A DNA stretch of 34,347 bases from a virus. Shown piece after piece: positions 1 through 34,347 of the stretch. The notes beneath the pieces are model-generated. The model made no database searches, was not told where the DNA came from, and saw nothing but the letters and a program-made list of their open reading frames with translations. The number at the start of each line of letters is the position of its first letter. Position 1 is the first letter of the stretch. A program made the translations under genes and the position numbers. The stretch covers positions 1 to 34,347 of IMG/VR virus record IMGVR_UViG_3300025425_000078; one strand, given 5' to 3'.

Positions 1-576
1 TATGTTAGTTGCTACTGTGTTAATTGCTACAGTATCAGTTGCGACTTGGTTTATATTTGTGCTGTTAGAATTTACAGCATTTATATTTGCTATATTAGAA
101 TTAACTGTAGTTAGAGCAGTTTTGTTTGCTGTAGATAACCAAGTGTTTTCTAAATAGTTTTTTGTAGCAACATCTTGTGCTGACGTTGGGTCTGCTACGT
201 TTGTAATTCTTTTACTTTGTGCATCATAAACATCTGCTGTTGTAAGTGCTAAATTATTTGATTGGTCATCTGTAATTTCTTGAACAGCATAAAAGTTTTG
301 ATTAGCTGACATATCAAGTTCAGCTTCAGTTAATACTGAGCCATCTTGGAAATCTACTAGTCTACTATCTACTGGTGTTTGTCTTTCAATTCTAATAACA
401 GCACTACTTGTAGGTGCAGTATCGAATGTAACTGTAGAAGATGAGACTGAAAATGCAGTTGTTGAAACTCCATCTAAATAACATTTGATATGTGTACTAT
501 CTATATAGCTGTAACTTATAGAATACTGTGTAGTGCTTCCATTACCAGTATATGTGTTAAATGAAAATTGTGTCAT
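1..576 (-). CDS. Tail fibre protein, N-terminal part (T7 gp17-like), cut by window edge
   Basis: The first 192 codons of a tail fibre gene run off the left edge of the window. The start is the ATG at 576, three bases after the stop of the upstream internal virion gene. The N-terminal region contains the phrases TPVDSRLVDFQDGSVLTEAE and LDMSANQNFYAVQE, which are characteristic of the T7 gp17 N-terminal domain that anchors the fibre to the tail. After about residue 130 the sequence becomes Asn/Thr/Ala-rich with repeated 'N-I-N-x-V' spacing, as in a trimeric coiled-coil shaft. Its role would be adsorption to the host surface. The receptor-binding C-terminus lies outside the window. The family call is strong; the receptor cannot be inferred. 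Confidence 0.88.
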   Translation of the reverse strand, partial: MTQFSFNTYTGNGSTTQYSISYSYIDSTHIKCYLDGVSTTAFSVSSSTVTFDTAPTSSAVIRIERQTPVDSRLVDFQDGSVLTEAELDMSANQNFYAVQEITDDQSNNLALTTADVYDAQSKRITNVADPTSAQDVATKNYLENTWLSTANKTALTTVNSNIANINAVNSNSTNINQVATDTVAINTVATNI

Positions 577-579
577 AGT

Positions 580-3500
580 TTATTTCGAGAACTGATATAA
601 TCCGTCTAAATCAGCATTGTTGATTGGTAGTCCTTGTTTGGTTTTAAATTTAAAGTTATCTCTTGCTTTAATAGAATTTTCTAATGAAAAATTACCAGTA
701 TCATCTTTGGTACTTTTAAAGTTAGTTCTTGTTCTAATAATTTCTTCTTCTACAGCAGTGTGATAAGTTTTGATTATTTGTTTTAAATATCTTGCTTTAG
801 TCCCATCATCTTTATTATTATTATCTAAAACTATAGGGTCACTTAATCTATTATAGTAATCAGAATTGATTACATTTTTTAATCTGTCATCTAAAGATAA
901 ACCACGAATTTTTACTTTACCTAGTAATTCCATTTGCTTATTGTAAGCAGTTTGTCCATCACCACTTTTAAATAAAGTTAAATCAATGTCTCCTCTAAGA
1001 GTATCATTCATTGTAGGCATATTTATACCTAGTCTTAAAACTTCCTCTGCAACAGGGTCATCAATTTGTTCTGAAGTTGTGAATGGATTAAATAGACCAT
1101 TAAATAATCTTGTACCTTCAGTACCATGTATTCTTAATTTGTTACCTCTGAAATCATATTTATCTTCAACTTCTCCAAAGCCACTTCTTTTCTTAGCGAC
1201 ATCTAGAATAGTTTTAGTATCTTTATAAAAAGGGTCATTAACTAGTTTTGTCCATACGTTAGGAATGAATGAACCTATTTTAGAATTTTTATAGTTCTTC
1301 CATTTTGAAGTATCATCACTTGTTAAAACTTCCATAAAATCAGCAAGACCTTTTAAATAAGTTTTACTTACTAAATTTCTAGAAGCACCTGTCCATAAAG
1401 CACCACCAATATTAGCTAAATTATCTGCTGTCGATAAATAGTCGCTAGTATCACCACCTTGTTTAGCTAAAAGAATAAGCATGTTGCCACCAACACGTCT
1501 CATGTCTTCTTCACTTAGTTTGTCATACTGCTCGTTAAAATCTGCCATGATGCCAAAGAAAGCACCAAATGGGTCAAACCTTCCGAATTGAACATATTTA
1601 TGTTTTCCACTTTCTTCATCAAAATATCTAAAAGCATAAGGTAATGCTCCAGTATTTTTCTTTAAATTTCTTAAATCTGTTGAACTTGTAAAGCCTTCTC
1701 CTGCTAACTGTCCTTGACTACCTGTAATAATACCTTCTCTGTGTAATATAGAGCCTAGTGTTAAAAGGGTTAAGCCTGTTGCCATTCCACCTCTAGCTTG
1801 TGCCATTCTTTCTGCACCTGCTCTACCAAAGAAGTCATCTCTAAATTTACCTCTTGCAAAGCCTAATGGTGTTCTGTCTACGACATTTAACATTAAATTT
1901 ACAGGTGTTCTAATGAAAGGAATAATCTGTTTTATGAAAGGAAAATCATTAGCAATATCCTGAACTTTTTTAAATATACCATCTAATTCTTGGGTATATG
2001 TATTTTCATCAGCTTTTCGCATTGCTGTTTTATTTAATGCACCACCAAACTCATCAAAACCTGCATCAAAGTAATCACTTACAAATTGGTCAAATTCTGA
2101 AATAGGTTTTTTAGTTTTTAAATCTGAAGCAACTATTTTAGTTCTGCTTTTGCCATTCTCTATTGCAAGGTCTACACCTTGTTTTTCTAATTCTGTTCTA
2201 TAAGTAATTTGTCTAAAAAATTCATCTTCAGCATTAAGAAATTTAGTAGGGTATCTTATAGCTTTACCTACTCTATTTATTATTTTACCTGATGTACTAT
2301 CATTATCTAATACTTCTTTAAATAATCCAGTCTCAGGGTCTTTAACAAGTTTTCTCTTTTGAATTGCTTTTTCAGGAATATCTAATTTTCCTCTTTTACT
2401 TAAAATTGTATCTTCCTTAGCAAATGCTAATTTCATGTATCTAACACTATCTGTTAAGTGTCTTCTTAAACCTACATAAGTGCTAATTGCTCTCCTACCC
2501 TCTGCTCTTAACATAGCAACTTTCTCAGGATTTTCTAATAAAGATAAAGACATTCTACTGCCAACCATCTTTTCTAAAGGTCTTAGAAATACGTTAGTTA
2601 AATTAGAAGATAAGTTAATCATGTGCGTCTTAGGATTAGATAAAAGTGCATTAATCCATACTTCATTTAATATGTCCCAAGTCTTATTTTTAACAGCAAA
2701 GTTTAGAACTTTACTAATATTACTATCTCCTGCTTTTGCTATTTGGTCTATAAATATGCTAATATCTCCACCATAATTATCCATTTCTTTAAAAACTAAA
2801 TCTAAATCTTGTACTATAGGATTTTTTGCAGTTCTGCCTGACATTCTTAATGTCTGACCTGAACTTCTTCCTATTGATAATTTTTGTTCATTAATAACTT
2901 TCCATTTAGGAAAGAAACTTTTTTGAAAATATTCTTGAATTTGTGGTTCTTTATTGGATAATTTAGCTAACCTTTTTCCACTATTTGCTAGTGTTTCAAT
3001 ATAACTATTCATTGCCATGATTTTATGTGGTGCTGTCTTCATCACATTTTCTAAGTCTTTAATATCTATTTCTAACTTATTAGGATTACTTCCATAAAGT
3101 TTTCTTGCTGTTTTCTCTACAACTTCATCACTTAAAATAATTCTTTTACTTTTAATTAATTTCTCATAAGTTTTATTGAAACTATCTAAACTAAGTAGAC
3201 CATCTTTATCTAAACTAAGAAATTGTCTAACATTAAAGTTTAAACTTAAATCTAAGTTTTCAATATTACCATCAAACATTTCTTTGTTTGGTGAAGTCTT
3301 TTGTGCATTTTGAAATTGTGTTACAACTGCATCATCTAAATCTTTTTGAAGACTTTCTTTAGCTATAATTGTTTCACTATCTGATATAGGTTTATATCTA
3401 GATTTAACTATGTCTTCCTCTTTAATTTCTTTTAAATATGTTTCATCTTCAGCTAATTGTTTTTCATTAACTGCTTTACCTTCTGCTAATCCTTTACGAT

Positions 3501-4275
3501 TTTTAAAATATCTAAATGTTCTTAATCCTGCTTCAATACCACCACCAACTAGTCCACCTTCTAAAGCATTTTTAAATCTTGCTTCATAAAAACCTTCGTC
3601 TTTTCCTTCTGAACTTAAATAATCAAATAAAGGATTTTCTAGAGATGGAGCAAACTCTGTTACCATATCTACTAGTCTTCCAGTTTCTTCATTAAATGCT
3701 GTAAAGTCTGCGATTGCACCTTTACCCATCATCTTTGTAAATTGACCAGTCTTTGATGCTTGGAAGAATGGAGATATTTTCTTAGACGCACCAGTTAATT
3801 TTCCTGCTACTCCTAAAACTTTACCACCAGTGAACCAACCAGTTGAAAATTGTGCTATACCTTTAGCTAGATTACCTTGCCATGTATGAGGGTCTCCATC
3901 AAAATCAGGTAGTGTTAAGCCATCATTGACACCTTTTTCACCAAATAATAGACCTTTACGTTTATTAGCTTTAAATTCTGCGAAGTTTTCGTAGCCTATT
4001 CTACCATTTTCTGCGTCTTTACCAAATACAAAGCCACCAATATTAGTCGCTTCTCCTAAAGTGTCACTTAATCCCTCTGCGAGGTCAACTGTCGACTGAA
4101 TACCATCTCTAACCCCATCTACAACCCCTATACCTACGTCAGCTATAGCACCTCTTTTCTTACGGAAAGTATTAAACTTATCCTGTGCCATATAATTATT
4201 CATAACATCTTCAGAAGTTCCTTCAGGAAAGTCTAAATATTCACCATTAGGTGCTTGTTTTCTTATAGTTGTCAT
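580..4275 (-). CDS. Internal virion protein, T7 gp16-like (ejected core protein)
   Basis: This is the largest gene here (1231 aa), last of the internal core genes and directly upstream of the fibre, which is the T7 gp16 position. T7 gp16 is 1318 aa. The product is expected to form part of the inner core and to be ejected into the cell envelope as a DNA conduit. Seen in the sequence: Gly-rich, weakly hydrophobic stretches near residues 45-75 and 150-165, long Lys/Glu/Asn-rich helical regions, and a segment near residue 820 (FIKQIIPFIRTPVNLMLNV) of a kind common in gp16-like proteins of marine phages. I see no lytic transglycosylase motif of the sort found at the N-terminus of T7 gp16. The start ATG overlaps the stop of the upstream gene as ATGA. 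The call rests mainly on size and synteny. Confidence 0.78.
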   Translation of the reverse strand: MTTIRKQAPNGEYLDFPEGTSEDVMNNYMAQDKFNTFRKKRGAIADVGIGVVDGVRDGIQSTVDLAEGLSDTLGEATNIGGFVFGKDAENGRIGYENFAEFKANKRKGLLFGEKGVNDGLTLPDFDGDPHTWQGNLAKGIAQFSTGWFTGGKVLGVAGKLTGASKKISPFFQASKTGQFTKMMGKGAIADFTAFNEETGRLVDMVTEFAPSLENPLFDYLSSEGKDEGFYEARFKNALEGGLVGGGIEAGLRTFRYFKNRKGLAEGKAVNEKQLAEDETYLKEIKEEDIVKSRYKPISDSETIIAKESLQKDLDDAVVTQFQNAQKTSPNKEMFDGNIENLDLSLNFNVRQFLSLDKDGLLSLDSFNKTYEKLIKSKRIILSDEVVEKTARKLYGSNPNKLEIDIKDLENVMKTAPHKIMAMNSYIETLANSGKRLAKLSNKEPQIQEYFQKSFFPKWKVINEQKLSIGRSSGQTLRMSGRTAKNPIVQDLDLVFKEMDNYGGDISIFIDQIAKAGDSNISKVLNFAVKNKTWDILNEVWINALLSNPKTHMINLSSNLTNVFLRPLEKMVGSRMSLSLLENPEKVAMLRAEGRRAISTYVGLRRHLTDSVRYMKLAFAKEDTILSKRGKLDIPEKAIQKRKLVKDPETGLFKEVLDNDSTSGKIINRVGKAIRYPTKFLNAEDEFFRQITYRTELEKQGVDLAIENGKSRTKIVASDLKTKKPISEFDQFVSDYFDAGFDEFGGALNKTAMRKADENTYTQELDGIFKKVQDIANDFPFIKQIIPFIRTPVNLMLNVVDRTPLGFARGKFRDDFFGRAGAERMAQARGGMATGLTLLTLGSILHREGIITGSQGQLAGEGFTSSTDLRNLKKNTGALPYAFRYFDEESGKHKYVQFGRFDPFGAFFGIMADFNEQYDKLSEEDMRRVGGNMLILLAKQGGDTSDYLSTADNLANIGGALWTGASRNLVSKTYLKGLADFMEVLTSDDTSKWKNYKNSKIGSFIPNVWTKLVNDPFYKDTKTILDVAKKRSGFGEVEDKYDFRGNKLRIHGTEGTRLFNGLFNPFTTSEQIDDPVAEEVLRLGINMPTMNDTLRGDIDLTLFKSGDGQTAYNKQMELLGKVKIRGLSLDDRLKNVINSDYYNRLSDPIVLDNNNKDDGTKARYLKQIIKTYHTAVEEEIIRTRTNFKSTKDDTGNFSLENSIKARDNFKFKTKQGLPINNADLDGLYQFSK

Positions 4276-6068
4276 TTATTCGTTTCTCCTATGGATTTTT
4301 TAAACATTTCTTTAGTTATTTTATATTTACTTTGAAAATTTGCTGAGTTCATTCTTTGTGCATCTGTTCTTCTTAATGCTATTTCTAACTCAGTAAAACC
4401 ATAAGTATTCTTTTTAGCTGTTTTTTTATCATCAAAGGTAACCTCAGAAACTTCAAATGATTTTAGTTCTTCAGGATTTACAACAGTAGTTTGCTTACTA
4501 GAACTGTCGTCTCCATAAGTAGGTTTATCTTTTGATGCTTCAATTAATTCTTGTTCTTCTTCTTGAAATCTATTTCTAACCCAGTCTTTAAATTTTGTTC
4601 TTCTATCAGCTTTAGTAAAACCAAGCTGTTCTCCTGCTACTGGATTTCCTGTTTCTCCTATAGGGTGATTGGCTAACCATTCAATAGCATCTTGTCTAAA
4701 TTGAAATTTTAAAGCAGGGTCTACATTGTTTATTAGAGAACCTTTTGAATTTGATATAATATCTTGCATAATTCCATCTATTCTGTTTTCAAAATGTCTG
4801 TACGTTTTTGAATTTAATAAAGGGTCTTCACCTGAAATTTTAAAATTACTAATTACATCTTTGTAATCATTATAAAATTTTTGTTGTATTTTACTTTGAT
4901 TTTCAACAAGAAATTCCATTGCTTCAGTGTATTTACCTGTTGTAATTAATTCGTTTAAGTTTTCTTCAATACCCATTTCAGTTTGTGAACTAAAACCAGT
5001 TTGTCTCTCAGAAAATATTTTTTTGATTTTTTCTTTTTTATAAGATGAATAAGTGTCCCATCTAGGGTCTTCTTCTTTAGCTTCATTAAAAGTTATATAT
5101 CTATCTGCAACAGTTAGACCTTCTAGATATTCACCTTGTCTTAATGCTTCAGTTCTTTCATTCCTATCTTTTATTTCTGCTGTCGTTCTATCTTGAAGTT
5201 TATCTTTAATTTGAAACAAATCATCTTTAAGACCTTTAATATCTCCTAATTTACCAGTTCCTAATTCTATATGTTTCGGAAGTTCTTCTAATATTTTCTC
5301 TGCATATTCATAGTCACCAGTTTTGTCAGCATAATCTGTTAGTGTTTCTAATAGATACTTTTGTGCTGAACCATTACTTAAACCATTTGCAGTTTTATCT
5401 TTTATAAATGCTGATATGTTTGCACCAATTTCTGCAAAACTTTTACTTTCATCAAAAAGACCTTGAATACTATTCTGAAAATTAATTTTATATTGTTCAC
5501 TAATATTAGCCATTTGTGAACTAACATGAGTTTGAAATAATTGTGCTTTAAATCCTGAAGTTTTTTGAAAGAAACCATTTTCTAAATCTATGGGTTTATA
5601 AGCACCTAAATTATTTTTAGCTACATACTGTTTAATTTCTTGTGCATAAAACTTTTGAAATGCTTCTGGGTCAGGATTTTCTGAAACTTTCATTTCAGCA
5701 TATTTAGTTCCTAACATATTAGAAAATATTTGTGCTTTAGTATTAAGTTCTAACTCTTTATATTTATCAATAAAATAAGGATTAGCTTCTTTTGGAAGTG
5801 TTCCATTATTAACTCTAGTATTAAATGCTGTTCTATTTGCATTATATTCTTTTAAGGCTTCAGCTTCATTTACTTTCTTTTCTTTAACTTCAGAAGCAAT
5901 AACCATTTTTGCACCTGCATTATTAACAAAATTATTCAAAGAAGCAGTCAATTCTTTCATACCTGCTATTTCAGGCTTTACTTGTGGTGTATAAAATAAG
6001 TTAAAGTCTGAGGATAGAACCTGTCTTGCATCAGGTTTTAAATCTAGTTTATCTGTTTTTCTTGCCAT
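4272..6068 (-). CDS. Internal virion protein, T7 gp15-like
   Basis: A 598-aa protein, highly charged and Lys/Glu/Asn/Gln-rich, predicted to be mostly helical, with no membrane segment or enzyme motif. It lies between the gp14-like and gp16-like genes, where T7 has gp15 (747 aa), a core protein ejected with DNA. The start codon overlaps the gp14-like stop as TAATG, and its stop overlaps the next start as ATGA, so the three core proteins are probably translationally coupled. Sequence similarity to T7 gp15 is not obvious by eye; the call is mostly from position and composition. Confidence 0.7.
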   Translation of the reverse strand: MARKTDKLDLKPDARQVLSSDFNLFYTPQVKPEIAGMKELTASLNNFVNNAGAKMVIASEVKEKKVNEAEALKEYNANRTAFNTRVNNGTLPKEANPYFIDKYKELELNTKAQIFSNMLGTKYAEMKVSENPDPEAFQKFYAQEIKQYVAKNNLGAYKPIDLENGFFQKTSGFKAQLFQTHVSSQMANISEQYKINFQNSIQGLFDESKSFAEIGANISAFIKDKTANGLSNGSAQKYLLETLTDYADKTGDYEYAEKILEELPKHIELGTGKLGDIKGLKDDLFQIKDKLQDRTTAEIKDRNERTEALRQGEYLEGLTVADRYITFNEAKEEDPRWDTYSSYKKEKIKKIFSERQTGFSSQTEMGIEENLNELITTGKYTEAMEFLVENQSKIQQKFYNDYKDVISNFKISGEDPLLNSKTYRHFENRIDGIMQDIISNSKGSLINNVDPALKFQFRQDAIEWLANHPIGETGNPVAGEQLGFTKADRRTKFKDWVRNRFQEEEQELIEASKDKPTYGDDSSSKQTTVVNPEELKSFEVSEVTFDDKKTAKKNTYGFTELEIALRRTDAQRMNSANFQSKYKITKEMFKKSIGETNK

Positions 6069-6658
6069 TATTTAGGTGAGTTATAGGTTTTACCACTGGT
6101 GTTATAAGTTCTCTTTTCTCGGTTAGTTTTTAAACCTTTAAGTTCTTTTTCTGCTTCCAATGAGTAATATGAGTTAGCCACATTTAAAGCTGAAGATACA
6201 AATAGTAATTCAGGATTAGGTGGTTGCACATAAGTTGATTGTGCTTCTTGACCAAACTGAATTGCTTCTAAATTTCTTTCATACTGTGCAATATCAATAT
6301 TTAGATTAGTATTTAATGAAGCCATATAATTACCCTCTACTCTGTAGAAGTCTCTCATTAATGCTTCTGTTGAGCCTGACATAGCTAAACCTGAACCTGA
6401 TACATCAGAAATAAAATCACTTCTTGCTCTTTTAGATTTTAAGTTAGCTTCATAACCTTTTTGTTGAGTAGCTTTTACTTGTTGATTAATTTTTAATTGC
6501 TCTGAAGCATATCTTTGAATAGCATTATTCTTTGCTATTTCATTCTGTCTAATCTGTGCATTGTAGGTATTCTTTTGTACCTGTTTTTGTTGTTTGTACT
6601 CCATTCCAGAGGACAAAGCACTTCCAATCATCATAGCTGTTGTTGGTTCTACACACAT
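6068..6658 (-). CDS. Internal virion protein, T7 gp14-like
   Basis: A 196-aa protein, the same length as T7 gp14. It starts MCVEPTTAMMIGSALSSG, a short hydrophobic N-terminus of the kind seen in gp14 homologues. A long Gln/Asn/Lys-rich helix follows, then the segment RSDFISDVSGSGLAMSGS typical of the family. T7 gp14 is ejected first and is found in the outer membrane. The gene overlaps the upstream gp13-like ORF by 10 bp and joins the next gene through TAATG, so the whole tail and core block is one tight operon. Confidence 0.8.
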   Translation of the reverse strand: MCVEPTTAMMIGSALSSGMEYKQQKQVQKNTYNAQIRQNEIAKNNAIQRYASEQLKINQQVKATQQKGYEANLKSKRARSDFISDVSGSGLAMSGSTEALMRDFYRVEGNYMASLNTNLNIDIAQYERNLEAIQFGQEAQSTYVQPPNPELLFVSSALNVANSYYSLEAEKELKGLKTNREKRTYNTSGKTYNSPK

Positions 6659-7113
6659 ATTCTTATAACCTCATAAAAGGGTTCATTTAAAACTCCGTAT
6701 TTTTTCTTGTTAATAAATTTGAAACCACACCACTTTAACCATTTGATGTGTAGTGAATTTCTGCAATCCACAAAGTTCCATAAAATCTTGTATTTTGTAT
6801 TTAAGAAATCAATTACTTTTTTATTTTCTCTTAAAAAGGAATATTGAATATCTTTTAATTTGTCTGTTGCTAATAACCATATTGCACCACTAACTGTAAT
6901 TCCAAATATTGCTACTGGTTCTTTCTTTAAATTAACAATCGTAAAAACTATCTGTGAGTTAATATATGAATAATATAAAGCAGGGTAAGGCAACATTCCT
7001 GAAGCTGATAAAATTTCCCTTTTATCTTCAAATCTTAATCTAGGTGCTAAATATTTAATGTCTTCAACTGTTGCTAATCTAAAATGGTTATACTCTTGAA
7101 CTTGCTGTAACAT
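6649..7113 (-). CDS. T7 gp13-like protein with GNAT-type fold
   Basis: A 154-aa protein located between tail tube B and the gp14-like gene, where T7 has gp13. The pattern 'FRLATVEDIKYLAPRLR..DKREI', then 'PVAIFGI', then a C-terminal 'HIKWLKWCGFKF' is the acetyltransferase-like layout seen in gp13 and its marine-phage relatives. In T7 gp13 is needed for virion assembly rather than known catalysis, so enzymatic activity is doubtful. The ATG at 7113 is preceded by AAGGA at good spacing and overlaps the end of tail tube B by 26 bp. Confidence 0.72.
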   Translation of the reverse strand: MLQQVQEYNHFRLATVEDIKYLAPRLRFEDKREILSASGMLPYPALYYSYINSQIVFTIVNLKKEPVAIFGITVSGAIWLLATDKLKDIQYSFLRENKKVIDFLNTKYKILWNFVDCRNSLHIKWLKWCGFKFINKKKYGVLNEPFYEVIRICV

Positions 7114-9460
7114 AATATCCTTGCCAACTTGCGTTGATAAAATTACAAGGCAAATGACTATCAGAAGCTAGTGTTACTGTAAGTTTGTCACTTTCAGATT
7201 GAACAGCAAAGGTGTAATCACCATCAGCTAAATTAACAGTACCTAGTAATCCTGTTCCTGTAATCGTTCCTGTAAATGTTGTTGATGAATTACTTCTTCC
7301 TACTGGTGTAACTACAGTTGTAAAATAACCAGTGTTGTTATAATTAACACTCCAATTTCTTATTTGTAATCTACCTTCTTTAATAGATATTCTTGAACCT
7401 TGTGCATCAGCTTCTTGTATAAATTGTTGAGAAAATACAAATGTAAAAGTATAATCTTCTCCAATAAAATAATCATAAGCAGTAATATCTCCTGAAACTA
7501 CAACAGAAGTGCCTGTTTGTGATACTATAGTAATTTCTTGTCCTGCTTGATTTGAACCTGTACTTGCTCCTACAATACTTAATGTATTAGTCTTTGTATA
7601 AGGTATTGTTATTGTTGTTTGATTAGTACCAGAGTTATAAGTTTCACTAACTCCTGATGTACTATTAGTAATTTTTCTATCTAAATGTGTTAAATAATCA
7701 GCACTGGTATCAGTTATAGCAGGTGATATGTCCATTGTTTCTAAGTAGACCCCATCACTTCTCTGGTTCACTATATATAAAGTGTTATCAATAAAATCTA
7801 TATTTAATATTTTATCTGTAGAAGAAGTACCAAAAGTCCATTTATGCCATGCACTTTGTAATCTCTTTCCACCAGTTACATAATATTGGTGAACATATAT
7901 TGCATTTTGTTCATTAGAAGATAATGCCAACATAATGTTTTCATTAGTTGCAATTGCTAGTTTGAATACTCCTGAAGGAATATATCTAGGCACATTACTT
8001 GTAATATCATCAGCACTTTTAGTATCTGTATCTGATTTAACATAAAATTCTCTAAAGCCTGTAAATGCTCCTTTTTGAAAAGCAAAGAATACATTACTAC
8101 CTGAACCTATAGGTTTAACTGAAGAAGATGCTTCAAATTCTGTTGATACATTTATTGAAACATTTTCAGGTGTAATTGTACTATTAGTACCTGCTAGTAT
8201 AAATTGTGTTTGGTCTGAAAATAAAAGTATTCCTTCATCAAAAGATATTGCACTTCTAAGTATTGATACTTTATTGTGTGTAGAAGCTACATCAATTACA
8301 TCAGTTGCTAATACAGTAGTTACTGTTTCATTAAAAAATGCAAAGTATTCTCCTGACCTTGACATAACAACATTCTCATCAGCTAGAAAACCTAATCTAT
8401 TTTTATGAAAGAACATGTCATTAATTTTTCTACCAATAAAACTAGGGTCAGGTGCAGAAACTTCATCTCCACTTATTCTTAAACCCCAATTAGGTACAGT
8501 ATAATCTGTTCCTGATATTGTATAAGTAGAACCATCTACTTGTGAAAATCTAAAATTACCATCTGCTGTTCTTATTAAAACATGTGGCATTGTAGTGTTG
8601 TCTAAAGTTGTCTCCATGTTTGGAGAAACACTCTCTTGCCAAACATCACCACTACTATCATATTGAACGTAGTAATCATCAAAACCATTTGTTGCATCAC
8701 CAGTAATTTTAACAATCATATTATTGATTGCAGGTGAAGGTAAATCTACGAAATTTTGTACTGTGTCTCCAACTATTTGTGAAGCATCATCTCCATAACC
8801 ATCACTAGCTGAAACTACTAGAGTTCCTGTAGATTTAATTATTGAGAAACTTGAAGTTCCAACATCAGCGAATGTAATATTAGCTATAGTTCCACAAGCT
8901 GTTTTAACTCCATCTCTAATGGTTTCTGTATTTGTATCTGAACTTGTAAATGAGAAAGTAGAGCCATCAATAGTTATTGTATATTTTGTTGAAGTAACAC
9001 CTTGTAATACTGAATAAATAGCTTGTTCAACTTTAGCTGTACTAGTTGTACCACTCATTGCAGTTGTTTTAGTCTTATTAAGAATAAAAGTATAATCAGC
9101 AACAGTCATTGCAACAAAGTCATTCTTAGGGTCTGTTGCTGTTAAGTAATTAACTGCTCCTGTTTGTAGTGTTACTGTTTTAGAAACACCTGCTGTTGTA
9201 TAAACTGCTATTACTCCATTAGTAATTTGTACTAAATATCTTTCACTAACATCTCTGTTAATAGTGTGTATGTAAGCATTATTAGGTGTTGTACTGCTTA
9301 ATTTTGCTAAATAAGTAGTAGGGGGTCTTTTTTTTAAACCTTCTACAACTGAACTAAAACCATTTTCTTGTGTAGTAGCTTGGCTAGATAATCTCAATAC
9401 TTCTGGTTGTTGAGAAATACCCTGCACTAAGTTAGGGATAGTCCTAGAGACTAATGCCAT
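7088..9460 (-). CDS. Tail tubular protein B (nozzle), T7 gp12-like
   Basis: A 790-aa protein, essentially the length of T7 gp12 (794 aa). The N-terminus 'RTIPNLVQGISQQPEVLR' and the following 'QENGFSSVVEGLKKRPPT' are diagnostic of podoviral tail tubular protein B. The rest is Ser/Thr/Asn-rich beta structure with a beta-propeller-like composition. It forms the distal tail nozzle below the gp11 adaptor. Its ATG follows the stop of the gp11-like gene with no gap, indicating coupled translation. Confidence 0.95.
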   Translation of the reverse strand: MALVSRTIPNLVQGISQQPEVLRLSSQATTQENGFSSVVEGLKKRPPTTYLAKLSSTTPNNAYIHTINRDVSERYLVQITNGVIAVYTTAGVSKTVTLQTGAVNYLTATDPKNDFVAMTVADYTFILNKTKTTAMSGTTSTAKVEQAIYSVLQGVTSTKYTITIDGSTFSFTSSDTNTETIRDGVKTACGTIANITFADVGTSSFSIIKSTGTLVVSASDGYGDDASQIVGDTVQNFVDLPSPAINNMIVKITGDATNGFDDYYVQYDSSGDVWQESVSPNMETTLDNTTMPHVLIRTADGNFRFSQVDGSTYTISGTDYTVPNWGLRISGDEVSAPDPSFIGRKINDMFFHKNRLGFLADENVVMSRSGEYFAFFNETVTTVLATDVIDVASTHNKVSILRSAISFDEGILLFSDQTQFILAGTNSTITPENVSINVSTEFEASSSVKPIGSGSNVFFAFQKGAFTGFREFYVKSDTDTKSADDITSNVPRYIPSGVFKLAIATNENIMLALSSNEQNAIYVHQYYVTGGKRLQSAWHKWTFGTSSTDKILNIDFIDNTLYIVNQRSDGVYLETMDISPAITDTSADYLTHLDRKITNSTSGVSETYNSGTNQTTITIPYTKTNTLSIVGASTGSNQAGQEITIVSQTGTSVVVSGDITAYDYFIGEDYTFTFVFSQQFIQEADAQGSRISIKEGRLQIRNWSVNYNNTGYFTTVVTPVGRSNSSTTFTGTITGTGLLGTVNLADGDYTFAVQSESDKLTVTLASDSHLPCNFINASWQGYYVTASSRV

Positions 9461-10057
9461 TTATTTTCTACCTATCGTATATGCCTGTTCAGGGGTATCA
9501 AAAATACTATAATCACCTGTAGATGCTTCAGCTTGTCTTAGAGTAACTAATGCTCTTGCCTCATCTTCTAAAGTAAATTTATGTAAAGTAGTAGCACCTA
9601 AAGTTCTATCGTGGAAAACTCTTGCACTTCTTACTGTAATATATCTTTTACATTGTTCAGGTATATCTGCAAAATCTAATAGATAAACTACTTTCATATT
9701 CTCTAAATCTTTTGTGAATACTGAAGTATTTGTAACTAAATTAAATAAAATATTATTTCTTTGAACAACATCAAATTCACTTTTTGAATGTAAGTAAGGG
9801 TCTAATTCTACTCTCAATACATTTGTTGGTAAAGGTATAGTGTTGTTTCCACTGTCTCTACTTAATGTAACTTTTGGGTGAGTATTAAAATGCCACCCCA
9901 TACTTTGAATTTCTCTATTAATTTCGTTTAGTACAGATTTAGCCATTGTACCATCTACAGGTAAGCTACCAGTTAAAGTTGATAAAGGTGCTTCACCTAT
10001 TGTAGAGAGTATAGTATTTACTGCTTCTAGTTCTGTAGTTCTTGTTTGAATTGTCAT
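9461..10057 (-). CDS. Tail tubular protein A (adaptor), T7 gp11-like
   Basis: A 198-aa protein, close to T7 gp11 (196 aa). The N-terminal segment 'LEAVNTILSTIGEAPLSTL' followed by 'AKSVLNEINREIQSMGWHFN' is the conserved gp11 signature. It forms the dodecameric ring joining portal and nozzle. It is first in the tail and core operon and is separated from the capsid gene by 133 bp with a GC-rich hairpin, so its expression may be set independently of capsid. Confidence 0.93.
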   Translation of the reverse strand: MTIQTRTTELEAVNTILSTIGEAPLSTLTGSLPVDGTMAKSVLNEINREIQSMGWHFNTHPKVTLSRDSGNNTIPLPTNVLRVELDPYLHSKSEFDVVQRNNILFNLVTNTSVFTKDLENMKVVYLLDFADIPEQCKRYITVRSARVFHDRTLGATTLHKFTLEDEARALVTLRQAEASTGDYSIFDTPEQAYTIGRK

Positions 10058-10143
10058 TTGTTAAATAAATAAACTGTCTATGAATTTATTGAATTTTTTA
10101 ATTAGTCTGCAAAATGGACACATAATTTTTTCCTTGAATAAGT

Positions 10144-10171
10144 GTAAGGGGTCAGTCTCCCAACCCCCTAC
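10144..10171 (-). terminator. GC-rich hairpin after capsid gene (T7 T-phi position)
   Basis: An inverted repeat GTA-A-GGGGT / ACCCC-C-TAC, with a loop of about 10 nt, lies 20 bp downstream of the capsid stop on the minus strand. It is the most GC-rich stretch nearby. In T7 the T-phi terminator occupies the same place, between gene 10 and gene 11. No clear U-tract follows on the minus strand, so it could instead be a pause, processing or mRNA-stabilising structure. The remainder of the gap (10058-10143) shows nothing else I can name. Confidence 0.45.
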
Positions 10172-10190
10172 TGTACTTAATAACTAAGTA

Positions 10191-11141
10191 TTAAGCTGTT
10201 TTGATTGAAACACAACTTTCAGGTCTCAAAATGTTACTTCCGACTGCCATTCTAGCTGTAATCAATGAACCAATTCTTCTAGGGTCAAATGATGTTTCAA
10301 CAATCAAATCTTTTAATTTGACAGTACCAATAGCTGACTTGTGAAATAATATAGCAACGTGATTACTTGCATCTACGTTGTATGTATTATTAGCACCAGT
10401 TACAGCAGATGAATTATCAGCAAACGCACTAACACAAGTGTTAGATTTGATTACTGGTACTCCACCAATAGATACAACAGTTCCTTTTCCAAAATCACCA
10501 TTAAGTGAAGAAAAGTCTCTGTTAAGTAACTTGTCATTGTTTGCTAACTGATAATAAATATCAGGTGAAACAACACAGTATCTATCTGAGTTTGGTACAT
10601 CTTTTTCGTCTAGCTTTTGAATACCTTCAAAGATAGAAGCGATTAAAGATGTTGCATTAGTGTCAGCATCTGCGTCAGTTATTTCATGACCACCATTACC
10701 ACCTGTAATAGTTGCTGATGCTTGTGAACCAAGAACTGCTAATTGGACTAAGTTTTTATCAATAGTCTTAGCTAGGGCTTGACCCATTTCTTTTGCAAAA
10801 ATCTGACGAATATCAAAATGATTTTTTAATTCATCAATTTCTGCCACAAAAGAAGAAGCTAAAAGCATGTCATCAACATTGATGATTTTTTCGTTTTGCT
10901 TTATTGCATCTCCTAGTATTTCAGCTCCCACTGCGTGGTAACCTGCTGTAGTCGTTCCTGTTACTGGAAACGAACTTGACTTTCCGTTATTTATAGTTCT
11001 GACATGTGTCATACCTAGCATCAAATTTTCTCTTTGAAAGCTAGATAGAACTTCGGCAGAATATAATTTTAAGAAAAGGTCGTTGTAGCCAGTTCCAGTT
11101 GCATTAACTAGACCCAGTCTACTTGGTGTTGCGTTAGACAT
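10191..11141 (-). CDS. Major capsid protein, T7 gp10-like
   Basis: A 316-aa protein (T7 gp10A is 345 aa). The pattern 'LFLKLYSAEVLSSFQRENLM', then 'SSSFPVTGTTTAGYH', then 'DRYCVVSPDIYYQLAN' is typical of HK97-fold capsid proteins of T7-like and marine podoviruses. It builds the icosahedral shell. The ATG is preceded by AAGGAGA at about 6 nt, one of the best ribosome sites in the window. It follows a hairpin at 11246-11270 and a 104-bp leader, and hairpins on both sides suggest a discrete, stable capsid mRNA. No gp10B-type frameshift extension was recognised. Confidence 0.95.
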   Translation of the reverse strand: MSNATPSRLGLVNATGTGYNDLFLKLYSAEVLSSFQRENLMLGMTHVRTINNGKSSSFPVTGTTTAGYHAVGAEILGDAIKQNEKIINVDDMLLASSFVAEIDELKNHFDIRQIFAKEMGQALAKTIDKNLVQLAVLGSQASATITGGNGGHEITDADADTNATSLIASIFEGIQKLDEKDVPNSDRYCVVSPDIYYQLANNDKLLNRDFSSLNGDFGKGTVVSIGGVPVIKSNTCVSAFADNSSAVTGANNTYNVDASNHVAILFHKSAIGTVKLKDLIVETSFDPRRIGSLITARMAVGSNILRPESCVSIKTA

Positions 11142-11245
11142 AATTGTCTCCTTTTACGTTATTGTTTATATTTAGTTTAACCTTATCTACTTTTCAATTT
11201 AGAGAGTTATCTGACGTATCAGGCAATCATCTGAATTTTAATAAG

Positions 11246-11270
11246 TCACCTCTCTTACAAGAGATGGTGA
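11246..11270 (-). promoter_or_regulatory. Hairpin at head of capsid leader (processing site or terminator)
   Basis: On the minus strand TCACC-AT-CTCT / TGTA loop / AGAG-A-GGTGA forms a 5+4 bp stem with a small asymmetric bulge. It begins at the base after the stop codon of the preceding 55-codon ORF and ends 104 nt before the capsid ATG. No U-tract follows. By analogy with T7, where RNase III sites precede late genes, it may be a processing signal that gives capsid its own 5' end. The role is inferred only from position and structure. No SP6-like phage promoter was found in this leader. Confidence 0.4.
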
Positions 11271-11438
11271 TTATTTCTTTGCTTGTTTTCCTTTGTTCAC
11301 ACCTTGTTTAATAATGTAATTCTGAGTGCCATTAGCACCAGTATTTACTTCTTTTTTTAATTCTTTAAATAAAGCCATTTCTCTTATTTTTTTAAAATTC
11401 TTTTTTAAATAGCTTTCTATTACTTTGTTATCTCTCAT
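11271..11438 (-). CDS. Small basic protein of 55 aa, unknown
   Basis: A 55-aa, Lys-rich ORF (starts MRDNKVIESYLKKNFKK, ends KQGVNKGKQAKK) directly upstream of the capsid leader. Its ATG overlaps the stop of the preceding micro-ORF as TAATG, the same junction used along this whole gene string, which supports real translation by coupling. The central segment 'NTGANGTQNYIIKQGVNKG' looks like an ordered loop. I do not recognise the family. A basic protein between scaffold and capsid could bind DNA or act in assembly, but that is a guess. Confidence 0.55.
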   Translation of the reverse strand: MRDNKVIESYLKKNFKKIREMALFKELKKEVNTGANGTQNYIIKQGVNKGKQAKK

Positions 11439-11545
11439 TATTTTCTATAACCTATACCTGTTTTTCTATTAGCCCATAACTTCTTCCATGACCAAATACT
11501 AAGTTTGCTAGAATAATGATTTATAAATAATAAAATATTTTTCAC
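11438..11545 (-). CDS. Micro-ORF of 35 aa, unknown, GTG start
   Basis: A 35-aa ORF starting with GTG that overlaps the upstream stop as TAGTG and whose own stop overlaps the next start as TAATG. The product begins KNILLFINHYSSKLSIWSW and ends in a basic tail NRKTGIGYRK. It has a short hydrophobic N-terminus and several Trp. The precise coupling on both sides is the main support. It could be a membrane-associated peptide or a spacer that only keeps ribosomes moving. Confidence 0.4.
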   Translation of the reverse strand: MKNILLFINHYSSKLSIWSWKKLWANRKTGIGYRK

Positions 11546-11667
11546 TACTTCCCTTGTCTGTTATATTTTTTATAAATTCTTTTCTCATCTTTGTTTAAAT
11601 TTTTCTTATGTCTACCAACTTTACGTCTAGATTTTTTCTCATAGTTATTACCTGTCGGTTTAGCCAC
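11545..11667 (-). CDS. Small basic protein of 40 aa, unknown, GTG start
   Basis: A 40-aa protein with a GTG start overlapping the upstream stop as TAGTG. It is strongly basic, with the run RRKVGRHKKNLNKDEKR and the ending YKKYNRQGK. Short proteins of this composition occur near the capsid genes of marine T7-like phages, to my recollection. Stop and next start overlap as TAGTG. It is probably a nucleic-acid-binding or structural peptide; function unknown. Confidence 0.55.
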   Translation of the reverse strand: MAKPTGNNYEKKSRRKVGRHKKNLNKDEKRIYKKYNRQGK

Positions 11668-11945
11668 TATCTTTTCTTTCTTATTATTCTTAATCCACCT
11701 TTTTTATTAAAAGTTAGTTTTCCTTCTTTATCTTTTTTTAGTTCCATAGGTATAATGTCAAGGTCAGACAATTTAAGTTTGTAATTATTTCTTTTTAAAT
11801 CTCTTGCTCTATCAAATTGTGAAAAGTCTTTATATTTTTTATCTGTTCCCTTAATTTCTCTTATTTCTCTCGCCAATAATTGTAGTTCGGTAGTTGACAT
11901 ATCTTTTAATAATTTTGATTTTCTTTTAATCTTAATTTCTGACAT
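11667..11945 (-). CDS. Hypothetical basic protein, 92 aa
   Basis: A 92-aa, Lys/Arg/Leu-rich protein: 'KRKSKLLKDMSTTELQLLAR' leads into a charged middle and a C-terminal 'LTFNKKGGLRIIRKKR'. The start overlaps the stop of the holin-like gene as TAATG. The helix around 'STTELQLLAREIREI' could be a small HTH or coiled segment, but no known domain is recognised. It belongs to the coupled string between scaffold and capsid. Confidence 0.65.
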   Translation of the reverse strand: MSEIKIKRKSKLLKDMSTTELQLLAREIREIKGTDKKYKDFSQFDRARDLKRNNYKLKLSDLDIIPMELKKDKEGKLTFNKKGGLRIIRKKR

Positions 11946-12310
11946 TATTTTTTTCCTGTTAATTTATTAGTTAAATTTATTCCAAAACTTCCTGAAATTA
12001 TTGCAAGAACTGAGTACCAGAAAAGAGGGTCTGCATTTTTTAAAATTTCCCAACCTCTTTCCATATAATCCTGAGTAAAGGGTAAAAAATGTGCAACTAA
12101 GATTAAGCCAAATATTAAAGTTAAATATTCATCTTTCCATGAATTATTACTTGCATTTACTTGTGCAATATTTACATCTTTTAATGCTTCAATTTCTCTG
12201 ACTTTAATTATTTTATCTATTTCTATGCTATGTTGAATACCACCAATAACTTTCTGTCCAATCATTCTAGTTAATGGATTTTTTAAAATAGGTAATATAA
12301 AATTAAGCAT
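11945..12310 (-). CDS. Putative holin or small membrane protein, 121 aa
   Basis: A 121-aa protein with an amphipathic N-terminus and two clear membrane segments: about residues 62-80 (YLTLIFGLILVAHFLPF) and 98-114 (WYSVLAIISGSFGINL). The 'NNSWKDEYLTLIFGLILVAH' pattern resembles the three-TM holin family of gene-transfer agents and podoviruses, where a Trp and acidic residue precede the first helix. A holin would permeabilise the inner membrane so the amidase (20814-21314) reaches the wall. Its place between scaffold and capsid differs from T7, whose holin lies before the terminase genes. The start overlaps the HNH gene by 8 bp. It could alternatively be an assembly-associated membrane protein. 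Confidence 0.55.
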   Translation of the reverse strand: MLNFILPILKNPLTRMIGQKVIGGIQHSIEIDKIIKVREIEALKDVNIAQVNASNNSWKDEYLTLIFGLILVAHFLPFTQDYMERGWEILKNADPLFWYSVLAIISGSFGINLTNKLTGKK

Positions 12311-12518
12311 TTCTTGACCTATTATATTTTATAGAAGTTATAGCTAAATTACTCGGAGAATTATTTTTAGGGTTACCATCTTTATGATGTACGTCTTTAC
12401 CTTTGATACCAACTCTCTTACTCAACATTCTTCTAGCAAGATTTCTACCTGCTCTGTTCTTCTTTTGTTTTTCAGAAGAATGATAATTGTCATACTCTTT
12501 TCTATAATCTCTAGACAT
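12303..12518 (-). CDS. Small HNH-type nuclease-like protein, 71 aa
   Basis: A 71-aa basic protein containing 'DVHHKDGNPKNNSPSNLAI', which matches the core of HNH/homing-endonuclease domains (HH pair, then Asn, then 'N..NL'). No Cys zinc pairs are present. HNH proteins near phage packaging genes often help the terminase nick DNA, but here the gene is among capsid-assembly genes, so a mobile or moonlighting origin is possible. Its ATG overlaps the scaffold stop as TAATG. The motif is clear; the activity is untested. Confidence 0.72.
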   Translation of the reverse strand: MSRDYRKEYDNYHSSEKQKKNRAGRNLARRMLSKRVGIKGKDVHHKDGNPKNNSPSNLAITSIKYNRSRNA

Positions 12519-13354
12519 TAAAATACTGAACTGTTCCCTAATTTTCTTTCTACATTTTTTCTATACACATGGTCTTTCTCATATCTAGGGTCATTTATTG
12601 CGTCAGTAACTTGTGATACTGATGTAAATTGGTCGGTAGATATATTATTAACATTACCTTCAACAAACTTTTGTTGAGATGGAGATGTAACACCTGCTTT
12701 AGCCATAAGACCTTGAACTGCCATTTTTATTTGTTCTGTAGTTCCAGTATCAGCTAAATCATTAAAAGCATTTTGTTCTGCTTCAGATAAATTAGTTTCT
12801 GCCCATGAAATAAGTTCGTTGTATTCTTCTTTACCCCCAACAACTGAATGTATGTTAGCAGTCTGTGTATCAGCTATAGCTTTTTGTCCTGCAATATAGC
12901 CATCAACAAGTTCTTTTGATAACCCTTGTTTAGCTAATTCACCATAACTAGCTTCACCAAGTTCACCCTTCTCTGAATATTCTTCTGTAAATTTTTCTAA
13001 AGAAGTTACTTGTGGTGTTATTTCATTCTCAACAGTTTTCCCGTCATCTTTTGGAATAGTTAAACCATTAGCTTCTTTTTTAAGTGGTTCTGATTTTTGA
13101 CTAGAGAATTGTTTTTCTAGTTCAGAGTATGCTTTAGATAAATCTTCAGCACTTTTAAATTTTTCTGGTAACCATTCAGGTCTTTGATTTTCAATAGTTT
13201 CAGTTTCAGTGTTTGGTTCACTAACAATTATTTTTGTACCATCTTCACTTTCCAAATTATCAATATCAATACCTTGTTCTTTTAAATCTTTAATTTGGTC
13301 TTCTATTGATTTCTCTGCTACAGCAGAATTGATTTCTACTTTTTCCGTTGACAT
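12518..13354 (-). CDS. Capsid assembly scaffolding protein, T7 gp9-like
   Basis: A 278-aa, very acidic, Gln/Glu/Ser-rich protein between portal and capsid, the gp9 position (T7 gp9 307 aa). The C-terminal part 'TDQFTSVSQVTDAINDPRY' followed by 'VYRKNVERKLGNSSVF' fits the basic capsid-binding tail of podoviral scaffolds. It directs shell assembly and leaves the procapsid before DNA packaging. The start lies 9 bp after the portal stop. Confidence 0.88.
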   Translation of the reverse strand: MSTEKVEINSAVAEKSIEDQIKDLKEQGIDIDNLESEDGTKIIVSEPNTETETIENQRPEWLPEKFKSAEDLSKAYSELEKQFSSQKSEPLKKEANGLTIPKDDGKTVENEITPQVTSLEKFTEEYSEKGELGEASYGELAKQGLSKELVDGYIAGQKAIADTQTANIHSVVGGKEEYNELISWAETNLSEAEQNAFNDLADTGTTEQIKMAVQGLMAKAGVTSPSQQKFVEGNVNNISTDQFTSVSQVTDAINDPRYEKDHVYRKNVERKLGNSSVF

Positions 13355-13363
13355 ATATTATTC

Positions 13364-14971
13364 CTATTGGTTAAGGACAAGTTCATCACCTTCAACATTT
13401 GCAGTGCCACCAGAGTTAGCGAATTGTTTTCCCATCTCTATTGCTACTCTAGGGTCAGTTGCAGTATTCTGCATCTGCTGTGCCATCTGTTGTTGTTGTG
13501 CTTGTTGCTCGTCTTGTTGTAGTTGTTCACTTGATTTAATTAATCCTGTAGTGTCAATCTGATTTGCTATTGCAAATTTCTTGATTGCATTATCAAGGTT
13601 AATATATTTAGCAAGAACGTCTGCACCTAGTGTGTTTGCTAAATCTGAGATAAACTGAAGTAATTTCAATCTATCTGATTGTCTACCTAATGCTTCCATA
13701 CCAACAATAATTTTAACTTTAACTATGTCTTTTGGTAAGTCAGGTAGTAATCCTTTTTGTCTTAACATTGCTAACTTTGTATTAATATAAGGTAGCTGAA
13801 ACTCTGTTGTTAATATTCCATAAACTCCACCTAATGCTTCTTGAAGTTCATTCGCAATTAACTGTACTTCTGTAGCAGTAACTCTTTCTGCTTGTCTTTG
13901 TACTGACGCATTAAGAAGGAAAGCAAAATTAAGTCTTTGTTCAACTCTCTGCATTGTTTCCATTGCTACTCTAAAGTCTGCAAATTTATTAGCTTGTAAT
14001 ACAGAAACATCTCCTGCTGAACCTTCAATGATTGCACCATTTGGTGCTTTAGCAATAGCTGATGCTCTAGTTGTTCCGTTAGGAGCAACCATAAATAACA
14101 TTTTAGCTGATGCTGATGAACCTTCTAGAATTGCTCTAGTTAATCCTTCTAAAGATTTTAAATCACCGAGAAAACTTTCAACATGTCCCCTTCCGTAATT
14201 CATGCCATCAACTCTATTAAATCTTAAAGCTATAAATGGTAGATTATCTGCGTTGTAATTCTTTTCATAAAGTATATGTCCTTTAACTTCTTGATGAACA
14301 ATATATTTCTTACCTTCTTTTCTAACGCAGGTAAATAAATCCAAAGTTCTATCTTGTTGTGTGTCTCCTTCTTTACCTAATGCTTGTATTATTTTAACTG
14401 GTAAAGTATCTGGTACTACACTTTCTTTAATAATAATTTTTAAAACATGACCCTGTGGGTCTCTTTTAACTACATAGTTTTCTAATCTATAAGTTCTTAA
14501 ACCTGTATCTGTTAAATGTAATAAGCAATTTCCTGAAACAATTAAATGTTTAAGTGCTTCATATACAGCAACTCTATCGTTCTGTACTTCAATATTATCC
14601 ATAACTGATTTCTCAATTTTGGCTAATCCTTCTTCAATAATTTTCTTTTGTTGAGGGTCACCTTCAATAGATTTGTAGACTAATTCATCTACATCAATTC
14701 TAAAGAATGGTGCTTGTGGTGGGAATAAAGCTAACATCAGTTTTGATGCTAAATTCATAACACCTCTACTTCCTACGGATTGGTAAGGTGTACTATATTC
14801 AGTGTTTCCAGTATTTCCTTTTGGTGGATATAAATGGGGAATAGTTAATTCAGCACTTTCTCTTGCTCTTTCTAAATATGTTTCTCTTTCAATCTCTAGC
14901 TTTTGGTACTGACCTTCAACTGAGTTTTCTTTATAGCTGTTAGTATTTTCGCTTAGTGAGTATCTTTCCAT
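13364..14971 (-). CDS. Portal (head-tail connector) protein, T7 gp8-like
   Basis: A 535-aa protein, nearly identical in length to T7 gp8 (536 aa). Recognisable family segments include 'RESAELTIPHLYPP', 'GVMNLASKLMLALFPPQAPF', 'GMNYGRGHVESFLGDLKSLE' and 'ERVTATEVQLIANELQEALG'. It forms the dodecameric portal through which DNA is packaged and ejected. The C-terminus is Gln-rich (QQDEQQAQQQQMAQQM), a low-complexity tail common in marine portals. The stop of the upstream small gene abuts the start. Confidence 0.96.
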   Translation of the reverse strand: MERYSLSENTNSYKENSVEGQYQKLEIERETYLERARESAELTIPHLYPPKGNTGNTEYSTPYQSVGSRGVMNLASKLMLALFPPQAPFFRIDVDELVYKSIEGDPQQKKIIEEGLAKIEKSVMDNIEVQNDRVAVYEALKHLIVSGNCLLHLTDTGLRTYRLENYVVKRDPQGHVLKIIIKESVVPDTLPVKIIQALGKEGDTQQDRTLDLFTCVRKEGKKYIVHQEVKGHILYEKNYNADNLPFIALRFNRVDGMNYGRGHVESFLGDLKSLEGLTRAILEGSSASAKMLFMVAPNGTTRASAIAKAPNGAIIEGSAGDVSVLQANKFADFRVAMETMQRVEQRLNFAFLLNASVQRQAERVTATEVQLIANELQEALGGVYGILTTEFQLPYINTKLAMLRQKGLLPDLPKDIVKVKIIVGMEALGRQSDRLKLLQFISDLANTLGADVLAKYINLDNAIKKFAIANQIDTTGLIKSSEQLQQDEQQAQQQQMAQQMQNTATDPRVAIEMGKQFANSGGTANVEGDELVLNQ

Positions 14972-15198
14972 TAACTAGTAGGGAAATTTAGACCACTACC
15001 ACCAGATAAAGGTATTCTTAATGAACCCCTTCCTACTCTTTTTCTGCTGTAGTTTGATGCAACTGTAGTATCTCTTGACGCATCTGTACTTGCTTCAGTT
15101 GGTGCTTTTTGCTTTGTAGTAGCATTAGACACTGAAGGTGTAGCAGGTGGTAAGACCACAGGAGCAGGTGGTGGACTAGGTGCTTTTGGCATACACAT
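14971..15198 (-). CDS. T7 gp7.3-like small tail/virion protein
   Basis: A 75-aa protein: a Pro/Ala-rich N-terminus (PKAPSPPPAPVVLPPAT), a Thr/Ser-rich disordered middle, and a C-terminal 'SRKRVGRGSLRIPLSGGSGL'. This ending resembles the Arg-Gly...Ser-Leu...Gly-Gly-Gly tail of T7 gp7.3, a small virion protein needed for tail assembly, and the gene sits just before the portal as 7.3 does. GAGGAG lies about 8 nt before the ATG. Homology is suggested by layout and the C-terminal motif only. Confidence 0.6.
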   Translation of the reverse strand: MCMPKAPSPPPAPVVLPPATPSVSNATTKQKAPTEASTDASRDTTVASNYSRKRVGRGSLRIPLSGGSGLNFPTS

Positions 15199-15200
15199 AA

Positions 15201-15371
15201 TTAACTCTCCTCTTGAACTTGTTTTTCTTTGATTAAATGATTGACGACACTTCTCTGTCCTGCCTTAAACATGATTTGTTTCTCTGTCTCATCTACGTTT
15301 GGACACTTATCAGGGAATAGTTCGTCTAAGTATTCAATGATGTCGTTACTGATTATTGGTTTTTTTATCAT
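15201..15371 (-). CDS. Conserved small phage protein, 56 aa
   Basis: A 56-aa ORF filling the apparent gap between two longer genes. The ATG at 15371 has AGGAG about 7 nt upstream and overlaps the preceding gene by 26 bp; its TAA lies 2 bp before the next start. The product contains 'IIEYLDELFPDKCPNVDE' and 'QIMFKAGQRSVVNHL', a pattern I associate with a conserved small protein upstream of the portal gene in marine T7-like phages. It is acidic and helical with one Cys. The function is unknown, but the coding reality is well supported by start, stop and codon use. Confidence 0.8.
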   Translation of the reverse strand: MIKKPIISNDIIEYLDELFPDKCPNVDETEKQIMFKAGQRSVVNHLIKEKQVQEES

Positions 15372-15690
15372 TAGATACTCCTAAAGTGTCACCTAATTCA
15401 TGTCTCTTGCTTGTTATCTCTCCTGCTATGGCAGAATAACCAGTCATATCAACAAAATCATCAATATTGAATGTACCCCCCTGACTTCTAGCAATCTTTA
15501 GTAAGACCATTAGAGTTGCCACATCTTCAGGTAAAATGATAATGCCTAACTTAGTTTTGTTTTGTAAATAACTACTCCATAGTCTAGCTATGTTCTCGTG
15601 ATTACTTACACTATCTCCATTTTGTTTATCTCTATCTGAACTAACTAGCTTTTTTACTTTGTCCATTATCTCTGTACTTAGCATATTCAT
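15346..15690 (-). CDS. DUF6378-like phage protein
   Basis: A 114-aa protein with the pattern 'NIARLWSSYLQNK', then 'PEDVATLMVLLKIARSQGG', then 'DDFVDMTGYSAIAGEI'. I associate this with the DUF6378 family of phage proteins, which has no settled function. The first ATG (15690) overlaps the exonuclease C-terminus by 50 bp. A second ATG at 15684 has a better-spaced GGAG and may be the true start. The C-terminal tail (DKKTNNQ) overlaps the next small gene. Confidence 0.7.
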   Translation of the reverse strand: MNMLSTEIMDKVKKLVSSDRDKQNGDSVSNHENIARLWSSYLQNKTKLGIIILPEDVATLMVLLKIARSQGGTFNIDDFVDMTGYSAIAGEITSKRHELGDTLGVSNDKKTNNQ

Positions 15691-16531
15691 AACTCCATAA
15701 TTTAGGTTTATTTGTTTTTAAATTGTATTCACCATTTCTTAGTATTCTTGCAAGTCTGCTTTGGTGGTAAGCATCATCAACTGTATATTTATTACGTTGA
15801 TATTCTTCAATTACAGTTTTCCAGTTCTCATCTATAGTTTTCTTAGTATCTAGTAGTCTACTGGCTTTAACATACCCAACACCAACACAACCTTTATAGC
15901 CGTCAGTTTGGTCTCCTGTTAAAACTTGTGTACAAAAATTATAATCTGCTAATTGTTCATCAACTTTTTCAATTTGATTATCAATCATAGAACAATGAAA
16001 GGCAGGTATCGTTCTCATATCTTTATCGCCAGATATAATTATTGCTTTATTTTTGTATTCACCTGTAGCTAATATTCCTATTGTATCATCAGCTTCTAGA
16101 TTTTTATAAACTTCACTTCTATAAGTTTTAGTAACCCATTCTCTTAATGCTTTATAACAAACAGGTTTCCTAATTTTCTTTCTATTAGATTTATAATCAC
16201 TATCTAGTAATTTTCTGAAGTTAATACTATCACTCCATACATTTATATATGAACCAGAATTTGTTAGTTTCATGTAGAAATCTAAGGCTTGTGCATATAA
16301 TTGTTTAGCTATTCCAAAGTCACAGTGTAGTGTCCATTGGTCATTTCCCCAGTCAATAGGTTCTTCTAATTTAGAAGTAATCTTGTAGGCTAGTAAGTCA
16401 GCATCAACTAACATAGTTGTTTGTGTATCATCAAGGAAAGTATGTATTGTATGTTCTTTCTTTTTTTCTTGGTGTCTTCTAGCTTTATTTGAACTGTGTA
16501 ATTCAAAGTGTGCATTTGTCAACTCCGTCAT
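15641..16531 (-). CDS. 5'-3' exonuclease, T7 gp6-like
   Basis: A 296-aa FEN-type nuclease (T7 gp6 is 300 aa). Metal-binding acidic residues are visible in order: D43 and D45 in MLVDADLLAYK, E146/D148/D149 in LEADDTIG, D169/D171 in SGDKDM, and D207/D210 in TGDQTDGYKGCVGVG. It removes RNA primers and degrades host DNA to supply nucleotides, and helps form recombination ends for concatemers. About 35 N-terminal residues before the first motif are basic and variable. It overlaps the upstream ORF by 4 bp (ATGA). The call is firm. Confidence 0.95.
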   Translation of the reverse strand: MTELTNAHFELHSSNKARRHQEKKKEHTIHTFLDDTQTTMLVDADLLAYKITSKLEEPIDWGNDQWTLHCDFGIAKQLYAQALDFYMKLTNSGSYINVWSDSINFRKLLDSDYKSNRKKIRKPVCYKALREWVTKTYRSEVYKNLEADDTIGILATGEYKNKAIIISGDKDMRTIPAFHCSMIDNQIEKVDEQLADYNFCTQVLTGDQTDGYKGCVGVGYVKASRLLDTKKTIDENWKTVIEEYQRNKYTVDDAYHQSRLARILRNGEYNLKTNKPKLWSYEYAKYRDNGQSKKAS

Positions 16532-16833
16532 AATTTAATCTCCTTTAGTTTTAGTATGTTTGATTTTGGTATTACTGTTGAGTTACCACCCTCATGGATT
16601 GTGCCATCATCATTGAAATTAATGTCGCCAATGAAAACGTAAGTGTTTTTGTTTGATGATAACAACCAACCCATTGTTATGCACACTGCTGTCTTAGATT
16701 TTTTAAGTTGAGAAATTTGAGACCATTGACTGTCTGAAACTATGTCTGACCACCAACACATATAAAATTTATATGGAAAATCGTATTCATCAATCTCTGG
16801 TAATTTAAGTTTATTTTTTAATAAATTTTTCAT
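16528..16833 (-). CDS. Conserved hypothetical phage protein, 101 aa
   Basis: A 101-aa protein in the replication block with 'FYMCWWSDIVSDSQWSQI', 'KTAVCITMGWLLSSNKNTYVF' and 'DGTIHEGGNSTVIPKSNI'. Proteins with this Trp-rich layout are recurrent in phage replication clusters, but I know no function. I chose the ATG at 16833, which lies 2 bp after the upstream stop; a GTG at 16863 in frame would add ten residues overlapping the previous gene. It is a soluble beta-rich protein without a catalytic motif that I can identify. Confidence 0.72.
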   Translation of the reverse strand: MKNLLKNKLKLPEIDEYDFPYKFYMCWWSDIVSDSQWSQISQLKKSKTAVCITMGWLLSSNKNTYVFIGDINFNDDGTIHEGGNSTVIPKSNILKLKEIKL

Positions 16834-16835
16834 AG

Positions 16836-17195
16836 TTATAATTGTAAGTTGAGTAGTTCGCACTTAGGAATGATGTGACCTTTAGAAGTCCAACTGTCTC
16901 CACCTGCTTTGATGGGAAATTTCTTCATTAGTTTTTTGAGTATTCTGGTAGGTATTAAAATCCAGATGTCTTTTTTTCTACCTTCAACAACAAGGCATAT
17001 TGCATAGTAGTGTGATGTAGTAACCATTATACCTGATGGCTTTCCTCTACTCTCAATCTCTAAGAATATATTACCTGTACGTGCTGTTAGTCTATCTGCC
17101 TTACATTCAATCTGACCTTCTATGGCAACTTGAAGTTCGTTCTCTTTACTCTGACCAAACTTTAGGTCAAGGTCAAAACGATTAGTGTGTTTCAC
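16836..17195 (-). CDS. Putative PD-(D/E)XK-like nuclease, 119 aa
   Basis: A 119-aa protein just after DNA polymerase. The pattern 'GQIECKADRLTARTGNIFLE', then IESRGKPSGIMVTTSHYYAI resembles small phage nucleases of the PD-(D/E)XK type, where D and E/Q residues follow a beta strand and the 'SRGKPSGI.TT' segment recurs. Possible metal ligands are E29, D33 and E46. It may resolve branched DNA beside endonuclease I. The start is a GTG overlapping the polymerase stop by 14 bp, with GGAAG upstream. The family resemblance is moderate and the activity is inference. Confidence 0.5.
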   Translation of the reverse strand: MKHTNRFDLDLKFGQSKENELQVAIEGQIECKADRLTARTGNIFLEIESRGKPSGIMVTTSHYYAICLVVEGRKKDIWILIPTRILKKLMKKFPIKAGGDSWTSKGHIIPKCELLNLQL

Positions 17196-18951
17196 TCCAG
17201 TTTCTTCCGACTTTCATTTCACCATCTAACTGACATTTGAAATTGAAATGGTCTTGTGTTTTCTTAAACATAGCTTGTGCTACTTCTTTGAATTTTTCTA
17301 CTCTGTCTGGTTTAACAATGAACTGCATTTCATCATGGACATGTAAGACCATTGCATAGTCATTACCCCATTCGAAACCATTCTTATGTAAATCTTCATT
17401 TAAAATAATTGTTCCTTGTTTAACAAGTAACGCACCTGCACTTTGAATTAATGTATTTAAAACTGAGTGTTCTGCTCTAGGAATTAGTAATCTGCCATCT
17501 AAACCTTTAACGTAATTCACAAGTCTGAACTTATGTTTAGCAGTGTTAGTTAAAGTTTTTAATGAAGGTAATGATGCTTCAAATCTTTGTCTTATTCTTT
17601 TGGCTTCGTCAATATCGACTTTAAGGATTTCGCTGAGTTTCTCATTTCCTGCACCGTAAATGAAAGCATAAATAAAAGTTTTAGCTTTATCACGAGTGGG
17701 TAATCCTGTGGCTTTTTGATTGATGGTATGAATATCATCTTCCAATAGTTTCTGTGAAAAATCTCCGTTGTCATAGATATGCAAATAATGAGCCAACACA
17801 CGCAACTCCAAACCAGAAAAATCAAGACCGAGCATAACCATACTGGAAGGAGAATTAAATAAGGCACGAAATTCTTTACCATATGGAGAACCACTGTTGA
17901 CACACTGTGCGAGATTTGGGTGATGATGCGTACACCTGCCAGACAATGCACCATTAGTAATGATTTTTCCATAGATTTTTCCTTTTTTGATTAATTTTAA
18001 ATATGCTTGTTCCCCATCAGCTAACTGTCCTAATCTTTTAGTTATCATAAGATATTCTGCTAGAAGGGTAGCTTCAGGATATGGAAGTGCTTTTAATATC
18101 TTCTCGTTCACTTCTGGTTTTCCTGTTGCTGTGTATGTTGTAGGTGACCACCCTAATATTTTTTGCAACCTGTCTGCTATATGGTCTCTACTGTTTGGAT
18201 TAAATATTTCAGTTTTGAATTGTTCGATTGGTGTTCCTGCTTTAATACCTCTCTTAATATTATCTCTTTTATAAGTTTTAAAACCTGTAGACTTTTTCCA
18301 TTCAGAAAAGACTAAAGATAGTTTGTCACTAATCTCTAATCTTTTCTTAGTAAGGGTTGAATGTAGGGTCTCAGCAGACCTCTCATCAAAATCAATACCT
18401 TGTTCTTCTTGTTTTTGAATCCAATAAGCAAACTTATGTTCTAAAGTAATTGCTTCTTCAGAATAATTAGTTCTTATAATTTCAGTAAATAGTAGATGGG
18501 TAACTTCTACATCTCGTTGGCAATACTCCAACATGTCTTGATTATATTCATCAAATGTAGAGTGTTCTTGATAATCACCTTTTCTTAAACCTAATCTATA
18601 ACCCCAACTTTCAAGTGAGTGCCTACCAAAAAGTTTAGGTGGCATTTGTTTAAATTTGTAATCTAATTCAAGTCTATTAGTCCATATAAGTCTTGAACAA
18701 AGTAATGTATCAAATGCTTTACCTTTAAAGTCGTAGTTTAATACTTGCTTTAATACTCTTAAATCAAAACCAGTAATATTATGTCCTATAATAACTTCAG
18801 CTTTGTTTAACAACTCTAGTGCATCATTAATAGTATTAGGATTATATGAATAGACCTCATTGGTCTCTATATCCTTGCAAACTATACAGTGAATTACTAA
18901 ATCTTTTTTATCTAGAAAACCATTGGTCTCTAGGTCTAGTATGAGTTTCAT
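17182..18951 (-). CDS. DNA polymerase, family A, T7 gp5-like, with 3'-5' exonuclease
   Basis: A 589-aa replicative polymerase (T7 gp5 704 aa). The proofreading domain is intact: D6/E8 in LDLETNG, D63 in HNITGFDLR, and Y143/D147 in YCQRDVEV. The polymerase domain shows motif A D377 in LDFSGLELR, motif B R420-K424-Y428 in RDKAKTFIYAFIYGAG, and motif C H539-D540-E541 in HVHDE. The position matching E. coli Pol I F762 is Tyr (Y428), as in T7; the next residue, usually Gly, is Ala. It is shorter than T7 gp5, mainly before motif A, so the thioredoxin-binding loop may be reduced or absent. Function assignment is certain. Confidence 0.98.
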   Translation of the reverse strand: MKLILDLETNGFLDKKDLVIHCIVCKDIETNEVYSYNPNTINDALELLNKAEVIIGHNITGFDLRVLKQVLNYDFKGKAFDTLLCSRLIWTNRLELDYKFKQMPPKLFGRHSLESWGYRLGLRKGDYQEHSTFDEYNQDMLEYCQRDVEVTHLLFTEIIRTNYSEEAITLEHKFAYWIQKQEEQGIDFDERSAETLHSTLTKKRLEISDKLSLVFSEWKKSTGFKTYKRDNIKRGIKAGTPIEQFKTEIFNPNSRDHIADRLQKILGWSPTTYTATGKPEVNEKILKALPYPEATLLAEYLMITKRLGQLADGEQAYLKLIKKGKIYGKIITNGALSGRCTHHHPNLAQCVNSGSPYGKEFRALFNSPSSMVMLGLDFSGLELRVLAHYLHIYDNGDFSQKLLEDDIHTINQKATGLPTRDKAKTFIYAFIYGAGNEKLSEILKVDIDEAKRIRQRFEASLPSLKTLTNTAKHKFRLVNYVKGLDGRLLIPRAEHSVLNTLIQSAGALLVKQGTIILNEDLHKNGFEWGNDYAMVLHVHDEMQFIVKPDRVEKFKEVAQAMFKKTQDHFNFKCQLDGEMKVGRNWSETH

Positions 18952-18963
18952 GTTTTACTTTCT

Positions 18964-19233
18964 TTATTGAACAAGATGAACTGTAATTTTTTCTATACTT
19001 GGCAATAAGGGTTGCACTGAGTTAAGTGCTTGGTTAATTGTTTTCCTAGCTTGTGTGTCTCCACAAACAATTACAGGAAATACATTTTCATATTTTATTG
19101 ATTGATAAATAGCAGTCATTATTGTTTTAAAAGTTTCAAATGCTATTCGTTGTTGCTTCCCTGATAATTTTAAATAGTCAGGTTTCTGTATTAGATAATT
19201 TAAAATAAATTTAGTTAGCATTGCCTCATTCAT
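18964..19233 (-). CDS. Hypothetical protein, 89 aa, between primase-helicase and polymerase
   Basis: A small helical protein with a beta-rich end: 'KPDYLKLSGKQQRIAFETFK' then 'VFPVIVCGDTQARKTI'. The ATG at 19233 overlaps the helicase stop by 8 bp; a GTG at 19242 and an ATG at 19221 are other in-frame starts. No domain recognised. Sitting between the two replisome genes, it may be a replication accessory factor, but nothing in the sequence proves it. Confidence 0.68.
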   Translation of the reverse strand: MNEAMLTKFILNYLIQKPDYLKLSGKQQRIAFETFKTIMTAIYQSIKYENVFPVIVCGDTQARKTINQALNSVQPLLPSIEKITVHLVQ

Positions 19234-20830
19234 CAAAGACACTTTCTAATAAACGACCTGTGTGTTCATTATAAACTAATGATGTAGCTATTCCTGTACT
19301 TCCACTAAATCTATTTTTTAAAACTCTAACATTCATAATGTTACTATCAGTTGCATGTTGTTGGTCTCTTTCAAAACCAATCACTGCATTACTAAGCATA
19401 GCAAGACCATGACTTCCTCTAAGATGAGATAAAGAAGTTTGACTTCCTTCTTCATGTCCAAAATTTGTATCTGGTCGTTTTAAATGTGCCACAATAAACA
19501 TTGCACAATTAAGTTCTAAACAAAGATTTCTTAATTGCGTCATTGTTGAATCAATTAATCTTCTTTCATTAGATGTATCTAATCCTGAAATAAGTATTGA
19601 GATATTATCTAAGATAATGATTTTACAATTTGAACCATTAACCATGTATCTCATTCTATTCATTATATCATCAAGACTTGATGCACCTTTATGGTCGTAG
19701 AAACAAACATGATTTTTTATTTTGTGATACTCAGTAAGAATTTTTTCATCAGATATTTTTGCTCTTTTATCTGGGTCATGTATTGGATTGCTTAACGCAA
19801 CAGAAATTATTCCTTTGATACTTTCACTAACATTTTCTTCTAAACCAAAGTAGCCGACCTTATGTTTGTTAGAAACTAAATAGTATGTTAATTCTTTACA
19901 GACTAATGATTTACCTGTTCCTGAACCTGCACATAATAAGTTTATTTCTCCACGTCTAATTCCTCTTAACTTTTTATTTAAACCCTTCCAATGGTAAGGA
20001 ATACTTTCAGCATTAGCATTATCTAATAGTAATTTTTCTGCATCAACACCTTCAATAATACCCTGTGGTGTGTAAGACTTAGCTTCCCACATTGCATCAA
20101 TAATTTTAGAGCCTTGACCTTTTTGTAATAATTCACTTGGGTCTTTAGCAGGTAGTCTAGCTATTTTAACTTTACCGATTGGTAATAAATTTGCAACTTC
20201 GATTGAAGCTGTTATTCCTGCTTCATCATTATCGAACATTAAAATAATCTCACTAAATTTTGATAAGTATTCTAATTCTCTTTTAATAAATTTCTTAGCA
20301 CTAGCTGAACCTGAAGGTATAGAACAAACTGGGTATTTATTTCCTTGTACTGCACTAACGGAAAGGCAATCAAGTTCACCTTCAGTTAAAATTATCTTAG
20401 ATTTTTCTCCACCATTTCGCCATACTTGTTGACCAAATAGAGTAATTTTATCTACATCTCCTAACCATATAAATCTTTTGTCAGCAAACCTTAATTTCTG
20501 TGCAACCTTGTTATAATTTTTGTCATAGTAATTAGCTATGTGTACTGGCTCATTTTTATAAATTCCAGTTTCATAATTAAACTTTTTACAAGTCTCACTA
20601 TTAATCTTACGACTTGGTAATGCTTCTGTTATTCCTTCTATCATATTTGTAATTTCTTTTTTAGAGGCAACTTTAGGAAGTTCGCCATTGGTTTTTTCGT
20701 AGCTGTGGCAACCAAAACAGTAGTTATGCCCCTGACTTCCGTCAGGAGATAGGTAGATAGCTAGATTATTTTGACTACCACAGTTTTCGCAAGGTGCATG
20801 TCTGATGAAAGTGCTAGAGTTCTCCTGCAT
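19226..20830 (-). CDS. DNA primase-helicase, T7 gp4-like
   Basis: A 534-aa bifunctional protein. The N-terminal zinc domain has C14/C17 and C38/C41. The TOPRIM primase core shows E150 in LTEGELD and D200/D202 in MFDNDEAG. The RecA-type hexameric helicase has Walker A at 301-308 (AGSGTGKS), Walker B ending at D408 (IIILDN) and H449 in FIVAHLKRP. It ends FDE, an acidic tail with an aromatic residue as in T7 gp4, whose tail contacts the polymerase. T7 gp4A is 566 aa. The ATG at 20830 is preceded by AGAGGA at about 9 nt and overlaps the amidase stop. Confidence 0.97.
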   Translation of the reverse strand: MQENSSTFIRHAPCENCGSQNNLAIYLSPDGSQGHNYCFGCHSYEKTNGELPKVASKKEITNMIEGITEALPSRKINSETCKKFNYETGIYKNEPVHIANYYDKNYNKVAQKLRFADKRFIWLGDVDKITLFGQQVWRNGGEKSKIILTEGELDCLSVSAVQGNKYPVCSIPSGSASAKKFIKRELEYLSKFSEIILMFDNDEAGITASIEVANLLPIGKVKIARLPAKDPSELLQKGQGSKIIDAMWEAKSYTPQGIIEGVDAEKLLLDNANAESIPYHWKGLNKKLRGIRRGEINLLCAGSGTGKSLVCKELTYYLVSNKHKVGYFGLEENVSESIKGIISVALSNPIHDPDKRAKISDEKILTEYHKIKNHVCFYDHKGASSLDDIMNRMRYMVNGSNCKIIILDNISILISGLDTSNERRLIDSTMTQLRNLCLELNCAMFIVAHLKRPDTNFGHEEGSQTSLSHLRGSHGLAMLSNAVIGFERDQQHATDSNIMNVRVLKNRFSGSTGIATSLVYNEHTGRLLESVFDE

Positions 20831-21314
20831 CTTTCATTTCCTCTATGTCGCCATGAGTGACTGTGCTGTCTGCGAATTTGTAACCTTTAATATCTTCGTT
20901 TAATAAATATTCTCTGACATTAAAGTTAGGACATGTTTTTCTTTCATCTAAGTCGTAGTGTCCTACAATTCTTGCTTCAGGGTATTTAATTACTAGTTCT
21001 TCTAGAACTGTCTTTAAACTTCCCCATTGTTCTGCTGTAAAATTATCTTCTGGTTCTCTCCAGTTATCTTCATCAGCACCACCCACTACACATACTGATG
21101 TTGATACATGATTATATTCTTTAACATGTGCTTGTAATTCATCATCACCTCTGCCTTGTTCAACAGTGCCATCTCTTTTAATAACTTTTGCATAACCAAT
21201 TTTTAACCAACCTCTAGCCCTATGCCATCTATCAATTTCTTTAGCATCTGTGTTCTGACTTGGTCTTGTCTGAGAACAATGTATTACAATGTATTTAGTT
21301 TCTAGTCGTGCCAT
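20814..21314 (-). CDS. N-acetylmuramoyl-L-alanine amidase, T7 lysozyme (gp3.5)-like
   Basis: A 166-aa zinc amidase. Zinc ligands match T7 lysozyme: H12 (YIVIHCS), H119 (IVGHYDLD) and C128 (KTCPNF); the catalytic pair corresponds to Y41 (IGY) and K126. It cleaves the amide bond of peptidoglycan during lysis. T7 gp3.5 also binds and inhibits T7 RNA polymerase; whether this one does cannot be read from sequence. The last 25 residues are an acidic extension relative to T7 (151 aa). No signal peptide is present, so release needs a holin. AAGGA lies about 8 nt before the ATG. Confidence 0.94.
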   Translation of the reverse strand: MARLETKYIVIHCSQTRPSQNTDAKEIDRWHRARGWLKIGYAKVIKRDGTVEQGRGDDELQAHVKEYNHVSTSVCVVGGADEDNWREPEDNFTAEQWGSLKTVLEELVIKYPEARIVGHYDLDERKTCPNFNVREYLLNEDIKGYKFADSTVTHGDIEEMKDAGEL

Positions 21315-21750
21315 TTTGTTTTTCCTTTATTTCTTGTAACCAATTTTCAGGTACTTCTTTTTTAGTTGATTGAACGCAATGATATTTAAAGCCAAACATC
21401 TCACACCATCTGCCATAAGTTGTTTTAGATTTTTTACCAATTTTAGTTTTTGAATTAGAAAATATAAATCTAATATCGTATTTAGGATTTTGTTCTTTAA
21501 TCAGTCTCATCTTTTTTCTATCTGCTGAATTAAACTGACCTTTAGTTTCAATAATTATATTTGAATGAGAAACAGGAAAGTCAGGTGTATAAGTTCTTTT
21601 CTGTTCAGGACTAGTGAAGTTAATTTTTATGCCTTCATAAACAAACGTACATTTGTTTTTGTTTAAGCAGTTGTAGACAACTTCCTCTAATCCTGATTTC
21701 AGGAAAACAGATTTAGAAATCTGAACTCGTTTGAACTTCTGTATGAACAT
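21295..21750 (-). CDS. Endonuclease I (Holliday junction resolvase), T7 gp3-like
   Basis: The active site of T7 endonuclease I is conserved: E22 in KSGLEE, D57 in TYTPDF, and E68/K70 in IIIETKG, followed by 'DRKKMRLIKEQNPKYDIRFI' and 'KTTYGRWCE'. It resolves branched DNA and breaks down host DNA. The open frame extends upstream to a TTG at 21816 inside the ssb gene. I chose the ATG at 21750 because it places the first catalytic Glu at nearly the T7 position and has GAAG upstream; an ATG at 21777 is also possible. The start region overlaps the acidic tail of SSB. Confidence 0.9.
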   Translation of the reverse strand: MFIQKFKRVQISKSVFLKSGLEEVVYNCLNKNKCTFVYEGIKINFTSPEQKRTYTPDFPVSHSNIIIETKGQFNSADRKKMRLIKEQNPKYDIRFIFSNSKTKIGKKSKTTYGRWCEMFGFKYHCVQSTKKEVPENWLQEIKEKQNGTTRN

Positions 21751-22297
21751 CTGAGTTGACTTCGGCTTTATAGCCATCTTCTTTTTCAAAAGGTATATCT
21801 GATTTACCTTCCACAAGTTCTAAGATTTGAACTGCTTTTATTCTAGCTGTAATACCTGCACCAAAAGGTGCTAAGTATGGGACTAGTTCATAAGCAATTT
21901 TAAGTTTAGAACCACCCCAAATTGATTTTTCAATAGGGTGTGGGTTTTTCTGTGCATCAAGTAACTGAGGTCTTTGTGTAAAAGTTTCCTTAGTTTGTTT
22001 ATTAACTCCTGATGCTTTTAGTTTAAACATGAAGAAGACTTTATCTCCTTCAATAGTGTATCGTGGGTGTGGACTTTCTTTTATCTGTTTGTCTTTATCT
22101 TTGTTTTCTGCAATCGCTATTTTTAGACTGTCTGCTTGTGCATCATCAAATAATTTAATCATGTCAGTAGCATCTGATTTAACGATTTCCAAAGTAACCT
22201 TATATTCCCCTGCATCACTAAATTTAACGTCAGGTTTATTAAGGTGTGGATAAATTGCCGTACCTACAACACTTACGTGTGTCGTTAGTTTCTTCAT
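21713..22297 (-). CDS. Single-stranded DNA-binding protein, T7 gp2.5-like
   Basis: A 194-aa OB-fold-type protein (T7 gp2.5 232 aa). The N-terminus 'VSVVGTAIYPHLNKPDVKF' and the central 'HPRYTIEGDKVFFMFKLKAS' follow the gp2.5 pattern of marine podoviruses. It has an acidic C-terminal tail ending SSDF; in T7 the terminal acidic residues plus Phe contact polymerase and helicase. It coats ssDNA at the fork. The gene has a strong AAGGAG ribosome site and lies just downstream of an SP6-like promoter, so it heads the middle operon. Confidence 0.9.
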   Translation of the reverse strand: MKKLTTHVSVVGTAIYPHLNKPDVKFSDAGEYKVTLEIVKSDATDMIKLFDDAQADSLKIAIAENKDKDKQIKESPHPRYTIEGDKVFFMFKLKASGVNKQTKETFTQRPQLLDAQKNPHPIEKSIWGGSKLKIAYELVPYLAPFGAGITARIKAVQILELVEGKSDIPFEKEDGYKAEVNSDVHTEVQTSSDF

Positions 22298-22319
22298 AGA
22301 TTTACTCCTTTTTTGGTTA

Positions 22320-22343
22320 GTCTATCTAATAGTGGCACTTAGT
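22320..22343 (-). promoter_or_regulatory. Phage RNA polymerase promoter upstream of ssb (SP6-like)
   Basis: On the minus strand the sequence CTAAGTGCCACTATTAGATA resembles the SP6-class promoter (core GTGACACTATAG) and is repeated almost exactly at 32102-32125 with one mismatch in 20. It lies right after the RNA polymerase gene and about 25 nt before the ssb ATG, where T7 has its first class II promoters. Two copies in comparable T7 promoter positions make this the best candidate for the phage's own promoter. It is proposed from pattern and location only. Confidence 0.68.
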
Positions 22344-22363
22344 CCTTGCACCTGTGCATGTGG

Positions 22364-24058
22364 TTAAATACAGAAAAATACAGACTGTTTAACAAGGTCT
22401 AAATCCAATTTTCCCTTTGTAGGCATTTTTGGGAATTTCTTCTGGTTCTTCTCAGAAAGCATTGCATACATTTCATCAGCAAAATTCTTCAGCACATCTT
22501 TCTCATATATCTCACAAAATGCTTCTCTTAGTGCTTTTCCCATTAAATGACTGTCACTAGCTACACAACCGAAGCTGTCATGTATCATACTGAAGTTATC
22601 TACTCCTAACTCTTTAGCTTTAACTACACATAGCTGTAAAACTGCACCATCTAGTTGATGAATATAATTTGGGCAGATACCGAGACTGGTGGCTCGTCTA
22701 GAAATTTTATTAGTATCATGTGCTATGGAAAGTTTGACTATACTATCACCCATTTGTGTCTTAACTCTTTTACTTTCCTTTTCATAACATAACATCTGAA
22801 TAGGAAAATTATTAGGGGAAGTCCAACATACAGGTAAGTTTTCAGATGCAACAAGTTTTGCTATATCTTTTAAGTATTGCATAATATTCTTTGCACCTAC
22901 AATAATCTCATTGATACTCTCCCATAGAATAGGTGTGAGCCAGTTAGTTGCATGGAATATACCATCTTCTCTGTCTGATATTCTAAAGGTTTCTAAAGAC
23001 ACTCCTCGTTCATTAAATTGTTTCCTCATGTGTTCTTCAATATATTTTCTACATGAGAATTTAGTTAATGAGTAAGGCAAACACATCACTGGTTTCTTAC
23101 ATATCTTTCTGTCTATTCCATAGTCTATCCACTTCTTAGCTAAGGGTTCAGATTTCATATCCCTAAGTTTCATAATAAGTTTTTGTGCAACTAAATTATA
23201 AACATCACTAGGTTTATTAGATGGTATGAGATTAGTAGCCTTGCCCCCTATTTCATCTCTCATCATTGCTGAGTAGTGCTGTAGTCCACTATTAGAGCAA
23301 TCAGCTTGAATAGGTAGTGTAGTTATAAAGTCAGGTGAATAATCACTCTTAACAAAATCTCTAAATTCTAAAGCCCATGCAAGAAAACAATAAGGTTTAT
23401 CTGCACTAGCCCACCATGTGTCTTCTAAAGGTTTATCTGCTGATGCAATTATCTTATCAGTATTATCTTTGACCCATTGTTCTCTAATAGATAATTCTTC
23501 CTTATCTACTTCTCCATATAAGTTAGCACCTGCTATTGCAAAAACACTATAGCTATCATTATTACCCATTCGCTTACCAAACTTAAATGTAAGTAATGCT
23601 CTTGAATAATCTGCTGACTGTGGGGATAATAAACTTGGCTTAGGATATACACGACCTCTGAAGTCCAACTGATAAGGATAAAAGAAACCCCCCTTATCTA
23701 ATAACAAACTTGCTTCTTCCATGATTAGTCTAACTTGAATAAATTTAGACATAGCTTGACCCATAGATTTATGAACATGTTGTGCTTCACGTTTCCATTT
23801 TATCAAAGCATCTTTATTAGTTTTAATGTCAAATGGTTTAGGTGGTAACTCCATTGCTCTAGGATTTACTGGAAGCTGACCTAAGTTAAAATCATTCTCC
23901 ATACATGTCTTGATTACGTTATATATAGGCTTATTAATAACCCATTCAGTTTCTTGTATTATATTTACACTGTCATAAACAACAGGCATCTCATGTACCT
24001 TATTATTTAATTCTTCTAAATATCTTCTATTACTTGCTTTTACTAAATTGTAGTGCAT
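22364..24058 (-). CDS. T7-type RNA polymerase, C-terminal catalytic part (second half of split gene)
   Basis: A 564-aa protein holding the polymerase domain of a T7-type enzyme. Catalytic residues: D253 in QADCSNSGLQHYS (T7 D537), R317/K321/Y329 in RKICKKPVMCLPY (T7 R627/K631/Y639), and D494 in MIHDSFG (T7 D812). It begins at the point matching T7 residue about 410 and has no N-terminal promoter-binding domain of its own, which is on the gene just upstream. The ATG overlaps that gene by 29 bp in the +1 frame and has its own ribosome site AAAGGA 8 nt upstream, so independent initiation is likely. The product probably pairs with the N-terminal part. It ends FFCI where T7 ends FAFA. Confidence 0.92.
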   Translation of the reverse strand: MHYNLVKASNRRYLEELNNKVHEMPVVYDSVNIIQETEWVINKPIYNVIKTCMENDFNLGQLPVNPRAMELPPKPFDIKTNKDALIKWKREAQHVHKSMGQAMSKFIQVRLIMEEASLLLDKGGFFYPYQLDFRGRVYPKPSLLSPQSADYSRALLTFKFGKRMGNNDSYSVFAIAGANLYGEVDKEELSIREQWVKDNTDKIIASADKPLEDTWWASADKPYCFLAWALEFRDFVKSDYSPDFITTLPIQADCSNSGLQHYSAMMRDEIGGKATNLIPSNKPSDVYNLVAQKLIMKLRDMKSEPLAKKWIDYGIDRKICKKPVMCLPYSLTKFSCRKYIEEHMRKQFNERGVSLETFRISDREDGIFHATNWLTPILWESINEIIVGAKNIMQYLKDIAKLVASENLPVCWTSPNNFPIQMLCYEKESKRVKTQMGDSIVKLSIAHDTNKISRRATSLGICPNYIHQLDGAVLQLCVVKAKELGVDNFSMIHDSFGCVASDSHLMGKALREAFCEIYEKDVLKNFADEMYAMLSEKNQKKFPKMPTKGKLDLDLVKQSVFFCI

Positions 24059-25007
24059 CTGCTATTTCCTTTGGTTTATTTTCAAAATTATGTTTTTTTC
24101 CATAGTAACCCCCCAAAAATGGTGACGACCATTTGCGAGGTGGCATTAACATTGGTAAAAATTTTGGAAACAATGCTTCATTCTTAATGTTGAAGTTTTT
24201 TATTTCCTTAATAATTTTAGGTGTAGGTTGAACATAAGTAATAGTCTTAGTCTTATTAAGTTTCATATTACCTACTTTAACTAAGCCTAATAACTCACAG
24301 AGATGTATCATCTGAACACCTAAATGAAGCCTATGCTCTTTAGACCAATCATCAAATTGAAGTTCATGCTTGTTCATACAATAGACCCAAACATTCTTCT
24401 TATACTGCCATCTATTGGTCTTCTGGGGTATGTTTCTACCTTCTAATCGCTTGGCTACCTGATTATATTCAGTCTTCTTCTGCTCTTTAAATAGAAGTAT
24501 TCTAGCTTCAAGCATGAGAGCATTACCTAATACAATAGATAATTTATTTAAGGTACATTCACTAGAGATACCATCAATAACATTCTTTAATATTATCAAT
24601 GAACAAGTATCAAATATACTCTGGTTGTTAGACATCTTTTTAGTGTCTTGATTAAAAGCATTTTGAGATAAACATTGAACTATCTTTTTAACTGCTATGT
24701 GATGTGTTCCTACTTGACCAGTCTCTATTTTTTCCACCTTCAAATAAATTAAACTAGAAAGTTTATCTATATATTTTTGTTGTTGAAATAGACCATACAT
24801 GGTCGTACTCTCTTGTTTCTTAATCCTAGCTTCAGTGACTAGGTGCTGATACCTGTCAATACCACCTCTTATCATCTTCTCCTCGAACTCTATTTCTTCT
24901 TGTATTTTTTTAATGTAATCTTCTTTATCTTTAAATTTACCACCTACTCCAACCTTAACTAACTCAGCTAATTGTTCTTGTAGTAAGTTTGCTTGTGTAT
25001 CAGACAT
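24030..25007 (-). CDS. T7-type RNA polymerase, N-terminal part (first half of split gene)
   Basis: A 325-aa protein corresponding to the first 400 or so residues of T7 RNA polymerase. Its last conserved block 'LFPKFLPMLMPPRKWSS' followed by GGYYG matches T7 'PMVCPPRPWTGITGGGYW'. The early part 'FEEKMIRGGIDRYQHLVTEA' and 'VGTHHIAVKKIVQCL' fit the N-terminal domain, which binds the promoter and the initiating RNA. After GGYY about 20 residues (rich in Lys, Asn and Glu) have no T7 counterpart before the stop. Together with the next gene the total is 889 aa (T7 883 aa). There is AAGGA about 11 nt before the ATG. Either a natural two-subunit enzyme or a frameshifted gene. Confidence 0.85.
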   Translation of the reverse strand: MSDTQANLLQEQLAELVKVGVGGKFKDKEDYIKKIQEEIEFEEKMIRGGIDRYQHLVTEARIKKQESTTMYGLFQQQKYIDKLSSLIYLKVEKIETGQVGTHHIAVKKIVQCLSQNAFNQDTKKMSNNQSIFDTCSLIILKNVIDGISSECTLNKLSIVLGNALMLEARILLFKEQKKTEYNQVAKRLEGRNIPQKTNRWQYKKNVWVYCMNKHELQFDDWSKEHRLHLGVQMIHLCELLGLVKVGNMKLNKTKTITYVQPTPKIIKEIKNFNIKNEALFPKFLPMLMPPRKWSSPFLGGYYGKKHNFENKPKEIADALQFSKSK

Positions 25008-25043
25008 AATGAGAACATTTCCTTACATTTTGTATGCACATGT

Positions 25044-25270
25044 GACTGTTGCACAAGTTCTGTTGCATTTGTTTCACGAACAGTGCAGTAGTGCATATAT
25101 GCAGTTTATAAAAAAAGGTGTTGATGTTAAAGAATAATAATACAGCAGTGCATGTAATTTTTTTGTGAGTAGTTCCTAAGACCAGTGTTTTCACCATAGC
25201 CTTGATACTACTTACTTTATAATTCATACAGTGCAACACATCACTCATAATGCAACACCTTGTGCAACAA
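25044..25270. other. attP-like integrase binding region
   Basis: A gene-poor stretch between RNA polymerase and the tRNA holds an array of short repeats. TGTTGCA occurs at 25047 and 25061, and its inverse TGCAACA at 25232, 25251 and 25263. Between the two groups, at 25171-25182, is AGTTCCTAAGAC, an exact copy of the anticodon segment of the adjacent tRNA-Leu (25335-25346). Two sites on one arm, three inverted on the other and a core between, spanning about 220 bp, is the classic design of a phage attachment site for a tyrosine integrase, whose gene lies just beyond. Function is inferred from layout. Confidence 0.6.
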
Positions 25271-25291
25271 AAATAACCCATTTGTTGCTTA

Positions 25292-25376
25292 TGGTAGGCG
25301 AAAAAGGACTCGAACCTTCACCTCTTGCGAGACCAGTTCCTAAGACTGGCGTGTCTACCAATTCCACCATTCGCCC
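25292..25376 (-). tRNA. tRNA-Leu (anticodon TAG)
   Basis: A complete 85-nt tRNA on the minus strand. The acceptor stem is GGGCGAA/TTCGCCT (one G-U pair), D arm GTG/CAC with GGTAGA, anticodon stem CCAGT/ACTGG with loop CTTAGGA (anticodon TAG), a class II variable arm CTC-GCAA-GAG, T arm GAAGG-TTCGAGT-CCTTT, discriminator A and an encoded CCA. The long variable arm and A73 fit leucine. It lies between the integrase gene and the attP-like repeats. It could serve phage translation, restore a host tRNA disrupted by integration, or both. Confidence 0.93.
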
Positions 25377-25379
25377 ATT

Positions 25380-25396
25380 AGTGGGAATGTAATTAG
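25380..25396. repeat. 17-bp repeat at left boundary of lysogeny module
   Basis: AGTGGGAATGTAATTAG occurs here between integrase and tRNA, and again with one mismatch at 29164-29180, directly after the repressor stop. Shorter versions (AGTGGGAATGTACTATCA) follow at 29211 and 29240. On the minus strand this copy reads TAATTACATTCCCACTAAT followed by GGG, resembling a T7-type promoter whose +1 would be the first base of the tRNA. It may be a promoter or protein site, or a scar of module insertion. Confidence 0.6.
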
Positions 25397-25406
25397 CAGT
25401 CTTCAT

Positions 25407-26636
25407 TTATTTAATCAACCCTTTTGAGTTATGACCTATTAAAGAAATTACGTTACTATCATTAATACTATTAACAGCTTCTCTTAATGCTTCAGGTGTT
25501 TCTTGTGCATAGTATTTTAGTACAGTCTCAATGCTTATTCCTGCAAGTTTTGAGATAACTTTAACTGGTGTTTTTGTTTCACATAATCTTGTAATGAAAG
25601 TATGTTTTGTTGAGTATGGTGTGAAGTCTTTTATCTCTAATATCTTCCCATACTTTTCAAAAAAAGTTCTCATACTTCTTACAGTTACATTCGGAAATAA
25701 CTTTCTAGACTTATGTGCTATCGCAGTCTCTCGATATTTAACACAGATACGATAAGCAATATCATTTAGAGGTAAATCACCTGACCATTGCTGTGTCTTA
25801 TGACGAAAAAAATTAATAGTCTTATTCTTATAATCAATACAATCTATAGTAAATTTAGCATCATAAAATTCAAACTGTAATCTTTGACCTAAACCATTAA
25901 TTAAATACTGCATTGCATCTGCATGTTCTTCATCATTATTAGCATAAGCTAAATCAATAACTTTAATTTCATCTTCTCTACTAATTGGTTTCTTACTTTT
26001 ACTTTTAATAACACGCAGGTTACTCCAACCCATATCTCTAATTCTTAAATCTGCATTAAGTAATTTAGACTGCTCTAACATTCTTTTTGATATAGCTTCT
26101 CTAAAAGTTTCTCTTAATACTGAAAGTCTATGATTAGTTGTTCTGGTATTAAAGGTAGCTAAATTATTATTAGGTCGTTCAATGATTGTCTTCTCCATGT
26201 ACTTAATGAAACCATTGTAGTAACCATCAGTTTGCATGTCTTCAAGTTTAATATCTGGTGAGAAATAATTTAAAATATCTCTAATATAAATTTTAATATT
26301 TGTCTCATTCCCCTTGCCTTCCCACTGCTTAGTGTAAGTCATCTCCAAACAATCTTTTAGTGTTCCATGAGTTATAACCTTCTTACCATTCTTTCTTGAA
26401 TGATAATTTGCTGAAGTTAATTGTTCAAGATGTTTGGCTTTTATCTCTATAGCTTCTTGTAGTGATTTCTTAAAAGAAGTATCACTGTTATCTAATATAC
26501 TAACAGTATCATAAGCACTGTCCTTAACTTCTTGACCATCAACTATCATTCTTTTTCTTGTTTGAACTACAAGTAAATTATCTCGTTTAAGTCTGATACC
26601 TGCATGTAGTTTTAATATAGCTTCTCTACTGTTCAT
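25407..26636 (-). CDS. Tyrosine-type site-specific integrase
   Basis: A 409-aa phage integrase. The N-terminal half is a Lys-rich arm- and core-binding region, and the C-terminal catalytic domain has R252 (LGQRLQFE), K280 (FRHKTQQWSGDLPL), the box 'TPYSTKHTFITRL' (337-351) and the nucleophile near Y375/Y376 (TVLKYYA). Compared with the usual H-x-x-R-H and L-G-H boxes, the first His is Tyr341, the Arg is Lys344, and the last His position is Ile367. The enzyme would insert the phage into a host tRNA-Leu gene. AAGGAG lies 5 nt before the ATG. It is followed by the tRNA and attP-like array, as in many temperate phages. Confidence 0.93.
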   Translation of the reverse strand: MNSREAILKLHAGIRLKRDNLLVVQTRKRMIVDGQEVKDSAYDTVSILDNSDTSFKKSLQEAIEIKAKHLEQLTSANYHSRKNGKKVITHGTLKDCLEMTYTKQWEGKGNETNIKIYIRDILNYFSPDIKLEDMQTDGYYNGFIKYMEKTIIERPNNNLATFNTRTTNHRLSVLRETFREAISKRMLEQSKLLNADLRIRDMGWSNLRVIKSKSKKPISREDEIKVIDLAYANNDEEHADAMQYLINGLGQRLQFEFYDAKFTIDCIDYKNKTINFFRHKTQQWSGDLPLNDIAYRICVKYRETAIAHKSRKLFPNVTVRSMRTFFEKYGKILEIKDFTPYSTKHTFITRLCETKTPVKVISKLAGISIETVLKYYAQETPEALREAVNSINDSNVISLIGHNSKGLIK

Positions 26637-26644
26637 GTTACTCC

Positions 26645-27076
26645 TTATATTGCTGTCATTAATTTAGAACTACCAAAGATAGCAGGTATAGGTTCTTGCG
26701 TTGAACCTAAAAAGAACTTCTGTAGTTTCTTGCCTTCACCAGTTAATTCAACATATGTATATCGCTTATCTTCTGCGAATGGATTATCTGCATAGTTAAT
26801 TAAAGCTAATGTTTCATGTAAGTATGTAAGTGTTCTACTTAATGAAGATTGATTAATACCTCTGCCTAAAATATTATTAAAATGATATGAGATACTTTCA
26901 GTTGACATCTCATTATCTTTTAAGATTAATATTATCTGTAACACTGCAACATAGTGAAGTGGTACTCCATTGGTATGTAAAGTCTTACCTTGTTTCTGCT
27001 CTACCTTCTTAATGTAATTCAAGAAGTGTTGTGTAAAACTTAAACTAAAGACTGCTTTTTTGTATTGCTCTCTCAT
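26645..27076 (-). CDS. MarR-like winged-helix regulator, 143 aa
   Basis: A 143-aa protein with a winged-helix layout: 'VAVLQIILILKDNEMSTESI' (first helices), 'GRGINQSSLSRTLTYLHE' (recognition helix), then a wing 'KRYTYVELTGEGKKLQKFF'. This order, ending with the 'LTGEGKKL' turn, is typical of MarR-family DNA-binding proteins. It lies directly upstream of integrase (8 bp gap) and could act as a second lysogeny regulator or an excision control factor. A good AAAGGGG ribosome site precedes the ATG. The fold call is fair; target unknown. Confidence 0.65.
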   Translation of the reverse strand: MREQYKKAVFSLSFTQHFLNYIKKVEQKQGKTLHTNGVPLHYVAVLQIILILKDNEMSTESISYHFNNILGRGINQSSLSRTLTYLHETLALINYADNPFAEDKRYTYVELTGEGKKLQKFFLGSTQEPIPAIFGSSKLMTAI

Positions 27077-27458
27077 TGTTTCCCCTTTTACTTTCTAGTT
27101 TTATAATGTTCGTAGAAGTATGAGTTTCTGAAGTTACTCTAGCTAAAGCTATTGCAACATTTTCATTAAACTCAGGTTCAGTAATCTCAGTGTCTCTAAC
27201 ATCTCGATATTTAACAAGTTTATCAAAACTATATTTGATACAAATGCCACCTATCTTTAATGCTGTAGATTTCTCCCAGTCATTACTGACAATGATTTGT
27301 TTCTTAAAAAAGGGTAAGTTCTTTGTTACCTTTAAAGGTTTAACTTCATAACTGAAGTCGTCAATACGTCTTAAAAAAGACTGACATCTAACCTTATGTA
27401 TTACCCTACAAACTACCATTGCTACTACCATTATTGTTTTGTTTATAATTGTATTCAT
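27045..27458 (-). CDS. Hypothetical protein, 137 aa, lysogeny operon
   Basis: A 137-aa protein overlapping the MarR-like gene by 32 bp. It begins with a short hydrophobic stretch (TIMVVAMVVCRVI) that may insert in a membrane, then a basic Lys/Phe-rich part and an acidic 'EITEPEFNENVAIALARV' region. No domain recognised. The 203 bp upstream (27459-27661) holds no ORF; it contains a possible minus-strand sigma70 promoter (TTGCTA at 27600-27605, 18 bp, TATAAG at 27576-27581), a weak match in such AT-rich DNA. Confidence 0.55.
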   Translation of the reverse strand: MNTIINKTIMVVAMVVCRVIHKVRCQSFLRRIDDFSYEVKPLKVTKNLPFFKKQIIVSNDWEKSTALKIGGICIKYSFDKLVKYRDVRDTEITEPEFNENVAIALARVTSETHTSTNIIKLESKRGNNERAIQKSSL

Positions 27459-27661
27459 CTTACTTTTATTTCCTTACTTGCACAAGTGTTAATTACTAAT
27501 GTACGACACTTTTCAAAAAAATAGATAATCAATGTATTGTGCTAAACATCTCTACCTAGATATTGTGCCTGTGTCCTTATATGCTATCTATATTTGGTAT
27601 AGCAATAGAACAACGATAGAACATTACAGAAAAAATTGACTGGGGTTAAACTTGTATAACC

Positions 27662-27847
27662 TTAGCAAATTAAATCTTCTATGGTCTCAGTTACAACAAC
27701 AATACTATATTCTTCAACATCAGTTTTATGTTTAGTAAAAGTTCTCTCAGCTTTCACTAAAGCATTGCCTAAATAATTAAACATTTTAGGTGACGTTGCA
27801 GTTTCAAGTATTGGTATCTCACCTTTAACTATATTTACTGTTGCCAT
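27662..27847 (-). CDS. Hypothetical protein, 61 aa
   Basis: A small protein with a beta-rich start (ATVNIVKGEIPILETAT), a basic middle helix and an acidic C-terminus (YSIVVVTETIEDLIC). AAGGA lies about 9 nt before the ATG. It overlaps the upstream small gene by 23 bp and is the last of the three-gene leftward string driven by the divergent promoter. Position next to the repressor suggests an early regulator, but no DNA-binding motif is seen. Confidence 0.6.
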   Translation of the reverse strand: MATVNIVKGEIPILETATSPKMFNYLGNALVKAERTFTKHKTDVEEYSIVVVTETIEDLIC

Positions 27848-28010
27848 TTGTTGTTTTCCTTACATTAGAACAGCTAAGAAGCTGTCTCTGTTTATATAAA
27901 GAAAGATAAATTACTTCAGTATTAGGCTTTAAATCATTTCTGATTTTAGCTACTACTCTCTGTAATTTATCACTTAATATTTCGTGTTGTTCAAAGAGAA
28001 ATAATTGCAT
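27825..28010 (-). CDS. Hypothetical protein, 61 aa
   Basis: A small protein (MQLFLFEQHEILSDKLQRVV...) with a helical N-terminal half and a basic C-terminus. Its ATG overlaps the upstream stop as TAATG, so it is translationally coupled to the 71-aa gene before it. It belongs to the leftward operon facing the repressor, the position of cro/cII-like genes in other phages. There is no recognisable domain. Confidence 0.58.
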   Translation of the reverse strand: MQLFLFEQHEILSDKLQRVVAKIRNDLKPNTEVIYLSLYKQRQLLSCSNVRKTTNGNSKYS

Positions 28011-28225
28011 TATAAACTTACCTTTCTCAACATACGTAACTCACCTTTTGTTGCTAGTTCTTCAGCACTAGGTGTCAGCTTCATACTATCATTTACTTTA
28101 GTCTGAGCCTGTTTTCTTTTGTGTATATTTTGTATTGCTGTTGTTAGTCTACTCACCTGTGTATTTAGGTCAGCTACTTGTACTTGCAGTACAGTTACTT
28201 GGTCTTTTAGTTTTCTATTAAACAT
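28010..28225 (-). CDS. Small coiled-coil protein, 71 aa, first leftward gene
   Basis: A 71-aa protein whose residues 5-38 form regular heptads (LKDQVTVLQVQVADLNTQV), followed by a Lys-rich segment. This suggests a dimeric coiled coil with a basic tail, possibly nucleic-acid binding. It is the first gene of the operon opposite the repressor, preceded by TAAGGAG 5-6 nt before the ATG and by a consensus promoter overlapped by operators. By position it is a candidate antirepressor or Cro-like factor, though it has no HTH. Confidence 0.62.
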   Translation of the reverse strand: MFNRKLKDQVTVLQVQVADLNTQVSRLTTAIQNIHKRKQAQTKVNDSMKLTPSAEELATKGELRMLRKVSL

Positions 28226-28267
28226 ATCACTCCTTACAGTTAATGTTAAACATATCTGAGTTTTAAT

Positions 28268-28336
28268 ATCATATATGATTGATTTGTTTATATATACTCA
28301 TATATGAGTTGTCAACTAATAATAAATCATTTGTGA
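28268..28336. promoter_or_regulatory. Three evenly spaced palindromic operators
   Basis: Three palindromes lie between the divergent genes: ATCATATATGAT (28268-28279), ACTCATATATGAGT (28296-28309) and the weaker TCATTTGTGA (28327-28336). Their centres are 28273.5, 28302.5 and 28331.5, exactly 29 bp apart, so a bound dimer would sit on about the same helical face each time. The middle one fills the spacer of the leftward promoter and the first lies at its probable start site. This is the expected design for cooperative repressor binding by the adjacent rightward gene product. Confidence 0.72.
28287..28315 (-). promoter_or_regulatory. Leftward sigma70 promoter of lysogeny/early operon
   Basis: On the minus strand TTGACA (28310-28315), a 17-bp spacer and TATAAA (28287-28292) form a near-perfect host promoter. 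The spacer contains the palindrome ACTCATATATGAGT, so repressor binding there would block RNA polymerase. Transcription would start near 28280, about 55 nt before the first gene (28225). Confidence 0.8.
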
Positions 28337-28345
28337 AATTAATTC

Positions 28346-28374
28346 TTGATTATGAGTTTAGTATATGATTATCT
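28346..28374 (+). promoter_or_regulatory. Possible rightward promoter of repressor gene
   Basis: TTGATT (28346-28351), 17 bp, TTATCT (28369-28374) on the plus strand lies 18 bp before the repressor ATG, just beyond the third palindrome. It is a moderate sigma70 match in AT-rich DNA; TATGAT at 28364 is an alternative -10. If the start is close to the ATG the mRNA would have a very short leader, which fits the lack of a clear ribosome site. Confidence 0.45.
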
Positions 28375-28391
28375 TTCATTTATAAAAAAAG

Positions 28392-29162
28392 ATGGTAGAT
28401 ATGATAAAAGTTAATAACATAGTAGAGTTCAACCCAAAAATGACTGACGTAAAATATACCTTAGAAACTATATCTAAATATATTAATCTTCTTATAGCTA
28501 AAGAAGGTAGGGATAAGATTGTAGAAAAATCAGGTATTGATAAGAATATTTTATATAGATTATCTACTGGTGGTAATACTAATCTCGATAAATATTTAAA
28601 GATTAGAAATGCTTTTCCTACAGCATTTAAAGATAAAGTAGAGAGTAGTTTATTATCTGATTGTCCTATCTTAGGTCAAATAATAGAAGACCATAAAGTT
28701 AGATTGTTAAATGTATCTCAACCTACTTCATTTAAAGTATTATCAAATACAGCTAAACAATTCTCACCTTTGTTTGGCTATTTAAACGTATCAGCTACAG
28801 CTTATACAAATTCTGTTCACCTGTTTTCTACATCTAATCTTAATAGTGATATATTAAATAAGCAGTGTATTAATAGAATAATTATGGCTTACCCAGAAGA
28901 CAATAACCCTATTTATTGTTTAGCTATGTCCGACCAAAAAGGTTATCAATTAGTTGAACCCTTAACACGAAAAGTGATAATGACTGTCCCTATTAAAAAT
29001 AATGTTAAATGGGCTAAATGGATTTCACTTACTTCATTTTCATCAGCTGAAAATATTAAACCTGATGAAAACAACGAGCATGACCATCTAGTTAATGAAC
29101 AGTATATAAAAGATGTTCAATCTATAGGTACTCAATTACGAGAAATGTTAGACAAAAAATAA
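28392..29162 (+). CDS. Lysogeny repressor-like HTH protein, 256 aa
   Basis: The only plus-strand gene in the window, facing the leftward operon across the operator region. The N-terminus looks like a helix-turn-helix domain: 'ISKYINLLIAKEGRDKIVEK', 'SGIDKNILYRLSTGGNTNL' and 'DKYLKIRNAFP' (residues 27-77) follow the order of phage repressors. The C-terminal half (about 90-230) is a beta-rich domain with 'CINRIIMAYPEDNNPIYCLA', resembling the dimerisation part of CI-type proteins, but I see no Ala-Gly self-cleavage site. It probably binds the three palindromes and controls lysogeny. The start could also be the ATG at 28401. It is followed by a bidirectional terminator. Confidence 0.72.
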   Translation: MVDMIKVNNIVEFNPKMTDVKYTLETISKYINLLIAKEGRDKIVEKSGIDKNILYRLSTGGNTNLDKYLKIRNAFPTAFKDKVESSLLSDCPILGQIIEDHKVRLLNVSQPTSFKVLSNTAKQFSPLFGYLNVSATAYTNSVHLFSTSNLNSDILNKQCINRIIMAYPEDNNPIYCLAMSDQKGYQLVEPLTRKVIMTVPIKNNVKWAKWISLTSFSSAENIKPDENNEHDHLVNEQYIKDVQSIGTQLREMLDKK

Positions 29163-29163
29163 A

Positions 29164-29257
29164 AGTAGGAATGTAATTAGTTTTTATTAGTTGGACTACT
29201 GGTTTTATTAAGTGGGAATGTACTATCACTATAAACATAAGTGGGAATGTACTATCA
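29164..29257. repeat. Three direct repeats at right boundary of lysogeny module
   Basis: Three copies of a related 17-18 bp element lie in the same orientation: 29164-29180 (AGTAGGAATGTAATTAG), 29211-29228 and 29240-29257 (both AGTGGGAATGTACTATCA). The first is the partner of the copy at 25380-25396, so the elements bracket repressor, small genes and integrase. They may be promoters (minus strand reads CATTCCCACTTA), binding sites or recombination scars. A minus-strand promoter here would run antisense through the repressor gene. Confidence 0.62.
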
Positions 29258-29279
29258 TTATTTTATCATACAAATACAA

Positions 29280-29311
29280 AAAAACCCTAAGAAATACAAC
29301 TCAGGGTTTTT
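29280..29311. terminator. Bidirectional intrinsic terminator after repressor
   Basis: AAAAACCCT / AGGGTTTTT arms (with a further AG/CT pair inside) flank a short loop; A- and T-runs on the outer ends give a U-tract on either strand. It ends the rightward repressor transcript 120 bp after the stop and also closes the leftward antirestriction operon, whose last small gene ends at 29326. Confidence 0.8.
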
Positions 29312-29325
29312 AAGTTTTTATTTAT

Positions 29326-29457
29326 TTAATTATTAAAGTTTTTAATTAAATCTTTGTATCTTTTTTCTTTTTGTAAATTAGCCCACGTTCCGTTGTAGTC
29401 TCTAATTAAAATTGTAATACAATCTTTTAGTTCTTTTTCTTTTTTAGATATATTCAT
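29326..29457 (-). CDS. Small hypothetical protein, 43 aa
   Basis: A 43-aa ORF (begins MNISKKEKELKDCITILI, contains RDYNGTWANLQKEKRYKDL). Its ATG overlaps the antirestriction stop as TAATG and it ends just before the intrinsic terminator, so it is the last gene of that operon. It is charged and helical. Coupling and position support it; function is unknown, perhaps a partner of the antirestriction protein. Confidence 0.6.
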   Translation of the reverse strand: MNISKKEKELKDCITILIRDYNGTWANLQKEKRYKDLIKNFNN

Positions 29458-30383
29458 TATGCCACCTTCTTTAGTTCGTTAGTTTGTAACTCATTTAAAA
29501 AGATTAAAGACTTGTTAGCTAGTCCACTGGCGTTCATTAGTGCGTTTGGTTTATCTTTTAAACATTTAACCCATGATTTTAAATATTTAGCATGGTCAGT
29601 TCTAGGACTTGCACTTATGCCTAGTTGATTGCATAAAAAAGCACTACCCATCTCAGCAACTAATTCTTCAAATGCATAAGACGTTGAACCCTTCCAACCG
29701 TCAAGTTTTCTATTGCATCTACTTGATGCACCTGTCCAGTGTGTAAGTTCATGGAATAAAGTACCATAATATCCATCAGTTGCACTGGCATTAGCTGTCT
29801 TTATAAAGTTACTTTTACTAGGCATTGAAATAAAATCTTTAGACGGTACGTAGTAAGCATTGCCACCGTCTAAGTGTTTTATATTTGCACCAGTATTAGC
29901 AATAAAAGTTTCAGCAGTAGCACTAACTTCTACTTCACTTTTATTATTAACATTGTCAACATTATCCCATCTAGATATATCCCCATCTACATCTTCAATA
30001 TTAAAAGCATTAAAAGTTGTAAAATATTTATAATGCTTTTTAGAAGTTTCAACACCTGTAGGTGTCTCTACTTCAACATCTTTAGAACCAATAATTGGTT
30101 TTAACATTGGTATAGCTTTAGAACCCTTCTTTATTTGTAGACCTTTATTTTTCCACTGTAAAAAAGTTCCATATATTTTACGGTCTCTAGGCTTATCATC
30201 TAAAAAACCACCATCAATCATTGATAACCAAAATAAATTCATTCCTGAATATTTATGTCCATCTAAGTTCTGAAAACTTTTATTAGTCCAACCCTTTAAC
30301 CATTTTGAATTGTCATCACTTTCCATCTGTTTAATTAAATGCTCAGTGACTTTTTTTACTATGTCGTTTGCTTTTAAAGTCAT
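29457..30383 (-). CDS. ArdC-like antirestriction protein with zincin domain
   Basis: A 308-aa protein with the two parts of ArdC proteins. The N-terminal ssDNA-binding domain shows 'HKYSGMNLFWLSMIDGGF', 'YGTFLQWKNKGLQIKKGSKA' and 'YFTTFNAFNIEDV'. The C-terminal zincin-like domain has H211-E212-H215 in LFHELTHWTGAS and a probable third ligand E240 in FEELVAEMG. ArdC-type proteins protect incoming DNA from restriction in plasmids and phages. Expression from its own early promoter, near the place where T7 keeps ocr, fits protection at genome entry. The acidic stretch 130-152 is a linker. The family call is strong; the mode of action is uncertain. Confidence 0.9.
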   Translation of the reverse strand: MTLKANDIVKKVTEHLIKQMESDDNSKWLKGWTNKSFQNLDGHKYSGMNLFWLSMIDGGFLDDKPRDRKIYGTFLQWKNKGLQIKKGSKAIPMLKPIIGSKDVEVETPTGVETSKKHYKYFTTFNAFNIEDVDGDISRWDNVDNVNNKSEVEVSATAETFIANTGANIKHLDGGNAYYVPSKDFISMPSKSNFIKTANASATDGYYGTLFHELTHWTGASSRCNRKLDGWKGSTSYAFEELVAEMGSAFLCNQLGISASPRTDHAKYLKSWVKCLKDKPNALMNASGLANKSLIFLNELQTNELKKVA

Positions 30384-30423
30384 ATTCTATCTACCTCTAG
30401 TTAGTTAATATATGCACTACTGT

Positions 30424-30452
30424 ATTATATTAGAGCATAGAATATATATGAC
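30424..30452 (-). promoter_or_regulatory. Probable early promoter for antirestriction gene
   Basis: TATAAT (minus strand, 30424-30429) lies 40 bp before the ATG with only a weak -35 (GTCATA at 17 bp). The leader that follows shares two blocks of 10 and 22 bp exactly with the leader of the other early operon. The rest of the gap (30453-30506) contains two ATGATAGT repeats of unknown role. Confidence 0.5.
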
Positions 30453-30506
30453 ATATTGTCGCACTACTATCATAATTTAACTATCATTATTCTATAGATA
30501 CAAAAA

Positions 30507-30539
30507 AAGCCTTCTAAAAGTTTAACTAATAGAAGGCTT
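30507..30539 (-). terminator. Intrinsic terminator of first early operon
   Basis: A perfect 10-bp stem AAGCCTTCTA / TAGAAGGCTT with a 13-nt loop is followed on the minus strand by a run of seven T. It lies 11 bp after the stop of the 69-aa gene, so it ends the promoter-proximal early transcript before the antirestriction gene's own promoter. Confidence 0.9.
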
Positions 30540-30550
30540 AATTTTATTAA

Positions 30551-30760
30551 TTAGTTTGGTGTTACTTCTTGCCAGTTATATTTATAACCATTCTTATTCA
30601 AATACTTTGTTAGTTTGTTTATAAATTTAATATCTAAAATATGAGTATTATACTTGCCACTGCAATTATCATAAATAGTATTAACTGGTCTTATAACAAT
30701 ATTATTAAGACTTCTTGCTTCTAAGAAATCTTTATTTACTTTGATATTATACTTATTCAT
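30551..30760 (-). CDS. Hypothetical early protein, 69 aa
   Basis: A 69-aa protein (MNKYNIKVNKDFLEARSL...), mixed alpha/beta with a basic Tyr/Asn/Lys-rich C-terminus (KYLNKNGYKYNWQEV). The ATG at 30760 overlaps the upstream stop as TAATG and has GAGGTGG about 6-8 nt upstream; a GTG three codons earlier is less likely. It is the last gene before the terminator. No domain recognised; probably a host-takeover factor by position only. Confidence 0.65.
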   Translation of the reverse strand: MNKYNIKVNKDFLEARSLNNIVIRPVNTIYDNCSGKYNTHILDIKFINKLTKYLNKNGYKYNWQEVTPN

Positions 30761-31191
30761 TATGACCACCTCGCAGTTTCATAAGTCTTTAAATTTGAGA
30801 CAATTACACCTGCCATCTCATTAACCATAAAATCTATGCTTCTATATAATTGAGAGTTACCTGCTTTACCCTCGCAACTTTGGTAACTAAAAGATTGACC
30901 TGATTTAAACCACTGCATAAAATCATTATCAGTCTTAACTTTAAGATATTCCTGCTCATTATACTTTAATGGTATAATCATACCTTCAGGATTATCTTTT
31001 AAGTCAGGGTAACGCTCAACCAATGACCAGTTATTCAAGTCACTTAACCATTTAAAAAAGACTTCAGGCTTATTTTTGCAAGTTTCTTTTATTTTTTGAT
31101 TGTCTTTATAATGCTCACCTGAGCCATAAACTTTATTAATTAAGTTCATTACTTCATATAAACATTTGTCTGTTACTTGGTATGCACTCAT
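30760..31191 (-). CDS. Hypothetical early protein, 143 aa, first early gene
   Basis: A 143-aa soluble protein, rich in Trp, Tyr and Asn (FFKWLSDLNNWSLVERYPD, FMQWFKSGQSFSYQSCEGK). It is the first gene behind the consensus TTGACA/TATACT promoter and so should be among the first made after infection. AGAGGT precedes the ATG at 8 nt. No known fold recognised; likely an early host-interaction protein, by position only. Confidence 0.68.
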   Translation of the reverse strand: MSAYQVTDKCLYEVMNLINKVYGSGEHYKDNQKIKETCKNKPEVFFKWLSDLNNWSLVERYPDLKDNPEGMIIPLKYNEQEYLKVKTDNDFMQWFKSGQSFSYQSCEGKAGNSQLYRSIDFMVNEMAGVIVSNLKTYETARWS

Positions 31192-31229
31192 ATCTATCTA
31201 CCTCTAGTTAGTTATTTTTATATATGCAC
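31192..31229 (-). repeat. Early leader module, duplicated at 30384-30418
   Basis: The 5' leader of this early gene shares an exact 22-bp block (31193-31214 and 30386-30407) and an exact 10-bp block ATATATGCAC (31220-31229 and 30408-30417) with the leader of the antirestriction gene. The first block carries the ribosome site AGAGGTAG. Only the spacing between the blocks differs. The copy may have arisen by duplication and may coordinate expression of the two early operons. Confidence 0.75.
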
Positions 31230-31230
31230 A

Positions 31231-31259
31231 AGTATAAGACACCATTGCAACAGTGTCAA
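31231..31259 (-). promoter_or_regulatory. Main early sigma70 promoter
   Basis: TTGACA (31254-31259), a 17-bp spacer and TATACT (31231-31236) on the minus strand make a near-consensus host promoter 40 bp before the first early gene. It is the strongest sigma70 match I find outside the lysogeny switch and corresponds to the T7 A1-A3 early promoters. Confidence 0.82.
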
Positions 31260-31280
31260 GCCTTTAGTTTTATTTAGTTT

Positions 31281-31332
31281 GGCTACTGGTTAGCTACTGG
31301 TTAGGCTACTGGTTAGGCTACTGGTTAGGCTT
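31281..31332. repeat. Tandem 12-bp repeat GGCTACTGGTTA, about 4 copies
   Basis: Units begin at 31281, 31293 (missing one G), 31304 and 31316, with a partial GGCTT at 31328. It lies just upstream of the early promoter in a 350-bp gene-free stretch. T7 carries arrays of short direct repeats (SRL/SRR) next to its terminal repeat, so these may mark the genome end. Related TGGTTACAATA pieces occur at 31439 and 31503. The rest of 31333-31530 shows only AT-rich DNA. Confidence 0.75.
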
Positions 31333-31530
31333 AAAAATTTTAGAACAGATAATGAGAGACATGAAGGCAAATAAAAAAATTGATTAATTTGCAAATAAGA
31401 ATCATTCTCAACTATAAATCTAAGTAAATAGCTATGCAGTGGTTACAATAACCAGTTCCATTTGTTATAGAATATAAATAATAGTTCTATCCAGTGCAAC
31501 ACTGGTTACAATATACCTATCATACCACAC

Positions 31531-31566
31531 CCCCCTTCATTATATTTATAATACACCCATAGGGGG
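31531..31566. repeat. Nested inverted repeat (possible end-processing or termination structure)
   Basis: Outer arms CCCCCT (31531-31536) and AGGGGG (31561-31566) enclose a perfect inner palindrome ATTATA-TT-TATAAT (31539-31552). The six-base G/C tracts are exceptional in this AT-rich DNA. It lies 44 bp beyond the stop of the neighbouring small gene, with no T-run on the minus strand, so a simple terminator is not obvious. A role at the genome terminus is possible. Confidence 0.5.
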
Positions 31567-31609
31567 AAATTTAAAATCTGAGCCTATACGTGATGCAGTC
31601 ACATTTTGT

Positions 31610-31888
31610 TTAGAAATTATTCTGCGAACCTAAAATACCCTCTATTTTATCATCAAGTGAGTAATCAACTGCATGTCCAAGAAAGTCTTCTGTGAACTCC
31701 AAGATAAACTTTTTGCCCTGCAACTGGTCTTCTTTAGGATTTAAAGGTTTCTTATCAGCTTTATAGCTAATATTTAGGTCATTCTTCTTATTTAGATACT
31801 TTATAGCATCTGCCATATCTTTAGTTACCTTCTTATTGCCTTTAGTTTGACATAAGGCTTTAAGATATAAGGTTTTATCATTGTTCAT
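31610..31888 (-). CDS. Hypothetical protein, 92 aa, near genome end
   Basis: A 92-aa charged protein (MNNDKTLYLKALCQTKGNKK..., ending LDDKIEGILGSQNNF), Lys-rich first half and acidic second half (FILEFTEDFLGHAVDYSL). The ATG at 31888 has GAGAGGAA about 9 nt upstream; a GTG at 31915 would place that site inside the gene. It stands alone between two repeat-rich gaps, downstream of the SP6-like promoter after the large terminase gene. It may be a late or end-of-genome gene. No family recognised. Confidence 0.58.
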   Translation of the reverse strand: MNNDKTLYLKALCQTKGNKKVTKDMADAIKYLNKKNDLNISYKADKKPLNPKEDQLQGKKFILEFTEDFLGHAVDYSLDDKIEGILGSQNNF

Positions 31889-31904
31889 GTTAGTATATTC
31901 CTCT

Positions 31905-32042
31905 CTATTAGTCACACTATAAGTAACTCTACATTATCATTATTACATATTGTTGATTGTTTTTCTTATAATCAATAATAATGACTACCAGTTTATCTAT
32001 TAGTGTCTCTATAAGTAACACTTCATTAACATTATTATATAT
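31905..32042. repeat. Pair of 46-bp imperfect direct repeats
   Basis: 31905-31950 and 31997-32042 match at 39 of 46 positions, offset by 92 bp. Both contain CTATTAGT, then CTATAAGTAAC, then an AT-rich tail. The first copy overlaps the ribosome site region of the small gene at 31888. They lie in the 264-bp gap 31889-32152, which otherwise holds the inverted repeat and the phage promoter. Their place between terminase and early genes suggests a link to the genome ends. Confidence 0.7.
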
Positions 32043-32065
32043 ATTCAATGAATTAACTTATGATA

Positions 32066-32086
32066 ACTAATAGTTAGACTATTAGT
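32066..32086. repeat. Perfect inverted repeat, 9-bp arms
   Basis: ACTAATAGT - TAG - ACTATTAGT. The arm sequence shares ACTATTAG with the phage promoter core 20 bp away and CTATTAGT with the two long direct repeats, so this octamer recurs several times in 220 bp. It may be a protein site or part of the terminal processing signal. Confidence 0.6.
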
Positions 32087-32101
32087 GTCTAATATTTAGT
32101 G

Positions 32102-32125
32102 TTATCTAATAGTGGCACCTAGATA
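32102..32125 (-). promoter_or_regulatory. Phage RNA polymerase promoter after terminase gene (SP6-like)
   Basis: The minus strand reads ATCTAGGTGCCACTATTAGA, very close to the SP6 promoter (TTTAGGTGACACTATAGAA) and nearly identical to the element upstream of ssb. It lies 28 bp beyond the large terminase stop, the place of T7 phi-OR near the right genome end. Such a promoter would prime terminal transcription or replication. Confidence 0.68.
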
Positions 32126-32152
32126 TTTCTTCTATTTAAACTGTGTATTTTC

Positions 32153-33805
32153 TTATATTTTGAACCATGTATTGTCTTTTTTATCTTGTCCAAAAAAAAG
32201 TTCTAATTCTCTATCAAATAATTCTTCTTTTCTTGTCTTAAAGGACATGTCTTGGTCTTTTGAAAGTTGTAATATCCAATAATGACAAGCCATTTGTAGT
32301 GCGTCTATTCTATCGTCTTGCGATAGAGTATTTGCACCTTTTTGTAGTCTACTTATTTGATACATTAATTGGTATCTTAAAGCCTGTTCTGGTGGATAGA
32401 GACTGTTAGTCCCCTCATAGTCATTTCTAATAACACTAGCATCTATAATTATTCTATGCTGTGCAAACAAAGGTTCTAGAGTGTCTAGTATTCTTCTATG
32501 CTTGTTACTAGTTTGTCTTACTAGTTCTGTAGTACATGGATAGTTCTTTGTTAAATAAGGTTTAAGTAATGCTTCAAACATACCTTGACCAAAGTTTTCT
32601 TCAATTAGTATTTTCTGTACTTCATGTTTCTTAGCAATTTCTACAAGTTTATTTAAGACATGTTCAGAGTAACCAGAGTTATAACCCCCTGTTGCAACTA
32701 CATAAATATTTCCATTTAATATTTTAGTAACACAATAAGCTGTCTCATCTTTACCTTTACCTGATGGGTCAATAGACATTACACAACCAGTGTAATCTAT
32801 CCAATCCCCTTGTGTCTGCATAGGTCTATAATAAGCATCTCCTTGCAATCCAACATTAGGTAAGTCATTCCATTGTAATTCAGGAGAACTAGCCCATACG
32901 ACCTTCTCAGGAGCAGTAGTAGGGTTTAAATTAAGGACTACTAAGTCTTTAAGTTTAAGTGGGTATCTGTCTAAATCACTTAGTGTAGTGTCTAATTGAA
33001 ACTGCATGTTAAAGCCTATACGACCATAACTAGCTTCTCTTTCTAATAAATCTTTTTCATCAAATCTTAATGGGTCAGTAGCTTTACCTATAAGGTCATG
33101 TTGCCAAGTGTTAGCAATAACAGGTGCAAGGTTAGAACCATAAGATTTTAATTGTTTCTCACTAGGGTATCTAGCAGTCCAATATCTAATCTTATATCCT
33201 CTCTCTTGTAACTTGTTGTAAATACTTTGTTCTGTTTGTGGTGTACCTAAGAATATAATTCTAGAGCCTTCTGGTTTAACAATAGCTTCAAATTCTTTTA
33301 TTGCTTCTCCAAGTTTGTCTCTCATAAATTGTGTCTGAGTATTTCCTGAAGTTTCTATATCATCTGCAATAATTAAATCTGCTCTACTTCCAGTAAGCTG
33401 TGAAGTAATACCTAAAGACTTAACTGAAGGTTGGTGAGATGCTAAAGCAGGTGCAACATCAAAACTAATCTTAGATTGTCTTTGGTCACCTTTAGGCTTT
33501 AGATGGAGAAGTATTGGCATCTCCGATAGCAGTCTTAAACAAAACGTACTAAAATCATCTGCTCTATTTTTACTAGCCGACACTACTAATATATTTATTT
33601 GTGGGTCGAGTAGTAATCTCCACAATACATAAGTTGAAGTAATCCAACTTTTCCCTACACCTCTGAACGCACTTATGATTGTCCGTTTGTCTCCATTAGC
33701 AATATAGTCTGCCAATGAATACTGCATAGTGCTTGGGGGTGGAAGCCTCAAATGTCGCCATGCTAGGTATAAAAAATTTCTAAAATCTTTTAGTTTTTCG
33801 TGCAT
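32153..33805 (-). CDS. Terminase large subunit (DNA maturase B), T7 gp19-like
   Basis: A 550-aa packaging motor (T7 gp19 586 aa). The ATPase domain has Walker A at 46-53 (AFRGVGKS), Walker B ending D148/D149 (LIIADD) and the coupling motif 'FLGTPQT' near 185. The RNase H-like nuclease domain shows D346 (SIDPSGKGKDETAY), E402/E403 (LIEENFGQG) and D501 (DDRIDALQMA). It translocates DNA into the procapsid and cuts concatemers at the terminal repeats. It starts 15 bp after the small subunit gene. Function is certain. Confidence 0.97.
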   Translation of the reverse strand: MHEKLKDFRNFLYLAWRHLRLPPPSTMQYSLADYIANGDKRTIISAFRGVGKSWITSTYVLWRLLLDPQINILVVSASKNRADDFSTFCLRLLSEMPILLHLKPKGDQRQSKISFDVAPALASHQPSVKSLGITSQLTGSRADLIIADDIETSGNTQTQFMRDKLGEAIKEFEAIVKPEGSRIIFLGTPQTEQSIYNKLQERGYKIRYWTARYPSEKQLKSYGSNLAPVIANTWQHDLIGKATDPLRFDEKDLLEREASYGRIGFNMQFQLDTTLSDLDRYPLKLKDLVVLNLNPTTAPEKVVWASSPELQWNDLPNVGLQGDAYYRPMQTQGDWIDYTGCVMSIDPSGKGKDETAYCVTKILNGNIYVVATGGYNSGYSEHVLNKLVEIAKKHEVQKILIEENFGQGMFEALLKPYLTKNYPCTTELVRQTSNKHRRILDTLEPLFAQHRIIIDASVIRNDYEGTNSLYPPEQALRYQLMYQISRLQKGANTLSQDDRIDALQMACHYWILQLSKDQDMSFKTRKEELFDRELELFFGQDKKDNTWFKI

Positions 33806-33820
33806 AAACCCTTGAAATTG

Positions 33821-34036
33821 TTAGTTATTTTTAACTAGTTTCTTCTCTGCAAATGGTAGTTCATCTATTAGATGTCCTAAAGGATTATCGTTTGTTGGTA
33901 ATCCGTCAATGCCATTATCTTTAAGAAACTGTCTAGCAACATTAAGGTCACTAGCTTTTACATCTTCTTCTTTTACTTTCTTTAATAGCTGTTCTGCTAG
34001 TATTGAATGTAGTTCTATTAATTTATCTTTACTCAT
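33821..34036 (-). CDS. Terminase small subunit (DNA maturase A), T7 gp18-like
   Basis: A 71-aa protein directly before the large subunit (T7 gp18 is 89 aa). 'LIELHSILAEQLLKKVKEED' followed by 'ASDLNVARQFLKDNGIDGLP' is the pattern of small terminases in marine T7-like phages. It recognises the packaging site and recruits the motor. Its ATG overlaps the upstream Cys-rich gene by 8 bp. Confidence 0.87.
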   Translation of the reverse strand: MSKDKLIELHSILAEQLLKKVKEEDVKASDLNVARQFLKDNGIDGLPTNDNPLGHLIDELPFAEKKLVKNN

Positions 34037-34184
34037 ATTTTATTTCATTTTCCCATGTTTTATCTTCTTCTTTAACTTTTTTACATTCACACCCATCACA
34101 AGTGCAAATTCCATACTCATCAGCATGTAAATCTATTTCTTCTCCACAATGACAAGGGTGGTGGCAAGTATTACAAAAACTCAT
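34029..34184 (-). CDS. Small Cys/His-rich, probably zinc-binding protein, 51 aa
   Basis: A 51-aa protein with eight Cys and four His, as in FCNTCHHPCHCGEE and GICTCDGCECKK, then an acidic tail. The paired CxxC-type spacing suggests one or two structural zinc sites. It overlaps its neighbours on both sides (ATGA with the membrane peptide, 8 bp with the small terminase), so it is coupled to packaging genes. Function unknown. Too short to be shared by chance with such regular Cys spacing, I think it is real. Confidence 0.72.
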   Translation of the reverse strand: MSFCNTCHHPCHCGEEIDLHADEYGICTCDGCECKKVKEEDKTWENEIKYE

Positions 34185-34282
34185 AGCCAATATAAAATTA
34201 CCAATCCTAAAAAAACTATCAAATTTTTGTAGTTCTTACTTCTGTGAAACCAAAGTAAATTTAATGTGTCTGGTAGTGTCAT
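34181..34282 (-). CDS. Membrane micro-protein of 33 aa
   Basis: A 33-aa ORF with a basic segment (WFHRSKNYKN) followed by a single hydrophobic helix LIVFLGLVILYWL at the C-terminus. It sits just before the terminase genes, where T7 encodes holin 17.5, and overlaps both neighbours through ATGA. It could be a minimal pinholin or holin partner, or a spanin-like fragment; its size is small for any of these. Confidence 0.5.
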   Translation of the reverse strand: MTLPDTLNLLWFHRSKNYKNLIVFLGLVILYWL

Positions 34283-34347
34283 ATTTTTTCAATTCTTATT
34301 TCTCTGCATTCAAACCTAACATGGAGTTTTGAATTATTAATTTCTTT
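34279..34347 (-). CDS. Partial ORF at window edge (C-terminal 22 aa)
   Basis: An open frame entering from the right edge and ending in a TGA that overlaps the next ATG (ATGA). The visible part is KEINNSKLHVRFECREIRIEKI, basic with alternating hydrophobic residues. The coupling supports a real gene, but the product cannot be identified; by synteny it follows the tail fibre gene. Confidence 0.4.
   Translation of the reverse strand, partial: KEINNSKLHVRFECREIRIEKI

Follow-up and report, generated by a model that had tools for sequence, protein, structure and literature searches.

The window, as we call the whole stretch of DNA analyzed here, is the 34,347-base IMG/VR virus record IMGVR_UViG_3300025425_000078. 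On its minus strand an integrase gene is followed by a complete tRNA-Leu(UAG), the candidate phage attachment site (attP) and an RNA polymerase gene, in that order. The first-pass annotation had described the neighboring gene as a tyrosine integrase, and the ORF (25407-26636, minus strand) does match Pfam Phage_integrase (PF00589, E 1e-07) and the PHROG integrase entry (8e-25); its product shares 87.8% amino acid identity with the HTVC011P integrase. The tRNA (25292-25376, minus strand; ARAGORN, and Rfam RF00005 at 56 bits) is the proposed replacement tRNA, and the first gene after attP is the N-terminal half of a T7-like RNA polymerase (24030-25007, minus strand; Pfam RPOL_N). This polymerase is encoded by two overlapping ORFs (22364-25007, minus strand), a split already known in the HTVC011P-type phage group (PMC6811365). 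HTVC011P is 86.9% identical to the window across the integrase-tRNA-attP-RNA polymerase region, and the window phage is a Stopavirus-like pelagiphage, a strain distinct from HTVC011P. The same succession of integrase, tRNA-Leu(UAG), anticodon-loop core and RNA polymerase is found in HTVC011P, HTVC041P (Stopavirus) and HTVC025P, with tRNA-Leu(TAG) likewise adjoining the integrase in the latter two, and the integrase-tRNA-attP arrangement is kept in HTVC011P, HTVC041P and those IMG/VR relatives that extend to attP. In the Gjalp record (L005, 3659-3758), 100 N lie between two CTTAGGA copies and the tRNA-attP region is unreadable there.

The candidate attP has the layout of lambda-type integrase sites, with arm-type repeats on both sides of a core, three on one side and two inverted on the other. 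Putative TGTTGCA arm-type sites lie on the minus strand at 25263-25269, 25251-25257 and 25232-25238 and on the plus strand at 25061-25067 and 25047-25053, exactly where they had been reported at first pass, and all five are aligned in HTVC011P and HTVC041P. Five copies within 223 bp compare with about 0.04 expected (shuffles give 6.0 per 34 kb; the whole window has 17). The arm motif varies with phage group, being TGTTGCA, TGATACA/CGTATCA or GTCTACG.

The 12-bp core, GTCTTAGGAACT on the minus strand (25171-25182), is common to the phage tRNA; the exact repeat of the anticodon region claimed earlier was recovered, with AGTTCCTAAGAC present both at 25171-25182 and inside the tRNA gene at 25335-25346, and the similarity between core and phage tRNA extends to 26 nt at 77%. 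That the core copies tRNA-Leu stands, with the refinement that the match that matters is the one to the host: the window core matches SAR11 host tRNAs with a CTGG stem over 14 bp (CTGGTCTTAGGAAC), beyond the 12 bp of the phage tRNA. Within the core, the place where host sequence gives way to phage sequence at the lysogen junctions points to a 7-bp overlap, CTTAGGA (25174-25180, minus strand), equal to the tRNA anticodon loop. Anticodon stems of host tRNA-Leu(UAG), from a search of 297 members of the order, were TTGG, TCGG, CTGG, CTAG and CCAG. The anticodon stems of phage tRNAs (window, L025-L033, L068, L192) are often unlike the host's, a difference that might stop the integrase from acting on the tRNA which the phage itself carries.

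According to Chen et al. (2019; PMC6811365), tRNA-Leu(TAG) is the integration site of HTVC011P, HTVC025P and uv-Fonsiphage, and the phage tRNA replaces that of the host; tRNA-dependent lysogeny has been named, and shown experimentally, in mycobacteriophages (Guerrero-Bustamante and Hatfull, 2024; PMC10865867). A scan of a genome collection yielded related integrases in nine SAR11 assemblies, every one followed by a complete tRNA-Leu(TAG), and a further screen, in which five of 397 genomes from the order matched, added a tenth lysogen (G254). These lysogens are single-cell and metagenome assemblies whose integrases are 27-41% identical to that of the window over the matched stretches. In all ten, attR reads integrase, intact phage tRNA-Leu(UAG), arm sites, core, 3' half of the host tRNA and trigger factor gene. 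The opposite junction, attL, was read in eight (G001-G003 and G005-G009) and consists of host flank, 5' half of the host tRNA, core, phage arm and RNA polymerase. None of these ten attR and eight attL junctions, the kind of evidence for which a search had been proposed at first pass, falls inside the complete phage tRNA, and the expectation that crossover occurs at the short 12-bp copy is thus borne out in relatives. Of the eight prophages with both junctions readable, four (G002, G003, G006, and G008) confine the exchange to GTCTTAGGA, with host stem TTGGT versus phage stem TTAGT on the left side and phage GATACC versus host ACCAAT on the right. G001 confines it to the same place, with CTTAGAA, while G005, G007, and G009 have longer stretches common to host and phage around the junction. 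The lysogen with the closest integrase (G254, 41%) carries three TGTTGCA sites in its attR; its second junction was not found in its assembly. By pattern search, the phage copy was the only intact tRNA-Leu(UAG) recovered, and the host copy was split, in 9 of the 9 listed assemblies, all of them incomplete, so that a second tRNA-Leu(UAG) could escape detection.

Some SAR11 host loci have unusual structures. In L185 (1260-1440) and L186 (1529-1706) the host tRNA-Leu(UAG) has a CCAG stem like that of the phage tRNA and is followed by inverted fragments resembling the 5' half of the host tRNA and then by trigger factor, an arrangement possibly left when a phage tRNA took over. In L031 (9490-9630), three ATCGTATCA arm-like motifs lie between the 3' end of the host tRNA and trigger factor and are possibly the scar of an earlier integration.

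The attP elements given by the first-pass annotation hold, but it missed an inverted repeat around the core. We compared 37 attP sequences, 29 from phages and 8 from joined lysogen flanks. In most of them C', the segment on the right-hand side of the overlap, has an inverted counterpart, S, on the left-hand side at a distance of about 26 nt. In the window, C' (ACTACTCAC on the minus strand, 25165-25173) adjoins the overlap and S (GTAAGTAGT on the minus strand, 25207-25215) lies 26 nt from it. The repeat is strong in many attP (p about 0 in L126, L134, L137, and L152, for example) and weak in L130, L131, HTVC011P (p 0.69), and the window (p 0.06). Over 20 lineages and 15 pairs it behaves as a covarying helix, with 74% paired cells versus 55% in shuffled data and a covariation score of 0.527 versus 0.225 shuffled, and the score does not exceed 0.227 when the arms are slid by 1-3 columns. 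The RNAalifold consensus is weak (-1.23 kcal/mol), essentially all of it from covariation. Across relatives this covarying repeat is a genuine feature of the core region, and integration separates its arms, S ending in attR and C' in attL. In the attP of L117, L118, L119, and L126 the inverted repeat contains a second copy of the core, displaced by 21-22 bp or about two turns of the helix.

We infer one of two roles for the repeat: an RNA hairpin of the sense strand that precedes the RNA polymerase gene and is cut by integration, or an extra DNA site of the integration complex. To the DNA reading, in which the repeat would be, for example, an additional integrase or accessory-protein site and which is compatible with tRNA-dependent lysogeny, we give a substantial chance, somewhat short of even. 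It is favored by geometry: the distance from S to the overlap stays near 26 nt, and in most lineages a T7 tract (25110-25116, minus strand) lies at a near-fixed distance past the overlap (+56 to +58), while the distance from tRNA to core spans 86 to 167; the insertions of 21-22 bp in four relatives again amount to about two helical turns. The mismatches argue the other way, since they are mostly sense-strand G.U (27 sense versus 5 antisense on the best diagonal, among lineages that are not independent and against a background skewed about 1.8 to 1), as does the mean folding z of -4.35 on the integrase/tRNA/RNA polymerase sense strand versus -2.71 on the other, to which the same kinship and skew apply.

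The more tentative suggestion, which we consider rather unlikely, is that the core forms part of an RNA hairpin preceding the phage RNA polymerase gene, and that, with integration cutting this hairpin in two, the processing of transcripts or the expression of the polymerase would respond to the state of the phage, free or integrated. RNA hairpins near attP or ahead of a polymerase gene are known from lambda sib retroregulation and from the RNase III sites of T7. Both offer a possible analogy only, that of a hairpin which integration could part from its gene, and the present locus differs in having a tRNA between integrase and repeat. A literature word search returned no relevant paper on an attP hairpin with RNase III, which does not prove that such a precedent is absent. 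At the locus Rfam matched only the tRNA and no known RNA family for the repeat. An intrinsic terminator at the T tract was considered and set aside, a hairpin preceding the tract in some lineages only and no terminator being called in the window. Between tRNA and RNA polymerase (25000-25281, minus strand, in the window, and the corresponding part of relatives), many lineages keep one sense frame open, which is a different one in the window's clade, and the longest open run in the attP sense frame has p 0.000-0.014. A conserved protein across attP is nevertheless not proposed, as substitutions show no consistent excess at third codon positions.

Taken together, we put at roughly 90% the probability that the site in the window serves a temperate SAR11 podovirus as its attP in tRNA-dependent lysogeny. 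The arm sites, the core, the intact phage tRNA and the junction structure of relatives can be read directly in the sequences; that the integrase binds the arm sites, that the tRNA is essential and that the window phage integrates in this way would follow by extension. In the proposed mechanism, the integrase would bridge the TGTTGCA arm sites, and the anticodon-loop core CTTAGGA would recombine with the same loop of the host tRNA-Leu(UAG), whose gene precedes that of trigger factor. The 3' half of the tRNA is missing from the core, so integration would split the host tRNA without rebuilding it, and the complete phage-borne tRNA-Leu(UAG) between integrase and attP would take over from the host copy. 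Several features that mark tRNA-dependent lysogeny are present: a tyrosine integrase (by both PF00589 and PHROG), a complete phage tRNA, and, in relatives, attB in a host tRNA with a short, non-rebuilding core (eight junction pairs) and loss of the host copy with the phage copy the only intact one (the nine assemblies noted above, with their incompleteness). For the window phage itself, attB in the host tRNA is predicted by homology to its relatives and from the 14 bp that its core shares with hosts of the CTGG-stem type.

A conventional tRNA attP, with crossover in the complete phage tRNA gene and restoration of the host tRNA, might be expected from the anticodon loop which that tRNA also contains and from its position next to the integrase, but in ten lysogens the prophage contains the phage tRNA unbroken and the junction lies at the short core, and we regard this account as very improbable. 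That the 12-bp copy is a chance match, TGTTGCA a regulatory motif and the locus no attachment site at all is less probable still: taken alone, the window offers a repeat of only 12 bp, an inverted repeat short of significance and a best attP fold ranking 90th of 3428 segments, but the geometry is kept over divergent phages and serves as the junction in the ten lysogens.

The locus has parallels elsewhere. In mycobacteriophages Fionnbharth, Cluster L and Gaia, as in the window, a short core (10 bp in Fionnbharth, 8 bp in Gaia) matches the host tRNA without rebuilding it, and the phage carries a tRNA of the same isotype and putative arm-type sites, whereas hosts and integrases are unlike those of the window; the words hairpin and inverted repeat are absent from that paper (PMC10865867). 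Among pelagiphages, HTVC019P (L192) has a core, AGGATTGCAAATCCT (reverse strand, near 4714), equal to the anticodon arm of the SAR11 host tRNA-Cys, together with a complete tRNA-Cys at 8946-9019, and therefore the design of short core plus complete tRNA probably recurs there with another tRNA, in this case 4 kb from the core; no S repeat was seen on reading its sequence. The T7-like cyanophages P-SSP7 and S-TIP37 also have an integrase and an attP matching host tRNA-Leu, with integration shown experimentally, but differ in that integration is reported without stable lysogeny (PMC8776855).

The main finding is a case of a known mechanism, because tRNA-dependent lysogeny (PMC10865867) and tRNA replacement of the HTVC011P type (PMC6811365) together already describe it. 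New here is a feature of about 20 divergent attP: a covarying inverted repeat with near-fixed spacing encloses the core and is split by integration. The analysis places tRNA-dependent lysogeny in phages of SAR11, one of the most abundant marine bacterial groups, with junctions at the sequence level from natural populations, and it brings to light a conserved core-spanning repeat that is testable. The anticodon-stem type of the host is a possible marker of host range, and the mechanism offers a reason why these pelagiphages carry a tRNA.

Follow-up and report, generated by a model that had tools for sequence, protein, structure and literature searches.

The palindromic region upstream of gene 28401-29162 most probably belongs to a CI-like lysogeny/immunity switch of a temperate T7-like SAR11 phage, in which repressor–operator pairs would be exchangeable between related phages. 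The window, i.e., the whole stretch of DNA that was analysed, is a virus record of 34,347 bases, the right third of which is 83.8% identical to Pelagibacter phage HTVC011P over 56% of the stretch searched. This integrase-carrying phage (Stopavirus, Autographiviridae) is the nearest named relative, and by its sequence the window is a close relative of the temperate HTVC011P and a T7-like phage of SAR11. T7-type RNA polymerase and integrase, features of temperate Autographiviridae, are both present. Downstream of the palindrome region, the minus strand carries the integrase, tRNA-Leu and polymerase, and a lone gene points in the opposite direction:

28401 to 29162, plus strand: repressor gene, 253 aa, with an XRE-type helix-turn-helix (HTH) N-terminal part and a beta-rich C-terminal part resembling CI/LexA; alternative start at 28392
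28228 to 28247, no strand assigned: conserved block with the leader and ribosome site of the first leftward gene; 15 viral contigs carry it exactly, and it bounds the exchanged cassette on the left
28010 to 28225, minus strand: gene that opens the leftward operon; its 71-aa product is coiled-coil-like
26645 to 27076, minus strand: MarR-like gene adjoining the integrase, a weak assignment (NCBIfam TcaR, E 0.011, under the cut-off)
25407 to 26636, minus strand: tyrosine integrase (Pfam PF00589, E 1e-7; phrog_1, E 8.4e-25)
25292 to 25376, minus strand: tRNA-Leu adjoining the integrase, likely an attachment-site relic
22364 to 25007, minus strand: T7-type RNA polymerase in two overlapping ORFs (PF14700, E 3.6e-11; PF00940, E 1.4e-92), presumed main lytic target of the switch
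29280 to 29311, minus strand: terminator-like hairpin at the end of the repressor unit

Translation of the repressor from 28401 is favoured over that from 28392, given that in relatives this ATG is preceded by a GGTGG ribosome site and position 28392 carries GTG. The protein is 55% identical to AGE60535.1 of HTVC011P. Family searches gave no Pfam and no NCBIfam family and at best E 0.018 in PHROGs, and comparison with PDB sequences returned just one unrelated match (E 0.11). In the AlphaFold model, built from 14 sequences (mean pLDDT 60), a four-helix HTH occupies residues 21-71 (mean pLDDT ~78-89 over residues 21-70), and its fold matches HipB (Z 8.4 over 62 residues), SinR (Z 6.7) and other XRE proteins. 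The fold nearest to the C-terminal part is that of lambda CI (2hnf, Z 7.6, 115 residues, rmsd 3.9 Å), followed by 186 CI (2fkd, Z 7.4, 105 residues) and LexA (3k2z, Z 6.2), in a model of low confidence (mean pLDDT 60) and with Z values of 7-8 being common by chance according to the structure-comparison tool's own note. The best Foldseek match of the model was LexA (E 0.0088), with no match at E ≤0.001, and a second structure model was no better (pLDDT 57); the second domain can be called CI-like with low confidence.

Lambda CI has an Ala/Cys-Gly cleavage site and a Ser-Lys dyad and undergoes RecA-dependent self-cleavage; 186 CI is not known to have either that cleavage site or the dyad. Self-cleavage looks unlikely for the window repressor: in 13 homologues inspected by eye, neither Ala-Gly nor Cys-Gly occurs after PILGQ, and beyond residue 89 no Ser is invariant.

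The predicted operators and the promoters between the divergent genes are as follows:

28268 to 28279, no strand assigned: predicted operator O1, ATCATATATGAT, a perfect palindrome centred at 28273.5, lying a little downstream of where leftward transcription is inferred to start
28296 to 28309, no strand assigned: predicted operator O2, ACTCATATATGAGT, a perfect palindrome centred at 28302.5, within the leftward promoter spacer, 29 bp from O1
28327 to 28336, no strand assigned: weak operator-like site O3, TCATTTGTGA, 8/10 to the core, upstream of the leftward -35 and next to a 10-bp segment that three relatives lack
28250 to 28259, no strand assigned: operator-like site O0, ACATATCTGA, 8/10, located 19 bp to the left of O1; relatives have TTATATATGA here, 9/10
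28359 to 28368, no strand assigned: weak operator-like site O4, TAGTATATGA, which abuts the -10 of the inferred repressor promoter
28287 to 28315, minus strand: early leftward promoter P_L, TTGACA-N17-TATAAA, exact in sequence, reading away from the repressor gene and toward the integrase and RNA polymerase
28344 to 28372, plus strand: inferred repressor promoter P_rep, TCTTGA-N17-GATTAT, both hexamers and their location being conserved among the type I relatives (defined below)

The preliminary description had spoken of three operators with an exact 29-bp spacing; O1 and O2 are indeed perfect and 29 bp apart, but the third site is weak (8/10). The common core of O1 and O2 is TCATATATGA, of which the window holds exactly two exact copies, these two, and they account for two of the nine perfect palindromes of at least 12 bp in the 34,347 bases. 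A match of O3 quality at exactly +29 or -29 has a chance of ~1.2%, a post hoc figure with the core derived from O1 and O2 themselves. Counting a further site at 28376-28385, six sites matching the core at 8/10 or better lie within the 175 bp at 28226-28400, of 27 in the whole window. The 29-bp spacing had also been taken to place the sites on one helical face, which it does not imply, because 29/10.5 gives 2.76 turns and neighbours are offset by ~85 degrees; O1 and O3, 58 bp or 5.5 turns apart, are on opposite faces. Same-face cooperativity from this spacing is ruled out by the helical geometry and by the lack of conservation of O3. Spacings of 19 and 29 bp, which differ by about one turn, recur: 19 bp for O0-O1, 29 bp for O1-O2, and for O2-O3 29 bp in the window and 19 bp in the contigs L019/L022, with 19 or 20 bp between the arms of the type II element described below.

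The palindromes had likewise been placed over a TTGACA-N17-TATAAA promoter. This promoter is exact and is covered by O1 and O2, the former at the inferred transcription start and the latter filling the spacer, but it lies on the minus strand, from 28315 to 28287. A consensus scan found 9 promoter-like sites in the window against 12.5 expected, and P_L was not among them because the scan demands a final T; taken alone, the promoter sequence of P_L is no more than chance. At the sequence level, the predicted operators overlap both divergent promoters, O1 and O2 lying on P_L and the weak O4 on P_rep, where its position at the -10 makes autoregulation of the repressor possible.

A profile search with the repressor found 24 viral IMG/VR contigs with homologues, which together with the window, HTVC011P and HTVC041P gave 27 loci; 26 were typed, L054 being left out since its upstream DNA is missing. 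The type I operator, TCATATATGA, occurs at 6 of the 26 loci, and the type II operator, an imperfect inverted repeat CTGATA-N16-20-AAATCAG with arm cores 19-20 bp apart, at the other 20, including that of the isolate HTVC041P. The type II core pattern gave 17 stretches, of which 10 (L032-L041) look like chance matches and were dropped because the rest of the type II element is absent. Operator type agrees with repressor clade in 26/26 loci, the type I repressors forming a clade with support of 1.000 in the repressor tree; several loci are near-duplicates, so the number of independent lineages, estimated by eye from the tree, is smaller, about three for type I and about eight for type II. The earlier proposal that the palindromes are operators of the divergent repressor at an early promoter is supported by this co-inheritance of site type and repressor clade.

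Type I comprises the window, HTVC011P, L029/L007, L019/L004, L022/L005 and L017/L003/L043, the last three names denoting a single contig, the window's sibling, whose repressor is identical to that of the window. The O1 core is perfect in all six, through a repressor divergence of 45%. With positions given relative to GTCAAC, the site at -61 (O0) is kept in the type I relatives at 8-9/10 and the O2 place at -13 at 7-10/10, so the 29-bp distance between O1 and O2 is conserved. A regular 29-bp triplet is not found in the relatives: apart from the window and its sibling, O2 as a palindrome is degraded (7-9/10) in the four others and is not palindromic in HTVC011P, and of the six sequences only the window and its sibling have O3 at +29. 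In place of O3, L019 and L022 carry a site that matches at 8/10 and is 19 bp away from O2; in HTVC011P and L029 that region holds no site of at least 7/10. The counterpart of O4 matches at 8-9/10 at the corresponding place in L019/L022 and is absent there in HTVC011P. In P_L, the -35 is kept among the type I relatives as TTGACA/T and the -10 is poorly kept (TATGAG or TAGAAA). At the ten type II loci measured (10/10), the arm cores lie at -62 and -42/-43 from the -35 block, 19 or 20 bp apart; O0 and O1, at -61 and -42, sit almost where the type II arms do.

The two named phages illustrate the two types. HTVC011P (genes 1805-2584 and 2703-5561) has the gene order of the window, an identical O1, and a conserved -35 and P_rep; unlike in the window, O2 is degraded and O3 and the 10-bp segment are absent. 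In HTVC041P, gp1 is a divergent repressor homologue (42%) ahead of the early operon, as in the window, but the element is of type II instead of TCATATATGA and the first early gene is a different one. Both repressor genes are annotated "hypothetical protein".

One metagenome contig, represented by L025, L015 and L050, shows what looks like an immunity-cassette exchange. Over 6,276 bp, up to precisely where the leader block ends, it shares 99.0% identity with HTVC011P; the next ~844 bp, exactly the operators, promoters and repressor, are dissimilar, and similarity resumes at 94% from the last codons at the 3' end of the repressor gene. The L025 repressor shares 40% identity with the HTVC011P repressor and 92% with the L028 repressor. 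This single contig could be misassembled at the conserved leader block. However, the window itself shows an independent mismatch in the reverse direction: its MarR-like protein is 92% identical to those of type II phages, against 83% for the HTVC011P protein, but its repressor and operators are of type I. Type II also occurs in an isolate, HTVC041P. Repressor and operators thus appear to be inherited and exchanged together among related phages, and the leader block may be where recombination between cassettes is anchored.

We propose the following mechanism. The 28401-29162 protein, a CI-like repressor, would bind the TCATATATGA-form palindromes at O1 and O2, and the flanking sites more weakly, and would thereby block P_L, a promoter for the host polymerase. 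Unblocked, P_L would drive the leftward early operon, its transcripts presumably reaching the RNA polymerase gene ~3 kb downstream as well as the integrase. Without the phage RNA polymerase the T7-style lytic cascade could not start, so a prophage would remain silent and related incoming phages would be repressed; relief of repression would release the cascade. Related phages would carry different repressor–operator pairs as a swappable cassette. What the comparisons show directly are the sites, the promoter sequence, the conserved positions, the joint inheritance of site type and repressor clade, and the exchange pattern; we infer that the repressor binds and represses, acts cooperatively, regulates its own gene via the weak site close to P_rep and confers immunity.

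In the immunity regions of lambda CI and 186 CI, an HTH repressor acts at several operators over divergent early and repressor promoters, and the regions are exchangeable. The window resembles them in its HTH repressor, in several predicted operators over divergent promoters and in the exchangeable region. It differs in that no sequence similarity to them was detected, the presumed target is a phage RNA polymerase, no Cro-like gene was identified, and no conserved cleavage residues were seen.

Such a switch had been called unexpected in a T7-like phage, a view that is not supported, as temperate T7-like phages are known (PMC10134795) and HTVC011P carries an integrase; what was not to be expected is the kind of regulator, which is CI-like and not the MarR-like protein that has been put forward for phages of this sort. 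It is nevertheless conceivable, though unlikely, that the repressor just tunes early expression or excludes superinfecting phages and that stable lysogens are no longer made. Searches of the genome collection yielded no prophage carrying this repressor or leader: the repressor pattern gave 278 matches, none of them a relative, and the 20-bp leader block 28228-28247 gave 0 exact matches. LUZ100, which has similar temperate features, is likewise reported to have given no confirmed stable lysogen (PMC10134795). At the same time, podoviral pelagiphages such as HTVC019P and HTVC022P are reported to integrate (PMC10134795, PMC12753301), and the cassette exchange is what would be expected for immunity. 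The window integrase is intact (88% identical to that of HTVC011P) and the tRNA-Leu is retained, both of which fit a temperate life.

MarR proteins bind palindromes. A MarR-like gene beside the integrase was proposed as the lysogeny regulator of temperate T7-like phages in the case of LUZ100 (PMC10134795). These two points leave a slim chance that the MarR-like protein 26645-27076 binds the palindromes; it is unlikely to define them because it is 100% identical in HTVC011P and L025 despite their differing operators and repressors only 40% identical. Moreover, the MarR-like proteins of the window and the type II phages are 92% identical although the operators differ, and in a tree of 22 MarR-like proteins the type I loci do not cluster together. 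The MarR-like protein therefore appears not to set these sites and may regulate elsewhere. The window is like the LUZ100-type switch (PMC10134795) in being temperate and T7-like with a MarR-like gene beside the integrase, and unlike it in that the sites and the repressor diverge from the early operon, with the sites following the XRE repressor, not the MarR-like gene.

We consider it very improbable that the sites are RNA or DNA hairpins in the early leader, i.e., an attenuator or processing site. The type II element does fold as a stem-loop (z -1.8 to -4.0 in 7/7 variants), but any inverted repeat folds, the window leader folds no better than shuffles (z 0.83), and O2, being within the promoter spacer, precedes any P_L transcript; site positions relative to the -35 also agree between the types though the sequences differ. 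That the palindromes arose by chance in intergenic DNA of 21% GC is scarcely credible: two or more palindromes of 12 bp or longer did occur in 1.6% of 20,000 dinucleotide shuffles of 28226-28400, and O3 is weak and not conserved, but an identical 10-bp core appeared twice in such palindromes in just 0.065% of the shuffles, O1 is kept through the repressor divergence noted above, and the types agree at every typed locus.

The CI-like switch offers a candidate answer to how temperate T7-like phages restrain their own RNA polymerase, different from the published MarR-like regulator and with defined sites, a promoter and a target operon. Our literature search, mostly at the abstract level and not implying absence from print, found no account of a repressor–operator switch in HTVC011P-type phages. 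If the proposal is true, lysogeny control would be explained in a SAR11 phage group, and operator types would be markers for reading immunity groups from metagenomes. HTVC011P and L025, as a natural exchange pair, would be predicted to be heteroimmune, and which phages coexist in one cell may depend on the exchanged repressor–site block. On a wider scale, the SAR11 T7-like phages may have a lambda-style immunity economy, in which an unnamed CI-like repressor family, probably not self-cleaving, gates the T7 cascade and cassettes move between near-identical phages, making heteroimmune groups in the ocean's most abundant bacteria; we consider this about as likely as not.

Some further features of the region were observed. 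The RNA polymerase ORFs 22364-24058 and 24030-25007 (minus strand) overlap and hold the N-terminal and polymerase domains apart, which could be a real split, a programmed frameshift or a sequencing error; the polymerase is annotated as two CDS in HTVC041P and HTVC025P (without overlap in the latter) and as one CDS in HTVC011P. An ArdC-like anti-restriction protein (29457-30383, minus strand) adjoins the switch and is kept in several relatives of both operator types (78-89%). Additionally, direct repeats AATGTACTATCAC/T are located at 29217-29229 and 29246-29258, 29 bp apart, between the repressor stop and the terminator, and could be a phage promoter, an origin or a packaging signal; more copies of this repeat type are present at the same place in HTVC011P, L004 and L025.
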